Shown: in pieces, positions 1 to 64,000 of the stretch
Layout: each line of letters starts with the position of its first letter
Position numbering within the stretch: the stretch's first letter is position 1
Assembly: GCF_000518245.1 (NCBI RefSeq)
Contig: NZ_KI912408.1
Location: forward strand, 62,001-126,000
Source: Brachyspira alvinipulli ATCC 51933
GTDB lineage: Bacteria > Spirochaetota > Brachyspiria > Brachyspirales > Brachyspiraceae
Length of the DNA: 64,000 nt
Direction of reading: 5' to 3'
Notes under the pieces: generated by a model
Told to the model about the DNA's origin: nothing
Seen by the model: only the letters and a program-made list of their open reading frames with translations
The model's database searches: none
Program-made: the position numbers and the translations under genes

Positions 1-2063
1 TCATGTATAAAACTTTTGTAAGCTTAATATCATCCAAAAACTTTATATTTTTCTCATAATTTGTATTGTAGTAAGTGTCAATAAACTCTAATCTTCGTCA
101 ATACTCTTAAAATTATCGCCGTATTTTTTTAAGTTCCAATTCTTAATAATATTTTTTAAAGCCCCTTTAAGTTCTGATGATCTTGCTTTCTCTGACATCT
201 TCTCAACATATTCTCTTGTAATAGATTCATTGTCAGAAATAACTTTAATACAATGCCTTTTTACTTCTACTCTCTTTGTATTTTCAAGAACTGTATAAAT
301 TAAATGATAATCATTATAATTATATTTATTATATAAAGTCTTTAATATATCTAAGGCTGTATTTTTATTGCCTGCTATATTATCCTTTATAAACTTATCA
401 TCATTTAATATATTTAGCACTTCATCAAAATAGCTTTTAAATAATTCATCTTTCACACTATTTATAATAACATTATTATTTTCATCTAAGCATCTAAGCT
501 CTCTATATAATGTAGGAAGAGATTCGTCGCCATATTCATAATCCCAATTTGAAATATCTCCTACATAATCAAAATAGTATGATAATAAAATTTCTTTTAA
601 TGTAACATTCAATTCTTTATTATTTAATAAGCTATCAATAACTTCTTTTAAAGTTTTACTTCCTACAGATGCCTGCACTTCTATATATTTTCTTATTCCA
701 ATCTGAATTGGTAAATATTTAAGAATATCGAGAGCAAACTTTTTATAGTTTTTCATTTCAGGAATGTCATAATTAAATAAAGAGAATAAATAATAAAGAT
801 CTGTATTAAGACTATATCCAGGGAGAGTATTTCCCCATCTGTATGTACTGTATAGATCGTATGTATTTTTTTTGTCTGTATAATAATCTATAAGCGTATC
901 AAAGAGTTTATTTTTATCTTTATCAAATATTTCTTCAATATTTTCTGTAGAAGTGAGAGTAGGTCTTGGATTATATATATCAGAGGTGTCTTTTGTAAAT
1001 TCATTAACTATAGTTTATAATACAGCTGCAGATTTTTTTAAATTATTTGTATCTATTTTATTATCATTATGCTCTAATAAAACACTGCTAAGTATTATGA
1101 ATATTCTTTTGTTTCTATCATTATTTCTATCACTATTTAAACTGTTTTCTACAAAATTATAAATTTTATAAAAATCTTCTTTATGATTTAAATATAAATC
1201 TCTTGCTCCATAAATGAACTCATAATGATAATAGTTATCAAAATGCTGTGCTATAAATGTGAAATCATTTGGATAATTTATAGCTTTAAAGAATTTCTCT
1301 CTAGCTTTATAAGGATTTTTATAGTCTAATAATCTTAAATGGTATCCAAGTATAATATTAATATCAATTATATATTCTTCATTTTTATTAAGCACTTCTA
1401 TAAATTTATTTTTTATAGCCTCATTTTTATCTAAAATAGCAGCAATTACATTTAAAGTGTCATAAAGATTAGGAAGAACATCGAATGATTTTACAGCTGC
1501 ATTAATATATTTTTCATCACATTCTTTATTATTTTTTATCACAGAACATATTGCAATCAATGGTATTACAGCATCTCTGTCCATTTTTTTTAATATTTTT
1601 TTATTATCATTGTTATTAATAATATCAACATATTTATCTGTATATTCTTGAAACTCTTTACTGAAGTATTTATTAAAATTTTCAAAAACTTTATATATTG
1701 AACCTTGACCATATAGAGTTCTTACATTCTCTTTATATTTTTTCTCATATCCATAAAGAAGATATCTGAGTGATTTTTCAAAATCTTTATTGACTATATA
1801 ATCAAAAATAACATATTTAGTTCCGCCTTCTCCTCCCTTATCTCTTCCATAAATAATTATCTTCATTAAATGTTCATATCTTTTCTTTAATTTATCATCT
1901 TCTATAGAAAAATAATCTTTCAAAAAATCATCTTGTTGTCCACGAAAATAATCATAAGTACTCCTATTTATTTTGCTTAAATCATTTGTAGATTCGCATT
2001 TTGCCATATCATCTTTTATAGAAGAGCTTTGATAATATTGTTCAAGTTTTTTTCTAAATCCAT
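1..2063 (-). pseudogene. Decayed DUF4132 protein gene, 3' end beyond the window
   Basis: This is a broken tandem copy of the gene at 2389-5848, to which it aligns over its whole visible length. I see three lesions. The A-tract after codon 4 (T7 on the plus strand, 2047-2053) puts the ATG at 2063 out of frame, and that frame stops after 15 codons. At 1015-1017 a stop (TAA) replaces the GAA of the other copy. Near 88-95 one base is missing relative to the other copy, after which the matching frame resumes and runs off the left edge. The longest surviving frames are 1015-2007 (330 codons) and 88-756. Unlike the right-hand copy it has no Shine-Dalgarno in front of its ATG, and I find no consensus promoter. 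It encoded the helical N-terminal half of a DUF4132 protein, whose function is unknown. A truncated product from the ATG at 2007 is possible but unlikely. Confidence 0.85.
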
Positions 2064-2155
2064 AACATCATCCATAATTTTTTATTATATATGTTTTTAA
2101 AAATTATGAAATACTAAAATATATATAAAATTATAAATTACTCTTTTAAAGAATA

Positions 2156-2226
2156 GCACTTTCGCGAAGCGTGCCCGAAGGGCGAAAACTTTGACGAAGT
2201 CCGCAGAGCGAAGGCGGGAAAAAGTG
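2156..2226. repeat. GC-rich modular hairpin repeat, family 2
   Basis: A GC-rich island in an AT-rich spacer. Its frame (GCACTTT ... ACTTT ... GGCGGGAAAAAGT) matches the short unit at 24678-24713 and the longer unit at 25039-25093. Compared with the short unit it carries two extra modules: GCGAAGCGTGCCCGAAGGGC, and GACGAAGTCCGCAGAGCG, the latter shared exactly with 25039-25093. The A-rich and T-rich ends can pair into a hairpin. No coding sequence is evident. Confidence 0.7.
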
Positions 2227-2309
2227 GAATAAAAACAGAAAGCCTAAAGGACGGGAAAAAGAACAGCAAAAAAATTAAATTTTTTTAGTCTACACACCGC
2301 ACGACAAAC

Positions 2310-2348
2310 AAAAAGTAGTTAACAACACAAATTGCATTATTAACTACT
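2310..2348 (-). terminator. Probable terminator downstream of the DUF4132 gene
   Basis: AGTAGTTAA (2314-2322) and TTAACTACT (2340-2348) form a perfect 9-bp inverted repeat. Read on the minus strand it is followed by a T-run (A-run at 2310-2314 on the plus strand). It lies 40 bases after the stop of the minus-strand gene ending at 2389. A further A/T-run on the other side could make it bidirectional. Confidence 0.55.
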
Positions 2349-2388
2349 CTGTCTTTTTTAATCTAATCACCGTGCGTATTAAATAAAT

Positions 2389-5300
2389 TTACTCTCCAAA
2401 AATGCTTTTAACTATGCTGTAAATTGATGAAGCAAATCTCTTGTTCACCTTTAGAGGATTAATCAAAGTTTCAATGCCGTCAGTAATTTCACAGAACTCA
2501 ATGTCCCCGAAATTAACATCTTCATTAGCATCCATTCCAAAATACATATAGTCAAATGAAATGTGAACGGATATATTGATGTAAGTATCTTTTAATATGT
2601 ACTCAGAGAAAGTTCCTCCGTCCATAGCCTCGCCTCTAGCCATGTCGTACTTAGTAGCTAATGACATTAATACACCAGCCTTTATTGTTTTAGAATCAAG
2701 AGAATGAATTTTATCTTCTTTTATGTCTTCTTCTTTAATCTCCTCGTATTTAAAATCAAGCTGTTCTATAGGCTGTGATATCTCATAATCTGATAACTGA
2801 GTTTTCCATTTCTCTATAGTATCAGCATCTAATTCTGAAGGGTGAACCAAAGTTATTAAACTGTTCTCTGGTAAAGTGTACTCTTCTTCATCAACTGTAT
2901 TGAAAGTGCCGTCTTCCATGTATCTGAAACTTTGTATTAAATTATTGTTCTCATCATAGGCACCCCAAATAAGTTTCAAAGCAAATATGTTCATTATTGG
3001 GTTTTCAACAAATACAGTTTTGAAATTATTGTAAGTCCATTTTCTGCCGTTTAATAAAACTTTTTGAAGTCTTATTTTCTGATTCTGTATCAAAGTTTTT
3101 ATTTCTTTTTTGAGAGTAGTACATTCTTTTTTAGCACTGTCCGATTCTGCTTTGTCATCTTTGCTGTTTGGTGCTGGAAGTGATTTTATTACTTTTTGTT
3201 TTTCATTATCTGTAATTGTAAGTTCAAGATTATTGTCTATTGATAATGTGAATGTTCTTCTTGCTTCTCCGCCGTAGCTTAAAATTCTCTCCCCTTTTTG
3301 ACTAAATCCGAAATTAGGTATTATTCTGTCTGAAAGTTCATCGGCTGTCATATCAAGCATATAAGCAGCGTTCTCCATAGTTTCTATTGCAACTTCCTTT
3401 ATTTTTGCTGTAGGTGATTTTCTTGTAAGTCCGTCTACTAATAGTAAAGCATAATTCTTTCCGTTTAATGCCATACATTTTACAATAAATGCTGCCATAA
3501 CAGTACGCGATCCCTTAGCAAACTCTTTTATGAGTGGATAAACTTTATCTATTTTCAAATCATCAGAATATATTAAATAAGGTATTAAAATATTTTTCTT
3601 TGTTGCTTCATAATTAGAATCTTTCCAATGAATATATAGCATCTCCAAAGCATTAGTAAATGAAGAAGTATCAAGAATTTCAGTAAGCATGTCGCAGTCT
3701 TTTAATCTTGCAGGCTCTACTAAATTCATATATTCCATAATAATATATTTAAATATTCTCTCATCAGCCAATGTTCCATTATTGTATAAAACTTTTGTCA
3801 AATGAACATCATCTAAGAACTTTATATTTTTTTCATAATTTGTATTGTAGTAAGTGTCAATAAACTCCAAAGCCTCATCAATACTTTTGAAATTATCACC
3901 ATATTTTTTTAGATTCCAATTCTTAATAATATTTTTTAATGCTCCTTTAAGTTCTGATGATCTCGCTTTCTCTGACATCTTTTCAACATAAGGTCTTGTA
4001 ATAGATTCATTATCAGAAATAACTTTAATACAATGTCTTTTTACTTCGGCTCTCTTTGTATTTTCAAGAACTGTATAAAGTAAATGATAATCATTATAAT
4101 GATATTTATTATACAATGTTCTTAATATATCTAAGGCTGTATTTTTATAGCCTGCTATATTTTCCTTTATAAACTTATCATCATTTAATATATTTATAAC
4201 TTCATCAAAATAGCTTTTTAATAATTCATCTTTTACGCTGTTTATGACTACATTATTATTTTCATCTACACATCTAAGCTCTTTATATAATGTAGGAAGA
4301 TATTTTCCTCCATAGTCATAATAGTAATTTGAAAGATCTCCTGCATAATCAAAATAGTATGATAATAAAATTTCTTTTAATGTAATATTTAATTCTTTAT
4401 TATTTAACAAACTATCAATAACTTCTTTTAAAGTTTTACTTCCTATAGAGGCTTGCACTTCTATATATTTTCTTATTCCAAGCTGAATTGGAAAATATTT
4501 AAAAATATCAAGAGCAAACTTTTTATAGTTTTTCATTTCATCAATATAATAATTAAATAAAGAGAATAAATAATAAAGTTCTGTATCAAGACTAACTTCT
4601 GGAGTACTACTCCATCTGCTGCCATATACATTGTATGTATTTTTTTTGTTTGTATAATAATCTATAAGCGTATCAAAGAGTTTATTTTTATCTTTCTCAA
4701 ATATTTCTTCTATTTTTTCTGTAGTAGTAAAAGTAGGTCTTGTATTATATCTATTAGATTTATCTTCTGTAAATTTATTAACTATAGTTTCTAATACAGT
4801 TACAGATTTTTTTAAATTATTTGTGTCTATTTTATTATCATTATGTTCAAGTAAAATACCGCTAAGCACTATGAATATTCTTTTGATTCTATCATTATTT
4901 CTATCATCGTTTTTATCACTATTTAAACTATTTCCTACCAAATTATAAATTTTATAAAAATCTTCTTTATGGTTCAAATATAAATCTCTTGCACCATAAA
5001 TGAATTCATAATGAAAATAGTATTCAAAATGCTGTGCTATAAATGCGAAATCATTTGGATAATTTATCGCATTAAAAAATTTCTCTTTAGCTTTATAAGG
5101 ATTTGTATAATCTAATAATCTTAAATACTGTCCAAGTTCAATATTAATATCAACTATATATTCTTCATTATTATTAAGAACTTCTATAAATTTATTTTTT
5201 ATAGCTTCATTTTTATCTAAGATACCAGCAATTACATTCAAAGTGTCATAAAGATCAGGAAGAACATCAAATGATTTTATAGCTGCATTTATATATTTCT

Positions 5301-5848
5301 CATCACATTCTTTATTATTTTTTATAACAGAACATATTGCAAGCAATGGTATTACAGCATCTCTTCCCATTTTATGCAGTATTTTTTTTATTATCATTGT
5401 TATTAATAATATCAATGTATTTATCTGTGTATTCTTGAAACTCTTTACTGAAGTATTTATTAAAATCTTCAAAAACTGTATATATTAAACTTTCACCATT
5501 TAAAGTTCTTGCCTGCTCTTTATATCTTTTCTCATATCCATAAGCAAGATATCTCAAAGACTTTTCAAAATCTCTATTTACTATATAATCAAAAATAACA
5601 TATCTAGTTCCGCCTTCTCCATGCTTATCATTTCCGTAAAGGAGTATCTTCAAAAAATGTTCATATCTTTTCTTTAATTTTCCATCTTCTATAGTAAAAT
5701 AATCTTTCAAAAATTCATCTTTATAATGAAAATAATCATAAGGATTCCTTCTTATTTTACTGAAATCATTTGTAGCTTCGCATTTCTCCATATCTTCTTC
5801 TATAGAAGAGCCTTTATAATATAATTCAAGTTTTTCTTCTAAATCCAT
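2389..5848 (-). pseudogene. DUF4132 protein gene, one frameshift in a homopolymer (possibly phase-variable)
   Basis: One reading-frame break separates an N-terminal frame (5372-5848, 158 codons) from a long C-terminal frame (open 2389-5472). The break falls at a run of eight T (5382-5389, A8 in the coding strand). The left-hand copy has seven at the matching place and reads straight through. Removing one base restores about 1152 residues. The first ~800 look like helical repeats. Roughly residues 800-1020 match DUF4132: YGGEARRTF, a lysine/glutamine-rich helix, FVENPIMN, a tryptophan/glycine stretch ending in GAYD, FRYMEDGTF and LVHPSEL. The family includes E. coli MolR-like proteins and has no settled function. 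The gene has a strong promoter (5882-5909) and Shine-Dalgarno (GAGGTGA), so it appears maintained for expression. Sequencing error at the A-tract, true mutation, slippage and phase variation cannot be told apart here. Confidence 0.8.
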
Positions 5849-5881
5849 AAATTCACCTCTTACTAATCTATATTAATAGAT

Positions 5882-5909
5882 AGTATATATATTTTTTGTT
5901 TATTGTCAA
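5882..5909 (-). promoter_or_regulatory. Sigma-70 type promoter of the DUF4132 gene
   Basis: On the minus strand TTGACA (5904-5909) and TATACT (5882-5887) are 16 bases apart. The predicted start is about 27 bases before the ATG at 5848, which has GAGGTGA just upstream. The decayed left copy lacks both signals. Confidence 0.6.
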
Positions 5910-6303
5910 CTTATTTAAGTTCTATTTTACTGATATAACACCAATCTTATGCAGTATAAATAATATTATTCATACAATTTATACTATAAAAATAATAATG
6001 CATTTACCATGCATGAAATAGATTTTAAATTTAATAATCACTTGGGTGGGTGCTGTAATTTCTAATAGAGCATCATAAAAATTTAAATCATAATTTCAAA
6101 ATAAAACATAAAAAAATAAAGGGAGGGAATGTAAATAAAATCTTAAATTTATTATCTTAATTCTGTTATTGATTTTAATTAATATCAGTACAATATATTG
6201 AAGAAACTTATTACTACATATTTTACTTAATAACTATTCAAAGATAAAGCAAATAAAAACATTAATTATCATAGCAAAGTATTTTAGAATTAATAAAAAT
6301 ATA

Positions 6304-6333
6304 TTGACACAATATACCGATATACTGTATAAT
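6304..6333 (+). promoter_or_regulatory. Sigma-70 type promoter of the ankyrin protein gene
   Basis: TTGACA (6304-6309) and TATAAT (6328-6333) are both exact consensus hexamers, with an 18-base spacer. The gene starts at 6366 after an AGAGG Shine-Dalgarno. Confidence 0.65.
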
Positions 6334-6365
6334 CAAAAAACTAATATTAAATTAAAAAGAGGTTT

Positions 6366-7235
6366 ATGATGAAAGTATTATGTATTATTATATTTATTAT
6401 TAGTTCTTGCATTTCTTATGCTCAAGTGAGTGATGATTTTAAAAATTTAGCGGCAACAAATAAAGAATCAGCATTATACAAATCAGTAATATCAGAAAAT
6501 ATTGATGAATTTAAATATGTAATTGAAAATATTGAAAACAATAAAGAATATATAACTTACTCTATAACAAACATTGAAACATGGTATAACTATATACCCA
6601 ATTTAAGCACCAATAGTTTCTCTAATTTCGTAAAAGTTTTATTAGATAATGGAATGGATATTAACGAATCTGGAAAAAATCTTATACTTGATGTAAGTAA
6701 GTCCTACGATTCACATCGTAAACCTAAATTCGGTACAAGTGAAATTATAGGAGTTCCAGATAGTAAATATAAAATTGAAACACTTATAAATCTCGGAGCA
6801 ACAAATATTAATATACAAGATAATGACGGAAATGGTATACTTCACTATATACTTTCCAGAGATAATATAGCAACAGAAGAATATGATATTATTGAAATGC
6901 TTATAAAAAACGGAATCAATATTAATTTACAAAATAATGATGGAGATACCGCACTTCATAAAATTTCATATAAAAAAGATAATGAGTATAGAGATATTGA
7001 TATGGAAAAAAAAGTTATATCTCTTTTGATAGAAAATAATGCAGATAAAAACATAAAAAATAATAACGGGAAAAAAGCGTATCCAGGCGTATTTACATAT
7101 AATATAAAATTAATTTTTACTGGAATATTTAATACTTTATTTAATATTTTTAAGATTGTACTTCTAATTGTAATTGGTATACCTGCATTAATATTACATT
7201 TTATAGTTTTTAATATTTCAGAATTTTTCAGATAA
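6366..7235 (+). CDS. Secreted or membrane-anchored ankyrin-repeat protein
   Basis: A 289-residue protein. Residues 1-19 form a signal peptide (MMKVLC, a hydrophobic core, then SYAQ). Two or three ankyrin repeats follow at about 140-235, with recognisable pieces such as IQDNDGNGILHYIL, LQNNDGDTALHKI and IKNNNGKKAYP. Residues ~245-285 are strongly hydrophobic and look like one or two membrane segments. The repeats should therefore sit outside the cytoplasmic membrane and be held there by the C-terminus, presumably to bind another protein. Brachyspira carry many ankyrin proteins; no partner is known to me. The gene stands alone with its own promoter. Two adjacent ATGs (6366 and 6369) both fit the AGAGG ribosome site. 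Confidence 0.8.
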   Translation: MMKVLCIIIFIISSCISYAQVSDDFKNLAATNKESALYKSVISENIDEFKYVIENIENNKEYITYSITNIETWYNYIPNLSTNSFSNFVKVLLDNGMDINESGKNLILDVSKSYDSHRKPKFGTSEIIGVPDSKYKIETLINLGATNINIQDNDGNGILHYILSRDNIATEEYDIIEMLIKNGININLQNNDGDTALHKISYKKDNEYRDIDMEKKVISLLIENNADKNIKNNNGKKAYPGVFTYNIKLIFTGIFNTLFNIFKIVLLIVIGIPALILHFIVFNISEFFR

Positions 7236-7315
7236 TCGATTTTTATGCAGCTTAATACTATACTTATTTCAAAACTAATTTAATGAATGTTTATAGTATT
7301 TTTAATTTAATTATT

Positions 7316-7450
7316 GGGGCTTTGCTGCGAAGTACACATTCGTGCACCGATCTGCGTACTACGTAACACCAACACTTCTTTTGCAACCGCAGGGAGTGCC
7401 CCTCGCTGTGCGTGCCTTCGGCAGGCGAGAAGCAAAAAAGACTGCATATT
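7316..7450. repeat. GC-rich modular hairpin repeat, family 1
   Basis: A GC-rich island within the 307-base spacer between the ankyrin gene and the membrane-protein gene. It shares GGGGCTTTG, CACTTCTTTTG, AGAAGCAAAAA and a closing CTRCATAT block with the units at 24547-24609 and 24789-24969. The inner modules differ: a GCGAAGTACACA/CGTGC segment and CGTGCCTTCGGCAGGCG. An open frame of about 70 codons across it is a by-product of the high GC content and resembles no protein. Confidence 0.65.
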
Positions 7451-7542
7451 TATATCCACTATTATAATATTTTACAACATTAAAAATAAAACAATTATAA
7501 TTATTCTAGTGTTTAATTTTGAAAAAAGTATATAATAATATT

Positions 7543-8328
7543 ATGAACAAATATGCATCTCCAATATATAAATTTAAAGGAAGAGTTAATTTAATTATCT
7601 CTTTAATATCAGCTTTAATAAATTTAACAGCATTACTCAATATAAACATAACATTTAATGCAATATATTTATTCAGCTTCTTTTCAGTATTTATGTTTAT
7701 CAATTCCCGTACAGTTTATGCTAATATTTTTAATAATTACAAGAAAGAAATAAAAAATAAAATTTTATTCTCTTTTATTGGTTTTATTATATCTTTGATT
7801 TTATATATCCTGATTACAAAAATTGTTTTTAATAAAGCAGTAGTATTTAGATATGCTCTTCTTCCTATCATGAATTTTATCTCTATAATACTAGCTAATA
7901 CAGTATATTTTATATTAGAAAAACTTTTTATAAATGAAGATAAACATTTCTTTAATATTAAATGCATTTCAAATATATTGTTAATATCATTTGTGTATAC
8001 ATCAGTTTTTATAGCATTATATTTATTTTATGAATCTAAATACATTATTATTTTATTAAGTATATCAAACTCATTATTATCATCAGCAATGCTATCAGTT
8101 TTTAATATAATGTCATCGAAGTTTATGAATCCTTGGAGCAGGTTTATATTTGTAAATGCTAGTTATATAATATCTTTTATTTTATCTTTAATAATATCTT
8201 ATATTATAATAGCGATTTTCTTTACATTTACAATAAAAATATTTGTTATTACTTCTGTAATAATATTATTCTCATTTATAATTTCTCTTTTATTAGCCCA
8301 TTATATAAAAGCATATTCATATTTATAA
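7543..8328 (+). CDS. Unknown polytopic membrane protein
   Basis: A protein of about 261 residues made almost entirely of hydrophobic segments; I count about seven to eight membrane helices, separated by short lysine- or asparagine-rich loops. I recognise no family motif. The frame is open from a TTG at 7519, but I prefer the ATG at 7543: a TATAAT (7531-7536) ends six bases before it, a position seen at several other genes here and suggesting a leaderless mRNA. There is no Shine-Dalgarno. It sits alone between a GC-rich repeat and a convergent nuclease gene. A small transporter or a phage/stress membrane protein are possible but unsupported. Confidence 0.65.
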   Translation: MNKYASPIYKFKGRVNLIISLISALINLTALLNINITFNAIYLFSFFSVFMFINSRTVYANIFNNYKKEIKNKILFSFIGFIISLILYILITKIVFNKAVVFRYALLPIMNFISIILANTVYFILEKLFINEDKHFFNIKCISNILLISFVYTSVFIALYLFYESKYIIILLSISNSLLSSAMLSVFNIMSSKFMNPWSRFIFVNASYIISFILSLIISYIIIAIFFTFTIKIFVITSVIILFSFIISLLLAHYIKAYSYL

Positions 8329-8355
8329 ATAGAAATCAAAATATAGTTTTTTATA

Positions 8356-9222
8356 TTATAATTTTTCTATTATTTCTATACTAAGTCCTGTTAATTCGCT
8401 TATAAGATTTAAATCCATATTTTTATTTTTCATATTTCTAGCTAGAGAATATTTTTCTTGTTCTATACCTTTTTGCATTCCTTCTTCTATGCCCTTTATA
8501 CGCTCCTCATTAAGCATTAAAACATTAAAATAATCTCTTTCATAATTACTGTAGCCATTATATAAATCATTACTTTTTACAAATTTATTATATTCTTCAT
8601 ATACTTCTTTCATTATAGGATTTTTCTTTACTAATATTTCCATAGTATCCTCCAATTTATCTTTCGAATTTAAAAACTCAAACCAATCTGATAAACCTTC
8701 ATATAAATTATAAGAATTGTTAAATTTTCTAAGTTCTAAAAAATGAAGCTCCAAATGATTCGTTAATATATGATTAGTTTCTAACTCTTTAATAAAATAA
8801 CAGCTATGAGGTTTATCTATGCCTTTTATCAAATTAAAATCAAGAATATTAATACTTATTACAGGTGTTAAATCTGAATATATATCCTTAGATTTTAAAT
8901 TTGTAAAATAATTCTTAGACCAATAATATAAACTTCTATATATAAATGAATGATTACCTATTCTTTGTATTTCTATTATTATAATTTCGCCTGATTTTGT
9001 TTTTGCCTTAACATCTGCTATTGATTCTTTATCAAATACATTTTCTTTTAAATTAAATGTATTAAGTATTTCTACATATTCAAACGGCTCTTGATTAGAG
9101 TCTATCCTAACGGAGTTAATAAGATTTTTAAGTATATGCTCATGCCCCTCTTTAGCGAACATATAACGCATAAAATAATCATTAAGCACATTAAAATATT
9201 TATTATTTGGTCTCAATTCCAT
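8356..9222 (-). CDS. Rpn-family PD-(D/E)XK nuclease/transposase-like protein (copy 1)
   Basis: A 288-residue member of the PDDEXK_2 (Rpn, recombination-promoting nuclease) family. The opening NDYFMRYMFA block is typical. The catalytic core is visible as D70 in ESIADVKAK and the E84-x-Q86 pair in IIIIEIQ. The C-terminus has the usual charged EEG/KGIE stretch followed by a helical tail, LISELTGLSIEIIEKL. Family members in E. coli are DNA endonucleases that raise recombination; many bacteria keep several copies. A paralogue lies at 48119-48997 with the same architecture. The promoter ends six bases before the ATG, so the message is probably leaderless. No transposon ends or target duplications are evident, so I treat it as a resident gene. 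Confidence 0.85.
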   Translation of the reverse strand: MELRPNNKYFNVLNDYFMRYMFAKEGHEHILKNLINSVRIDSNQEPFEYVEILNTFNLKENVFDKESIADVKAKTKSGEIIIIEIQRIGNHSFIYRSLYYWSKNYFTNLKSKDIYSDLTPVISINILDFNLIKGIDKPHSCYFIKELETNHILTNHLELHFLELRKFNNSYNLYEGLSDWFEFLNSKDKLEDTMEILVKKNPIMKEVYEEYNKFVKSNDLYNGYSNYERDYFNVLMLNEERIKGIEEGMQKGIEQEKYSLARNMKNKNMDLNLISELTGLSIEIIEKL

Positions 9223-9228
9223 AAAATT

Positions 9229-9256
9229 ATTATAATGAATTTTTATTCTTTGTCAA
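9229..9256 (-). promoter_or_regulatory. Leaderless-type promoter of the Rpn nuclease gene
   Basis: On the minus strand TTGACA (9251-9256) and TATAAT (9229-9234) are 16 bases apart. The -10 box ends six bases before the ATG at 9222, so transcription should begin at or next to the start codon. No Shine-Dalgarno fits in the gap. Confidence 0.65.
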
Positions 9257-9304
9257 ATACCGCATATTTTATTATTTGGCATATAAAAGAAAGAAAATTA
9301 AAAT

Positions 9305-9333
9305 TTGATTAAAGAACAAAAATATATTATACT
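9305..9333 (+). promoter_or_regulatory. Sigma-70 type promoter of mutS
   Basis: TTGATT (9305-9310) and TATACT (9328-9333) with a 17-base spacer, about 30 bases upstream of the mutS ATG. Confidence 0.6.
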
Positions 9334-9362
9334 AATCGAAAAATTTATAAACGGATAACTAT

Positions 9363-12026
9363 ATGCAGGAAACATTTTTTGGAAGCGATAAAGAAGATAA
9401 TCAAAAACTCACTCCTATGATGAGACAATACAAAGAGATAAAAGATAAATATAATGACAGTATACTTCTTTTCAGAATGGGAGATTTTTACGAAGTATTT
9501 TTTGATGATGCAAAAGTAGTGTCCGATATATTGGGGCTTACACTTACAAAAAGAGCTAATGTTCCTATGGCAGGAGTTCCTTATCATGCTATAGATAATT
9601 ATTTATCAAAATTAGTTAAATCTGGAATGAAGATTGCTATATGCGATCAAATGGAAGACCCTAAAACAGCAAAAGGTATAGTAAAAAGAGAGGTTACTCA
9701 GGTTATAACTCCTGGTACTATTTCAGAAAATAAATATTTAGAATCAAAAAGCAATAATTATTTAGCTTCTATAATAGTATCAAAAAGTGAGAAAAATGCT
9801 GCTTTATCTATATGCGATATTTCTACAGGAGAGCTTTATGCTACAGAAATAAATTCTAACTTAGAAAATCATAATGAAGCTTTAAAAGAAATCATTAATG
9901 AACTTACAGAAGAAATTATAAGATTCTCTCCTAAAGAGATTATGACTATAGAATCCGTTTCTGAAAGCATTATTATAAAAGAGATTCAAAATAAATTTAA
10001 TAATATATTCTACAGCACTACTCCGAATTACACTGCAGAACATTCTTATGCATATAAAACTTTAACAAATCATTTCAAAACAGTATCATTAAAAAGTTTC
10101 GGTATAGAAGAAAAGCCTCTTTTGATATCATTATTAGGATCTACTATATTTTATATACAGGAACTTTCAAAAACTTCTCTTGAGCATATTTCAAATATTA
10201 AACTATATAATAGAAAAGACTCCATGACTTTGGATTATGCTACAATAGCAAGTTTGGAAATATTAGAAACTATAAGAAATGATAATAATAAAATGACATT
10301 GTTTGACACCATAGATAGAACAAAAACTTCTATGGGGGCAAGATATTTAAAAAGAATAATTGTAGAGCCATTATTAAATATAGAAGAAATAAATAAAAGA
10401 CTTAATAATGTAGAGTTTTTCTATAAAAATCAAAAGTTTATGTATAAAATAAGAGATTTACTTCAGGATATTGGAGATATAGAAAGACTTGCATCAAAAT
10501 TGGCGTTAGGAAGGATTAACCCTAAAGAATTAGTATCACTAAAAAGATTTTTAGTAACTTCTCTTGAAGTTGTTACAGAACTTGCTATGAATGAATTTGA
10601 AGAAGTTAATTTTGAAGAGGTTAATGATATAAAAATAATAACTGATTTGATAGAACGTGCGATATTAGAGGATCCGAAAGTTGTTATAAATGAAGGCGAT
10701 ATAATAAAAGATGATTACAATGAAACATTAAGAAAATATAATGAAGCAAGAAGAGAAGGACGTTCTTGGATAGCAGAACTTGAACATAATTATAAATTAG
10801 ATACAGGAATTAATAATCTTAAAATAAGATATAATAATGTTATAGGTTATTATGTAGAAGTAACAAAATCAAATGTATCATCTGTGCCAAGCGATTTTAT
10901 AAAAAGACAAACATTAATAGGAAGCGAAAGATATACCACAAGCAAATTAATGGAATATGAAACTATTATAAATGAAGCTAATGAAAAAAGCTATGCATTA
11001 GAATATGATATATTTATTGAAGTGAGAAATAAAACTAATGAATATTTAAACTCAATATTAAAAATGGCAAGAGTAATTTCTATAATAGATGTTTATTCTT
11101 CTCTTGCATGCCTAGCTAAAGAAGATAATTATGTTAAGCCAATAATAACAAATGACGGCATAATAGACATAAAAGACGGAAGACACCCTGTTGTAGAAGT
11201 TAATCTAAAAACAGAAAGCTTCATTCCTAATGATACATATTTAGACAATAAAAATGAACATCTCCTTATAATTACAGGTCCTAATATGAGCGGTAAAAGT
11301 ACATATTTAAGACAAACTGCTTTAATAGTATTACTTGCTCAAATAGGTTCATTCGTTCCAGCAGCAAGTGCAAAAATTTCTATAGTTGATAGAATATTTA
11401 CACGTGTTGGTGCAAGCGATAATATAGCAAGAGGAGAAAGTACATTCTTAGTAGAGATGAATGAAACAGCATACATACTAAATCATTGTACAGATAAAAG
11501 CCTTGTTATAATGGATGAAATAGGAAGAGGTACTTCAACTTATGACGGACTTTCTATTGCTTGGGCTATAGTGGAATATTTAGTTCATGAGGAAAACAAA
11601 AAAGCTAAAACTTTATTTGCTACTCATTACCATGAACTTACTATGCTTGAAGATTTAGAAGGCGTTAAAAACTATAAAGTATTAGTTGAAGAATACAAAG
11701 ATGAAATAATATTTATGAAAAAAGTTACTGAAGGAGCTGCTCAATCAAGCTATGGTATATATGCGGCAAAAATAGCTGGTGCCCCTAATAAAGTTATAAA
11801 AAGAGCCACTGAAATATTAAAAAAATTAGAAGCTGATGCCAGTGTTCAGGTAGAAAATATAGAATTGAATACTCAAAAATCGAAGGATATACTTCCGCTT
11901 TATGAAGAGCCTAAAATAATGGAAAAAGAAAGCGAAATAGAAAATGAAATTAGAGATTTAAATATAAATGAAATTACGCCTATAGATGCTTTAAACTTAA
12001 TAAATAAATGGAAAAAATCCTTATAA
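9363..12026 (+). CDS. mutS: DNA mismatch repair protein MutS
   Basis: An 887-residue MutS1-type protein of normal length. It binds mismatched or looped bases in DNA and recruits MutL. The N-terminal mismatch-reading motif is present (FRMGDFYEVFFDDA, with the Phe-x-Glu that contacts the mismatch). The C-terminal ATPase has its Walker A (TGPNMSGKST, near residue 638), the RVGASDNIARGESTF block, and the Walker B/signature DEIGRGTSTYDG (near 718), followed by FATHYHEL. The end (LNINEITPIDALNLINKWK) is the usual dimerisation tail. The reading frame is intact, so slippage at the A/T tracts in this window would not be explained by loss of this gene. The cupin gene follows about 60 bases downstream and may be cotranscribed. 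Confidence 0.97.
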   Translation: MQETFFGSDKEDNQKLTPMMRQYKEIKDKYNDSILLFRMGDFYEVFFDDAKVVSDILGLTLTKRANVPMAGVPYHAIDNYLSKLVKSGMKIAICDQMEDPKTAKGIVKREVTQVITPGTISENKYLESKSNNYLASIIVSKSEKNAALSICDISTGELYATEINSNLENHNEALKEIINELTEEIIRFSPKEIMTIESVSESIIIKEIQNKFNNIFYSTTPNYTAEHSYAYKTLTNHFKTVSLKSFGIEEKPLLISLLGSTIFYIQELSKTSLEHISNIKLYNRKDSMTLDYATIASLEILETIRNDNNKMTLFDTIDRTKTSMGARYLKRIIVEPLLNIEEINKRLNNVEFFYKNQKFMYKIRDLLQDIGDIERLASKLALGRINPKELVSLKRFLVTSLEVVTELAMNEFEEVNFEEVNDIKIITDLIERAILEDPKVVINEGDIIKDDYNETLRKYNEARREGRSWIAELEHNYKLDTGINNLKIRYNNVIGYYVEVTKSNVSSVPSDFIKRQTLIGSERYTTSKLMEYETIINEANEKSYALEYDIFIEVRNKTNEYLNSILKMARVISIIDVYSSLACLAKEDNYVKPIITNDGIIDIKDGRHPVVEVNLKTESFIPNDTYLDNKNEHLLIITGPNMSGKSTYLRQTALIVLLAQIGSFVPAASAKISIVDRIFTRVGASDNIARGESTFLVEMNETAYILNHCTDKSLVIMDEIGRGTSTYDGLSIAWAIVEYLVHEENKKAKTLFATHYHELTMLEDLEGVKNYKVLVEEYKDEIIFMKKVTEGAAQSSYGIYAAKIAGAPNKVIKRATEILKKLEADASVQVENIELNTQKSKDILPLYEEPKIMEKESEIENEIRDLNINEITPIDALNLINKWKKSL

Positions 12027-12086
12027 ACATAAACTCAATTTTATGGTATTACAATCCGAAATTATATTATATAAATGAGGGCTGTT

Positions 12087-12410
12087 ATGACTGGACAATA
12101 TTATTATAAATCAACAACAGAAAGAGAATTTGACTGTATAAAAGATGATGAAAAATTAATAGAAACTTTAGCAGATAGAGGATATACAGTTTATTCTATT
12201 ACTCAAAAGCCTAATCAGCTTATACCATATCATGAACATCCTTCTGAAGAAATGGTTATAGTACTAAGCGGAAAAATCAGATATATAGTAGAAGAAGAAA
12301 TAGTAGATTTAGAAGAAGGCGATATTATTAGAGTAAGACCGCATTCTGTACATTCTATGATAGGAAGAACCGAAGAAGAAACTTCTAATCTTTTATTAGT
12401 TTTCATATAA
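12087..12410 (+). CDS. Small cupin-domain protein
   Basis: About 107 residues forming a single cupin barrel. The first metal-binding motif reads PYHEHPSEEMVIVLSG and the second is RVRPHSVHSM, with His and Glu ligands in the expected places. Such proteins bind a metal and act as small dioxygenases, isomerases or ligand sensors; the substrate here cannot be deduced. I choose the ATG at 12087 because GAGGG lies five bases before it; an in-frame ATG at 12075 has no ribosome site and would add four residues. It follows mutS and ends at a strong bidirectional terminator. Confidence 0.8.
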   Translation: MTGQYYYKSTTEREFDCIKDDEKLIETLADRGYTVYSITQKPNQLIPYHEHPSEEMVIVLSGKIRYIVEEEIVDLEEGDIIRVRPHSVHSMIGRTEEETSNLLLVFI

Positions 12411-12447
12411 AAAAATAGGAGCTTTATTTAATATAAGCCCCTATTTT
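12409..12447. terminator. Bidirectional terminator between the cupin gene and the metQ-like operon
   Basis: An A-run, AATAGGAGCTT, a short loop, AAGCCCCTATT and a T-run form a hairpin with one mismatch. It lies between the convergent cupin gene and the last gene of the minus-strand importer operon, so it can serve both. Confidence 0.7.
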
Positions 12448-12455
12448 CATAAAAT

Positions 12456-13256
12456 TTAAAATATTATATAAGCACCTTGAAATATCTCATTAAATTTATT
12501 CTTGTACTCTTCTGTTTGAGTTACTTTCACTAAATCTTTACTCCACTGTGAAGTTTCATTACCCTCATTTACAACTAAACCTGTTGGAAAATTATTATAT
12601 TCACCATCCTCTACTATATATGAATGAGCATCAAAACCTGCATTTTTCATAACACTTGAAAAAGTTATAGTAGCATCTACATCTTTATAAGAACCAGCTG
12701 TGGAGGTTGTTTCAACTTCTAAAAAATTAATATTCTTTGGATTTTCTTTTATATCTAACATAGTATAAAATTCACCGGTTTTTTCTCCTAATTTTAATAA
12801 ACCCAATCTTTCAAGAAATCTTAAACCTCTATCCATATTGCTTGGGTCATTAGATATTGTTATAGTAGCTCCATCTGGTATTTCTTCCACACTTTTATGT
12901 TTAGATGAATAAAGAGCATTCAAAGAAGCATATTTAAATCCATCTACTAATACTAAATGAGAATTATTAGCTTTATTAAAAGTATCTATCCAAGGTTTAT
13001 GATTTAATATAAGCCCATCAATCTCATTAGCACTTAAAGCCAAAGCAGGAAGATTATTTCCATCAAAAACTTTAATTTCAATTTTATACCCCTCATTTTC
13101 CATCAACCTTTTAATTTCTTCAACAGCCTGAACATTTAAAGGCATACATCCTATAACTATTGTATCATTTTTACTTTTTACTTTTTCTGTATTATTGCTA
13201 TTAGAACAAGAAAGCAATAATACCATAAACAATATTGATAATATTTTTGTTTTCAT
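12456..13256 (-). CDS. MetQ/NlpA-family substrate-binding lipoprotein (copy 2, distal)
   Basis: A 266-residue periplasmic binding lipoprotein of an ABC importer. It has a signal peptide with lipobox LLLSC (Cys17), then the NlpA fold with NHKPWIDTFNK, which corresponds to the HKPYLD block of MetQ. It is the last gene of the metN-metI-DUF169-metQ-metQ operon. Residues 1-38 are identical to the neighbouring copy, while later differences cluster at positions expected to line the ligand pocket. Where E. coli MetQ has the methionine-binding Asn (VDLAVINTTYA), this protein reads VDATITFSSVM. The ligand is therefore likely not plain L-methionine, or is held differently. The family call is firm; the substrate is not. 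Confidence 0.85.
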   Translation of the reverse strand: MKTKILSILFMVLLLSCSNSNNTEKVKSKNDTIVIGCMPLNVQAVEEIKRLMENEGYKIEIKVFDGNNLPALALSANEIDGLILNHKPWIDTFNKANNSHLVLVDGFKYASLNALYSSKHKSVEEIPDGATITISNDPSNMDRGLRFLERLGLLKLGEKTGEFYTMLDIKENPKNINFLEVETTSTAGSYKDVDATITFSSVMKNAGFDAHSYIVEDGEYNNFPTGLVVNEGNETSQWSKDLVKVTQTEEYKNKFNEIFQGAYIIF

Positions 13257-13290
13257 TATTTAACTCCTTAATTTATTTTAAATTGTTATA

Positions 13291-14091
13291 TTACAATATA
13301 TAAAAAGCACTCTGAAATATTTCATTAAATTTAGTTCTATATTCTTCTGTTTGAGTAGCTTTTACAAAATCTTCAGCCCACTGCGAAGTTTCATTACCTT
13401 CATTTACAAATAATCCAATTGGAAAATAACCAGACTCTCCATCCTCTGCTATATATGATCTTGCATCATAACCTGCATTTTTCATAGCAATAGAAGTGGC
13501 TATTGTAGCATCTACATCTTTATATGAACCAGCTGTTAAAGTTATTTCTACTTCTAAAAACTTTATATTCTTTGGATTTTCTTTTATATCAAGCATACTA
13601 TAAAATTCACCGGTTTTATCTCCTAATTTTAATAATCCCAATTTTTCAAGAAACCTTAAACCTCTATCCATATTGCTAGGATCATTAGATATTGTTATAG
13701 TAGCTCCATCTGGTATTTCTTCCACACTTTTATGTTTAGATGAATAAAGAGCATTAAAAAAACCATATTTAAATCCATCTACCAATACTAAATGAGAATT
13801 ATTAGCTTTATTAAAAGTATCTACCCATGGTTTATGATTTAATATTAATCCATCTATTTCATTGGCACTTAAAGCCAAAGCGGGAAGATTATTTCCATCA
13901 AAAATTTTAACTTCAATCTTATATCCATCTTTTTCCATTAGTTTTACAGCTTCTTCTACAACGTCTTTATTTGAAGCCATACATCCTATAACTATTGTAT
14001 CATTTTTACTTTTTACTTTTTCTGTATTATTGCTATTAGAACAAGAAAGCAATAACACCATAAACAATATTGATAATATTTTTGTTTTCAT
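13291..14091 (-). CDS. MetQ/NlpA-family substrate-binding lipoprotein (copy 1, proximal)
   Basis: A 266-residue tandem paralogue of the protein at 12456-13256. It shares the same lipoprotein signal (lipobox LLLSC) and the NHKPWVDTFNK block. It differs at residues 39-50 (ASNKDVVEEAVK against PLNVQAVEEIKR), at KYGFF against KYASL, and at VDATIATSIAM against VDATITFSSVM. These are the segments that contact ligand in MetQ, so the two proteins may feed different substrates into one transporter. As in its sister, the usual methionine-contact Asn is missing. It follows the DUF169 gene by 30 bases, with AGGA as ribosome site. Confidence 0.85.
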   Translation of the reverse strand: MKTKILSILFMVLLLSCSNSNNTEKVKSKNDTIVIGCMASNKDVVEEAVKLMEKDGYKIEVKIFDGNNLPALALSANEIDGLILNHKPWVDTFNKANNSHLVLVDGFKYGFFNALYSSKHKSVEEIPDGATITISNDPSNMDRGLRFLEKLGLLKLGDKTGEFYSMLDIKENPKNIKFLEVEITLTAGSYKDVDATIATSIAMKNAGYDARSYIAEDGESGYFPIGLFVNEGNETSQWAEDFVKATQTEEYRTKFNEIFQSAFYIL

Positions 14092-14121
14092 TTTTATTTC
14101 CTATTTAATATATTTAATTTT

Positions 14122-14928
14122 TTATCTTTTTACAATTCCACCAATATATGAACCATCATCATAATTCTCATTCATTCTAATATCTAATAAATCAGTTAAA
14201 TTATTTTTTTCTAATTTTTCTTTGATAATTTTTTTGTGTTTATTTCTTTCAAGAGGATTAACAGTTTTAATAATACCATCCAAAACATTTAGAAATATTC
14301 TATATGGCATTCCAATACCCATTTCATCATCTTTCCAACCAGATAACATTCTAGTTCCCGAACACATCATAGATATATTAAAACAACCATTTTCATAGGG
14401 ATAAGAAGTACATTCTTCACAAATAGCTTGCATACCAGATAACTTTATACTATCAGCATGTCCATAATGATATGCATAACCCTGTGATATACGCATAGCT
14501 TGATACGGTTTGCATATAAATATAACTACATCTGGTTCCTCTTCATAGTCTTTTAAAGGCATAATCGCAGTTCCAAAAATTCTATGTTCACAATACATCA
14601 TATTTCTAGACATTTTTCTGCTTACACCTAAATCTCTATATGTTTTAACTTTTCTTCTTTTTATACCATACTTAGTTTCTTCGGGTACATCCTGAAAACC
14701 TAGTGCCATAGCACCGCCTGAGCATGCATTATGGCCTTTGTGTATTTTTAATTTTCTACCTTTACTAGCTTTACTGACAAATCCACAATAGGATGTTTTA
14801 TTTTTTAATTCCTCAGCATTAAAACTATTATATTCCTCTTCAGAAAATAGAAACTTTATTCCAACAGGATATCTTTCAAGTTCCAATAAACTAAACAAAT
14901 ATTTAGATCTTTCCTCCATTGAATTCAT
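14122..14928 (-). CDS. DUF169-family protein within the importer operon
   Basis: A 268-residue protein of the DUF169 family, whose function is not established. It is rich in cysteine. Visible motifs are YPVGIKF near the start, a YCGFVSKA segment, HNACSGGAMALGF, and a run of cysteines in the second half (AICEECTSYPYENGCF, then MMCSGTRM). The pattern suggests metal, cofactor or Fe-S binding. It is soluble, with no signal peptide, so it acts in the cytoplasm. It lies between the permease and the two binding proteins, with an AAGGAG ribosome site and an 11-base gap from metI, so it is an operon member. A natural inference is that it handles or senses the imported compound. Confidence 0.8.
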   Translation of the reverse strand: MNSMEERSKYLFSLLELERYPVGIKFLFSEEEYNSFNAEELKNKTSYCGFVSKASKGRKLKIHKGHNACSGGAMALGFQDVPEETKYGIKRRKVKTYRDLGVSRKMSRNMMYCEHRIFGTAIMPLKDYEEEPDVVIFICKPYQAMRISQGYAYHYGHADSIKLSGMQAICEECTSYPYENGCFNISMMCSGTRMLSGWKDDEMGIGMPYRIFLNVLDGIIKTVNPLERNKHKKIIKEKLEKNNLTDLLDIRMNENYDDGSYIGGIVKR

Positions 14929-14938
14929 AAAATTCTCC

Positions 14939-15595
14939 TTACATTAATTTTTTATATATAAAATCACCTATATATTGTGCAATATTAACAAATAGAAACA
15001 TTACAAAAACAGAAAAATATAATATCGTATTATTAAAACTTTGATAACCATAAGTCAAAGCAACAGCTCCTAATCCGCCGCCGCCTACAGCACCAGCTAT
15101 TGTAGTAGCAGCTATATAATTAACAGTAGCCATAGTTAAAACAGATATAATAGAAGGTACAGATTCTTTTATAATTACTCCAATCATTATTTGTATATTT
15201 GTGGCACCGAAAGATTTAGCAGCTTCTATTAATTGTTTATCTACTTTAATAAAACTGCTTTCTAATAATCTAGCTATGAAGGCAGTTGCAGTAATAGATA
15301 ATGGAAGTATAACTGCTTTTTCTCCTACTGTTGTACCAATAACCAAACGTGTAAAAGGAGATATAGCAACTATTAAAATCAATATTGGAAAAGATCTAAT
15401 AGTATTAACAATAAAACTTAACACCATATAGAATTTCTTTTTATAATTTAAACCATTTGGACCATACATTGTAAGTAAACTTGCTATTATAAAACCTAAA
15501 ATAAAACCTATTAACATAGTAAAAAATACTATTCTAATAGTAACTATAGTAGAAGGTAATATTAATTTAAAAAAATAATTTATATATGTTTCCAA
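14939..15595 (-). CDS. metI: MetI-type ABC importer permease
   Basis: A 218-residue inner-membrane permease with five or six helices. It contains the MetI-family coupling region (SFGATNIQIMIGVIIKESVPS, the EAA loop) and the AGAVGGGGLGAVALTYGYQ motif typical of methionine-type permeases. The start is a TTG (15593-15595), two bases after the metN stop, with AGGAG placed seven bases upstream inside the end of metN. Close spacing means translation is probably coupled to metN. The gene name follows the family; the true substrate may differ, given the binding proteins in this operon. Confidence 0.88.
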   Translation of the reverse strand: METYINYFFKLILPSTIVTIRIVFFTMLIGFILGFIIASLLTMYGPNGLNYKKKFYMVLSFIVNTIRSFPILILIVAISPFTRLVIGTTVGEKAVILPLSITATAFIARLLESSFIKVDKQLIEAAKSFGATNIQIMIGVIIKESVPSIISVLTMATVNYIAATTIAGAVGGGGLGAVALTYGYQSFNNTILYFSVFVMFLFVNIAQYIGDFIYKKLM

Positions 15596-15597
15596 CT

Positions 15598-16560
15598 TTA
15601 TTCTCCTAATATTTTATAATGTTTTATACCAATGGATTTAATATATTCTTCTAATTTTTTTATATTATGATTAGAGATATTAATGATAACTTTACTAATA
15701 ATACAATTTTTATAATCTTCCATAGCAAAATTAATTATATCAACATCATATTTTTTTATTAATCTTTCAATGATATTTTTTGTATTATCATTATTTACAT
15801 ACATTATTTCTATATTCTTACCAGAATTAGGAAGTAGAACCTTATTCTCCCCTAATAAATTAATTAGAGAATTAGGTTCATCAATAAATATATCTTCAAC
15901 TTTTCCTGTATCTTTGATAATCCCATCTTCTATTATAGCAATATCATCACAAATTGATTTTACTACATTCATTTGATGCGTTACAAGAACTATTGTTATA
16001 CCCATAGATTTATTTATATTATTCAGTAGCTCCATAATAGAATCTGAATTTTTAGGATCAAGTGCAGATGTTGCCTCATCTGATAATAATATTTTTGGAT
16101 TCATTGATAAAGCTCTAGCAATAGCAACTCTCTGTTTCTGTCCGCCTGATAAATCTCTTGCCAAATTATTAATTTTATCATACATTCCTACTATATCAAT
16201 TAAATACCTTATACGATCATCCATTTCCTTTTTATTCCAATGCCAGCATTTCATTGGAAAAGCTATATTATCATACACACTTGCTCTAGTAATCAAAGAA
16301 AAATGCTGAAATATCATACCTATATCTTTTCTAAATACTCTTAATTCTTTATTATTAAGAGTATTAATTTGAACACCATTTACCTCTAAATACCCATAAT
16401 CATATTTCTCTAATCCATTTATACATCTCAATAAAGTAGATTTTCCAGCACCGCTTCTACCTATAATGCCAAAAATTTTTCCTTTTTCTATATTAAGATC
16501 TATACCTTTTAATATTTCTATATTATTATAATTCTTTTTCAATGCAGATATTTTTATCAT
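15598..16560 (-). CDS. metN: MetN-type ABC importer ATPase
   Basis: A 320-residue ATPase that powers the importer. Walker A is GRSGAGKST, the Q-loop is MIFQHFSLI, the signature is LSGGQKQRVAIARAL, and Walker B is ILLSDEATSALD, with the switch His in VTHQM. The last ~75 residues form the C-terminal regulatory (NIL-type) domain that in MetN binds methionine and shuts the transporter down. It is the first gene of the five-gene minus-strand operon (metN-metI-DUF169-metQ-metQ). I cannot see a consensus promoter or a recognised methionine riboswitch upstream. Confidence 0.92.
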   Translation of the reverse strand: MIKISALKKNYNNIEILKGIDLNIEKGKIFGIIGRSGAGKSTLLRCINGLEKYDYGYLEVNGVQINTLNNKELRVFRKDIGMIFQHFSLITRASVYDNIAFPMKCWHWNKKEMDDRIRYLIDIVGMYDKINNLARDLSGGQKQRVAIARALSMNPKILLSDEATSALDPKNSDSIMELLNNINKSMGITIVLVTHQMNVVKSICDDIAIIEDGIIKDTGKVEDIFIDEPNSLINLLGENKVLLPNSGKNIEIMYVNNDNTKNIIERLIKKYDVDIINFAMEDYKNCIISKVIINISNHNIKKLEEYIKSIGIKHYKILGE

Positions 16561-16858
16561 ATTGTACCACTAATAATTTATTATAAAATTGAATTAAACT
16601 ATAAGATTTTATTTTAGTTTAGAAAGAATTATTTAGACTCCCTGCCTAATCAAGAGTTATTTCTGGGGAAAATAATGAAATTTCAAAAATAAAAATGGAT
16701 TAAAATACATAGTTTTTTATTATACCTTTGATGTATAATCATAAATTAAAAAAAAGAAAAATCAACATATATAATACTATATATTATAATTAACCAAATA
16801 TAAATATATTACTAACGATTAATAATCATACTATTAAAACATTTTATGAAAAAATTAA
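16561..16858. other. Leader region of the importer operon
   Basis: This spacer lies between metN and dcd and should contain the metN promoter and leader. Most is AT-rich. One less AT-rich stretch (16634-16672; on the minus strand it contains CCCCAGAAATAACTC and GGCAGGGAGT) can form only a short ACTC/GAGT stem. I do not recognise it as any named riboswitch. Confidence 0.4.
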
Positions 16859-17377
16859 TTATTTGAAATCTTTATAAAGCATGCTAGGCTGAACATCTGT
16901 ATTATTCTGATATTTACTGCTTGTATATTCTTCGTATTCACCATCTATTGTATGATAATAAAGCTGTGCTATTTCAACTTCCGGGTATACTATTATTGGT
17001 TTTATACAGAATATTTCCAAAGTCCAATATCCTGCAAATCCTACATCTCCAAAACCAGCAGTAATATGTATAAATATTCCAAGTCTTCCTATAGATGATC
17101 TGCCTTCTATCATAGGTACATAATTTTTTGTATTTGTATATTCTAAAGTTCTTCCTAAATATAATTCATTAGGCTTTAATTCATAACCGCTTTTTGGTAT
17201 TATTATTTCTTCTACTTCATTTGGTTTTTTCATATCTAATATTTTATCTTTGTATACTAAAAGTTTATTATGTAATTTAACATTGTAGCTATTCGAATTT
17301 AATTGTTCTCTATTAAATGGTTCTATTATTATATTTTTTCCTAAATTCTTTTCTATCTCAAGTCCTGATAAAATCAT
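16859..17377 (-). CDS. dcd: dCTP deaminase
   Basis: A 172-residue deaminase that turns dCTP into dUTP, a step towards dTTP. The core motif is complete: EGRSSIGRLGIFIHITAGFGD, with the catalytic Glu and the triphosphate-binding Arg/Ser, then GFAGYWTLEIF and the C-terminal IAQLYYH block. It lacks the extra residues of bifunctional dCTP deaminase/dUTPases as far as I can judge. It is a single gene facing away from pgi, with an AGGA ribosome site. Confidence 0.9.
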   Translation of the reverse strand: MILSGLEIEKNLGKNIIIEPFNREQLNSNSYNVKLHNKLLVYKDKILDMKKPNEVEEIIIPKSGYELKPNELYLGRTLEYTNTKNYVPMIEGRSSIGRLGIFIHITAGFGDVGFAGYWTLEIFCIKPIIVYPEVEIAQLYYHTIDGEYEEYTSSKYQNNTDVQPSMLYKDFK

Positions 17378-17481
17378 TTATACAAAATCCTATTGTACTA
17401 TTAAATTTAATAAATTTTTCTTTATTTTTCGGTATTATTATAGTATAATTTACCAACTAAAATAAATTGATGGAGTTATTA

Positions 17482-18813
17482 ATGATATCTATAAATTATA
17501 AAAATGTATTAGGATTTTTACAAGAGCATGAATTAGAATATCTTGCTGAACGTGCTAAATATGCAAATGAACTTTTAGAAAATAAAAAAGGTGCAGGAAA
17601 TGATTTTTTAGGATGGGTTAATCTTCCTAGTGAAGCACTAAAAATGGTTAAAGAAATTGATGAATTAGCTAAAGAAATAAGAGAAAATGCTGAAGTTTTA
17701 GTATCTGTTGGTATAGGAGGTTCTTATTTAGGAGGAAAGGCAGTTATTGAATCATTTTTAAATCCTTTCTCTCAAGCTAAAAAAGGAAATACTCAAGTTG
17801 TATATGCTGGCCATAATATGAACGGAGAATATTTCAAGCATTTATTAGATTATTTAGATGGAAAAGACTTCTATATTAATGTAATATCTAAAAGCGGTAC
17901 TACAACAGAACCTGCTATAGCTTTCAGAATGTTAAAAGAATATGCTGAAAAAAGATATGGTAAAGAAGGTGCAGCTAAAAGAATAATAGCTACTACAGAT
18001 AAAGCCAAAGGTGCTTTAAAAACTTTATCCACAGAAAATAAATATAGAACTTTTGTTATACCAGATGATGTTGGAGGAAGATATTCTGTACTTACTCCTG
18101 TTGGTTTAATTCCTATTGCTGCTGCTGGAATAAATATAGAAGAGTTTGTTAAAGGATTTGATTCTATGGCAAAAATAACTAAAGAGATGGATTATAAGAA
18201 AAATCCTTCTATGTTATATGCTATGCTTAGAAATGCTCTTTATGCTAAAGGATACAGCACTGAAATAATGGTTAACTATATACCTAGAATGCACTACATA
18301 TCTGAATGGTGGAAACAATTACAAGGAGAAAGTGAAGGTAAAGATAAAAAAGGTATATTCCCTGCTTCCGTTGATTTCTCTACTGACTTACACTCTTTAG
18401 GTCAATTCATACAAGATGGTAAAAGAGGTTTATTTGAAACTGTTATAAGAGTTGATAAAGAAGACATTGACTTAAAAATGAAAAAAGAAGATTCTGATTT
18501 GGATGGACTTAATTATTTAGATGGAAAATCTTTGCATGAAATTAACAAGTCAGCATTAGAAGCTACAGTTCTTGCCCATGTTGATGGAGGAGTACCAAAT
18601 ATAATAATAGATATTGATAAAATTACTCCTTTTACTATTGGAGAACTTTTATACTTCTTTGAAAAAGCATGCGGAATATCTGGGCATATACTTGGAGTTA
18701 ATCCATTCGATCAACCTGGTGTAGAAGCATATAAGAAAAACATGTTTGCTATGCTTGGTAAAAAAGGCTATGAAGAAATGGGTAAAACTTTAAGAGCTAG
18801 ATTAGAAAAATAA
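17482..18813 (+). CDS. pgi: Glucose-6-phosphate isomerase
   Basis: About 443 residues; interconverts glucose 6-phosphate and fructose 6-phosphate. It is the compact bacterial form (about 450 residues, like that of Firmicutes). Diagnostic stretches are VGIGGSYLGGKA, VISKSGTTTEPA, DVGGRYSVLTPVG and, near the end, NPFDQPGVEAYKK. I choose the ATG at 17482 (MISINYK) because GGAG sits six bases upstream; the frame is also open to a TTG at 17467 that lacks such a site. A TATAAT-like box precedes it near 17450. It is followed by a clear terminator. Confidence 0.95.
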   Translation: MISINYKNVLGFLQEHELEYLAERAKYANELLENKKGAGNDFLGWVNLPSEALKMVKEIDELAKEIRENAEVLVSVGIGGSYLGGKAVIESFLNPFSQAKKGNTQVVYAGHNMNGEYFKHLLDYLDGKDFYINVISKSGTTTEPAIAFRMLKEYAEKRYGKEGAAKRIIATTDKAKGALKTLSTENKYRTFVIPDDVGGRYSVLTPVGLIPIAAAGINIEEFVKGFDSMAKITKEMDYKKNPSMLYAMLRNALYAKGYSTEIMVNYIPRMHYISEWWKQLQGESEGKDKKGIFPASVDFSTDLHSLGQFIQDGKRGLFETVIRVDKEDIDLKMKKEDSDLDGLNYLDGKSLHEINKSALEATVLAHVDGGVPNIIIDIDKITPFTIGELLYFFEKACGISGHILGVNPFDQPGVEAYKKNMFAMLGKKGYEEMGKTLRARLEK

Positions 18814-18825
18814 TTTTTAGAATTT

Positions 18826-18864
18826 AAAAAAGGAGTTAATAAATATATTATTGACTCCTTTTTA
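18826..18864 (+). terminator. Terminator of pgi
   Basis: AAAAAGGAGT, an AT-rich loop, then ACTCCTTTTT form a hairpin followed by a T-run, 12 bases after the pgi stop codon. Confidence 0.75.
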
Positions 18865-18920
18865 ATTTATATTATAATATCCAACACTATCTATACAATA
18901 CAAATATTTCGAGGTAAATT

Positions 18921-19565
18921 ATGAACAAACTTATAAACTTGAAACTAGAAGAATATATTAATGAAGTGGATTCTCCATCACCTGCTCCAGGAGGAGGAAG
19001 TGTTATGGGCGCTGTAGCTAGCTTGGCATCTGCATTAGCTGGAATGGTGGGACATCTTACTGTAAACAAGAAAAAATTTTTAACATTAAGCGAAGAAGAA
19101 CAAAATATATTTAATAATTCCATAGAACAAATAAAAAAGATTAAAATTAATTTAATTGAAATAGTTGATAAAGATGCTGAAGGTTTTAATCTATTTATGG
19201 AAGCTATGAAAATGCCTAAAGATACAGAAGAGCAAATTAATAAAAGAAAAGATGCTATGTCAAATGCTGCAATAAAAGCTATAGAACCTCCTTTTAATAC
19301 TCTTAAATATTGTTATGAATTAATTGAATTATTTGATGTAGTTTTAAAATATGGAAATCAGGGAGTTATTACAGATATCGCATCAGCATATATACTTGCT
19401 TTTGCTGCTGCTAAAGGTTCTATTTTAAATATAAATGTTAATATTCCAATGATAAATGATGAAAATGTTTTAAAAGAAATTAAAACAGAAAGCATTAAAT
19501 ACATAAAAGAAATTGAAAATAGATATTTATCTATAGAAAAAGAAATTTCTTTATTCAGCATTTAA
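18921..19565 (+). CDS. Cyclodeaminase/cyclohydrolase-family folate enzyme (FchA-like)
   Basis: A 214-residue all-helical protein of the FTCD_C family. The signature near the start is SPAPGGGSVMGAVASLASAL, with the conserved D and PGGGS that bind the folate. Free-standing members act as methenyl-tetrahydrofolate cyclohydrolase in one-carbon metabolism; as a fusion partner the domain is formiminotetrahydrofolate cyclodeaminase. No histidine-degradation genes lie nearby, so the cyclohydrolase role (fchA) is more likely. The ribosome site is CGAGGT, seven bases before the ATG. Confidence 0.82.
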   Translation: MNKLINLKLEEYINEVDSPSPAPGGGSVMGAVASLASALAGMVGHLTVNKKKFLTLSEEEQNIFNNSIEQIKKIKINLIEIVDKDAEGFNLFMEAMKMPKDTEEQINKRKDAMSNAAIKAIEPPFNTLKYCYELIELFDVVLKYGNQGVITDIASAYILAFAAAKGSILNINVNIPMINDENVLKEIKTESIKYIKEIENRYLSIEKEISLFSI

Positions 19566-19908
19566 TACAATTATCTAAAATATTTAATCATATCCCTATT
19601 TGATATTATATTTATGAAAATATATTATTATAATTGGTATATTTTTATACGAATTCTAATTTTGTTTTTTCATATTGATATTTTGTTTATAGTATGATAA
19701 TCTTTACAAACAACAAGGGTTTATAAAATATACTAAGAATAAAATATAATAATATAATTTTTTAAGTTTATTCTTGTATTTTGATGTAATTTATCTAAAT
19801 TGCTTTAAAATAAAAAACTATTTTAGTTTATTGCATTACTATGTTTTTTTAAAATCTACTTGTGACAATTTTTTAGTTATATGTATTCTTTTTTTATAGG
19901 AGGTTCAA
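19566..19908. other. AT-rich intergenic region
   Basis: 343 bases without a gene. It is more than four-fifths A/T. Near its end TTGTGACA lies upstream of an AT-rich stretch and may hold the promoter for the HTH gene at 19909. No hairpin with a T-run and no RNA gene is evident. Confidence 0.4.
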
Positions 19909-20205
19909 ATGAGCATAACTACTAAACATATGATATCCTTAACTGAAGATGAAAAAGAAAAAATTAAAGAATTCATCAAGAAAGAAGGAAAATCTAAAAG
20001 ACTTATATCAAGAGCTAATATTATTTTAGCATTAGATGATAAAAAAAATACAGGATTAACTCATACAGATATTGCTAAACAATATAATGTTACATATCAT
20101 ACAGTAGTAAACATTATAAATGAGTACATTAAATCAGGATTGGATGAAACCCTGACATATAAGAGGAATCCTAACAGCAATAGAAAAAAGAAACAGGCTA
20201 ATTAA
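19909..20205 (+). CDS. Stand-alone IS630-type helix-turn-helix protein (transposase remnant)
   Basis: A 98-residue protein matching the N-terminal DNA-binding domain of IS630/Tc1-type transposases: LTEDEKEKIKEFIKKE, then SRANIILAL, then the helix-turn-helix THTDIAKQYNVTYHTVVNIIN and EYIKSGLDETLTYKR. It stops where a full transposase would continue into its DDE domain, and no such domain follows; the next gene faces the other way. Thus it is either a truncated insertion-sequence relic or a small regulator derived from one. The strong ribosome site (AGGAGG, six bases before the ATG) and clean frame suggest it is still translated. The end is basic and Asn-rich (NRKKKQ). Confidence 0.72.
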   Translation: MSITTKHMISLTEDEKEKIKEFIKKEGKSKRLISRANIILALDDKKNTGLTHTDIAKQYNVTYHTVVNIINEYIKSGLDETLTYKRNPNSNRKKKQAN

Positions 20206-20219
20206 TATGAAAAAGATTT

Positions 20220-21320
20220 TTATGTGCGAGACAACTTATTTTCTGAAATTATTTTCAACACTCTCGCACATGAGAGAATATCCGCTTTAATATCATTAAA
20301 CATATATTCTGAATTTTCATAAATATTACTAATTAAATTAATTCCGAAATTTATACCTTTATCTATCTTTCCAGTCATAGCTAAATCATCTGTAATCACG
20401 ACCCCATCAAATCCTAAATCTTTTTCTAAAATATCAGCATATATTCTTGACATACTAGCAGGCATTTTATTATCTATATATTCATTTTTTATATGAGATA
20501 CTAAAACCATTTCAGCACCTGCTTCTATTCCTTTTTTAAATGGAATAAACTCTTTTATATCTAATTCATTTGTAGTTTTATTTATATATGGAAAATCATC
20601 ATGAGAGTTTACAGTTGTATCTCCATGTCCTGGAAAATGCTTTAATACGCTTATTATTCCTGCATCTCTCTGAGCCTTTACTGTAATAGCTGCCATTTCG
20701 GCAACCTTATCAGTATTAGTAGAAAAACTTCTATTATAAATATAAGAATTTTTATCATTAGGTATATCGCATAATGGACCTAATATCATATTGATACCCA
20801 AATCCAATAAAAACTTTGATTTCTGATATGCTATTTCATATGCATATTCATCACTGTTAGTATCCCCTATCATCTTTGGAGAAATATTTTTTAATTTATC
20901 AAATTTTATTCTATTAACTTCTCCCCCCTCCTGATCTATAGAAATTAACATATTTGAGTTAACATATTTTCTTAAATCTGATGTTAATTGTTTTAATTGA
21001 TTTTCATCTTCTATATTATAATTAAATAATATAACTCCCATTATATTATTATCTTTAAGAGTTTTTATTGTTTCTTGTGAAAGTATTTTATCTTTAATAC
21101 CTACCATTAAAAGCAGTCCTTTCCTTTCTTTCTTATTCATTCTTCCAACTTCATCTATATATTTAGATAAGGATGGATACTGCTCTTTTAATTTTGATAT
21201 GTATATTTTTTCCTGAACAATAATAACAATAATTCTTGCTACACATATGAATATTAATAACAAAAATAAGCATATTATTGTTTTTATAATCTTTTTATTA
21301 ATTTTAACACTTTTAAACAT
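20220..21320 (-). CDS. Glycoside hydrolase family 3 enzyme, NagZ-like
   Basis: A 366-residue GH3 protein with one N-terminal membrane anchor (residues ~12-36), so the enzyme is exposed outside the cytoplasmic membrane. Visible motifs are SIDQEGGEVNRI (~127-138), LGPLCDIP (~180), the KHFPGHGDT loop (227-235) with the His/Asp acid-base dyad followed by SH, and GVVITDDLAM, whose D311 is the predicted nucleophile. This is the pattern of beta-N-acetylglucosaminidases that trim peptidoglycan. It overlaps the related gene upstream by 37 bases and ends at an inverted repeat. Most NagZ enzymes are cytoplasmic; an anchored form suggests action on cell-wall fragments in the periplasm. Confidence 0.85.
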   Translation of the reverse strand: MFKSVKINKKIIKTIICLFLLLIFICVARIIVIIVQEKIYISKLKEQYPSLSKYIDEVGRMNKKERKGLLLMVGIKDKILSQETIKTLKDNNIMGVILFNYNIEDENQLKQLTSDLRKYVNSNMLISIDQEGGEVNRIKFDKLKNISPKMIGDTNSDEYAYEIAYQKSKFLLDLGINMILGPLCDIPNDKNSYIYNRSFSTNTDKVAEMAAITVKAQRDAGIISVLKHFPGHGDTTVNSHDDFPYINKTTNELDIKEFIPFKKGIEAGAEMVLVSHIKNEYIDNKMPASMSRIYADILEKDLGFDGVVITDDLAMTGKIDKGINFGINLISNIYENSEYMFNDIKADILSCARVLKIISENKLSRT

Positions 21321-22240
21321 TCTCTTTCATCCGTTTCTTTCATATTATTTTCTATAATGTATTTTAAATTATTAATATCTTTATAATAGTTAGCTGAAAA
21401 TACATTTATTCCATAACTAATTATATTTTTATCATCATTAATGTAATCGGTCATTATAATGCCTTTAAACTTCATATCATTAAAAAGAAAATCTTTATAC
21501 ATGCTATGATTTTTTATATGGGACATTACAATAATATCAGCATCAGCTTTTATACCTGCTAAAAAAGTCTCTCTATTATCTAATATATTTTCTATATTTT
21601 TTATTTCTTTATCTATATATAACTCATCATCATAGTATTTTGGAAAATATTTTAATGCTGTTATAAGTCCTGCATCTTTTTGTGCCTTTACGGTTTGATA
21701 TATAAGTCTTGAAGCTAATATTTTATCATTTGTGAATATATTTTCTTTTAAATGTGATTTTTCATTACAATAGGTATTACATATAGGAGATAAAATCATA
21801 TTAATTCCAATAGATTTTAATTTTACTGCTCTTTCATATGATATTTTGTATGCATATTCTTCATTTTTTTTCTCTCCTATATAACTGGGATAAACTTTAA
21901 ACTTCTGATGATATGCTATATTATAAGTAGATTTATAATCCTGATCTAAGGCTATAAACATTTTTCTATTAATATTTCTTTTTATGTTTTTTATAATTAT
22001 AGAAAGTTTATCAATATCCAAATCATCAATATTTATAATAATACCTGATATACTGCTTGTATTTATTATGTTAATTAATTGATTGTCATAATTTTTTATA
22101 GAAATAAAAGTTAATATTTCTTTAGGATTATCAATATTATTTAAATCTGTTTTTTTATTATTATCAATATTAATATGTGTAACAAATAAAAAAATTAATA
22201 CAAAAAACAGTATTACAGTAATAAAAATAATACACAGCAT
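21284..22240 (-). CDS. GH3-like protein without the catalytic loop (probable pseudo-enzyme)
   Basis: A 318-residue paralogue of the GH3 enzyme just downstream, also with an N-terminal membrane anchor (residues ~1-21). Matching landmarks remain: FIALDQDYKS for SIDQEGGEV, GINMILSPICN, VKAQKDAGLITALK, VMSHIKN and GIIMTDYIND with D265 at the nucleophile place. However, the KHFPGHGDTxxxSH loop is replaced by KYFPKYYDDELYID (from residue 197), so the acid-base His is gone. It therefore probably cannot cleave glycosides in the usual way. It may bind the same glycans or pair with its active neighbour. The frame is unbroken, so it is under some constraint. It begins 7 bases after the aminotransferase gene. 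Confidence 0.75.
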   Translation of the reverse strand: MLCIIFITVILFFVLIFLFVTHINIDNNKKTDLNNIDNPKEILTFISIKNYDNQLINIINTSSISGIIINIDDLDIDKLSIIIKNIKRNINRKMFIALDQDYKSTYNIAYHQKFKVYPSYIGEKKNEEYAYKISYERAVKLKSIGINMILSPICNTYCNEKSHLKENIFTNDKILASRLIYQTVKAQKDAGLITALKYFPKYYDDELYIDKEIKNIENILDNRETFLAGIKADADIIVMSHIKNHSMYKDFLFNDMKFKGIIMTDYINDDKNIISYGINVFSANYYKDINNLKYIIENNMKETDERECLKVLKLIKRL

Positions 22241-22247
22241 TATTATG

Positions 22248-23459
22248 TTAATTCAAATATTTTATTATATTAAGAGCGATATATTCAGCATCTTCTTCTT
22301 TTAATGTGCTGTATAAAGGCAAAGTTATTTGATTTTTATATAAATTAAATGCATTTTTATAATCATCAATATTATATCCCAAATCAATATAAGCCTTATG
22401 AGCTGGTAATGGCAAATAATGAACATTCAATGTTATTCCTAATTCTGACATTTTATCTATAAGCAAATCTCTGTTATCTTCTTCACAATCTTTCACTCTA
22501 ATTAAATAAAGATGATAAGAAGATTCGCTATCATTATTTTTAAAATTAGGAAGTATTATTCTACTGTTTTTACCTAAAATATCATTATAAATATTAACAA
22601 TTTTTTTTCTATGATTAAGCATAGAATCATATCTTCTTAACTGTGATAAACCAATAGCGGCATGCAAATCGCTCATATTACATTTATATCCAGGTAATTC
22701 TATATTATATCTCCAAGCTCCTTTACCGCCTTTATTCTTATCGAAAGCACTTTTACTTTGTCCATGTAAAGATAATACAGAAAGCTCTTTATATATATCA
22801 TCAGCATTTATATTTCCTATATCATTAAAAGATAATGCTCCGCCCTCTGAAGTTGTTATATTTTTTACTGCATGAAAAGAGAAAGAAGACATATCAGCCT
22901 GCGAACCTGTTTTCTTTCCTTTATAAACAGCACCTATTGAATGAGCTGCATCTAATAAAAATAATGGTCTTTTTAATTCTTTTTGATATTTATTTTCTGA
23001 TGCTTTAAATAAATCTTTTTTACTTTCTAAAATTTTTATAATAGCATAATAATCACAAGGCATTCCTCCAATATCTACGGCAATAATAGCTTTTGTTTTA
23101 TTTGTAATAGCTTTTTCAAGTCTTTCTAAATCTATATTAAAATCATCTTCTTTAGCATCTATAAATACAACTTTAGCACCCAAATGAACTACAACATTAG
23201 CAGTAGAAGCATAAGTATAAGCAGGTACTATTACTTCATCACCCTCACCTACTCCGAATATTTTTAATGCCAATTCCATAGCGGATGTAGCACTGGATAA
23301 TAATTTGAATCTTTTTACATCTATATATTTACAAAGTTCTTCTTCAAATTCTCTATTTACAGGACCTGTTGTAATCCATCCTGATTTTAATACATTAACC
23401 ACAGCCTCTATTTCACTATCTGTTATATCTGGGGGTGAAAAAGGTATTTTCTTATTCAT
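22248..23459 (-). CDS. DegT/DnrJ/EryC1-family PLP aminotransferase
   Basis: A 403-residue sugar aminotransferase-type enzyme. Evidence is the N-terminal IPFSPPDITDSEIEAV, the WITTGP substrate loop, the DAAHSIGA block that contacts the cofactor, and SFHAVKNITTSEGGAL with the PLP-binding Lys. Such enzymes transfer an amino group to a keto-sugar nucleotide when amino sugars for cell-surface glycans are made. The two GH3-type genes follow in the same direction with almost no gap, so a role in envelope polysaccharide is likely. No other sugar-nucleotide genes are nearby. The ribosome site is GAAGGA. Confidence 0.88.
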   Translation of the reverse strand: MNKKIPFSPPDITDSEIEAVVNVLKSGWITTGPVNREFEEELCKYIDVKRFKLLSSATSAMELALKIFGVGEGDEVIVPAYTYASTANVVVHLGAKVVFIDAKEDDFNIDLERLEKAITNKTKAIIAVDIGGMPCDYYAIIKILESKKDLFKASENKYQKELKRPLFLLDAAHSIGAVYKGKKTGSQADMSSFSFHAVKNITTSEGGALSFNDIGNINADDIYKELSVLSLHGQSKSAFDKNKGGKGAWRYNIELPGYKCNMSDLHAAIGLSQLRRYDSMLNHRKKIVNIYNDILGKNSRIILPNFKNNDSESSYHLYLIRVKDCEEDNRDLLIDKMSELGITLNVHYLPLPAHKAYIDLGYNIDDYKNAFNLYKNQITLPLYSTLKEEDAEYIALNIIKYLN

Positions 23460-23576
23460 ATTTCATATCCTTCATATACAATATTATGTTTAGTTTACAT
23501 ATTTAAAAATTATGTTTACTAAATAATTAATATATAATATATAAAAAATAAATCAATAAGAATTAATATAAATTAT

Positions 23577-23603
23577 TTGACAAAAAATCATCATAGATAT
23601 AAT
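23577..23603 (+). promoter_or_regulatory. Candidate promoter of the TauE-type gene
   Basis: TTGACA (23577-23582) with TATAAT at 23598-23603 (15-base spacer) or TAATAT two bases further (17-base spacer). It would leave a leader of about 100 bases before the ATG at 23711, in which I see no known RNA element. Confidence 0.45.
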
Positions 23604-23710
23604 ATTTATGGCTAATAAAAATTGTTTTTAAAGCTCTGTTAAATATAGTTCCAGATACCTTCAATTTTTATAATGATTTTATAATATAAAAAAATTAGTG
23701 GTGCTGATTT

Positions 23711-24478
23711 ATGCTGAGTATAGAAAATTTAATTATAATAATTATAGGCTGTTCTATAGCCGGCTTCGTTGATGCTGCTGCAGGAGGAGGCGGACTTATA
23801 AGTTTGCCTGCTTATTTAATAGCTGGTATTCCTCCTCATACTGCTTTGGCTACAAATAAACTCACTTCTACATCAGGAGCTGTAGTTTCTGCTTTTACAT
23901 TCTTCAAAAATGGAAAACTTACAACCAAACTAATAAAGTTTTTAATACCTATGACAATATTAGGCTCTATTGTTGGAGTTCAAGTTATTGTACTTATAGA
24001 TGCAAAAGTATTGCAGCCTTTGATAATGATACTTATTTTGGCAGTTGGTATTTATACTTTATTTTCAAAAACTTTTGGAACCGAAAACTTATTTGATGAA
24101 AATAATCTAAAAGTTAAAAACTATATAATAGGAATGTTTTTTGCTTTTCTTTTAGGTTTTTATGATGCAGTATTCGGACCCGGTACAGGAAGTTTTTTAA
24201 TAATGTTTTTTGTACTTTATTATAAAATGGATTTTCTTCTTGCCTCTGGTAATGCTAAGGCTTTGAATCTCACAAGTAATTTATGTTCATTAATAATATT
24301 TGCTATAGAGGGAAAAGTTAACTATATGGCTGGTGTATTCGTTATACCTTTTATAATGACATCAACTTACTTCGGTGCTAAGTTCGCTATAAAAAAAGGA
24401 ATAAAAGTTATAAAACCTATATTCGTAAGTATTTCATTACTAACTACATTGAAAATATTAATAGATATAATTAGATAG
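23711..24478 (+). CDS. TSUP (TauE/SafE) family membrane transporter
   Basis: A 255-residue membrane protein with seven or eight helices and the two family repeats. The first reads GFVDAAAGGGGLISLPAYL and LATNKLTSTSGAV; the second reads GFYDAVFGPGTGSFL and GNAKALNLTSN. The family exports or takes up small sulfur-containing or organic anions; the substrate here is unknown. It stands alone. The ribosome site is weak (GTGGTG). Its 3' end is followed by the large repeat region. Confidence 0.88.
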   Translation: MLSIENLIIIIIGCSIAGFVDAAAGGGGLISLPAYLIAGIPPHTALATNKLTSTSGAVVSAFTFFKNGKLTTKLIKFLIPMTILGSIVGVQVIVLIDAKVLQPLIMILILAVGIYTLFSKTFGTENLFDENNLKVKNYIIGMFFAFLLGFYDAVFGPGTGSFLIMFFVLYYKMDFLLASGNAKALNLTSNLCSLIIFAIEGKVNYMAGVFVIPFIMTSTYFGAKFAIKKGIKVIKPIFVSISLLTTLKILIDIIR

Positions 24479-24488
24479 AAAATATAGT

Positions 24489-24715
24489 ATATACCTAAAC
24501 AACTATATTTTGTCAGAAATAAATTTATATTTTTATTTTTATATCTGGGGCTTTGCCCCATACCCCACTTCTTTTGGTGCCCCAAAGAAGCAAAAATGCT
24601 ACATATAGGCTTTAATTTAATAGGTTATCTTACATATAAAACAATTTTAATATGATTTAGTACTAATTTTATACCTTGCACTTTTTGCAACTTTTTGCGG
24701 CGGGAAAAAGTTGAA
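24489..24715. repeat. Tandem repeat unit A (short form)
   Basis: This unit and unit B (24731-25096) share the same order of blocks: ATACCTAAACAACTATATTTTG, GGGGCTTTGCCC, CCCCACTTCTTTTG, a CTACATATAGG block, TTTAATTTAATAGGTTATC, TTTAGTACTAAT, TATACCTTGCAC and TTTTTGCAAC with GGGAAAAAGTTG at the end. Unit A is the compact version (about 227 bases). It contains one family-1 hairpin (24547-24609, arms CTTCTTT/AAAGAAG) and one family-2 hairpin (24678-24713, arms CAACTTTTT/AAAAAGTTG). Together the units fill the 661-base gap between the TauE-type gene and the nuclease gene. Confidence 0.75.
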
Positions 24716-24722
24716 TAAAAAA

Positions 24723-24758
24723 TTGACAAAATATACCTAAACAACTATATTTTGTCAA
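24723..24758. repeat. Perfect 13-bp inverted repeat at the unit A/B junction
   Basis: TTGACAAAATATA and TATATTTTGTCAA are exact complements around a 10-base loop. The right-hand 16 bases (24742-24757) recur as the exact reverse complement at 52228-52243, upstream of an outer-membrane protein gene. It may be an element end, a protein-binding site or a weak terminator for the TauE-type gene. Confidence 0.6.
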
Positions 24759-25096
24759 AATTAAAATTATATTTTCTTTTTAATATCTGGGGCTTTGCCC
24801 TTACGAAGTACACAGCGTGCAGAACCCCACTTCTTTTGCGACCGAAGGAAGTACTGCGACTGAAAGGAGTACCTTTAGGTATAGTATTGGTATAAGGCAC
24901 AGCCCGCCTTCGGCGAGAACCTATATCCTCGACAGGCTCAGATACGCTTTGCGAAAGACTACATATAGGACTTTAATTTAATAGGTTATCTTACATATAA
25001 GACAATTTTAGTATTATTTAGTACTAATCTTATACCTTGCACTTTTTGCAACTTTGACGAAGTCCGCAGAGCGTGTGCGACGGGAAAAAGTTGACA
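24731..25096. repeat. Tandem repeat unit B (expanded form)
   Basis: The same framework as unit A, lengthened to about 366 bases by GC-rich insertions. One follows GGGGCTTTGCCC (TACGAAGTACACAGCGTGC). A long one lies between the ACTTCTTTTG and CTACATATAGG blocks (about 24829-24955, with CCCGCCTTCGGCGAG in it). One of about 20 bases (GACGAAGTCCGCAGAGCG and a short tail) splits the final AACTTT...GGGAAAAAGTTG hairpin. The last module is also present at 2192-2209. Confidence 0.75.
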
Positions 25097-25139
25097 ATAC
25101 ATTTATAAAAATTTAAAATTTTCAGTATATATCAAATAA

Positions 25140-26603
25140 TCATAAATTATTTTTCAAAAGATTATAAAGCTTAATCATAGCTTCAGCAATTTCCTCTGGG
25201 CTGTCTTCTTCTATATTTATGTTATATCTAAAAAATTCATTTTTATCTTCTGTTTTTATAAATTTATAAATATATGCATTATCATTTTCTAATGATTTTA
25301 ATTTATTATATATAGATTTATATATTCTTTCATTTTCATCAATTTCTATATAAACACATAAATCAAAACTATTCCAAGTGTGATTATATAAATAAAGACC
25401 TACATAACCATTTTTAAATAAAAATTCAATATAATGAGAGAAACCATCATTATTATTAATATTATCAATAATATCATTTTCATTTATTATAGAATATTCT
25501 AATTCTATATTACTTTTTAAATACAATAATATTTTTTTTCTAAATTCTAAATAAGGTTTTATATATTTAATAATATTATTCTTTTTTATTTCTGACTTTT
25601 TATTTTCAAGAAGTTCGTTAACACTATTAAATATTTGTTTATATTCTTCTGCATCCTCTACTGTTTGTATATATTGAAAAAGATGTTCTTCCAATAGTTT
25701 TTGTATTTTTTCTTTTGTCATATCAAGCTCCTTTGTATTATTGCTTAGCATGTTGGCATTATGTATAGTCTGTATCATAGCAGATTTCAAAAGCCTATAA
25801 TCTCTTATATATTTATTATCATTATCTTTAAATAAAATATTTGAATCATGAAGAAAAGAATATTTTTCATTTCCTAAAATATTCTCAAGCCATAAAGCTA
25901 TATCGCTATGCTTTAATGTTTGAAAATTATTTCCAAGTTTTTTTTTTGATTCCTCTGATAAAGTATAAGGTTCATAACCTGAAGGAGTGAGAAAAATCAT
26001 ATATAAATTTTTATAATTATCTTTTTTCTTATTCTGATAATAATCATCTAATTGATTATCTTGCTCTCCAGCGTATATTTTATTTTCTATTATAATTGCA
26101 AAGTCTTTTTTATAAGATATAAATAAATCTATTCTTCTGCTGCCTGCATACTCTTCTCTTTTTATTCTTATATCTGAATGATTTATTTTTTCTAATTCTT
26201 CAATATTTTTTAATCCATAATTCCAACCAAATTCTTTATCTTTATGCAGATACATTAAAAAATCTTTAATAAAACTTAATTTAATAACTTCATTCTCTAT
26301 ATTTATTTCAAGAAATTTTTCAAGTAAATTACTATTATAATTCTCATATCTTTGTAAATTTATTGCATCAAATATACAAAACTGAGGAGGAAATTTTTTC
26401 ATTTCATTTTTTACTTCTTCTATTATTATTTTAATTTTAGAAAAGATTTCATTTAATCTATTTGTTTTTAATTTTTCTTCATCTAAAAATGATTTATGTA
26501 TAGAATATATAGTATTGCTTACAGCGTTATATTTTTCTTCTTCATCTTTTTTGAATTCATTTATTAAAGTTAATAATGTATTTTCAATAATTTCTGTATT
26601 CAT
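25140..26603 (-). CDS. PD-(D/E)XK nuclease superfamily protein (PDDEXK_4-like)
   Basis: A protein of about 487 residues with a nuclease core: D159 in SRRIDLFIS and E173-N-K175 in IIIENKI, followed by YAGEQDNQLDDYY, the family's conserved Gln/Tyr stretch. The N-terminal 140 residues are helical and charged; the C-terminal half has no motif I know. Members are found as solitary genes and near defence or restriction loci, but none has a clear role. The frame is open to an ATG at 26675, but a promoter (26610-26638) lies inside that extension, so I start at the ATG at 26603. The message is then leaderless. It sits between modular repeats and rnpB and is clearly AT-rich like its surroundings. Confidence 0.78.
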   Translation of the reverse strand: MNTEIIENTLLTLINEFKKDEEEKYNAVSNTIYSIHKSFLDEEKLKTNRLNEIFSKIKIIIEEVKNEMKKFPPQFCIFDAINLQRYENYNSNLLEKFLEINIENEVIKLSFIKDFLMYLHKDKEFGWNYGLKNIEELEKINHSDIRIKREEYAGSRRIDLFISYKKDFAIIIENKIYAGEQDNQLDDYYQNKKKDNYKNLYMIFLTPSGYEPYTLSEESKKKLGNNFQTLKHSDIALWLENILGNEKYSFLHDSNILFKDNDNKYIRDYRLLKSAMIQTIHNANMLSNNTKELDMTKEKIQKLLEEHLFQYIQTVEDAEEYKQIFNSVNELLENKKSEIKKNNIIKYIKPYLEFRKKILLYLKSNIELEYSIINENDIIDNINNNDGFSHYIEFLFKNGYVGLYLYNHTWNSFDLCVYIEIDENERIYKSIYNKLKSLENDNAYIYKFIKTEDKNEFFRYNINIEEDSPEEIAEAMIKLYNLLKNNL

Positions 26604-26884
26604 ATATTGAGTATAGTAAATAAGCATAAAAAAATCAATTAATTTAATATTTAAAAAATTATTTACATACCCCACCCTATATCTTTATTATTTTATCTTA
26701 AATTTTAATCTTTATTTCCTTACTGCTTCAAATAAAAAAGCATGCCCGCCCAAGTTTTGATTAGATTTATAATTAACTAAACGCACGATTAAGAAAATAT
26801 TTTTAATATTAATAATATTGTGTATTATAACTTATTTATATTTGCCGTGCGATATTGAATTTTTTTATTAAATAAAAATTATGA
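26604..26884. other. Intergenic region upstream of rnpB
   Basis: It holds the nuclease promoter, the GC-rich motif at 26740-26755 (ACTTGGGCGGGCATGC on the minus strand, akin to 6040-6054) and two ACGCACGAT/CCGTGCGAT-type motifs near 26781 and 26845. I see no gene. Confidence 0.45.
26610..26638 (-). promoter_or_regulatory. Leaderless-type promoter of the PDDEXK_4-like gene
   Basis: On the minus strand TTGATT (26633-26638) and TATACT (26610-26615) are 17 bases apart. The -10 box ends six bases before the ATG at 26603. Confidence 0.6.
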
Positions 26885-26913
26885 TTGACATTTTATAAGT
26901 TTTATAATAGAGT
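26885..26913 (+). promoter_or_regulatory. Promoter of rnpB
   Basis: TTGACA (26885-26890) pairs best with TAGAGT at 26908-26913 (17-base spacer), which places the start near the first paired base of the RNA. A TATAAT at 26903-26908 is closer to consensus, but is only 12 bases from TTGACA. Confidence 0.5.
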
Positions 26914-26917
26914 AATC

Positions 26918-27262
26918 GGCATGCGGAGCGGGTAAACGCAGTATTTAAGTAACTAATACTGAGGAAAGTCCGTACCTCTAAAGGGCATCATGCAAGCTAA
27001 CGGCTTGAAGGCGAAAGCCTATGGAAAGTGCAGCAGAAAATATACCGCCAATTTGGTAAGGGTGAAAAGGCATGGTAAGAGCATACCGCATTCGTGGCGA
27101 CATGAATGGCAGTGTAAACCCCATGAGAGGCAAGAGCAAACAGAAACGATATCAGATTGCCCTTTTCGATGTTTCAGGTAGCTCGCTTGAGTACTGCAGT
27201 GATGCAGTATCTAGATAAATGTTTACCTTAAATGACAGAATACGGCTTATAGCTCCGCTTAT
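26918..27262 (+). ncRNA. rnpB: RNase P RNA (bacterial type A-like)
   Basis: The catalytic RNA that trims the 5' leader of tRNA precursors, together with the RnpA protein. Hallmarks are clear. The closing helix P1 pairs GCGGAGC (26923-26929) with GCTCCGC (27252-27258). The conserved CR-I region reads GAGGAAAGTCCG (26962-26973). The A-rich CR-IV/V part near the 3' end reads AGATAAATG, then ACAGAATACGGCTTATAG, which includes the universal ACAGAA and the GGCTTA beside P1. Internal GC helices stand out sharply from the AT-rich surroundings. The 5' and 3' ends are set by the P1 helix and may be off by a few bases. A short open frame inside it (26990-27181) is not a gene. Confidence 0.95.
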
Positions 27263-27270
27263 ATTTAAAA

Positions 27271-28914
27271 TTAATTATTAATATATTTTTTTGTTATTAT
27301 AATTTTATTGTTCTCACGCGTTATCTGCAATTTATACACGTTATCCGATGAACATTGAAAATCTTCTCTATAATGTGCCCCTCTACTCTCCTCTCTTTCA
27401 AGAATACTTAAAGCTAATATTTTAACACTTTCTATTATAAGATAAATTTCTATAGAACCTTCTTTAATATTCTCTTTTATGCTGTAATTATTTCTAATAT
27501 CTTCAAGTTTATTTAATACTTTTTGTATTTTATCTCTGCTCCTTACAACAGATAAATTTTCACTCATTAGATTTCTTATATTTTCTAATACTTCATTTTT
27601 ATTAATATTATTTTCTTTGTCATCTTTTGAAATATCATCAACCCAATTATTAAATTCTTTTTCTACATAATTTAATTTTATATTATTAAAATCATCGAAG
27701 TTATTTTTTTTAATATATTTATACGCACTCCTTACAGCATTATTTCCAAATACCAAAGCTCCACCAACAGAATTTCCTCCAAGCCTATTAGCTCCTTCTA
27801 TGGCAGATGACAATTCACCTACTGCATATAAGCCATTAACTCCAGTAAAAGCATTACTGTCTATTTTTATTCCTCCATTGCAGCTATGAGCAAAATGAGT
27901 AATAACTGTTTCATCTTTTAATAAATCAATATTCATTTCATTTTTAAGCCAATTCAAATATACTGTGTAGAACTCCTCTTTATCTTTGTATAAATCTTCT
28001 GAATATTTTAGTTTTACTCCCTCAAAAAGTATTTTTAAATCTATTTTCTTGCTTTCAAAATCATTACTGAAAGGAGCATAAGCACTTCTTTCTATCCATA
28101 ATTTTTTAATCTCTTCATTATTTATACCATCTAAAATTAATTTATCATTTATATCATACATTCCTATACAATATTTTAATGTATGCTCTCCGAATAATAC
28201 ATTATATTTAGGCTTCAAATATGCAGGTATAAATTGTACAAACTCCATATTCTGTGCTATTGCTCCTGCATCTAATACTGCAACGTTACCTACACCATTA
28301 ATATTTTTAGGATATAAACTATTTTTATAATTTCCAGCAATTCCTCCCGTAGCTAAAATTATAGCCTTTGACTTTATAAAAAAGAATTTATCTTTATTTT
28401 GAAATACAGCACCAATAACTCTATTATTATTTTTTATTATTCTTATTAAAACACTATCTTCAAATATTTTTAATCTTTTATTTTTTTTAAATATCTTTTT
28501 TGCTCTTTCTCTTGCTTCATTCCAATTATTAATCAAAAAAATATTTCTTGAATATTTAGCAAAACATGCAGGTCTTGAGTCATTTCTAAGCCAAGGTTTA
28601 AATCCAATTCTTTTTAATAAATAAAGATCTTTTTTAATATTAGCAATATAAGTCTTTATTAATTCTGGATTTTCAACACCTTTTCCCATATTAATAATAT
28701 CTTCATAATATTTATCATAATCGTTATTATCCTTAGTTACTTGTATTCCTAATGTAGCCTTCAATGGAAAATAAGAAGCTCCGCTGCAAATTTTGCCCGT
28801 AGTAGCAAGGCATACATTTTTAAAAACATTAATAGCTCTCTCTGCAACAATAAGCCCTGCTATTCCAGCACCAACTATTAATACATCGCAATTAATTTGT
28901 TTTTTTATATTCAT
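27271..28914 (-). CDS. FAD-dependent oxidoreductase, fumarate reductase/L-aspartate oxidase (NadB-like) family
   Basis: A flavoprotein of about 547 residues. The N-terminus has the FAD dinucleotide fold (DVLIVGAGIAGLIVAERA), and IILATGGIAGNY is the second FAD contact. HFAHSCNGGIKID is the active-site His segment; YAVGELSSAIEGANRLGGNSVGGALVFG is the end of the flavin domain typical of succinate dehydrogenase, fumarate reductase and NadB. The C-terminal helical domain ends with EREESRGAHYREDF, again a family mark. No Fe-S or membrane subunit gene is adjacent, which argues for a soluble enzyme such as L-aspartate oxidase or a fumarate reductase-like protein; nadA and nadC are not here. I use the ATG at 28914 (AGAG eight bases upstream) rather than the TTG at 28920. 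Confidence 0.82.
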   Translation of the reverse strand: MNIKKQINCDVLIVGAGIAGLIVAERAINVFKNVCLATTGKICSGASYFPLKATLGIQVTKDNNDYDKYYEDIINMGKGVENPELIKTYIANIKKDLYLLKRIGFKPWLRNDSRPACFAKYSRNIFLINNWNEARERAKKIFKKNKRLKIFEDSVLIRIIKNNNRVIGAVFQNKDKFFFIKSKAIILATGGIAGNYKNSLYPKNINGVGNVAVLDAGAIAQNMEFVQFIPAYLKPKYNVLFGEHTLKYCIGMYDINDKLILDGINNEEIKKLWIERSAYAPFSNDFESKKIDLKILFEGVKLKYSEDLYKDKEEFYTVYLNWLKNEMNIDLLKDETVITHFAHSCNGGIKIDSNAFTGVNGLYAVGELSSAIEGANRLGGNSVGGALVFGNNAVRSAYKYIKKNNFDDFNNIKLNYVEKEFNNWVDDISKDDKENNINKNEVLENIRNLMSENLSVVRSRDKIQKVLNKLEDIRNNYSIKENIKEGSIEIYLIIESVKILALSILEREESRGAHYREDFQCSSDNVYKLQITRENNKIIITKKYINN

Positions 28915-29120
28915 AAACAATGCTCTTTAAATAAAACTTTAACGCAATTCTAACATTTTATTTTTTTAGTTACAATATATCATAAACTTAATTAATTAAA
29001 TCTTATATTTTTTTATAAAGGTATAAAACAAAAAACTTAAATAATAAGTTTATAAAAATCAGCTTTTAATATATAATAATTGATATTAATATATTTTCAT
29101 TATTTTAAGGAGATTATTTT

Positions 29121-29837
29121 ATGTCTGAAGTTAAAAGAATTGCTATAATAGGTGCTATGGATTCTGAAATTACTAATTTTAAAGGTATGATAGAAAATAT
29201 AGAAGAAATTGAAATAGCTAATATAATTTACTATAAAGGTACATTATGCGGTAAAAACATAGTATTATTAAAATCCGGCATAGGTAAGGTTAATGCTGCA
29301 ATTGCCACAACTATTGCAATAGAAAGATTTAATGTTGAAAAAATCATATTTACAGGAGTTGCCGGTTCAGGAAATCCTGATTATGATATATCCGATATAG
29401 TTATTTCAAAGGATCTAATAGAACATGACTTTGATACAAGTGCTTTAGATGGAGATGAGCTTACTGTATTGGTTAAAGGTTATGATAAGAATTATTATCC
29501 TGCTGATAATTCTTTAATACAATTAGCGAAAGAATCTGCACAAAAAGTTATTACCGATAATAAAGTATATATAGATACTATAGCTACAGGAGATCAATTT
29601 GTAGGAGATAATAATAAAGTTAAACAAATACATAATAAATTTAAAGCAGGTGCTATAGAAATGGAAGGTGCTGCTGTTGCCCATGCTGCTTTAATGTATA
29701 AAGTTCCTTTTGTTGTTATACGTTCATTATCAGATAAAGCAGACAGTGATGCTGTAGTAGACTTCCCAAAATTCGTAGTAAAATCTGCACAAAACTCAAT
29801 GAAAATCGTTGTTGAAATGCTTGAAAACATGAAGTAA
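29121..29837 (+). CDS. mtnN: 5'-methylthioadenosine/S-adenosylhomocysteine nucleosidase
   Basis: A 238-residue enzyme that splits adenine from methylthioadenosine and S-adenosylhomocysteine, recycling by-products of SAM use. Motifs are IIGAMDSEI at the N-terminus, LKSGIGKVNAA, FTGVAGSGNPDY, the IATGDQFV active-site segment, GAIEMEGAAVAHAA and the nucleosidase-specific IRSLSDKAD with the catalytic Asp. It is a single gene with an AAGGAG ribosome site and is followed by two strong hairpins. Confidence 0.94.
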   Translation: MSEVKRIAIIGAMDSEITNFKGMIENIEEIEIANIIYYKGTLCGKNIVLLKSGIGKVNAAIATTIAIERFNVEKIIFTGVAGSGNPDYDISDIVISKDLIEHDFDTSALDGDELTVLVKGYDKNYYPADNSLIQLAKESAQKVITDNKVYIDTIATGDQFVGDNNKVKQIHNKFKAGAIEMEGAAVAHAALMYKVPFVVIRSLSDKADSDAVVDFPKFVVKSAQNSMKIVVEMLENMK

Positions 29838-29862
29838 TACTATAAAAAAGAGAGTCGAAGCC

Positions 29863-29953
29863 AGCTAGTGAGTTTACTCACTAGCTTATTGTAGGCGTAG
29901 ACGAGAATAACAATAATAAGTTATTAGCTATTTTTTTAGCGAGTTTATCGCTA
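29863..29953. terminator. Two hairpins after mtnN
   Basis: AGCTAGTGAG and CTCACTAGCT (29863-29872 and 29877-29886) form a perfect 10-bp stem with a TTTA loop. A second, TAGCGA/TCGCTA with a GTTTA loop (29937-29953), follows a T7 run. Neither has a T-run directly downstream, so termination is only probable. The shared GAGTTTACTC / GCGAGTTTATCGC style suggests a repeat family. Confidence 0.5.
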
Positions 29954-30157
29954 GCAATAATAAAAATAAATTAATATATTCTCTTAATCATAATAAAAAA
30001 ATATAGTATTTAAAATTATAATCTTTTCAAAAATAGTTATTTAAATATCAATATCATTAATGAAAAATAATACTATTTACAATAAATTTACTATTGAAAA
30101 TATTTTATATTTATAATATAATTAACATAATCATATTAACATAATATCGGAGAGTTC
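29954..30157. other. AT-rich leader region before ptsI
   Basis: With the hairpins before it, this completes a 320-base gene-free gap. Apart from the ptsI promoter near 30094-30122 I see only AT-rich sequence. Confidence 0.4.
30094..30122 (+). promoter_or_regulatory. Sigma-70 type promoter of ptsI
   Basis: TTGAAA (30094-30099) and TATAAT (30117-30122) with a 17-base spacer, about 28 bases before a GGAGAG ribosome site and the ptsI ATG. Confidence 0.55.
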
Positions 30158-31924
30158 ATGCCGGATAAAAGAACGATACTGAATGGAAATGGAGTTGGCG
30201 ACGATGTTTCAATAGGGAACTCCTTTTTATATACTGCATCATTAAGTACACCTGTATATAAAATAGAAGAAGATGATATAGAAGATGAATATAAAAGGTT
30301 TGATGAAGCTATAAAAAAATCTAAATTAGAAATAGAAGAACTTCAAAAGCATGTAGACAATAATATAAAAAATATATTAGCTATGCATATATTGATGCTT
30401 GAAGATAATGTTATTATAAGACAAGTTAAAGATGAAATTAAATTAAAATTATTTAATGTAGAATATGTATATGATAAAATAATATCCGGATACTTAGATA
30501 AATTATCAAAAATAAATAATAAAATGCTCTCAGAGAGAACAAGCGATATTATAGATATAAAGTCAAGATTAATAAGGAATTTAATACAGCCTAATTCCGG
30601 AGATTATTCTCAAGTTCCTAAAAACAGCATAGTAATAGCAAAAACTTTAACTCCAAGCGATGTTTTAAAATTTAACAGTATAGGAGTTAATGGATTTATA
30701 GTAGAAAGCGGAGGCTATACTTCCCATGCTGCAATACTTGCAAAATCATTCGGTATAACAACTATATTTAATATAGCAGATATATCAAGCAAGATAAAAA
30801 ACGGAAGAAAAATAATAATAGACTGCAGAAGCAATATCGTAATAATGAATCCTAGTGAAAAAGATATAAAAAATTATACGATATTGTCAGAAAATATAAA
30901 ACAATTCAAAGAACAATCTATAATAGATGCAAGAGAGCCCGCAATAACAAAAGATAATATAGAAATAAAAATACATGCTAATATAGATATACCAGAAGAA
31001 ACAGAAAACATACTAAAACATGGTATAAATTCAATTGGATTATACAGAACAGAATTTTTATATATATTCTCAGAAGAAGATAATTCCGCCACTTTGCCTA
31101 CAGAAGAATTACAATTTAGTGTATATAAAAGAATAGCATCTAAAATGACAGGCAGAGTAATAATAAGAACTTTAGATATAGGCGGAGATAAAATGATGCC
31201 TGCTTTAGGATTGGATTTTAAAGAAGATAATCCATTTTTAGGGTGGCGTGCTATAAGATTTTGTTTATCCAATAGACAAGTGTTTAAAGATCAAATAAAA
31301 GCATTGCTTAGAGCATCACATTATGGAAATATAGAAATAATGATTCCAATGATAAGCACTTTGGAAGAATTTGTAGAGACTAAAAAATTTATAGAAGATA
31401 TAAAAAATGAATTAAAAAAAGAAAAAAAAGAGTTTAATGATAATATCAAAATAGGAGTATTAATAGAAACACCATCAGCAGCTACTATAATAGATTTATT
31501 GGTAAAAGAGGCTGACTTTTTATCTATAGGTTCAAACGATTTAGTACAATATATGATGGCATGTGATAGAACAAATGAAAAATTGAGTTATCTTTATAAT
31601 CCAATAGATATATCTGTTTTAAGAGTTCTCAAAAATGTAATAGAAACAGCCAATAAGGCAAATAAAACTATAACATTATGCGGTGAAATGGGAAGTGTAG
31701 GATTATATACTCCTATATTATTAGGATTGGGAATAAGAGAATTATCAATGTCCGTTACATCAATAGCTAGAATAAAAAATATTATTAGAAGCATAAGTAT
31801 AAAAGAATGTGAAAATTTGGTAAATGAAATGTTGAGTAAATGTGACAATAATTTTTCTAAATCTATTTTAAACAGTTTTATAAAGAAAATAAATGTAAAA
31901 AACTATAAAGGTATAAGTGAATGA
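30158..31924 (+). CDS. ptsI: Phosphoenolpyruvate-protein phosphotransferase (PTS enzyme I)
   Basis: A 588-residue enzyme I that takes phosphate from PEP and passes it to HPr for sugar uptake. The N-terminal half has the phosphorylated-His motif GGYTSHAAILAKSFG. The C-terminal PEP-binding barrel shows GLYRTEFLY, RTLDIGGDKMMP, FLGWRAIRF, the FLSIGSNDLVQYMMA block and CGEMG with the active Cys. The length is normal (about 570-590). No ptsH lies next to it. Its stop overlaps the start of the downstream lipoprotein gene (ATGA), so the two are translationally coupled. Confidence 0.95.
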   Translation: MPDKRTILNGNGVGDDVSIGNSFLYTASLSTPVYKIEEDDIEDEYKRFDEAIKKSKLEIEELQKHVDNNIKNILAMHILMLEDNVIIRQVKDEIKLKLFNVEYVYDKIISGYLDKLSKINNKMLSERTSDIIDIKSRLIRNLIQPNSGDYSQVPKNSIVIAKTLTPSDVLKFNSIGVNGFIVESGGYTSHAAILAKSFGITTIFNIADISSKIKNGRKIIIDCRSNIVIMNPSEKDIKNYTILSENIKQFKEQSIIDAREPAITKDNIEIKIHANIDIPEETENILKHGINSIGLYRTEFLYIFSEEDNSATLPTEELQFSVYKRIASKMTGRVIIRTLDIGGDKMMPALGLDFKEDNPFLGWRAIRFCLSNRQVFKDQIKALLRASHYGNIEIMIPMISTLEEFVETKKFIEDIKNELKKEKKEFNDNIKIGVLIETPSAATIIDLLVKEADFLSIGSNDLVQYMMACDRTNEKLSYLYNPIDISVLRVLKNVIETANKANKTITLCGEMGSVGLYTPILLGLGIRELSMSVTSIARIKNIIRSISIKECENLVNEMLSKCDNNFSKSILNSFIKKINVKNYKGISE

Positions 31925-33363
31925 AAAGGATTTTGCTAAACACTATTATTTCAGTATTATTTATAATATCATTAGAGTCATGTAAAGTTGCAGATTCTAT
32001 AGATGAGTATCAAAAGTTAAAAACTATAGAAAAAACAGAAGATTACGGTTCTTTAAGTGATTTTTTAAAAAATTTACCTAAAACAGAAGAAGAAAATGCT
32101 CAATCTCCATATAACGAATTAACAGCATTTATTACAGGAAGAAATCAAATATTATCTTCAAACTATAAAGAAGGTTTTGAGACATTAGCAAGATTTTTAT
32201 TTACTTATCCTTCAAGCTATTATGAAAGTGAAGCTTCATATTTATTGGGTCAGGCATTAATATATATGGTTGAAAACGATCCTCTTTATATAGAAAGATT
32301 TTATACCCAATTAATATCAGAAGGTATAGTTGAAGGTGAAGAAAATAATGATGATGCTGTTACAAATGTAAACACTTCTTTAACAAATATATATCGTCAG
32401 CTTGGAATTATAGTAAAAGATGGAAAATATTCTTTTAATGGATATACATTTGACAGAATACTTCAGGATGAAGAGAGTGCTTTTCCACTTAAAGATTTTG
32501 CATATTACTTTAGTATAAGACATAGATTCAGCAATATAGAAACAGCAAATGATAAGTATAAATTTATAACAAATGTAAGTTATTTAAAAAGATTTTCAGA
32601 CAGATACAGAACAAGCATACTTCAAGAAAATATATTGAATAATAAATCATATTTTCCAGATACTTGGCAATTTGACTTAACAGCAGAAGAAAAGAAAAAC
32701 TATGATGAAATAATAAAAATTGTTAGAACTAGAATAGATGATATAAAAGCTAAATATGATGAACCTAATTATGTTATAGGTAATGGAGTTATTATAAGAG
32801 ATAGGATACCTGCACTCATTAGCGGAGAAAAAGAACTTTATAGATTATATAATTATGATTTTGTAAGCATATTAAATAGAACAAATGTATATAATCCAAA
32901 AACTAGAGAAAGCGAAGATTGGGCATTAGTAAGATATGATACATATTATGGTCCTATAGTTGGATGGAGCTATGCAAGATATATGACTAATGATGTAAAA
33001 GACATAGAAGATATATTTGAAAATTATAGATCAGCTATGAATTGTTATAAGAATTATGATTATTTGAAAGCATCTGATTTCTTTTCTTATGTATTAAATA
33101 ATGCTCAAACTAACTATTTTACAGATAAATCCGTATATTTCTTGTGGAAAGTAAATAATAAAATAGGAGAATTAGTTAGTTCTAAAAGCAATCCATATTA
33201 TAATTACGTTTTAGACTATCCTAAATATTTCTATTACAATACAAATAATAATGTACTTCAAAGTTCAACTTTACTATATAACTATTTAGTAAAAATATTA
33301 CCAACTAATCCTTACAGATTTGTTATAAGTGGAGATAGTGAAGCAGAATATAGTGTAGATTAA
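31921..33363 (+). CDS. Unknown lipoprotein with an SH3-like segment
   Basis: A 480-residue protein beginning with a lipoprotein signal (MKRILLNTIISVLFIIS, lipobox LESC, Cys21). The middle has helical, TPR-like stretches (SYYESEASYLLGQALIYM). Residues ~285-360 resemble a bacterial SH3-like fold (NGVIIRDRIPALISG ... WALVRYDTYYGPIVGWSYARYM), which often binds cell wall. It is coupled to ptsI by a 4-base overlap, which is unusual since ptsI is cytoplasmic. No known family name can be given. It ends at a strong terminator. Confidence 0.72.
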   Translation: MKRILLNTIISVLFIISLESCKVADSIDEYQKLKTIEKTEDYGSLSDFLKNLPKTEEENAQSPYNELTAFITGRNQILSSNYKEGFETLARFLFTYPSSYYESEASYLLGQALIYMVENDPLYIERFYTQLISEGIVEGEENNDDAVTNVNTSLTNIYRQLGIIVKDGKYSFNGYTFDRILQDEESAFPLKDFAYYFSIRHRFSNIETANDKYKFITNVSYLKRFSDRYRTSILQENILNNKSYFPDTWQFDLTAEEKKNYDEIIKIVRTRIDDIKAKYDEPNYVIGNGVIIRDRIPALISGEKELYRLYNYDFVSILNRTNVYNPKTRESEDWALVRYDTYYGPIVGWSYARYMTNDVKDIEDIFENYRSAMNCYKNYDYLKASDFFSYVLNNAQTNYFTDKSVYFLWKVNNKIGELVSSKSNPYYNYVLDYPKYFYYNTNNNVLQSSTLLYNYLVKILPTNPYRFVISGDSEAEYSVD

Positions 33364-33383
33364 TAAAAAATAAGTAAATCTTA

Positions 33384-33420
33384 AAAATAGGCTGTCAGTA
33401 AAATTGACAGCCTATTTTAT
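33384..33420. terminator. Bidirectional terminator between the lipoprotein gene and pta
   Basis: AAAATAGGCTGTCA and TGACAGCCTATTTT form a perfect 14-bp stem around a 7-base loop, with A-runs and T-runs at both sides. It lies between convergent genes. Confidence 0.85.
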
Positions 33421-33436
33421 TTTTAATAAAAATAGA

Positions 33437-34444
33437 TTATGAAGCTTGTAATGAAGTTAAAACAGCCAAATCAGCAATATCCTGAGCAGAACATCCTCTT
33501 GAAAGGTCATTAGCAGGTTTAGCTATACCTTGAAGCATAGGACCTATTGCAGTACATTTTCCAACCCTCTGAGCTATTTTATATCCTATATTTCCAGCAT
33601 TCAATTCTGGGAATATAAGTACATTAGCATTTCCTTTAATAGGAGAACCAGGAGCTTTTTGTGCACCAACTTTTTCTACTATGGCAGCATCAAATTGCAT
33701 TTCACCATCATAATCGAAATTAACATTACGAGAATCTAATATTTTTTTAGCTTCTATAACTTTATCAACGCTTTCATGCTTAGCAGAACCTTTAGTAGAG
33801 AAAGAAAGTAAAGCAACTTTAGGTTCAATTCCTGTCATAATTTTATAAGACTCAGCAGTAGACTCAGCAATATCTGCTAATTGTTCAGCAGTAGGATCTG
33901 GTATAACAGCACAATCAGCAAAACAAGCTATTCCATTGCTAAATAAAGATTTATCAGGACTTTCTACAAAGAAAGTAGAAGATAATGTTTTAATACCTTT
34001 TTTAAGCCCGATTAAAAATAAAGCAGCTCTAAGCATTTCACCTGTTGCATATACAGCTCCTCCAACCATACCATCAGCATCATTAGCAGCAAGCATAGCA
34101 GCACCTGTGTAAACAGAGTTATTAATTATTAAATCTTTAGCCTGATCCTTAGTCATACCTTTTTTCTCTCTAGCCTTAAAAAGCATATCAATATAACCTT
34201 CTGTTCTAGCATCCTTGTTAGGATCAAAAATTTTTGCAAAATTTCCATCTAATTCTAATGCATTCTCTTTTGCCAAAGCCTCTATTTTTGCTGTATCTCC
34301 TACTAATACAACTCCTTTAACTAATTGATCTTTTTTTAGTATAACAGCGGCCTTAACATGTCTTTCATCATATCCTTCGGCTAAAACTATAGTCTTAGGA
34401 TTAGATTTAACTTTTTCTTTTAAATTGTCCATAAATGAAGCCAT
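33437..34444 (-). CDS. pta: Phosphate acetyltransferase
   Basis: A 335-residue enzyme converting acetyl-CoA and phosphate to acetyl phosphate, from which acetate kinase makes ATP. It is the short form without the N-terminal regulatory domains. Motifs are VLAEGYDERHVKAA at the start, GMVGGAVYATGEMLRAAL, SSTFFVESPD, FADCAVIPDPTAEQLADIA, LLSFSTKGSA and ANVLIFPELNAGNIGYKIAQR with GPMLQGIAKPANDLSRGC at the end. It has its own ribosome site (AGAGG) and sits next to the arginine cluster but is separated from it by a terminator. No ackA is in the window. Confidence 0.95.
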   Translation of the reverse strand: MASFMDNLKEKVKSNPKTIVLAEGYDERHVKAAVILKKDQLVKGVVLVGDTAKIEALAKENALELDGNFAKIFDPNKDARTEGYIDMLFKAREKKGMTKDQAKDLIINNSVYTGAAMLAANDADGMVGGAVYATGEMLRAALFLIGLKKGIKTLSSTFFVESPDKSLFSNGIACFADCAVIPDPTAEQLADIAESTAESYKIMTGIEPKVALLSFSTKGSAKHESVDKVIEAKKILDSRNVNFDYDGEMQFDAAIVEKVGAQKAPGSPIKGNANVLIFPELNAGNIGYKIAQRVGKCTAIGPMLQGIAKPANDLSRGCSAQDIADLAVLTSLQAS

Positions 34445-34553
34445 AATAAAAACCTCTTTAAAATAAAATTACGCTTCTATTTTAATACATAAACAATAAT
34501 TTTGCAAACATATACCCATTATATGTAATTTTAATAAAATAAATTTTTTATAT

Positions 34554-34589
34554 AAAAAAAGCACCCACTGTTAAAAACAGCAGGTGCTA
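34554..34589 (-). terminator. Terminator of the arginine catabolic cluster
   Basis: On the minus strand AGCACCTGCTGTT, a short loop, AACAGTGGGTGCT and a T7 run form a strong hairpin with one mismatch, 14 bases after the arcA stop. Confidence 0.85.
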
Positions 34590-34603
34590 ATATATTTATG
34601 AAA

Positions 34604-35824
34604 TTATAGATCTTCTCTATTAAAAGGCATAGACATACATCTAGGACCGCCGCGACCTCTAGATAATTCAGCAGAAGGCATTATATGAGCTTTTATTCCA
34701 GCATCTTGTAAAATTTTGTTAGTTACAGTATTTCTAGAATAAACAATAACCTCACCAGGAGCGATAGCCAAAGTATTAGAACCATCATTCCATTGTTCTC
34801 TAGCAGCAGCAATCAAATCATTACCTCCGCATTTAAGAAGAGTAACTTTATCTAAGTTCAAGTATTTAGCTAAAGTTTTATCTACATCCATAGTTTCTTC
34901 TTTAATAGCAATACCACCATTTCCATCTCTAGTAATAGCGTAAGTAGTTAAAGGTCCTTCGATTTCAGGATGCATTACAAACTTATCTCTGTCAATCATA
35001 GTAAATACAGTATCAAGATGCATGAATGCACGTTTTTTAGGAATATTAAATGCCAATACTGTTTTGAAAGAAGTGTTAGCATTAAATAAGTTTATAGCAA
35101 GTTTTTGAACAGATTCAGCATCAGTACGTTCAGAAATACCAATAGCAAGAAGCTCTTTAGAAAGTATTAATTCGTCACCGCCCTCTATAGATGTAGTATC
35201 ATTTCTCTTATACCACATAGGAACTTCTTTTCCTTTAAATCTAGGGTTGTGTTCAAATGTGTACTTACCAAATAAAGTTTCTCTGTTACGAGTTACTGTA
35301 CGCATATGATTTAAAGATACACCATTACCTATAATAGCGAATGGGTCTCTAGTAAAGTACAAATTAGGCATAGGATCAACAGCAAAAGGATAATCTGGGT
35401 CAAATACGTCAAAAAAACTACCTCTATATCCGCTAATTTCCTCTTTTCTTACACCTGCCATCATTTTCAATACGAGCTGTTTATTATCTTTGATATCGGA
35501 ATAAAACTTTAATAATAAGTCTTTCTTTTTACCATAAGCATTCAAATCATCAACAAAGTCCATAATAAACTGATCTCTTACCTTAGGGTCAGATATACTT
35601 TCAGCAGCTAAATCTTCCAAATATAATACTTCTACTCCATTATCTCTTAAGATTTTAGCAAAAGCATCATGTTCTTCAACAGCTACATCATAATAAGGTA
35701 TATCATCAAATAATAATCTTTCAAGTATATCAGGAACTAGATTTTCTAATTCGAGATATGGTCTGTGCAATAACACAGTTTTTAATTTTCCAATTTCAGA
35801 ATAAACATTTAAACCGTTGTCCAT
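34604..35824 (-). CDS. arcA: Arginine deiminase
   Basis: A 406-residue enzyme that hydrolyses arginine to citrulline and ammonia, the first step of the ATP-yielding deiminase pathway. The length is normal. Motifs are [21 protein letters not shown] at the start, [35 protein letters not shown] with the catalytic His, and the end motif [13 protein letters not shown] with the nucleophilic Cys396. It is the last gene of the cluster, after the symporter, with GGAG as ribosome site, and just before the terminator. In many bacteria arcA comes first, so the order here is unusual. Confidence 0.96.
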
Positions 35825-35867
35825 AAAAATTCTCCTTTTATCATATCACCTATTATTATTGTTTTTA

Positions 35868-37334
35868 TTAAGCTTTTTTAGCTTGAAGATCTTCATCTGG
35901 GAATCTTTTCATTCCATTTCCAACAAATCCTACTATTAAATAAACTATAGAGCCTAATAAACCAGCAAGTATAGGAGCTTCAACCCAACCAACATTTAAT
36001 TTTAATATAAATATTGTACTAGTTATTAAACCAACAAGCATAGAAATTAAAGCAGCAGTTATATTAGCTTTAACAATAGGTCTCATCATAATAGGACCAA
36101 CAAACATAGCTATCAAACCACCTGTACCTATATAAGCTATTTGGTTAAGCATACCTTGAGGAGCAAGATATGTTAAAATTACACCCCATACACCTGTAAA
36201 TATAACACCGAATCTATTGATTAGTGGACTACTTTTCTCAGGGTTTCCAGAAATAGAAACTACTAAGTCGTGAGAAAGAGCAGAAGCCAAAGCCTGTAAT
36301 ACAGAACTTATAGTAGATAACATTGCAAACAATATGAACAATATTATAAGTCCTCCAATTGCAGGTGGCAAATAAGTAGTTAAGAATACTGGCATAGCAC
36401 TGTCTGGATTAGCCAAACCAGGTTGTTTATAGAACATATAAAGACCTGTTATAGGAATAAGACTTAATATAATTCCTATAGGAGCCATTATAAGAGCCAT
36501 TAATGGTATATTAACATTATCTTTAAAAGATAAGAATCTTACTGACATATAAGGTAATGTAGTTGTAAATAAGAATGCATAAATAAATACCAAGAATACA
36601 CTATATTTAGCCTCACCATAAGGAATTGAACTTTCTGGGTTAGTAAATTCAGGTTTCATTTCACCTACTTTTTGTATAAGTTCCAATAAAGGTATATCTT
36701 TAACTATAGTAAAGTATACTATCAAAGAAGCTATAACCATACCCATACACATTATAGTATCAGTAACAGCAACTGCAAGCAAACCGCCTTGTACTGTAAA
36801 TATAATGATAACTATCATCAATATAATAGAAGCTGTATGTTCAGGAATACCAAGCCATTGAGAAGCAACCAAACCAACAGCTCTAATCTGTCCTATTATA
36901 TATACAGATAAGAATACAAAAGTAGCTAATCCACCTAATCCATGTACAATTCTTTTCTGTCCGCTTGGACCTCTATGTGTTGAAGAGATGTATTCAGGAA
37001 CAGTAAAACCACCGCTTTCCTCTGCTCTTCTTTTCATAAATCCAGCAAAAAATAATGTACCAAAAGTTATAGCAGGAGCAAAGAAGAAATTAGCAAATAC
37101 TTCTATAGCACCATAAGCATAAGCAGTACCAGGAGAACCAATAAAACCCCAGCCACTGTAACCTGTAGCCATTAAAGTACCAGCACCTACAAATGCACCT
37201 ATAGATTTAGCTCCTAATAAGAAACCTTCAGATGAACCACCAGCATCACCTTTTTTAATTTTCATTTGAGACCAAAAACCAACTCCTATAAGAGCTAAAG
37301 AAGATAGTATAAAGATAATCCAGTTAGCAATCAT
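35868..37334 (-). CDS. Sodium:solute symporter (SSS family)
   Basis: A 488-residue membrane protein with about 13 helices of the SSS (PanF/PutP-like) family. Evidence includes GFLLGAKSIGAFVGAGTLMATGYSGWGF near the N-terminus, FTVPEYISSTHR, and the Ala/Ser-rich ILFAMLSTISSVLQALASALSHDL that lines the sodium site. It lies between the amidinotransferase and arcA, where other bacteria have the arginine/ornithine exchanger arcD. It is therefore the likely importer of arginine or a linked compound, driven by sodium. Its ATG overlaps the stop of a 38-codon membrane-protein gene (TAATG), so the two are coupled. Substrate is inferred from context only. Confidence 0.88.
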   Translation of the reverse strand: MIANWIIFILSSLALIGVGFWSQMKIKKGDAGGSSEGFLLGAKSIGAFVGAGTLMATGYSGWGFIGSPGTAYAYGAIEVFANFFFAPAITFGTLFFAGFMKRRAEESGGFTVPEYISSTHRGPSGQKRIVHGLGGLATFVFLSVYIIGQIRAVGLVASQWLGIPEHTASIILMIVIIIFTVQGGLLAVAVTDTIMCMGMVIASLIVYFTIVKDIPLLELIQKVGEMKPEFTNPESSIPYGEAKYSVFLVFIYAFLFTTTLPYMSVRFLSFKDNVNIPLMALIMAPIGIILSLIPITGLYMFYKQPGLANPDSAMPVFLTTYLPPAIGGLIILFILFAMLSTISSVLQALASALSHDLVVSISGNPEKSSPLINRFGVIFTGVWGVILTYLAPQGMLNQIAYIGTGGLIAMFVGPIMMRPIVKANITAALISMLVGLITSTIFILKLNVGWVEAPILAGLLGSIVYLIVGFVGNGMKRFPDEDLQAKKA

Positions 37335-37450
37335 TATTTATTACCTCCCTTATTCTTATTCATTGCCCTCAAAACACAAGCTATTATAGGTACAATAACC
37401 AATACAACGCACCCATAAATAAAATAATCCATTAACCAAGAACCAGTCAT
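37334..37450 (-). CDS. 38-residue single-pass membrane protein, likely symporter accessory subunit
   Basis: A small gene too short for usual length cut-offs. It starts at the ATG at 37448-37450, with AAGGAG eight bases upstream. The product begins MTGSWLMDYFIYGC, has one hydrophobic helix (about residues 9-28, VVLVIVPIIACVL) and ends in a basic tail (RAMNKNKGGNK). The stop shares one base with the symporter start (TAATG), and the GGGAGG inside its end is the symporter's ribosome site. The layout matches small accessory proteins reported next to some SSS-type symporters. It may steady or regulate the carrier. The coding call rests on start, ribosome site, coupling and composition. Confidence 0.75.
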   Translation of the reverse strand: MTGSWLMDYFIYGCVVLVIVPIIACVLRAMNKNKGGNK

Positions 37451-37467
37451 ATTTCACACTCCTTGAA

Positions 37468-37493
37468 AAACAACGGGAGGCTTTAACCTCCCG
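37468..37493 (-). terminator. Hairpin between the amidinotransferase and symporter genes
   Basis: CGGGAGG (37474-37480) and CCTCCCG (37487-37493) form a perfect 7-bp GC-rich stem. On the minus strand it is followed by TTGTTTTT. It could be a partial terminator or an mRNA processing barrier that sets different levels of the two parts of the cluster. Confidence 0.6.
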
Positions 37494-37513
37494 CTAAAAA
37501 ATTTTAATTTATT

Positions 37514-38668
37514 TTACCATTTTTTAACTTCCCATTTTTTGTAAGTAACAAGAGTAGGATCATCAACTTGTTTAGGGAAGTAATCCTGACATGTTCCTTC
37601 ACGATAAACGTCAGCAGTAGCACAGTGTAAACCGCCTCCGAATGGGTAAGCATCACGGAATGGAACAGGAATAACATTCATTCCTAATTTATCCATTTGC
37701 TCTAATTGATTAGTTTCGCTAGCTTCTACTAATACTGTTTTGTGGTCTAATACAAGACAGTTCATAGACAACCAAACACTAGAATAACAAAGTGGTGGTG
37801 GATCTTTGTGAGCAGGCATTGCAGCTTCAACGATTTCCCAACCATTAGCTTCAAAGATTTTTCTTTGTTCTTGAGGAAGTTTTCTAGTAGGGTTATTAAT
37901 TATCAAACCAGGTCTCAATGGTACAAATGTAGCATCGATGTGGATTGGATAAGGGTCACCAGGGAAGTTTACAGCGTGTACTCTAAAGTCTGGATATTGT
38001 CTTCTTAACCATTCCATAGCTTTTCTATTAGTAGTTAAACCATGTTGACAGAACAAGTCTTTACCAATTCTCATAACGTCAGCAGCATCGAAAAGTATTT
38101 CATGCTCAGTTGTTACCATGTGTAATTTTGCTGTTCTTTCTAATAAGATTTCTTCTGTTACATGTCCATCAAAATAATGCATATCATAGCTAGCATCGCC
38201 AAGTTCTGGACGAGGAGCTGATATCCATCTGAATTCTGGGTCATCATCAAAATATTTTCTTAATACTGGAGAATAAGCCAAATATTCAAAGAACCTAGAC
38301 CTGAAAGACATAGGAGCACAAATGATATCGCTACCTATTGTAAGAAGTACGTCTCTAGGAGGCATACATCCAAACATACTTCCTGTCATAAAGTGAGGTG
38401 TTACTACTGCCTGATTCCATTGAATAGGAGTAGGTCTGTCTACTTTTACGCCATGTTTTTCCAAGATTTTGCAAAGGTTATCTAATTGAGCATTAGCCTT
38501 TTCTACTGTATCCAATGGTCTTGGACCTGTCATACCACGCATTGGACTGTCAAGAGGTACTTTAGCTTTTGAAGCAGGTTCAGAAGGTGCAATACAACAA
38601 TTGTCTGCTCTACCTACTATAACGTGTTTCAAAGGATCAAAATCATTCCATGAATTAACTATTTTCAT
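37514..38668 (-). CDS. Glycine amidinotransferase-like enzyme
   Basis: A 384-residue protein closely resembling L-arginine:glycine amidinotransferase (AGAT, GATM). Matching blocks are FDPLKHVIVGRADN, PHFMTGSMFGCMPPRDVL, APMSFRSRFFEYLAY, FDAADVMRIGKDLF, HIDATF and GGGLHCATADV. The catalytic triad of AGAT (Asp, His, Cys) corresponds to D204, H243 and C349, all present. AGAT moves the amidino group of arginine to glycine, giving ornithine and guanidinoacetate. Inside the arc cluster it would be a second arginine-consuming route that yields ornithine without ammonia; the acceptor may not be glycine. It lies between carbamate kinase and the small membrane protein, with AAGGAG as ribosome site, and is followed by a hairpin. 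Confidence 0.85.
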   Translation of the reverse strand: MKIVNSWNDFDPLKHVIVGRADNCCIAPSEPASKAKVPLDSPMRGMTGPRPLDTVEKANAQLDNLCKILEKHGVKVDRPTPIQWNQAVVTPHFMTGSMFGCMPPRDVLLTIGSDIICAPMSFRSRFFEYLAYSPVLRKYFDDDPEFRWISAPRPELGDASYDMHYFDGHVTEEILLERTAKLHMVTTEHEILFDAADVMRIGKDLFCQHGLTTNRKAMEWLRRQYPDFRVHAVNFPGDPYPIHIDATFVPLRPGLIINNPTRKLPQEQRKIFEANGWEIVEAAMPAHKDPPPLCYSSVWLSMNCLVLDHKTVLVEASETNQLEQMDKLGMNVIPVPFRDAYPFGGGLHCATADVYREGTCQDYFPKQVDDPTLVTYKKWEVKKW

Positions 38669-38765
38669 ATGGATCTCCTTTTATTTTTTTATATAAATAA
38701 TTGATTATACAACTATTTACTTCTTAATTAAATTTTACTAGAATATTAAATCTAGTTTTACAAAA

Positions 38766-39698
38766 TTATTTTATAACTATTGTTCCTGTTTTTCCTGCTA
38801 TACCATCTGCAGCTTTTTCTAAAGAAGTAATTAAAGCTTTACGTCCTGCTTTAGATTCTGCAAACATCATAGCTGCTTTTACTTTAGGAAGCATAGAACC
38901 AGGGGCAAAATGTCCCTCATCTATATATTTTTTAGATTCTTCTATAGTCATTTTTGATAACCATTCTTCATTAGGTTTACCAAAATTTATAGCTACTTTT
39001 TCTACTGCTGTTAATATGATTAAATAATCAGCATCTAATATTTCAGCTATTTTAGCAGATGCAAAATCTTTATCTATAACAGCTGGAACACCAACTAATT
39101 TATCACCATCAACATAAACAGGTATACCGCCGCCGCCTACAGTTATAACAACTGTACCAGCATCCATTAAAGTTTTTACTGTATCTTTTTCTACAACATC
39201 AACTGGTAAAGGTGAGGCAACTACTCTTCTATATCCTCTTCCAGCATCTTCTTTGAATACATCACCTGTTTCTTTTGCCTGTTTTTCTGCTTCTTCTTTT
39301 GAATAAAATGAGCCGATTGGCTTGGTAGGGTTTTGGAAAGCTTTGTCGTTTTTATCAACAACAACTTGTGTGATAACTGTAGCCACATTCTTATTAACTT
39401 TCCTACGCCTCAATTCTTCACTTATAGCATTTTGAAGATGGTATCCTATATAACCTTGACTCATAGCTCCACATTCTGGAAAAGGCATATTTGGTATATT
39501 AGAAGCTGCTTTAGAAGCAGTATCAAATGCTAAATTAATCATTCCTACTTGAGGACCATTACCATGTGCTATAACTACAGTATGTCCCTCTTGTATTAAA
39601 TCAACTATAGGCTTAGCTGTATGTATAACTGCTTCAAGCTGTTCTTTTGGATTATTACCTAAAGCGTTACCGCCTAATGCTACTACTATTTTTCCCAT
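38766..39698 (-). CDS. arcC: Carbamate kinase
   Basis: A 310-residue enzyme that makes ATP from carbamoyl phosphate and ADP, the energy-yielding step of arginine fermentation. Motifs are VVALGGNALG at the start, VIAHGNGPQVG, the DAGRGYRRVVASPLP block, VITVGGGGIPVY and ADYLIILTAVEKV, with the C-terminal FAPGSMLPKVKAA. It is the second gene of the cluster, with GGAG as ribosome site. Confidence 0.96.
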   Translation of the reverse strand: MGKIVVALGGNALGNNPKEQLEAVIHTAKPIVDLIQEGHTVVIAHGNGPQVGMINLAFDTASKAASNIPNMPFPECGAMSQGYIGYHLQNAISEELRRRKVNKNVATVITQVVVDKNDKAFQNPTKPIGSFYSKEEAEKQAKETGDVFKEDAGRGYRRVVASPLPVDVVEKDTVKTLMDAGTVVITVGGGGIPVYVDGDKLVGVPAVIDKDFASAKIAEILDADYLIILTAVEKVAINFGKPNEEWLSKMTIEESKKYIDEGHFAPGSMLPKVKAAMMFAESKAGRKALITSLEKAADGIAGKTGTIVIK

Positions 39699-39778
39699 TT
39701 CTTATATCTCCATCACTTATTATTTACAAGCGATAAACTAACAAATCGCCAGTTTACCGCTAATATATTTTTAATTAA

Positions 39779-40777
39779 TTATAGTTTACCAATAGTTGCT
39801 ACTATAACTGCTTTAATAGTATGCATTCTATTTTCTGCTTCGTCAAATACTCTTGAATATTTGCTTCTGAATACTTCGTCTGTTACTTCCATTTCTTTCA
39901 AACCAAATTTTTCATGTATTTCTTTACCTGTTGTTGTATTTAAATCATGGAAAGATGGTAAACAATGTAAGAAAATAACATTAGGATTTCCTGTTTTCTT
40001 AATCATATCCATATTTACTTGATAAGGTTTTAACAATTTGATGCGTTGTTCAAATTGAGCTTCCTCACCCATAGATACCCATACATCTGTATAAATAACA
40101 TCTGCACCTTTTACATCTTCTACGCTATCGCTGAAATTAATAGAAGCACCTGTTTCTTTTGCTACTTCTTTCATTTCTTTTACTAAATCCTCTGATGGCC
40201 ATAATTCTTTAGGAGCAATACCCCAGAATTCCATACCCATTTTAGCAGCACCAATCATAAGTGAGTTACCCATATTGTTTCTAGCATCACCAACATATAC
40301 AAATTTAACTTTATTAAATGGTTTTGGTACATATTCTCTTACTGTTAAGAAGTCAGCAAGAATTTGAGTTGGGTGATAAAGATCTGTTAAACCATTCCAT
40401 ACTGGAACACCAGCATTGTTAGCTAAGATTTCTACAGTTTCTTGTTTGAATCCTCTGAACTCTATACCATCATAGAATCTACCTAAAACTTTGGCTGTGT
40501 CCTCTATAGATTCTTTCTTGCCCATCTGGCTATCGCTAGAACCTAAGAATGTAACACAGCCACCTTCATCCATAGTTGCTACTTCGAATGCACACCTTGT
40601 CCTAGTTGATGTTTTTTCAAACAAAAGAACTATATTTTTTCCTTCTAAAAGATTTCCTTTTATTCCTGCTCTTTTTTTAGCTTTTAAATCAGCAGCTAAA
40701 TTTAATAGATAATCAATCTCATCAGGAGTAAAATGTTTTAATGTTAAAAAATTTCTTCCTTTCAAATTTACTGGCAT
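39779..40777 (-). CDS. arcB: Ornithine carbamoyltransferase
   Basis: A 332-residue enzyme that in this setting splits citrulline with phosphate into ornithine and carbamoyl phosphate. Motifs are [13 protein letters not shown] (carbamoyl-phosphate site STRTR), [31 protein letters not shown] and [10 protein letters not shown], the ornithine-side HCLP motif. Its place beside arcC and arcA favours the catabolic role; I use arcB rather than argF on that ground. It is the first gene of the minus-strand cluster, with AGGGG as ribosome site and a consensus promoter upstream. Confidence 0.94.
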
Positions 40778-41136
40778 TGTTCAACCCCTATTTAGTTTAT
40801 ATTTTGTTTAAGAAATAATTACTAAAGTCACTAACTTATTTAATTATTTATACAGACTAGTATATAAACTTTTAATTACTTGTCAAGGAATTATTTAAAA
40901 AAAATATACAAATCACACAATTAAATAAAAAATTTAATGTAAAATGTGAACACATAATCTTTAATAGTATTAAAACAAAACAATAATATGCGTGTAATAT
41001 AAATTTAATAATAACCTATAAATAATATTAGATAATAATTGTTATATAAAACAAATACATCAATACAATACCTCAGAATAGTATCATTAATAATAAAACA
41101 AAAATATATTAACAATAATCAATAACTTTTGATTTT
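40778..41136. other. Intergenic region upstream of the arginine cluster
   Basis: 359 bases between arcB and the EamA transporter gene. It contains the arcB promoter and a leader of about 75 bases. I see no clear ArgR-type palindrome and no gene. Confidence 0.45.
40859..40886 (-). promoter_or_regulatory. Promoter of the arginine catabolic cluster
   Basis: On the minus strand TTGACA (40881-40886) and TATACT (40859-40864) are 16 bases apart, upstream of arcB. No other promoter as good is seen between arcB and arcA, so the cluster may be one operon. Confidence 0.6.
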
Positions 41137-42015
41137 TTAAGAGGACTTTTTTATATTACCGCCTATCTCACATATAAATATAGCAGATATCATACATATA
41201 CCTCCTATAACAAAATTAAAGGTTAAAGGGTCTTTCATAAAGATAATACCGCATAATGCACCTAAAAATGACTCTAAACTTAATATTATACCTACTTTAT
41301 TAGGGGCAACATATTTTTGAGACACAGTTTGTAATAAATAAGCTATTCCTGTAGCGCCTATTGCCAAATAAGTAAGAGAATATATAGTTTCACTTGATAC
41401 CGAATCTATATTAAGTGGTCTTGAACTAATAATTCCTATTGATAAAGATATTAAACCTGCTATTATAAGCTGCAATGCTGCCATTATAATACCATCTACA
41501 TAATCAAGAATCTTATCTACCAGCATCAAATGTATAGCAAAAACTATAGCACATAAAAGTACAAATAAATCTCCAATTTGTACAGATCCCAAACTATCTA
41601 ATGATGTAAGTAAATACAATCCAACTATAGTAATAATAGCCGCTATAAATGCTGCAGGATGAGGTCTTTTTTTATACATTATCCAAGTAAAAAATGGCAG
41701 TAATATAACATAAGAACCTGTAAAAAATGCTACTTTTGAAGCTGTTATAAATTTAGAACCCATAGTTTGAAGAAAAAAACCTAAAAAAAGAGCAAGTCCT
41801 ACCGGAATTGATAACAATATATCCTTTTTCTTAATTTTTATCATTCTTTTACAAAATACAATAGATAAAAATATTCCTCCTGCTAAATTTCTAAAACCAA
41901 CAAGATAAAAAGGATCTATTTCTTGAACAACAACTTTAACTGCAACAAAACTATAACCCCAAATTAATGCAGTTAAAAATAATCCAATAGTACCAAGTCT
42001 CTCTTTATTAGCCAT
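41137..42015 (-). CDS. EamA/DMT-family transporter
   Basis: A 292-residue membrane protein with ten helices in two five-helix halves, the EamA pattern. The N-terminus reads LTALIWGYSFVAVKV and FRNLAGGIFL; the second half has AIHLMLVDKI, YLAIGATGIAYLLQT and the ESFLGALCGIIFMKDPL signature. Such carriers export metabolites or amino acids; the substrate is unknown. It lies upstream of the arc cluster in the same direction but has a 359-base gap before arcB, so cotranscription is doubtful. Confidence 0.87.
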   Translation of the reverse strand: MANKERLGTIGLFLTALIWGYSFVAVKVVVQEIDPFYLVGFRNLAGGIFLSIVFCKRMIKIKKKDILLSIPVGLALFLGFFLQTMGSKFITASKVAFFTGSYVILLPFFTWIMYKKRPHPAAFIAAIITIVGLYLLTSLDSLGSVQIGDLFVLLCAIVFAIHLMLVDKILDYVDGIIMAALQLIIAGLISLSIGIISSRPLNIDSVSSETIYSLTYLAIGATGIAYLLQTVSQKYVAPNKVGIILSLESFLGALCGIIFMKDPLTFNFVIGGICMISAIFICEIGGNIKKSS

Positions 42016-42065
42016 ATTTACGAACTCGCTTATATTTAAATATTACTTTTAAGAATTAGTAATAA

Positions 42066-43706
42066 TTAAGATTTTAATTTACTTTGAAATAGATTTACTA
42101 TTTTATTGTAACCTTTTTCTTTAGCAATACAATACTCTTTCTCAACCATAGTCTTATTAAAATCAATTAATTCATAATATTTAATTAATTTTTCACATAT
42201 CTCAAAGTATCCTTTTGAAGATGCAATATATAAAGCTGTACATCCATTAATATTTTGATCTTTGATTGATGCATTATTATCCAACAAATATTCTACAACA
42301 TCTAATTTACCATTATCTGCCGCTATCATCAATGCTGTTTCTTTTGATTTACTCTTTTTATTAATAATATCAGGATATATCTCTAAAATGTATTTAACTA
42401 TATTCATATATCCATTAGCACAAGCAAACATAAAAGCATTCCATCCATTAACATCACTATCTTCTATATTTGCCTCTTTTTCTATTAAATATTTTACCGA
42501 CTTAAGATTATCATATATAACAGCCCACATTAAAGGAGTAATGGTATCTTTACTAGTTTTTAAGGACATACCATTTAATAAAAGAAGCTCTACAACATCA
42601 ATATTTCCTGCTATTAGAGCATGTACAATAGCATTTCTATCCATACTGTCTATAGCATCTATATATGCTTTATTATCAAGTAAAGTTTTAACTATTTCTA
42701 TATTGCCTATATATGCAGCATACATCAAAGGAGTAACATCATCATCATCACATTGATTAATATTAACATTATATTCTATCAATAAATCTATAATTTCCTT
42801 ATTTTCATTTTCTATAGCCAATATTAAAGGAGATTTACCGTTATCATTAACCCCATTAGGAGATATTCTATTCATAAGTAAATACTTAACTATATCTTTA
42901 TGGCCAGAAGAAGAAGCAATTGCCATAGCTTTAGGAGCTTTCTTTTTTGAATTATCAAAGAAATATCTTACAACATCTAAATGCCCGTTATAGGCAGCTG
43001 ATATAAATGCACTTGAAAATATATTATGCTGTTTATTTGCCCCTAATTTTGAATGTATATAGTGAACCAAAGCTAAATTTCCGCTTATAGCAGCTATAGT
43101 TAAAGAATATTTCGGTATTTCTATATTACCTTTATTAAGTATGTATTCAACTATATCAATATTACCGCTGGATATGGCATAAGATAGAACACTTTCCTCA
43201 TAAATATCGACATCATCAATATTAGCATGATGCTCTATTAAAAATTTAACAGCTTCAAAATTAGATTTCTGACATGAATACATTAAAGGTGTAACATTAG
43301 TATCTGTTTTAGCATTAACATCTGCCCCATTTTCAATAAGAATCTTTATTATATCAAAATAATTTTCAGAACAAGCATAATGCAGAGGGGTTTCACTATT
43401 ACAATTACTTAAATTGATAGAAGCACCATTTTTTATTAAAATTTCTACTATATCTGCATGTCCGTTAGCACAAGCATTCATTAATGGAGTTATGTATAAT
43501 TGATCTGGTTTATTCGGATCTGCACCGGCTTTAAGCAATAATTCGACTATTTCTTTATATCCTGATTTTGAAGCATGTGTTAAAGGTGTTAATCCTAATA
43601 TATTACTTAAGTTTACATCTATATCTTTATTTTTCAATAAAATTTCAACAGCTAATATATTATTATTGGCTGATGCCTCATGCAATTCTATCTCAATTTC
43701 TCTCAT
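42066..43706 (-). CDS. Large ankyrin-repeat protein, cytoplasmic
   Basis: A 546-residue protein built almost wholly of ankyrin repeats; I count roughly 15. Typical units are NILGLTPLTHASKSGYKEIVE, SETPLHYACSENYFDIIK and DDVTPLMYAAYIGNIEIVK. There is no signal peptide or membrane segment, so it should remain in the cytoplasm. No enzymatic domain is attached. Ankyrin stacks bind other proteins; the partner is unknown. It stands between the EamA gene and mgtE with its own GAGG ribosome site. Confidence 0.9.
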   Translation of the reverse strand: MREIEIELHEASANNNILAVEILLKNKDIDVNLSNILGLTPLTHASKSGYKEIVELLLKAGADPNKPDQLYITPLMNACANGHADIVEILIKNGASINLSNCNSETPLHYACSENYFDIIKILIENGADVNAKTDTNVTPLMYSCQKSNFEAVKFLIEHHANIDDVDIYEESVLSYAISSGNIDIVEYILNKGNIEIPKYSLTIAAISGNLALVHYIHSKLGANKQHNIFSSAFISAAYNGHLDVVRYFFDNSKKKAPKAMAIASSSGHKDIVKYLLMNRISPNGVNDNGKSPLILAIENENKEIIDLLIEYNVNINQCDDDDVTPLMYAAYIGNIEIVKTLLDNKAYIDAIDSMDRNAIVHALIAGNIDVVELLLLNGMSLKTSKDTITPLMWAVIYDNLKSVKYLIEKEANIEDSDVNGWNAFMFACANGYMNIVKYILEIYPDIINKKSKSKETALMIAADNGKLDVVEYLLDNNASIKDQNINGCTALYIASSKGYFEICEKLIKYYELIDFNKTMVEKEYCIAKEKGYNKIVNLFQSKLKS

Positions 43707-43848
43707 AAATAATAAACCTCATTTATTATAAATTTAATATAAAAGATTAAATAGTCAAATATATTTTTATTATAAATTAATTATATCAATTTCACAATAT
43801 TCTTTTAAATAAAATTTTAAAAACACTAAAAAAAATATTACTGAATAT

Positions 43849-45210
43849 TTATTGATTCAATATCATAAATGCAGCTGTAGCTATAGAACAATATACAGCT
43901 GTACCAATTATATCACATATAGAAGTAAGCATAGGGGCACCGCTTATTGCAGGATCAATATTCAATTTTGTCAATATAAAAGGCAAAGATAAACCTATAA
44001 CACTGCCTATAAAAACTATACTAAACATCGATATTCCAACAATAAAAGCTATTTCAAATCCACCGCGTATAATGCCAAGTATATAGGCTCCTGCAGCCAT
44101 ACTTAACCCTAATATAAAAGCCACTACTACTTCTTTTGAAAGCATATAAAACCAATCTTTCAATACAACATCTCCTATTGCAAGAGAACGTATAACAAGC
44201 GTAGCAGACTGACTTCCTGCATTCCCACCGCTTCCTATAAGAAGAGGTAAAAACACAACTAATACTATATGTTTTTGCAAAGTATTTTGAAATATACCTA
44301 TTACACCTCCTGAAAATATATTAATAAATACTAATATCAAAAGCCATAATATTCTTTGCTTGTATAAAGTTAATATTGGTGTAATTTTCAAATTATCATC
44401 AAATTGATCTTCACTTGATGTAATACCTGCCATTTTATGAAAGTCATCTGTATATTCTTCTTCTGCAATATCCATTATATCATCTATTGTAACAATACCT
44501 ATCATACTATGTCTATCATCAACAACAGCAAGAGAATGCAAATTATATTTTTTCATTATATCAATAGCATTTTCCTGCTCATCATAAACAGATATATAAG
44601 GACAATTATTTATTATCTCTGATATTAGTGTATCTTTATCTGTAAAAAATAATTTTCTTAAGGTAATAGAACCCATTAATGTTCTTCTTGAATCAATTAC
44701 ATATATGGTTGTATAAGTTTCAGAATCCGCTATATTACTTCTTATATATTCAAAAGCCTCACCTACAGTCCAATCCGGCTTTATTGTTATATACTCAGGA
44801 GTCATTAAACGTCCGATACTTCCTTCAGGATATGCAAGCAGCCAAGAAGCTATTTCTCTTTCCTCGCTTCCTAACAATTTTAATATATTCTCAGACATAT
44901 CCTCAGGTATAGACTCTAAAAAATATGTTCTATCATCCGGATTTATATTTTCAAGCAAATCCTTAATATCAGAATTTTCCATATTCTCAATAAGTCTTTG
45001 CTGATCTATAGGAACAAGTTCTGGAAAAACACCTAATTTATAATCCCTTGGAAGTATATTAAAAACTTTATATTTATCTTCATTTTTTAAAGAAGTTATC
45101 AAATTAGCAGTTTCTACCTCCTGCCATAATGGAAGTATATCGCTTAATGCATCCCATTCTTTTTCTTCTATCAAATCTTCAATTTCCGGCTGTAAAAGTT
45201 CTTTAAGCAT
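43849..45210 (-). CDS. mgtE: Magnesium transporter MgtE
   Basis: A 453-residue magnesium channel with the full domain set. The helical N-domain covers about 1-130 (DLLENINPDDRTYFLESIPED). A CBS pair lies at about 135-250 (GSIGRLMTPEYI, then GIVTIDDIMDIAEEEYTDD). Five membrane helices follow from ~285, including the pore region with FLPLLIGSGGNAGSQSATLVIRSLA and the final NIDPAISGAPMLTSICDIIGTAVY. The CBS and N-domains sense cytoplasmic magnesium and close the pore. I see no magnesium riboswitch upstream; the short spacer holds only a GAGGTA ribosome site. Confidence 0.95.
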   Translation of the reverse strand: MLKELLQPEIEDLIEEKEWDALSDILPLWQEVETANLITSLKNEDKYKVFNILPRDYKLGVFPELVPIDQQRLIENMENSDIKDLLENINPDDRTYFLESIPEDMSENILKLLGSEEREIASWLLAYPEGSIGRLMTPEYITIKPDWTVGEAFEYIRSNIADSETYTTIYVIDSRRTLMGSITLRKLFFTDKDTLISEIINNCPYISVYDEQENAIDIMKKYNLHSLAVVDDRHSMIGIVTIDDIMDIAEEEYTDDFHKMAGITSSEDQFDDNLKITPILTLYKQRILWLLILVFINIFSGGVIGIFQNTLQKHIVLVVFLPLLIGSGGNAGSQSATLVIRSLAIGDVVLKDWFYMLSKEVVVAFILGLSMAAGAYILGIIRGGFEIAFIVGISMFSIVFIGSVIGLSLPFILTKLNIDPAISGAPMLTSICDIIGTAVYCSIATAAFMILNQ

Positions 45211-45272
45211 ACTTCAATATACCTCAAATATAAAATAGTAATATCAATAATTTATAAAGAAATAAATTATAA

Positions 45273-45941
45273 TTAATTTTTAGTACCAACCAAATATGTA
45301 CCTAATTGTATTCCAAAATCAAATGAATGTATATTATATCTTGAGTAATTAGGATTTTTATAATTCATACCGAAATCATAGTTAAAATATAATCCTGCGG
45401 CAACTGCTGCAAAACTGCTTAAATTATATTTAAAATCTATTGTAAATTTAAGATATGGAATAACTGCTGTTGTAAAAGAATTTTTTATATCATCACTGTT
45501 TAATTTAGCACTATAATCTCCATCTTTAATATTTGCCGCTAAAGGTATTTTAACTCCGGAACCAATTCCTAATGACAGAACCAATACAGTAACTCTAAAC
45601 ATAGCACCGACATTTACAGTATCAAAAGTATATGAAACTAAACTTCCATCAGTAGAATTTCTATAATTATATGAACTTCTATAATAACCAATATCAGCAA
45701 GAGCATCAAAACCTAATAATCCTCCAAAATCATAAAAATATCCTGGCTGAACTAATACTCCAAAATCAAAAGCGCTTCCGCTTTTAAGTATATCTATTTT
45801 GTTTCCATCAAATCCTCTAATATCAGCAAATGCAAAACTACCTGTTAATGGTACAAATAAAGCAACACCTCCGCCATGCTGAGCAAACATAACCGAACTG
45901 AACATAAATACAAAAAATATTGATGCTATAATTCTCTTCAT
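45273..45941 (-). CDS. Probable outer-membrane beta-barrel protein
   Basis: A 222-residue protein with a signal peptide (MKRIIASIFFVFMFSSVMFAQ). The remainder has alternating polar and aromatic residues typical of barrel strands (FDFGVLVQPGYFYDFGGLLG, YSRYNIHSFDFGIQLGTYLV), many Gly and Tyr, and no long helix. Brachyspira have many such small outer-membrane proteins; I know no exact family. It is a single gene with a GAGGG ribosome site. Confidence 0.68.
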   Translation of the reverse strand: MKRIIASIFFVFMFSSVMFAQHGGGVALFVPLTGSFAFADIRGFDGNKIDILKSGSAFDFGVLVQPGYFYDFGGLLGFDALADIGYYRSSYNYRNSTDGSLVSYTFDTVNVGAMFRVTVLVLSLGIGSGVKIPLAANIKDGDYSAKLNSDDIKNSFTTAVIPYLKFTIDFKYNLSSFAAVAAGLYFNYDFGMNYKNPNYSRYNIHSFDFGIQLGTYLVGTKN

Positions 45942-46062
45942 AATATAATACCCTCTTGAACTGTGTATTTATTACTACTATAATATAAAAAAATTATATA
46001 AAGTCAATTATTTATTTAAAACAACATATATAAAAAAACAGTTAATAACTAAATAATAAAAA

Positions 46063-46821
46063 TCAAACTTCTATAGTAAGTCCATCATAAGCAGGATGCA
46101 TATTATGAGGAAGCTCCCTTTCTAAATGCCTATGCAAAACATCATGAGTCATATGTGTAAAATACGCTTTTTTTACTCCAAGTTTATCAGCTATATTTAC
46201 AGATTCCTGCAATGACAAATGAGTATGATGAGGCCTATATCTTAAGCCATTTAACACCAAAACTTCTGTACCTTCAATCAATTTTAAACTTTCATCGCTT
46301 ATATAGCTCGCATCTGTTATATAAGTAAAATTATTAAATCTGTATCCTAATATATCCAAAATACCATGCTTTACAGAAATAGGAATAACTTTTATATCAT
46401 CAAATACCATATCTTTTTCTATATGATGAAATACAACCTGAGGAAGTCCTCCCCCTATTTGAATTGGATTAAAAAAATAATCATATTTATCTCTTAAATT
46501 ATCCATAGTATCTTTGCTTCCATAACAATTTATAGAAGTATGCATTATAAAATTTAATGATCTCAAATCTACTATCCCTGAAGTATGATCTGCATGAGAA
46601 TGTGTATAGAATACGGCCTCAAGACTATCAATATTTTCTCTTAACATTTGCTGTCTGAAATCTGCTGAGGTATCAACTATATAATTCTTATTATTATGCT
46701 GAATTAAAATAGACGAGCGGGTTCTTTTATCTCTTTTATCTTTACTTGTACAAACTTTACATTTACATCCTATCATAGGTACACCATCAGAAGTACCTGT
46801 TCCCAAAAATGTTACTCTCAT
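46063..46821 (-). CDS. MBL-fold metallo-hydrolase (PhnP/lipoyl-transferase-neighbour type)
   Basis: A 252-residue metallo-beta-lactamase-fold hydrolase. The N-terminus FLGTGTSDGVPMIGCKCKVCTS is typical of the PhnP-like group, with a small cysteine site. The metal motif is FYTHSHADHTSGI, and further ligands are in YITDASYI and FTHMTHDVLHRHLE. Relatives act on cyclic phosphodiesters or nucleic acids; none can be chosen from sequence. It lies apart from phosphonate genes. The ribosome site is GGAGGG. Confidence 0.85.
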   Translation of the reverse strand: MRVTFLGTGTSDGVPMIGCKCKVCTSKDKRDKRTRSSILIQHNNKNYIVDTSADFRQQMLRENIDSLEAVFYTHSHADHTSGIVDLRSLNFIMHTSINCYGSKDTMDNLRDKYDYFFNPIQIGGGLPQVVFHHIEKDMVFDDIKVIPISVKHGILDILGYRFNNFTYITDASYISDESLKLIEGTEVLVLNGLRYRPHHTHLSLQESVNIADKLGVKKAYFTHMTHDVLHRHLERELPHNMHPAYDGLTIEV

Positions 46822-46916
46822 AATTTTACCCTCCTCTATTATTTATAATTGATATTATATAGCTTTTATTCTTAATATCAATACAGCAATAATTTAAGAT
46901 AAATAATAGCTAAAAA

Positions 46917-48110
46917 TTATATTCTTTCAAAATATGAAATAAGTTCTATATGGTAAGTATGAGAAAACATATCTATAATATTTAAATCCTGCATTTTATA
47001 ATGATCTTTTAGTATATAAGCATCACGTGAAAAAGTCATAGGATCGCATGAAACATATATAATTTTTTTAGGCTTAATCCTAATTATATTTTCTATAACT
47101 TTTTTATCAATACCTTCTCTAGGAGGATCAACAAACAAAACATCTATATCATAATCAATATTTTTCAATGTTATTAATGCACCTTCATTTATAATATTTA
47201 AACCATATTTATTTGCCGCATTTACAGAATCTTTGTTTATTTCAGAAGAAATTAATTTATAATCTTTATTAAAGTTTTTTAATTTATTTTCTAAAGCACA
47301 TGTAAAAAATCCGCTTCCTGCATAAAGCTCTATCACAATATTATCATTATCTTTTATATACTTCACAGCCTCATCTTGAAAATCATCAAGTAAATGCAAG
47401 TTGCTTTGAAAAAATGTTTTATGCCCTATTGGTATATTACCATATTTAGTTTTATAAAGTATATATTCAATTCCATAGCTTTTTATATTTTTATTATGCT
47501 TTACAGTTATTCCATTAAAATATTTTTCAAAAGATTTTATATTTGTTTTTTTACTCAATTCAATAAATGCCAGAGCTTCATTATTATTATTTTCTATGGC
47601 ATAAATACTTCCTGTAATATTATTTTCAGAGACAAAATATTTTATTTTTTCAAATAAACTTTCTTTCAAAATACAGCATTCTTCAACATTAACAAAATCA
47701 TTACTTTTAAATCTATAAAAACCAACTTTACCATTATTGGCTATCATATTAACTCTAAGTCTATAATTGGAATTTTTATTGAAAATGATTTTTATATCTT
47801 TTTTAAAATCAATATTTCTAATGGCATTTAAAACAATATTTTTCTTTATATCAAGCTGTTTATTATAATCAATATGACTGAATAAACATCCGCCGCAAAT
47901 ACTAGAATATAGACATTTAGGTTCTATTCTATATTTAGATGCATCTATTATTTTATTTATAGAAGCATAAGAAAATTTTTTATTTTCTTTCGTTATAATA
48001 ATATCTAATATATCGCCTTCTACACTATGAGATATAAATATAACCTTTCCATTTTCATCTTTTGCAATTCCGTATCCGCCGTAAGCAGTATCTATAATTT
48101 TAACTTCCAT
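46917..48110 (-). CDS. 23S rRNA (uracil-5-)-methyltransferase, RlmD/TrmA-like
   Basis: A 397-residue SAM-dependent methyltransferase that adds a methyl to C5 of a uridine in RNA. The N-terminus is a short TRAM-like domain. Next is the Fe-S site CLYSSICGGC (C-x5-C-x2-C) with a later Cys in VEECCI. The methyltransferase half has VIELYAGSGFFTCAL (SAM site), LFVDPPREGIDKKV and IIYVSCDPMTFSRD with the catalytic Cys. It begins 8 bases after the Rpn nuclease gene, with no clear Shine-Dalgarno, and may be carried on that gene's leaderless message. Which uridine it modifies is not visible here. Confidence 0.88.
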   Translation of the reverse strand: MEVKIIDTAYGGYGIAKDENGKVIFISHSVEGDILDIIITKENKKFSYASINKIIDASKYRIEPKCLYSSICGGCLFSHIDYNKQLDIKKNIVLNAIRNIDFKKDIKIIFNKNSNYRLRVNMIANNGKVGFYRFKSNDFVNVEECCILKESLFEKIKYFVSENNITGSIYAIENNNNEALAFIELSKKTNIKSFEKYFNGITVKHNKNIKSYGIEYILYKTKYGNIPIGHKTFFQSNLHLLDDFQDEAVKYIKDNDNIVIELYAGSGFFTCALENKLKNFNKDYKLISSEINKDSVNAANKYGLNIINEGALITLKNIDYDIDVLFVDPPREGIDKKVIENIIRIKPKKIIYVSCDPMTFSRDAYILKDHYKMQDLNIIDMFSHTYHIELISYFERI

Positions 48111-48118
48111 AAATTATA

Positions 48119-48997
48119 TTAAAGTTTCTCTACTTCCTCTATAGTTAATCCTGTATTTTCACTTATAAATTTATTATCTAAACCTGATTTTTTAAGACTT
48201 CTAGCTATAGATACAGCCTTATTTTTTTCTCCTTGCTCAATACCTTCTTTTTTTCCCTCTTCTTTTCCTAACCTTCTTTCCTCATCAAGCATTATTTGAT
48301 TACCATATAAATAAGCCTCTTTTCTATCATATTCCATCATCATTAATTTACTTTTTACAAAATTATTATATTTTTTTTGTACCTCTTCCATTATAGGTTT
48401 TTCTTTCACGATTTCTGACATAGAAGCCTCCAAATTTTTACTTGTAAACATTTTTAACCAACAGTTTAAATCTTTTGCTAATACATTCTTCTTAAATTTT
48501 TTTAACTCTATTATATGTATTTGCAAATGATCTGTGAGAAGTCTCTTATCATTCATTTCATAAAGCATATAACAGGAATGAATATTCTTTGTTTTTTTAT
48601 CTAAATTAAAATTAAGAAGATTTATGCTTATTACAGGTGTCAGTTCATCATATTTTTCACCATGTTTTAATAATTTACTATAATTAATCGCCCAATAATA
48701 AAGTATTCTTTCTGGAAACCTTGAATTTCCTTGTAATTGTATTTCTATTATAACAACTGTTCCATTTTGTGTAATACACTTCACATCTGCAATAGTTTCT
48801 TTATCCTCATAGTTTTTTTTATAGTTAAAAGGCGTTAAAATCTCCACTGATCTAAAAGTTTTCATATTAGAATCAAGCATTATTGAATTGATAAAATCAA
48901 GTAGTATTAAATTACTGTCCGATGACGAGAATAAATATCTAACAAAATAATCATTTAAAGGATTAAAAGTTTTTACCGCATTTAAATTTTTTCTCAT
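48119..48997 (-). CDS. Rpn-family PD-(D/E)XK nuclease/transposase-like protein (copy 2)
   Basis: A 292-residue paralogue of the protein at 8356-9222. It keeps the NDYFVRYLFSS opening, D71 in ETIADVKC, E85-x-Q87 in VVIIEIQ, the FNLDKKTKNIHSCYML stretch and the charged GKEEGKKEGIEQG tail ahead of a final helix. The two differ enough not to be a recent copy event. Family members cut DNA and promote recombination. A consensus promoter ends six bases before the ATG, as in copy 1, so the mRNA is probably leaderless. No transposon ends are seen. Confidence 0.86.
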   Translation of the reverse strand: MRKNLNAVKTFNPLNDYFVRYLFSSSDSNLILLDFINSIMLDSNMKTFRSVEILTPFNYKKNYEDKETIADVKCITQNGTVVIIEIQLQGNSRFPERILYYWAINYSKLLKHGEKYDELTPVISINLLNFNLDKKTKNIHSCYMLYEMNDKRLLTDHLQIHIIELKKFKKNVLAKDLNCWLKMFTSKNLEASMSEIVKEKPIMEEVQKKYNNFVKSKLMMMEYDRKEAYLYGNQIMLDEERRLGKEEGKKEGIEQGEKNKAVSIARSLKKSGLDNKFISENTGLTIEEVEKL

Positions 48998-49003
48998 AAA
49001 TAT

Positions 49004-49032
49004 ATTATACTGAAAATTATAAAGTTTGTCAA
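49004..49032 (-). promoter_or_regulatory. Leaderless-type promoter of the second Rpn nuclease gene
   Basis: On the minus strand a full-consensus TTGACA (49027-49032) and TATAAT (49004-49009) are 17 bases apart. The -10 box ends six bases before the ATG at 48997. It is one of the best promoters in the window. Confidence 0.7.
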
Positions 49033-49047
49033 AATAATATTTTAATA

Positions 49048-50337
49048 TTAAAAATAATCAGAAAAATATGCCTGTTCTTTTGGTATAATAGACTCTAATA
49101 AATTTATACCTTTTATACTAGCTTCTATTCTTCCTATCTTATATAAATAAGAAGGAGATTTATAACTCATAAGCATAGTTGTAAGAGTTTGAATATTCAT
49201 TTTTATAATATATCTGTCTTTTCCGTTTCTTTTATATTCTTTATTCAATCTTTTACAAACAATATTCCTATCTTCATCCCAATAAATTAAAAAACTTCCA
49301 TTATTCCATTTAGCCATATTGTCTTTTATTATCAAATTAATTTTTTTATTTTTAGGCTTTCTCAAAAAAGGATAATTATTTATAAATGCTTTAACATCAG
49401 TAATTCTAGCCATTATATAAGGTCTTATAGTTTCTTTTATTTCACTGTCTTCAAGCAAAAATGCCATAGGCTCATTAGTATAATTATAACCATGCACTTT
49501 ATCTACCATAGAGAAATGTGCTGATATATAATTCCAAAGTCCAAGCCTAGCATCATAATCAAGATAAACAAGTTCTTTTATGTGAAATATATCATTTTCT
49601 ATAACATAGACTAAAAAACCTTTAGCCTCATCTTTTTCATCATAATATATAGCAACTATAGTATCATCAACATCCCATCTCCAATACTCCTCCCATTCTA
49701 AATCTCCTCTAATTAATGCACCATGTCTAATATGAGAAAATTTATTATAAAGTTCTTTTAATTCTTCGCTATCGGTAGAAACCCTCTCTACTCTACCCCT
49801 ATTTGTTATTGTTTTTGGAAGCTGAGTATCTTTAATATCAAAACTCATCTTATCAGAAATAATTTCCCAGCCTTTTCTTCTATAAAATGGTATTGAATAA
49901 GGATATAATACAGATATAGTTTGACCCTCTTTCTTCATATTCTCAATACTTTTTATCATTAAATCATTCATAAGTCCCAAATTAGAATACTCTGGATAAG
50001 TGGCAACTCCTGTAACTCCAGCCATTTTATATATAATACCATGTATATTCATTTTCATAGGATACACTGCTATCTGAGAAGCCAATTTTTCTCCGTCAAA
50101 CCATCCCAATACTTTAGCCTTACTCAATACAGCAGATTTAGCCTGTTTTATTTCATCTGCCTCATAACCTAAATTTATAAGTTCATTATTGCTCACTTGA
50201 AATGCATATCTCAAAAGATTATTGAAATCATCTAGATCTTCTAATGTTAAATATCTTATTTTAAACTTATCTTTCTTTCTCTTAATTATATTTGCTTTTG
50301 ACTCTTCTTTATTATGGTTACTCATAAAAAATCTCAT
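49048..50337 (-). CDS. Eis-like GNAT N-acetyltransferase
   Basis: A 429-residue acetyltransferase of the Eis group, which has two GNAT folds and a C-terminal sterol-carrier-like domain. The acetyl-CoA region reads MAGVTGVATYPEYSNLGLMNDLM, and FYRRKGWEIISD follows. The central second fold and the C-terminal IEASIKGINLLESIIPKEQAYFSDYF complete the layout. Eis enzymes acetylate amines, including aminoglycosides in mycobacteria; the natural substrate here is unknown. Two Met codons (50337 and 50325) could serve as start. A consensus promoter overlaps the end of the upstream nuclease gene. Confidence 0.85.
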   Translation of the reverse strand: MRFFMSNHNKEESKANIIKRKKDKFKIRYLTLEDLDDFNNLLRYAFQVSNNELINLGYEADEIKQAKSAVLSKAKVLGWFDGEKLASQIAVYPMKMNIHGIIYKMAGVTGVATYPEYSNLGLMNDLMIKSIENMKKEGQTISVLYPYSIPFYRRKGWEIISDKMSFDIKDTQLPKTITNRGRVERVSTDSEELKELYNKFSHIRHGALIRGDLEWEEYWRWDVDDTIVAIYYDEKDEAKGFLVYVIENDIFHIKELVYLDYDARLGLWNYISAHFSMVDKVHGYNYTNEPMAFLLEDSEIKETIRPYIMARITDVKAFINNYPFLRKPKNKKINLIIKDNMAKWNNGSFLIYWDEDRNIVCKRLNKEYKRNGKDRYIIKMNIQTLTTMLMSYKSPSYLYKIGRIEASIKGINLLESIIPKEQAYFSDYF

Positions 50338-50357
50338 ACTTTACATAATACATAAAT

Positions 50358-50386
50358 AATATACTAAAAATATTTACAATTGTCAA
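50358..50386 (-). promoter_or_regulatory. Promoter of the Eis-like gene
   Basis: On the minus strand TTGACA (50381-50386) and TATATT (50358-50363) with a 17-base spacer. The -35 box overlaps the stop end of the upstream gene, about 20 bases before the first ATG. Confidence 0.6.
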
Positions 50387-51213
50387 TTATTATCAGAGTT
50401 CTCAATATTAGCCATGAATAATTCATCAGAAGGAAGAACTAAACTATCAAGATTATCTTCTTTACCTTGACAAAGTTTAAAGAAATCGCAAAACTCGCAA
50501 TGCCTGCCAACTTTTTTATCAAATATTCTATCATATCTTATATCATCAACAATCTCATCGAACCATTCTCTTAAATAGTTAATAGACTCTGGAGTAAATT
50601 CTATAGTATCAAATTTATCATCTTCAAAGTGATAATAAGAACCGCTTGTTACCTTGCATTTAAGCCCATCTAATATACAAGCATACAATTTTAACTGCAT
50701 AGTTTTTCTTTCTCTCTCCTCATTATCCTCACCGACATCATAATACTTAGTTGTTTTATAATCTATTATCTGCAAAGTACCATCAGCTGATAAATCGATT
50801 CTATCTATTCTACCAAAAAGAATATAATCCCTAACCTTATTCTCCATATAACTTTCCATTCTATATGGAACTTTTTGACCAAAAGAATTAAAAAAATTAG
50901 AAAGCATATAAAGCCCTCTCTCTCCCAATTCTTTTTCCTCTTCCCTGCTGTTAAAAAAAGCTCTTATACCGCTTCTTTTCCAAACATTTCTAAATATACT
51001 ATATAAATTTTCCAAAGTTCTCTCTTCAGCTCTTTGCGAATAGAATTCTTTACATGCTAAGTGAACAGCATTACCAAATATAAAATAAACATTAACACTT
51101 CTCTTTTGTTTTTTAAAAGGTTTCTCTATATATGTATACCTATACTTTCTAGGACAAAGCAAGTATGTAGACATACTATATTCACTAAATCTTTGTAATT
51201 TTTTAGCTTCCAT
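50383..51213 (-). CDS. Stand-alone PD-(D/E)XK nuclease with predicted 4Fe-4S cluster (Cas4/RecB-like)
   Basis: A 276-residue nuclease of the PDDEXK_1 group. Catalytic residues are H51 (FGNAVHLACKEFY), D137 (FGRIDRIDL), D151-x-K153 (IIDYKTTK) and Q173 in MQLKLYA. Four cysteines fit the iron-sulfur pattern of Cas4 and AddB: C20 in LLCPRKYRY and C239-x2-C242-x5-C248 in HCEFCDFFKLCQG. Such enzymes cut single-stranded DNA ends. No cas gene or CRISPR array is in the window and no helicase is fused, so a repair role is more likely. It lies 21 bases after the ankyrin gene in the same direction. Confidence 0.88.
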   Translation of the reverse strand: MEAKKLQRFSEYSMSTYLLCPRKYRYTYIEKPFKKQKRSVNVYFIFGNAVHLACKEFYSQRAEERTLENLYSIFRNVWKRSGIRAFFNSREEEKELGERGLYMLSNFFNSFGQKVPYRMESYMENKVRDYILFGRIDRIDLSADGTLQIIDYKTTKYYDVGEDNEERERKTMQLKLYACILDGLKCKVTSGSYYHFEDDKFDTIEFTPESINYLREWFDEIVDDIRYDRIFDKKVGRHCEFCDFFKLCQGKEDNLDSLVLPSDELFMANIENSDNN

Positions 51214-51234
51214 AAAACATATTATTTCAATTAT

Positions 51235-52056
51235 TTAAGAAGTATATTTATTTAAAAGTGCTTCTATATCTGTATCATTGCATATATCCAATGGCTTTTT
51301 ACCATCTAAATCAACTATATTTGCATCCGCATTATTTCTTAAAAGTATATCTGTAGCTCTGTAGCTATCTGAAGCAACAGCAAAATGCAAAGCAGTCCAT
51401 CCGTCATCATCTTGCAAATTGATATCTAATTTATATTTCATTAATAATGCTATAATAGAAACCTGATTATTCATAGCAGCCCACATTAAAGGAGTAGTAC
51501 CTGTATTATCTCCAATATTGACAATATCTCTACCGCTATTTTTTGCCGAATTAGATTCCAATATAGCTGAAACTACTGATGCATATCCTCTTGCTGCAGC
51601 AATATGAATAGCCATAGCCTCATCTATATCATCTTTAGCAAGTATATCTGCTCCATAATTTAAAAGCATTGTTACTATATCAGAATATCCATAATATGAA
51701 GCAAGCAAAAGAGGTGTTTGTCCGTCAGCATACCATACATTATCATTTTCTGTAAGTACGGTATCAGCTGGAAGTTTTGAATTCATATCAATTCTTTTAT
51801 GAGATAATAATTCTCTAACTATTGCACTATTATTAGCTTTAACAGCAACATGCAAAGCTGACCATCCATCATTATTTACACTATTAACATTTATACCGCT
51901 GGAAATAAGTTCTTTAACTTTATTTACATCTCCATTTTCTATAGCTTCAAATAATCTATTATCAGAATTAACATTTTTTTCTTGATTAATTAAATTTTGA
52001 GAATATAAACAAAAACTCAACAAAAATAATATTGCAAAAACATATTTTTTCATCAT
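51235..52056 (-). CDS. Secreted ankyrin-repeat protein
   Basis: A 273-residue protein with a signal peptide (KYVFAILFLLSFCLYSQN) and six or seven ankyrin repeats, among them NNDGWSALHVAVKANNSAIVR, GQTPLLLASYYGYSDIVT and DDGWTALHFAVASDSYRATD. It lacks a C-terminal membrane anchor and so is probably periplasmic, unlike the anchored ankyrin protein at 6366-7235. Possibly cotranscribed with the Fe-S nuclease downstream. The ribosome site is AAGGGT, somewhat distant from the ATG. Confidence 0.88.
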   Translation of the reverse strand: MMKKYVFAILFLLSFCLYSQNLINQEKNVNSDNRLFEAIENGDVNKVKELISSGINVNSVNNDGWSALHVAVKANNSAIVRELLSHKRIDMNSKLPADTVLTENDNVWYADGQTPLLLASYYGYSDIVTMLLNYGADILAKDDIDEAMAIHIAAARGYASVVSAILESNSAKNSGRDIVNIGDNTGTTPLMWAAMNNQVSIIALLMKYKLDINLQDDDGWTALHFAVASDSYRATDILLRNNADANIVDLDGKKPLDICNDTDIEALLNKYTS

Positions 52057-52197
52057 AAATAATATACCCTTAAAATAATATTATCATTTGATAAATTATA
52101 GTATAAAAATTTAAAAATACAATAATATTATAAAAATATTTTTTCATAATAAAACATCAAAATATAAAACATAATTTCTCAATATATTTGAAATTAA

Positions 52198-52226
52198 TTG
52201 ACTTTTTAATAATTATAAACTATATT
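52198..52226 (+). promoter_or_regulatory. Promoter of the outer-membrane protein gene at 52255
   Basis: TTGACT (52198-52203) and TATATT (52221-52226) with a 17-base spacer. Directly downstream lies TGACAAAATATAGTTG (52228-52243), the reverse complement of part of the repeat at 24742-24757, followed by a GGGG ribosome site. Confidence 0.55.
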
Positions 52227-52254
52227 ATGACAAAATATAGTTGGGGTATATATT

Positions 52255-53541
52255 ATGTTTACTAATTTTAAAATTAATATTATATTAATATTATTGTGTA
52301 CAATATTCAGCACATTAATGTCTCAAACAACAAACACAAATACAAATATTAAAAGATACGGACAATTATCGGCTTCTTTAGAATTAGTAGCCTATGGGAG
52401 AATGAGCGATCTTATTGAACAAACAGGCAATGAAGATACACTAGGCGTTTTATTATACGGAGATTTACATTATATAAAAGAATATAAATATGCATCAATA
52501 GAAGCAAATATAAATGCAAGATTTTATGAGCCATTATCGCATAAGGCAAGATTCTATAAAAATATGTCTCCGCCGGTATTTGATTTTTCAAAGATGAATA
52601 TATTTGTAAATTTTAAATATATTGGAATAAGAGCAGGTGTTTTAGAACCATATACAAAAAATATACCTATGACATCATATTTTCCTACATTATTTTATTA
52701 TCATACAGTAAGCAGCAATAAAGCAACAGTTCTTTCAGGACCAAGAGATATGCCTATAGGATATGAAACACAATTCATTCCTAGATATGATACAGGATTA
52801 ATGCTGGAATCTTCTTTTTATGGAGTATTTATAGGAGTTGGACTAGTAAACGGAGAGATGGGACTCGATGCTAATTCATCAAAAGGATTAATGGCAAAAA
52901 TATCTTATAGTAATGATTATATTAATACTGGTGCCGCATGCATAGTTACAGAACTAGGTTCTCAACCAATTAAGGAATGGGGAGATAGTGTTAATGCATT
53001 TTTCTATTTTAGAAATGGCAAAGATGGAAGATTTACTGTAGGAGTTGAAGGATTTTGGTTCAGACATGGAATAAGAATAAACAATGAATATTTCCCAGGG
53101 CAAGATAATACCAATAGACCTAATTTCAATAATGGTTATTATACTGATTTCTCTATCCAAACTTTCAATGGAGGAAAACCTTATTACGGTATGAGCGGAT
53201 TTATATTCTTTGAAGTTAGAAAATTATGGAAATTTGATATTACAGCACATGTAGGTATACATGATAATAATATATTGTCTAATTTATATGATATTTATCA
53301 GCTTAAATACAGAGCATTTTTAAAGATAACATTCAATATAACAGATGATTTTAAAATTATGCTGTCAGATACATTTACTTATGATCCTGTATTCAAAAAT
53401 AATTATCAATATTATGAATTAGAAAATAGACAGCAGGTGGGAGTTATTTCATACAATGAAAAAAGCGGTCACTATACTGTAGATAATGATTTTTATCTGG
53501 GTATGAGTTTTAAATTTGGAGGAACATGGGGAAATAAATAG
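52255..53541 (+). CDS. Probable outer-membrane beta-barrel protein
   Basis: A 428-residue protein with a signal peptide (MFTNFKINIILILLCTIFSTLMSQ). The mature part is rich in Tyr, Phe, Gly and Asn in alternating patterns (FVNFKYIGIRAGVLEPYTKN, RFTVGVEGFWFRHG) and ends in YTVDNDFYLGMSFKFGGTW, like a final barrel strand. It is probably a porin-like protein of the spirochaete outer membrane; I cannot assign a family. It is a single gene in front of proB, with a promoter at 52198-52226. Confidence 0.65.
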   Translation: MFTNFKINIILILLCTIFSTLMSQTTNTNTNIKRYGQLSASLELVAYGRMSDLIEQTGNEDTLGVLLYGDLHYIKEYKYASIEANINARFYEPLSHKARFYKNMSPPVFDFSKMNIFVNFKYIGIRAGVLEPYTKNIPMTSYFPTLFYYHTVSSNKATVLSGPRDMPIGYETQFIPRYDTGLMLESSFYGVFIGVGLVNGEMGLDANSSKGLMAKISYSNDYINTGAACIVTELGSQPIKEWGDSVNAFFYFRNGKDGRFTVGVEGFWFRHGIRINNEYFPGQDNTNRPNFNNGYYTDFSIQTFNGGKPYYGMSGFIFFEVRKLWKFDITAHVGIHDNNILSNLYDIYQLKYRAFLKITFNITDDFKIMLSDTFTYDPVFKNNYQYYELENRQQVGVISYNEKSGHYTVDNDFYLGMSFKFGGTWGNK

Positions 53542-53583
53542 ATAAAAATTAAAATTATAACTTTATTTTTTTATTATATCATT

Positions 53584-53589
53584 TATAAT
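53584..53589 (+). promoter_or_regulatory. -10 box of proB, leaderless position
   Basis: TATAAT ends seven bases before the proB ATG at 53597, and no Shine-Dalgarno fits between. The -35 region is poor. Confidence 0.4.
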
Positions 53590-53596
53590 ACTCCGC

Positions 53597-54742
53597 ATGG
53601 AAAAAATAGATTTAAATAACATAAAAAGAATAGTATTCAAATTTGGTACTAATGTTTTAAGAAATGATGAGGGATATATATCTTTAGCTAGAATATATTC
53701 ATTTATAGAGGCTATAGCAAAGTTTCACAGAATGGGAAAAGAAGTATTAATTGTTACTTCCGGAGCTGTAGGACTTGGTGCTAAAAAAATTAATGTGCAG
53801 GATTTGGATGAAGTCGCATTAAAACAGGCTTGTGCTGCTATAGGACAGTCACAGCTTATGTCTATATATGAAGACGGATTCTCAAAATTTGATATAGTTA
53901 CAGCCCAAATACTGTTAACTGAAGAAGATTTTTCCAATAGAAGAAGATATTTAAATCTGCATTCAACTCTAAGCATGCTATTAAAATATAGAGTTGTACC
54001 TATAATAAATGAAAATGATACAGTATCCAGCGATGAACTTAAGCAGCTTTATGATGTTACGCAAATAAGTTTTTCTGATAATGATAAACTTTCTGCTCTT
54101 GTTGCAAGTGAGTTGGATGCTGATCTGCTTATAATACTCTCAGATATAAACGGTCTTTATGATGATAATCCTAAAACTAATCCAAATGCTAAATTTATAC
54201 ATGAAGTATTTGAAGTAACAAAAGAAATAGAAAATTTAGGTCTTGATGCTTCCAAAGGTGGAAGAGGAGGAATGAAAACCAAACTACAAGCTGCAAAAAT
54301 AGTAACAAGATCCGGATGTGCTTTATTTATAGCTAATGGAAAAAAACCTAATGTACTTAACGATATATTTGAAAGCGAGGATAAAACAATATTCTATCCT
54401 GTAAAAGAAACAGATGAACTTTCTACAAAAAAAAGATGGATTGCTTATGCCACTACTATAATAGGAAAATTAATTGTTAATTCCGGTGCTAAAAAAGCTG
54501 TACTTGAAAAAGAATCAAGTCTTCTTCCTATAGGAGTTATAAAAGTAATTAATACTTTTAAAAAAGGCGATATAGTAAGCATTATTGATGAAAATGGAAC
54601 AGAGTTTGCAAGAGGAATAATAAATTATAATTCTGATGATGTTCAAAAAATTATAGGTCATCATTCTGATGATATACTAAAAATATTAGGATATAAAAAC
54701 TATGATGCTATAATAACAAGAGATCATATAGTAATATTATAA
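53597..54742 (+). CDS. proB: Glutamate 5-kinase
   Basis: A 381-residue enzyme that phosphorylates glutamate in the first step of proline synthesis. It has the amino-acid kinase domain (~1-260; IVFKFGTNVLRND, VTSGAVGLG, IINENDTV, FSDNDKLSALVA, GGRGGMKTKLQAA) and a C-terminal PUA domain (~285-370; GAKKAVLEKESSLLPIGV). The length is typical. proA is not adjacent, and proC lies 2.3 kb away on the other strand. The 3' end overlaps the convergent galT gene by six bases. A TATAAT seven bases upstream and no Shine-Dalgarno suggest a leaderless message. Confidence 0.94.
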   Translation: MEKIDLNNIKRIVFKFGTNVLRNDEGYISLARIYSFIEAIAKFHRMGKEVLIVTSGAVGLGAKKINVQDLDEVALKQACAAIGQSQLMSIYEDGFSKFDIVTAQILLTEEDFSNRRRYLNLHSTLSMLLKYRVVPIINENDTVSSDELKQLYDVTQISFSDNDKLSALVASELDADLLIILSDINGLYDDNPKTNPNAKFIHEVFEVTKEIENLGLDASKGGRGGMKTKLQAAKIVTRSGCALFIANGKKPNVLNDIFESEDKTIFYPVKETDELSTKKRWIAYATTIIGKLIVNSGAKKAVLEKESSLLPIGVIKVINTFKKGDIVSIIDENGTEFARGIINYNSDDVQKIIGHHSDDILKILGYKNYDAIITRDHIVIL

Positions 54743-55762
54743 TATATCATAATGTATGTTTGATAAAGAGTCTCTTAAATGCTGAGTTGCATCCTCAGGC
54801 TTAATAGAATTAATATAAACGCCGCTTCCAAGCTCATATCCTGCAAGTTTGCTCATTTTAGGCATTATATCCAAAAACCAATGACTTGAATAAAAATACC
54901 TATCTTTAAGTACAGGGGAAAGGGTATGAAGAACATAATTGAAACTAACCTCTCCCAATGTTCTCAGCAGCCTATCAAAAACTTCTTTTAAGATACTTGC
55001 AAAATCTAAAAGCTCTATATTAGAAGAATATATAATACTATGACTATGGAATTTTGGAATTATATAAATTTGATAAGGAGAACGTGATGCAAAAGGAGAT
55101 ATAGCTATAAAAGTATCATTTTCACATATAACTCTTTCATTTAATTTAAGTTCCTCTTCTATAATGTCACAATATACACATCTTTTATTTTCATTATAGT
55201 ATTCCAAGGCTCCGCTTATTTCATCCATCATTTGAATAGGTATAAAAGGAGTTGTAATAATTTGAGAATGAGAATGTGATAAACTAGCTCCTGCTTCAGG
55301 TCCAAAATTCTTAAAATATAAACTATAAAGCATATCTTTATTAGTAGCTAAATTTTTAAGCCTCATAATCAAAGCATCAAAAATATAATAAAAGTCCTCA
55401 GTATCTGCATTATAAAAATTAAAAAAATGATCCGGATGCTCTATTACAACATCATGGAAACCTTTAGAACTGCTGGCACAAAAAAGTTTATTTTCTTTTG
55501 GAAGCTCTCCTTCTAATGTTTCTGATATTATAGGATACTTATTCGGAACTATCCTAACCTGCCAAATTTCCTCCTGCTTTGCATATATGGTATTTATAGA
55601 ATCAGGAGTCTTCATTTCATGCCCTCTACAAAAAGGACAGCTTAGAGCAGAATTTTCTACATGTTTTTCACTAAAATTTACATAATCACTAGGTCTTCCA
55701 GTTCTTTCCGAAGAAATAATTACCGACTGCTTAGTTACGGGATCTTTGCGAATGTGGGGCAT
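54737..55762 (-). CDS. galT: Galactose-1-phosphate uridylyltransferase
   Basis: A 341-residue HIT-superfamily enzyme that exchanges galactose 1-phosphate with UDP-glucose. It shows RKDPVTKQSVIISSERTGRP at the start, a zinc-type CPFCRGHE segment, RIVPNKYPII, ASLSHSHSQIITTPFIP (the His-x-His catalytic motif, here with Ser instead of the usual Pro/Gly), and a second CVYCDII pair. The C-terminal IYSSHWFLDIMPK also fits. Relatives include ADP-glucose and UDP-sugar phosphorylases, so the exact sugar is less certain than the family. It is 8 bases after the response-regulator gene and overlaps proB at its end. Confidence 0.85.
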   Translation of the reverse strand: MPHIRKDPVTKQSVIISSERTGRPSDYVNFSEKHVENSALSCPFCRGHEMKTPDSINTIYAKQEEIWQVRIVPNKYPIISETLEGELPKENKLFCASSSKGFHDVVIEHPDHFFNFYNADTEDFYYIFDALIMRLKNLATNKDMLYSLYFKNFGPEAGASLSHSHSQIITTPFIPIQMMDEISGALEYYNENKRCVYCDIIEEELKLNERVICENDTFIAISPFASRSPYQIYIIPKFHSHSIIYSSNIELLDFASILKEVFDRLLRTLGEVSFNYVLHTLSPVLKDRYFYSSHWFLDIMPKMSKLAGYELGSGVYINSIKPEDATQHLRDSLSNIHYDIL

Positions 55763-55770
55763 AAAAAATA

Positions 55771-56133
55771 TTAACCTATAAGTCTCTTTATTTTATCTTT
55801 AATTTCTGTAAGATTTCCAGATTTTAGTATATATCCATCAGCATTCCAAACTGAGAACTCATGTCTATAATTGTTATATGCTGTACATATTATGATAGGT
55901 AACTCTCTATGTTTTTCTCTAACCTTAGCTAAAAAATCTAATCCATCCATTTTAGGCATTTTTATATCTAATGTTATCAAATCAATATGAGGAGTCCCTT
56001 TATCAAGCATTTCTAAGGCTTCCTCTCCACTATCAGTGGATACAACATCATATCCTTCATCTTTAAACTCTTCTTCAAAAAGAGTTCTAATGCTCTTTTC
56101 ATCATCTAAAACTAATATTGTTTTTTTAGGCAT
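55771..56133 (-). CDS. Single-domain response regulator (CheY-like)
   Basis: A 120-residue receiver domain with no output domain. It has the acidic pair DDEKS near residue 10, the phosphorylation Asp in LITLDIKMPKMDG (about D56), the Thr/Ser position in IICTAY, and the Lys in YILKSGN. It would pass a phosphate signal to another protein. No histidine kinase is nearby. It has an AAGGAG ribosome site and probably shares its transcript with galT. Confidence 0.9.
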   Translation of the reverse strand: MPKKTILVLDDEKSIRTLFEEEFKDEGYDVVSTDSGEEALEMLDKGTPHIDLITLDIKMPKMDGLDFLAKVREKHRELPIIICTAYNNYRHEFSVWNADGYILKSGNLTEIKDKIKRLIG

Positions 56134-56276
56134 GTAAATGCTCCTTCATATATCTTATATAAATATTATAATAATTGAGTCAAAAAAGTCAAACAGAATT
56201 TTTTATTTGACTTCTATTATACAATTAATAAAAAATAAAAATTAACAATTAATGTACAACTTGTATAATTAAATCT

Positions 56277-57068
56277 TTATTTTTTCTCACTTTCTACAGA
56301 AGCATTATAACTAGCAAGAATAGTCTTTATAATGCCGCTTCTAAGACCTTCATCTTCCATAATTTTAACTCCTTTAATGGTAATACCTCCTGGAGTACAT
56401 ACCCCATCTTTTAATTGAGCAGGATGTTTATCAGATTCAAGTACCATTGCTCCAGAACCTTTAAAAACTTGAGCAGCCATTTCTATAGATGTTTTTCTAT
56501 CTATACCCATAAATACTCCAGCATCACTCATAGCTTCTATAAGCATATACATAAAAGCAGGAGAACATCCAGCCATAGCATTATAGGCATGTATTTGCTC
56601 TTCTTTAACAACTTTAACCATTCCAACACGTTTTAATAATTCTACCACCCCACTCTCTACAACTTTATTTTCAGCTTCAGCAACAGATATAAAACCGTTA
56701 CAAGTTTTTACAGGTGTATTAGGCATTATCCTTACAATTCTGCTTCCATTAAATAGTCTTGCCAAATCTTTTTTGCTTACAGAAGCAGCAACACTAACAA
56801 TAGTAGCACCTACTTTAATAGATGATGATATTTCTGCAGCAACCATACTAACCATATAAGGCTTAACTGCTATAAATAATATATCAGCCTCGCTTGCTAC
56901 TTTTCTATTATCTGTATATACTTTTATACCTAAATTCTTTTCAAGATAATCTTTTCTCTCCATAGTTTTTACACTTGCTATAATATTGGTATACTCTATA
57001 CCAGATTTTATAAATCCTTCTATCAAAGCTCCGCCCATAGAACCAGCACCTATAAATCCTATTATCAT
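56277..57068 (-). CDS. proC: Pyrroline-5-carboxylate reductase
   Basis: A 263-residue enzyme for the last step of proline synthesis, reducing pyrroline-5-carboxylate with NAD(P)H. Motifs are IGFIGAGSMGGALIEGFI (dinucleotide site), FIAVKPYMV, RIMPNTPVKTCNG and the C-terminal KDGVCTPGGITIKGVKIMEDEGLRSGI block with the substrate-binding DxxxTPGGxT pattern. The length is normal. The ribosome site is AAGGAG. It is not in an operon with proB. Confidence 0.94.
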   Translation of the reverse strand: MIIGFIGAGSMGGALIEGFIKSGIEYTNIIASVKTMERKDYLEKNLGIKVYTDNRKVASEADILFIAVKPYMVSMVAAEISSSIKVGATIVSVAASVSKKDLARLFNGSRIVRIMPNTPVKTCNGFISVAEAENKVVESGVVELLKRVGMVKVVKEEQIHAYNAMAGCSPAFMYMLIEAMSDAGVFMGIDRKTSIEMAAQVFKGSGAMVLESDKHPAQLKDGVCTPGGITIKGVKIMEDEGLRSGIIKTILASYNASVESEKK

Positions 57069-57163
57069 ATTTAACTCCTTAATTTTTATATATAAAATAA
57101 TACAATTTTTTTAGTATATGTCTATACTTATATAAAATAATATCTCATAATAAAATCTACAAA

Positions 57164-57580
57164 TCAAACAGGGTCAATTACAAACATAGTAGCTATCATC
57201 TTAGCAAGCATATTGTCTTCTTCATCTTTAATTACAGATTCTACTATGATTAATTTTTTTCCTGCATTTATAACTTCTCCTACAGCTATTACCTTTTTAG
57301 AAACAACCGGCTTCAAAAAATGTATTTTAAGTTCAGAAGTTACTATTTTTACTTCTTCTTCAAATATTGTAGAAGCAGCCTGACCTCCTGCTGTATCAGC
57401 TAAAGAAGTAATCATTCCTCCATGCATATACCCCATATATTGTGAAAGCTCTTTTTTATTTTCACATGATATAATAACTTTACCTTTTTCAGCATGTTCT
57501 AACTTCATGCCAACAAAAGATAAAAAGTCATCAGATTTATATCTCTTTTCCAATCTTTTATATATTTCTTTATTATCCAT
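57164..57580 (-). CDS. PaaI-type hotdog-fold thioesterase
   Basis: A protein of about 138 residues with the hotdog fold. The active-site region reads YMGYMHGGMITSLADTAGGQAA, the PaaI-type HGG motif with the catalytic Asp two helical turns on. Such enzymes hydrolyse acyl- or aryl-CoA thioesters. I start at the ATG at 57580 with AAGGA ten bases upstream; the frame also has a TTG at 57589. It follows the EFR1-type gene by about 30 bases and may be cotranscribed with it. Confidence 0.84.
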   Translation of the reverse strand: MDNKEIYKRLEKRYKSDDFLSFVGMKLEHAEKGKVIISCENKKELSQYMGYMHGGMITSLADTAGGQAASTIFEEEVKIVTSELKIHFLKPVVSKKVIAVGEVINAGKKLIIVESVIKDEEDNMLAKMIATMFVIDPV

Positions 57581-57610
57581 AAATTTCAAATCCTTTAAAA
57601 CAACATAAAA

Positions 57611-58396
57611 TCATTCTAATAATCTTAGACAATCTTTAATTTTATACTGTGAAAAAACTTCTTTTCCAAATAATGTAATAGCCTGAACTGGACATTCATT
57701 TACACATCTATAACATAAAGTGCAATTATGATTAGTAACAGCCTTTTTATTTTCATTCAAATTTAAATTATTCATAGGACATAATTTAACACATTTTCCG
57801 CATCCTATACATTTATTTATATCTATTTTTAACTTATTACTAAAATCTCTATTTCCAAACCAAGCTCTTTGGGATAAATATCCAAGCATAAAACTTAAAA
57901 AACTAACTCCATTTTTAGGATATTGTCCTTTTTTTGATAAATTTGCTGCTTTCTCTATTTTTAATTTTGTTTTTCTTATCATATTAGCATTATTTTCTGC
58001 TGTTTTGCATGTAAATTTTCCATCGCTAATAGAATCAGGCATTTTCAAATGAAGCGTTCCGATTATATCAGCTTTATATTTTTTCAATTCCCTAGCCAAT
58101 ACTCCAGCACCATCTCCGCTGAACATGTACATAGTAGCTATTATAAATACTTTTTTATTATAAAAAATACTGCTGTTATTATTCACAAATTCTATTAATA
58201 TTCTAGGCATTGTGCTGAAATAGATTGCATAAGAAATAAATATATTTTCACTATTAGAAATTTCATTAATCAATTCTTTATTATTATTCAATTCTTCTAC
58301 AGAAAATATTTTATAATCTTTTCCATAACATTTCAAAAAATAATCTAAACAATACCTGCTGTTTCCAGTTCCGCTAAAATAAATACCTATTATCAA
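57611..58396 (-). CDS. EFR1-family ferredoxin (flavodoxin-like domain plus two 4Fe-4S sites)
   Basis: A 261-residue electron carrier. The N-terminal half is a flavodoxin-like fold with a phosphate loop (YFSGTGNSRYC); the C-terminal part has two 4Fe-4S motifs (CIGCGKCVKLCP and CTLCYRCVNECP). The family is common in anaerobes, where it shuttles electrons, but partners are not known. The start is a TTG (58394-58396), supported by AGGGG seven bases upstream. The gene lies just downstream of the NSS transporter. Confidence 0.85.
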   Translation of the reverse strand: MIIGIYFSGTGNSRYCLDYFLKCYGKDYKIFSVEELNNNKELINEISNSENIFISYAIYFSTMPRILIEFVNNNSSIFYNKKVFIIATMYMFSGDGAGVLARELKKYKADIIGTLHLKMPDSISDGKFTCKTAENNANMIRKTKLKIEKAANLSKKGQYPKNGVSFLSFMLGYLSQRAWFGNRDFSNKLKIDINKCIGCGKCVKLCPMNNLNLNENKKAVTNHNCTLCYRCVNECPVQAITLFGKEVFSQYKIKDCLRLLE

Positions 58397-58410
58397 TATA
58401 TAACCCCTGT

Positions 58411-59802
58411 TTAATTAATAAAAAATTTATATATATAATTAATTATAAACATGGCAAATAATATTACAGGCAATATATAAGTTACATAAAATCTTGATGA
58501 ATTTGGGAATTTAATACCTGTACCAGAATCTACTTCCTTCAAAAAATTATCCCAACTCCATCCATATTTGGATACACAGAATATTATTATATATATTCCT
58601 CCTAGTTCTACTAAATTATAGCTTACTATAAAATCAAATAAATCTAAAAAACTTGTGTTTTCTCCCATAGGCTGTATGAAGGATAAAATATTAAATCCTA
58701 AAGCAGTTGGAAGAGAACATATAAATACAACTATACCAACTATTATAGAAGCCTTATTTCTAGGCATTTTAAACTCTGACATAGTAAAAGCTATTAAATT
58801 TTCAAACACTGTAACAACAGTAGTCAATGCCGCCATAGATAAAAATACAAAAAATAATGTACCCCATAATCTAGCTAAAGGCATTGAATTAAATATATTA
58901 GGTAAAGTAACAAATGCAAGCCCTGCACCTTCTCCTGGATTTACACCAAAAGCAAAACAAGCAGGGAATATTACAAGACCTGAAAGAAGTGCTATTAAAG
59001 TATCAAGTATAACTATTATTATAGATTCATTAGTTATAGATTTTTCTTTACCTATATAACTTCCAAATATAGTCATACTTCCTATTCCAATACCTAATGT
59101 AAAAAATGCCTGTCCAACTGCTGCATATATAACCTCAAAAAAGTTTTTAACACCGCCGTTAAAAATTTTTGATAAATCAGGAAGCAAATAGAATTTTATA
59201 CCCTCTATTGCACCATCTAAAGTTACAGATCTTATTATCAATATTATAACCAATACAAATAAAGATGACATCATAAATTTAGATGACTTTTCAACCCCTT
59301 CCTGCAAACCTTTAAAACATATTAATGTACCTAAAAATACTGCTATAAATAGGCTTACAATCATTATTTTAGGATTAGAAAGCATACCGCCAAAAAATTG
59401 AGCTACTCCATCAGGAGTCAATCCTAATGTTGCACCAGTTGCCATATAATAGGCATAAGTAATTGTCCAGCCTGTAACGCTTGTATAAAACATCATCAAT
59501 ATTAAACATCCAAGCATTTGAACATAACCAATTAAATGCCATTTAGAGCCTTCTTTTTCTAATACTTTATAAGAACCTGCTATGTCTCTTTGCCCGGCAC
59601 GTCCTATACTAAATTCCATTATAAGTATAGGAAGTCCTACAACTGCTAAACATATAAGGTAAATAAGTACAAAAGCAGCACCACCATATTTACCAGTTAT
59701 ATAAGGGAATCTCCATATATTTCCAAGTCCTATAGCACATCCAGCCGATACCAATAAAAAACCAACCCTGCTCGATAATTTCTCTCTTTTATCATTATGC
59801 AT
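58411..59802 (-). CDS. Sodium-dependent neurotransmitter:symporter (NSS/SNF) family transporter
   Basis: About 463 residues with 11 or 12 helices. The N-terminal helix 1 signature is complete: VSAGCAIGLGNIWRFPYITGKYGGAAF with the sodium- and substrate-binding backbone. PILIMEFSIGRAGQ and FFTLGIGIGSMTIFGSYIG (helix 6 region) also match. Bacterial members take up amino acids with sodium. I choose the ATG at 59802 with GGAG eight bases upstream; the frame reaches back to 59844, which has no ribosome site. The substrate is unknown. Confidence 0.9.
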   Translation of the reverse strand: MHNDKREKLSSRVGFLLVSAGCAIGLGNIWRFPYITGKYGGAAFVLIYLICLAVVGLPILIMEFSIGRAGQRDIAGSYKVLEKEGSKWHLIGYVQMLGCLILMMFYTSVTGWTITYAYYMATGATLGLTPDGVAQFFGGMLSNPKIMIVSLFIAVFLGTLICFKGLQEGVEKSSKFMMSSLFVLVIILIIRSVTLDGAIEGIKFYLLPDLSKIFNGGVKNFFEVIYAAVGQAFFTLGIGIGSMTIFGSYIGKEKSITNESIIIVILDTLIALLSGLVIFPACFAFGVNPGEGAGLAFVTLPNIFNSMPLARLWGTLFFVFLSMAALTTVVTVFENLIAFTMSEFKMPRNKASIIVGIVVFICSLPTALGFNILSFIQPMGENTSFLDLFDFIVSYNLVELGGIYIIIFCVSKYGWSWDNFLKEVDSGTGIKFPNSSRFYVTYILPVILFAMFIINYIYKFFIN

Positions 59803-59894
59803 ATTAGAAACTCCATAATCATTGATTATAATATTATATATCATTTTAAATATTACTTCAAGCAGTAATAATTTAAAAATTAATTATATTTCAT

Positions 59895-59925
59895 AAAAAA
59901 GGGATTACAAATTAATCGCAATCCC
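59895..59925 (-). terminator. Terminator of pyk
   Basis: On the minus strand GGGATT, a 13-base loop, AATCCC and a T6 run (A-run at 59895-59900 on the plus strand), 28 bases after the pyk stop. Confidence 0.65.
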
Positions 59926-59952
59926 ATAATAAATATATAAAATAAAAATTAA

Positions 59953-61386
59953 TCAGTGTATTACTACTATACGTACGCTATTTTCCTGCCATCTTCCCTG
60001 CCATTTACTTCCACTCACAAGTATAGCTGTATCACCATGATTTGCTAAATTATGCTTAATTAATGTATCTTCTAATATATCAATTTGACCTCCATGACTA
60101 ATGCCGGCACTAAAATTCAAATCCTCAGGCATCATTATAGTATAAACATTATGATATATAGAAAGTTTGTTGCATAAATCTCTATCTGCTGACATAAATA
60201 CTATAGGAGTTTTAGGTCTTTTCTTAGATAAATTTTTAACAGTATATCCAGACCTTGAAAGAGCAATAATAACTTTGTTATCCAAACAATAAGATAAATA
60301 AGAAGCACTGTCAGATAAAGCGTCATTTAATCCCCTATCCAAATACATCATATTATCATGCGTAGATTTAGAAGCAGATCTTTCAGCTGCCTCAACTATT
60401 GAAACCATAGCTTTAACAGACTCTATAGGATAATCACCGGAAGCAGTTTCAGCAGACATCATAACAACATCCGTACCATCCAAAACAGCATTAGCAACAT
60501 CGCTTGCTTCAGCCCTTGAAGGAACAGGGCTTTTTGTCATACTTTCAAGCATTTGTGTAGCTATTATTGTAATTTTACCCATATCGTTAGCCATTTTCAA
60601 TATTTTTTTCTGCCAAACGGGAACTTCTCCAAATGGTATTTCTACTCCTAAATCTCCTCTTGCTACCATAACTCCGTCAGAATGTTTTATTATTTCTTCT
60701 AAATTTTCTAATGACTCTGTATTTTCAATTTTTGATACAATTCCTACATTTTGAAAATTATTATCATCTAAAATTTTTCTAAGTCTGATAACATCCTCAG
60801 AACGCCTCACAAAACTCATACCTAAATAATTAACACCATTTTTAGCAGAAAATAAAGCATCATTTACATCTTTTTCAGTTAAAACCTCTGTTGTAACATG
60901 AGCACCAGGCAAATTAATACCCTTGCTGCTTAATATAGTACCACCTGTTATAACCTTACATACAACAAGTTTTGAAGCCTCATCACTAGATTCAACAATC
61001 AGCTGTATAGTACCATCAGCTATCAAAAGCATAGAACCGCTTTTAACATCATGCGCTATATTAGAATGTGTTGTAGGTATAATACTGTCATCATTAGTTT
61101 CTTTGTATCCGCTCAATTTAACAATATCACCTTCTTTTACTGTAATAGGCTCTTTTAATTTTCCTATTCTTATTTTAGGGCCTTGTAAATCAGCAAGTAT
61201 AGCTACAGGCTTCCTTAATTCACTTGAAACTTTTCTTATAATATTGATTCTTTCCAAATGTTCATCATAACTTCCAAATGAAAAGTTTAATCTACATACA
61301 TCAGCACCATTTTCTATAATCTTTTTTACCATCTCTTCATTAGACCATCTAGGACCTAATGTTGCTATTATTTTTGTTTTTCTCAT
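59953..61386 (-). CDS. pyk: Pyruvate kinase
   Basis: A 477-residue glycolytic enzyme converting PEP and ADP to pyruvate and ATP. Motifs are TKIIATLGPRWSNEEM, RLNFSFGSYDEH, ILADLQGPKIRIG, ENTESLENLEEII with the catalytic Lys just before it (VSKIENTE), MVARGDLGVEIPF and MSAETASGDYPIESV. The C-terminal domain is complete. The length fits the family. It is a single gene with AAGGAAG as ribosome site and its own terminator. Confidence 0.96.
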   Translation of the reverse strand: MRKTKIIATLGPRWSNEEMVKKIIENGADVCRLNFSFGSYDEHLERINIIRKVSSELRKPVAILADLQGPKIRIGKLKEPITVKEGDIVKLSGYKETNDDSIIPTTHSNIAHDVKSGSMLLIADGTIQLIVESSDEASKLVVCKVITGGTILSSKGINLPGAHVTTEVLTEKDVNDALFSAKNGVNYLGMSFVRRSEDVIRLRKILDDNNFQNVGIVSKIENTESLENLEEIIKHSDGVMVARGDLGVEIPFGEVPVWQKKILKMANDMGKITIIATQMLESMTKSPVPSRAEASDVANAVLDGTDVVMMSAETASGDYPIESVKAMVSIVEAAERSASKSTHDNMMYLDRGLNDALSDSASYLSYCLDNKVIIALSRSGYTVKNLSKKRPKTPIVFMSADRDLCNKLSIYHNVYTIMMPEDLNFSAGISHGGQIDILEDTLIKHNLANHGDTAILVSGSKWQGRWQENSVRIVVIH

Positions 61387-61530
61387 TTATATCTTCCTTT
61401 TGTATTATAAAAATCTTATCTAAATAAATAATATATTATAAAATATACAAAAATATTACAATAATCAAATAATTTTAAATTTTTAAAAAATATAATAAAT
61501 TTTACACTTTAAATAATAATAATTTTATTA

Positions 61531-61536
61531 TATAAT
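61531..61536 (+). promoter_or_regulatory. -10 box of the lipoprotein gene, leaderless position
   Basis: TATAAT ends seven bases before the ATG at 61544, with no Shine-Dalgarno between. The -35 region is not clear. Confidence 0.35.
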
Positions 61537-61543
61537 AAATACT

Positions 61544-62107
61544 ATGAATAAAAAAAATATTATTATATTTATTATTGTAATTGCACTATCAATATGTGCA
61601 TGTCAGCCTAAAATCAAAACTCTAATGCTTACAGATATAGCTATAGATATGCCTGAAGATTTTCAAAAAGGTTTTTTAGATCAAACTGTTGCTGTGGATA
61701 ATACGGTTGAATTTAATGAATCTTATGGAGTTGAAAGAAAAACTGCCATATACACAATAGTTTATACAAAATACAAATCAGCATACAGAGGTATGATAAG
61801 TTTAGAAGATGCTAAAAATAAGATAATAAATGGACTAAAAAATCATTATGCTATTAAAGAATTCCAAGTAATATCTGAAGGTATACCTGAAAATGAAACA
61901 AATTCATATAAAATATTAAGCAGTTTTTATTACGGACCTAATAAAACATATCATAAATCTTTCTTAATGCTGCATGATAATGGAATACTTCAAATAATGT
62001 GTATGTATAATGCAAACAGTAAAAAAGATGATAAACAAATTGATAATATAATTAAGTCTGTAAAAATAATGAAAGATGAAAGCTCTAATAATAATACTAA
62101 TAAATAA
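61544..62107 (+). CDS. Small unknown lipoprotein
   Basis: A 187-residue protein with a lipoprotein signal (MNKKNIIIFIIVIALSICAC, lipobox SICAC). The mature part has a mixed alpha/beta pattern (IAIDMPEDFQKGFLDQ, NSYKILSSFYYGPNKTYHKSFLMLHDNGILQIMCMY) reminiscent of small PsbP/DUF1795-like stress lipoproteins, but I cannot claim that family. It ends with a polar Asn-rich tail. Its stop abuts the stop of convergent rsmA with no gap. Confidence 0.68.
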   Translation: MNKKNIIIFIIVIALSICACQPKIKTLMLTDIAIDMPEDFQKGFLDQTVAVDNTVEFNESYGVERKTAIYTIVYTKYKSAYRGMISLEDAKNKIINGLKNHYAIKEFQVISEGIPENETNSYKILSSFYYGPNKTYHKSFLMLHDNGILQIMCMYNANSKKDDKQIDNIIKSVKIMKDESSNNNTNK

Positions 62108-62953
62108 TTAAATATAATCTAGTATTATATAAGAAAGTTTTTTTACTTTATCAATATCCAAAGATTCTCCTCTTGTATTACTGTCAATATTTGCTTTTTC
62201 TAATATTTCATCTATTTTTTCTTTATCAATATTTAAATAAGGAGAATTGATAAAATTATTTCTTATTGTTTTTCTTCTATTATGAAATAATGTTTTTGAT
62301 ACAGATTTAAAAATATTTATCATAGACATATCTACTTCTTTAGGTACTATGCTTATAATGGATGATGTTACATTTGGTACAGGATAAAAAACATCTTTCG
62401 ATACATTATATTCAAGTTTAATTGATGACATAAAATTTGCAAACAATGTTAAAGAAGAATACTCCTCTGTATTTTCTTTCGCCATTAATCTGTTTGCAAA
62501 ATCGCTTTGTACCATAAATACAGCATAGTTCCATTTAGAATAAGATTCACATAAAAGCCATTCCATTATAGGACTTGCAATATTATATGGTATATTACCA
62601 TATATATCATATTTTATACTAGAATTAGATATATCAAATGTAAGTATATCTTTATGTACAATATTAATATCATAAAATTTATCTACAAGATGATTATATA
62701 GAGCATTATCATATTCAACTATAGTAAGATTTTTTTTATATATATCTATAAGCATAGAACTTAAAGCACCAAGTCCTCCGCCTATTTCTAAAGCGTAATT
62801 ACTTCTTGAGAAATCATTAGGAATAGTATTTGCTATATTATAAGCAATATTCCTATCACATAAAAAATTCTGACCTCTATTCTTATTTGGAAATATAGAC
62901 TTATCTTTTAAATAGTCCATTACCTTTTTTTTAGAATATAAATTATCTAGCAT
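62108..62953 (-). CDS. rsmA: 16S rRNA dimethyladenosine transferase
   Basis: A 281-residue KsgA-type enzyme that dimethylates two neighbouring adenines near the 3' end of 16S rRNA. Motifs are NRGQNFLCDRNIAYNIA, the SAM site ALEIGGGLGALS, YDIYGNIPYNIASPIMEWLL with the catalytic N-x-P-Y, FMVQSDFANRL and the C-terminal FHNRRKTIRNNF. The length is normal. It starts 11 bases inside the end of the upstream membrane-protein gene, so the two are coupled. Confidence 0.94.
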   Translation of the reverse strand: MLDNLYSKKKVMDYLKDKSIFPNKNRGQNFLCDRNIAYNIANTIPNDFSRSNYALEIGGGLGALSSMLIDIYKKNLTIVEYDNALYNHLVDKFYDINIVHKDILTFDISNSSIKYDIYGNIPYNIASPIMEWLLCESYSKWNYAVFMVQSDFANRLMAKENTEEYSSLTLFANFMSSIKLEYNVSKDVFYPVPNVTSSIISIVPKEVDMSMINIFKSVSKTLFHNRRKTIRNNFINSPYLNIDKEKIDEILEKANIDSNTRGESLDIDKVKKLSYIILDYI

Positions 62954-64000
62954 CTCTAGGAATTCTAGCCATTTGGAATATTATAAGCAATATTAATACA
63001 GCAGCTACTAATATTGTAATGATAACTCCAACTGTAACATTTGATAATACAACAAGAATTGAAGCTATATACTCAATAAATACTTTATATACTACTGTAA
63101 GAATTAAAGTACCTAAAACACCAACTACTTTATTACAGAAAGTCATACTTTCAGAAGCTGTAGAAAGTCTGTATCTAAATGAATAATAAGCTATAAATAT
63201 AAATAATAACAAATATGAAATAGGTGTTATATTCTTAGCAAATAATGTTAAATCTATTTCTCTGTTTGAATACCCAAATTTAGGCATTTCATTTCTTAAA
63301 GTAAATAAATCAGGAACACTTACATAATTTAAATTTAATGAAGTATAATTTCTAATAATATCTAATGTACTATCAGATATAGTTATAGGAATTACTCTGC
63401 TTTGAGTATCACTAAGAATATAATCATTTTTATTAGTGTCAAAATGTGCTTTTAATATGATATTCTTACTATTTGTAGATTTAATATTATATGCTAATTT
63501 TCCATATAAATAATCTTCAGCACTAACTTTTTTTAGTTCATTATCTAATTTAATAATAGAAACATCAAATATATATAAACTTCCTTTAAATATTGCACCG
63601 CTTAATGATGTAAGCAATGTATTTTTATCAAGCATTATATTTAAACCATTTTTATTTGCTAAAGAAGATGTTACAGACAAATCAGCATTATCAATATATG
63701 CCTCTTTAATTTCTTTAGCCTCTCTAATAAAGAAATCATATCTGCTTATAGCATCTCTAATGATAGAATAATAATTATTAACTTCTGCTACATTAGGTGA
63801 TTCCATATATAATTTATATATTATATCATATGCTTCCCATAATCTTCCATTATCATATAAAGCAATAGCTTCAGATAATCTTCCAAATACTGATATTTCT
63901 TCTGTAGTATTACCTTGATATTTAGGTTTTTCATTTCTAGCAATACTTATTCTATTTAAATAATATAAAGCTAAAGGATTATTATTATCTAATGATAAAA
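62943..64000 (-). CDS. Unknown membrane protein with TPR-like N-terminus, 5' end beyond the window
   Basis: The frame is open from 62943 to the right edge and continues past it; the first internal ATG at 63806 is not the true start. The visible part begins with TPR-like helices (LALYYLNRISIAR, GRLSEAIALYDNGRLWEAYDII, KLYMESPNVAEVNNYYSII). A beta-rich stretch follows (about 63640-63300; LYIFDVSIIKLD, VIPITISDSTLDII). Three membrane segments end the protein (PISYLLLFIFIAYYSF, VVGVLGTLILTVVYKVFI, VGVIITILVAAVLILLIIFQM). I know no family. It overlaps rsmA by 11 bases. Adaptor-like membrane roles are possible; nothing firm. Confidence 0.72.
   Translation of the reverse strand, partial: LSLDNNNPLALYYLNRISIARNEKPKYQGNTTEEISVFGRLSEAIALYDNGRLWEAYDIIYKLYMESPNVAEVNNYYSIIRDAISRYDFFIREAKEIKEAYIDNADLSVTSSLANKNGLNIMLDKNTLLTSLSGAIFKGSLYIFDVSIIKLDNELKKVSAEDYLYGKLAYNIKSTNSKNIILKAHFDTNKNDYILSDTQSRVIPITISDSTLDIIRNYTSLNLNYVSVPDLFTLRNEMPKFGYSNREIDLTLFAKNITPISYLLLFIFIAYYSFRYRLSTASESMTFCNKVVGVLGTLILTVVYKVFIEYIASILVVLSNVTVGVIITILVAAVLILLIIFQMARIPRDAR

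Follow-up and report, generated by a model that had tools for sequence, protein, structure and literature searches.

The NIL region is the methionine-sensing part of MetN, the ATPase of the methionine importer MetNIQ. For Neisseria MetQ, the receptor of this importer, the part of the report available (PMC6739813) describes R156, N213 and N238 as holding the head group of methionine, with both asparagines touching its amino and its carboxyl group, and Y81, F98, H100 and Y103 as contacts to the side chain. In the N238A variant (N229A in E. coli), binding of L-methionine was found to be more than 10^5-fold weaker (available part of PMC6739813). By alignment, these contacts were mapped to R144, N202, N229, Y69, F86, H88 and Y91 of E. 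coli MetQ. In Brachyspira, a MetQ-like lipoprotein, BmpB or Bhlp29.7, is known from the accessible text of PMC3305480. For DUF169 (PF02596, COG2043), no study together with importers was found in the literature as far as it was accessible, which contained only incidental mentions: in a STRING list compiled for YedE, a selenium-linked protein, it ranks seventh (PMC5322559), and a nitrate-fitness table shows it as a neighbour of TauE and PtxB genes (PMC4001038).

The five-gene string of Brachyspira alvinipulli

Between positions 12456 and 16560, the window, by which the whole analysed stretch of 64 kb is meant, contains five consecutive open reading frames, all of them on its minus strand. As already described in the initial annotation, with which reading frames, strand, order and coordinates all agree, they represent metN-metI-DUF169-metQ-metQ:

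15598..16560, minus strand: MetN-like ABC ATPase (P0005), 320 residues, matching ABC_tran and an NCBIfam profile
14939..15595, minus strand: MetI-like permease (P0004), 218 residues, TTG start, matching BPD_transp_1 and an NCBIfam profile
14122..14928, minus strand: DUF169 protein (P0003), 268 residues, Pfam DUF169
13291..14091, minus strand: NlpA/MetQ-type lipoprotein (P0002), 266 residues, Pfam Lipoprotein_9
12456..13256, minus strand: NlpA/MetQ-type lipoprotein (P0001), 266 residues, Pfam Lipoprotein_9

Since the genes follow each other head to tail with gaps of 2, 10, 30 and 34 bases, they likely form a single operon. A scan for promoters and terminators gave 52 promoter-like sites, with 45 expected, and no terminators were found; an Rfam scan of positions 9000-20000 gave no matches. 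The Pfam assignments are clear, with 202 bits for the DUF169 protein and 166 and 154 bits for the two receptors (PF03180), each against a cut-off of 27. Against the NCBIfam profiles, the ATPase (259 bits, cut-off 500), the permease (146 bits, cut-off 212) and the two receptors (125 and 132 bits, cut-off 229) all score below the thresholds for MetN, MetI and MetQ, and the C-terminal NIL-type region of the ATPase appears diverged (14.8 bits, cut-off 24). P0001 and P0002 are duplicates of each other in tandem, with 83% identity, residues 1-38 being identical.

In a profile search, DUF169 was found in three of 26 Brachyspira genomes, and in all three the ATPase, the permease, DUF169 and MetQ occur together, with a single MetQ in the other two genomes compared to two in the window genome. 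The arrangement is thus neither a chance find nor peculiar to a single genome. In the window genome and in genome G015, the same two genes flank the operon start, a dCTP-deaminase and a 448-residue protein that resembles pgi; in the third genome, G016, the operon lies at a different genomic place. Receptors of the PF03180 family were identified in all 26 genomes. The window genome contains six of them, four of which are encoded on contig C7 together with a separate MetN and MetI. These C7 receptors retain both asparagines (N202 and N229), one of them carrying an H88N exchange.

The binding pocket of the DUF169-linked receptors

The initial annotation had pointed to the segments VDATITFSSVM and VDATIATSIAM in place of the E. 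coli segment containing VINTTYA. Both are present, and N202 of this segment is replaced by F in P0001 and by T in P0002. The alignment with E. coli MetQ revealed that the asparagine of SPYVN (N229) is also exchanged, for T and I, respectively. At E. coli positions 69/86/88/91/144/202/229, P0001 carries N L H W R F T and P0002 carries N L H W R T I, so that only H88 and R144 are retained out of seven methionine contacts.

This pattern extends to the 22 DUF169-linked receptors aligned, which originate from two phyla. Y69, F86, N202 and N229 are each found in 0/22 of them, H88 is retained by 21 and R144 by 11, both window receptors among the latter. By comparison, N202 and N229 are retained in 36 of the 37 unlinked rows covering each column (38 rows were aligned), R144 in 38/38, and Y69, F86, N202 and N229 are present in nearly all unlinked MetQs; the unlinked rows are mostly close kin from Brachyspira and do not represent 38 independent cases, and five fragments among the aligned receptor rows lack the N-terminal columns. 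The sole exception among the unlinked receptors is L073, the third MetQ of Peptacetobacter hominis, an altered MetQ that lies distant from the single DUF169 of its genome. At locus L186, the receptor is canonical and the DUF169 protein falls outside the importer-linked clade described below. The absence of four contact residues is thus the rule across DUF169-linked MetQs, and, as judged from the alignment, the loss of N202 is real and one among several losses in the pocket.

In the receptor tree, the 22 linked MetQs and L073 form one clade with a support of 0.997. The receptor nearest to the linked ones of Brachyspira is L092, a sequence of the Hathewaya massiliensis phylum, and not a C7 receptor of their own genome, which suggests that the receptor subfamily was moved between phyla by transfer.

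Since both head-group asparagines are missing from 22/22 linked receptors and the side-chain pocket is altered, these receptors likely bind a ligand other than methionine, as had been proposed from the window alone. The weakened NIL region fits a cargo other than methionine, since it passes the cut-off in four of eight linked MetN proteins tested, P0005 not being one of the four, and is below the cut-off or missing in the rest, compared to a clear NIL region in both unlinked MetN proteins tested. It is quite improbable that the importer transports methionine, D-methionine or a derivative with a drifted pocket in which other residues bind, DUF169 being a bystander. Such a role would agree with the retention of H88 and, in half of the linked receptors including those of the window, of R144, and with neighbouring genes that by eye we take to be metY- and metA-like at L069 and metK-like at L215. 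However, R144 is lost from the other 11 linked receptors, the NIL region is below the cut-off or missing in half of the linked MetN proteins, and the single N238A exchange already has the drastic effect reported for the Neisseria protein in the available part of PMC6739813. Entry of selenomethionine by way of the methionine site was also considered and was dismissed in view of the lost amino-acid clamp.

The DUF169 clade and its changing importers

DUF169 was found in 21 of 392 sampled genomes from the phylum of the window and in 112 of 398 from the phylum of H. massiliensis. The 120 top-scoring loci of the latter phylum were retrieved for reading of the neighbourhoods, and among these MetNIQ lies less than 5 kb away in three (L092, L186 and L194). 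In a first DUF169 tree, the window protein belonged to a 14-member clade (support 0.93) with an importer adjoining in 14/14. A profile built from these 14 sequences matched in 38/227, 2/25 and 3/38 genomes of three orders, adding 50 new places; ten that were low-scoring or fragmentary were omitted and the other 40 retrieved. An importer adjoins 29 of these 40 loci, which were chosen on DUF169 sequence score alone. In the larger tree, these 40 and the first 14, the window protein among them, fall into a 54-member group whose node has a support of 0.42, or 0.998 when two sister sequences are included.

By HMM searches and reading, an importer was identified next to 43 of the 54 clade loci. The types are MetNIQ (20), Ssu/NMT1-like (6), polar amino acid/cystine-like (5), ECF (5), oligopeptide (4), OpuC-like (2) and FecCD-like (1), the oligopeptide, OpuC and FecCD labels being read from the sequences with no family search behind them; at 11 loci no importer is obvious. 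An ABC ATPase is present in DUF169's own operon at 39/54 clade loci compared to 2/112 other DUF169 loci, and MetQ lies within 4.8 kb at 21/54 compared to 1/112; the p-values of 4e-23 and 4e-11 overstate independence, as related genomes are among the 54. The control set of 112 consists of the 120 top-scoring loci minus seven clade members and minus L106, in which no DUF169 reading frame was found; it includes the sister sequences L179 and L182 and leaves out lower-scoring listed places and short spirochaete loci. Parsimony on the DUF169 tree requires at least 13 changes of importer type over 43 tips and 7 types.

The proposed association of DUF169 with MetNIQ outside this locus was therefore borne out by the MetNIQ operons at 20/54 clade loci, but not as an association with MetNIQ alone. 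DUF169 goes with importers as a class, and outside the importer-linked clade such a link is mostly missing. DUF169 may also function without an importer, because 11/54 clade loci show none next door. Seven types of adjoining importers would be unexpected if DUF169 were a bystander of a methionine system.

The description of the window DUF169 protein as cysteine-rich is fair, with eight cysteines in 268 residues. Four of these are nearly invariant in the 54-member clade (C48, C69 and C189 in 53/54, C170 in 54/54), and R146 and R193 are invariant. These residues hint at a site that holds a metal, a cluster or a chalcogen. An AF2 model of the protein with five sequences reached a pLDDT of 67.5, and a second run with the L067 protein leading reached 33.9; Foldseek with the former model gave no match at E<=0.001. 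In a sequence search of the PDB, the only matches for DUF169 were two weak ones to SWR1 (E 0.055 and 0.057), which were regarded as chance.

A role of DUF169 in sensing or processing the ligand, as suggested in the initial annotation, would be compatible with these findings. Sensing without any processing of the cargo, by which DUF169 would be a cytoplasmic ligand sensor regulating the importer in place of the NIL control of MetN, appears unlikely. A weak NIL region in linked MetN proteins would agree with this, and a single protein could serve many importers. However, ECF and oligopeptide systems would have to accept the same regulator, clade DUF169 proteins are also found without an importer, and the four near-invariant cysteines and two invariant arginines point to a site for a metal, cluster or chalcogen.

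Instead, it seems somewhat probable that the operon encodes a second MetNIQ-type importer for a small compound other than methionine, with DUF169 as the constant cytoplasmic partner acting on the cargo. From what is known of the families, receptors of a distinct MetQ subfamily without the methionine clamp would catch the compound outside the inner membrane, and a MetNI-type pair would carry it inward. Inside, as co-location and the four near-invariant cysteines suggest, DUF169 would take up or convert the cargo or its sulfur, selenium or methyl part, and the importer beside it would have been exchanged repeatedly in evolution. Both the transport itself and the action of DUF169 on the cargo are predictions from sequence.

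Gene contexts of a possible cargo and comparison to known systems

Selenium clusters, whole or in part, surround DUF169 at five of the 54 clade loci (L215, L216, L217, L262 and L263). They represent three lineages, since L262 and L263 share the order of L216 and partly repeat it. The neighbours are as follows:

L215: selA, yedE, DUF3343-like, selD, SclA-like
L216: LysR_Sec_metab, SclA-like, yedE, double-cubane reductase and activase, DUF3343-like, yedF, selD, grd
L217: MetNIQ, DUF3343-like, yedE, SclA-like, LysR_Sec_metab

The DUF3343 label is based on profiles built here, NCBIfam having assigned no name, and the SclA-like proteins are under the SclA cut-off, the general cut-off of the cysteine desulfurase family being reached in L215 and L217, those scanned. 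The connection to selenium is thin: in windows of equal size, selenium genes were found at 4/54 clade loci compared to 1/112 (p=0.04), the related genomes not being independent. No selenium-biogenesis marker was found at the 36 loci retrieved from the order of genome G394, and YedE, YedF, DUF3343, SelD and SelA were not found in the 64 kb window with the profiles built here; selD is located elsewhere in the window genome. Within the genus Brachyspira, selD passes its cut-off in 25 of 26 genomes, so that its presence does not follow that of DUF169; it was rejected as a discriminator. Among the 11 other clade genomes, selD is present in 11/11, compared to 260/398 of the phylum sample (0.65^11 = 0.009), which is suggestive only of a selenium link, as the 11 are not independent and two of them belong to another phylum.

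A second context is given by UroD/MtaA-type methyltransferases, which lie within 4.8 kb at 6/54 clade loci compared to 0/112 other DUF169 loci. At L263 and in Acetoanaerobium noterae (L266), DUF169, importer, corrinoid protein, UroD-type methyltransferase and RACo-type genes form strings, the gene names of L266 being based on profiles built here and on reading. From these loci, it is conceivable, though doubtful, that the cargo is methylated and that DUF169 is part of a corrinoid-dependent demethylation and not of selenium metabolism. At 48/54 loci, however, no such methyltransferase lies within 4.8 kb, and no methyltransferase gene of the UroD/corrinoid kind is among the open reading frames listed around the Brachyspira operon.

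TudS-like desulfidase genes were identified at L232, L242, L262 and L263. Genes resembling hut adjoin L243. A ligand of the thiouracil or ergothioneine type, considered on account of these genes, was set aside, the loci being too few.

A (methyl-)sulfur or selenium compound as cargo would unite the selenium and the methyl-transfer contexts, neither of which is present at most loci. An organic sulfur or selenium compound is put forward as a tentative cargo class for the second MetNIQ-type importer. Rather unlikely is the more specific assignment of DUF169 as the entry protein of organo-selenium or methyl-selenium scavenging, in which importers would be swappable, the four-cysteine DUF169 would pass selenium to the SelD pathway, and corrinoid methyltransferases would demethylate where present, with the operon of Brachyspira as the form that uses MetNIQ. 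Should a selenium or methyl-compound reading be right, it would reveal a route by which anaerobes take up organic selenium or methylated compounds. In any case, a sharp sequence signature marks a MetQ subfamily without the methionine clamp, which databases are likely to call methionine-binding, and DUF169, a family without known function, gains a testable setting with one constant protein and seven importer types.

In comparison to the YedE/YedF/SelD selenium clusters, which surround five clade loci whole or in part, the window operon does not adjoin such a cluster. Within DUF169/PF02596/COG2043, the window protein is a regular family member in the importer-linked clade, whereas most other examined members have no importer ATPase in their operon. 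The C7 MetNI with its tandem MetQs, presumably the locus corresponding to BmpB/Bhlp29.7, shares the genome, the transporter family and the tandem receptors with the window operon; however, the C7 receptors keep both asparagines, and no DUF169 was found in 17 kb around the C7 locus. To MetNIQ of E. coli and Neisseria meningitidis, the window operon is similar in its ATPase-permease-lipoprotein layout, its MetN/MetI/MetQ-type sequences and its PF03180 receptors. It differs in the DUF169 gene inside the operon, in scores below the NCBIfam cut-offs for MetN, MetI and MetQ, in a NIL region of MetN that is below its cut-off, and in receptors in which Y69, F86, N202 and N229 are all replaced.

Genes around the window operon and MetQ remnants

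Close to the window operon, two genes were identified, the presence of which is unremarkable:
window 16859-17377, dCTP deaminase (score above the cut-off)
window 18921-19565, FTCD_C/FchA-like protein
The window ORF at 8356-9222 may, by resemblance, code for a PD-(D/E)XK/Rpn-type transposase-like protein. Related genomes (G) carry broken or fragmentary MetQ copies at three places within their main MetQ cluster, given by genome and contig (C):
G014:C4:20562-21217
G015:C8:2049573-2050249
G017:C86:23375-23572

An altered MetQ in Peptacetobacter hominis

A third MetQ of Peptacetobacter hominis (locus L073, 1387-2208) is devoid of Y69, F86, N202 and N229 (E. coli numbering). DUF169 is absent beside this gene, and in the tree its product groups with the DUF169-linked receptors.

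Gene strings and selenium genes near DUF169

Two gene strings were identified at DUF169 loci, the first of which is conserved and located upstream of the DUF169 region:
L262 6728-9408 and L263 3417-6035, ECF_S_CD3073, TudS-related CD3072, C-GCAxxG-C-C protein, SLAC1/TDT transporter
L266 13974-25214 (NZ_CP154629.1), single string of DUF169, Ssu-type ABC genes, CobW-like, several UroD-type, corrinoid protein and RACo-like genes
NZ_CP154629.1 from Acetoanaerobium noterae (2.6 Mb) was deposited as a plasmid, while it looks like a chromosome. At L243 (4205-10580), histidine-degradation genes are close to DUF169, with hutI, FTCD parts and hutU named from resemblance alone, and at L246 (9655-14168), DUF169 is followed by three subunits judged by eye to be molybdenum hydroxylase-like. 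Since at L151 (1345-2427) yedE is located within 5 kb of a DUF169 gene, the product of which belongs to another clade, a selenium link of DUF169 may extend beyond the importer clade.
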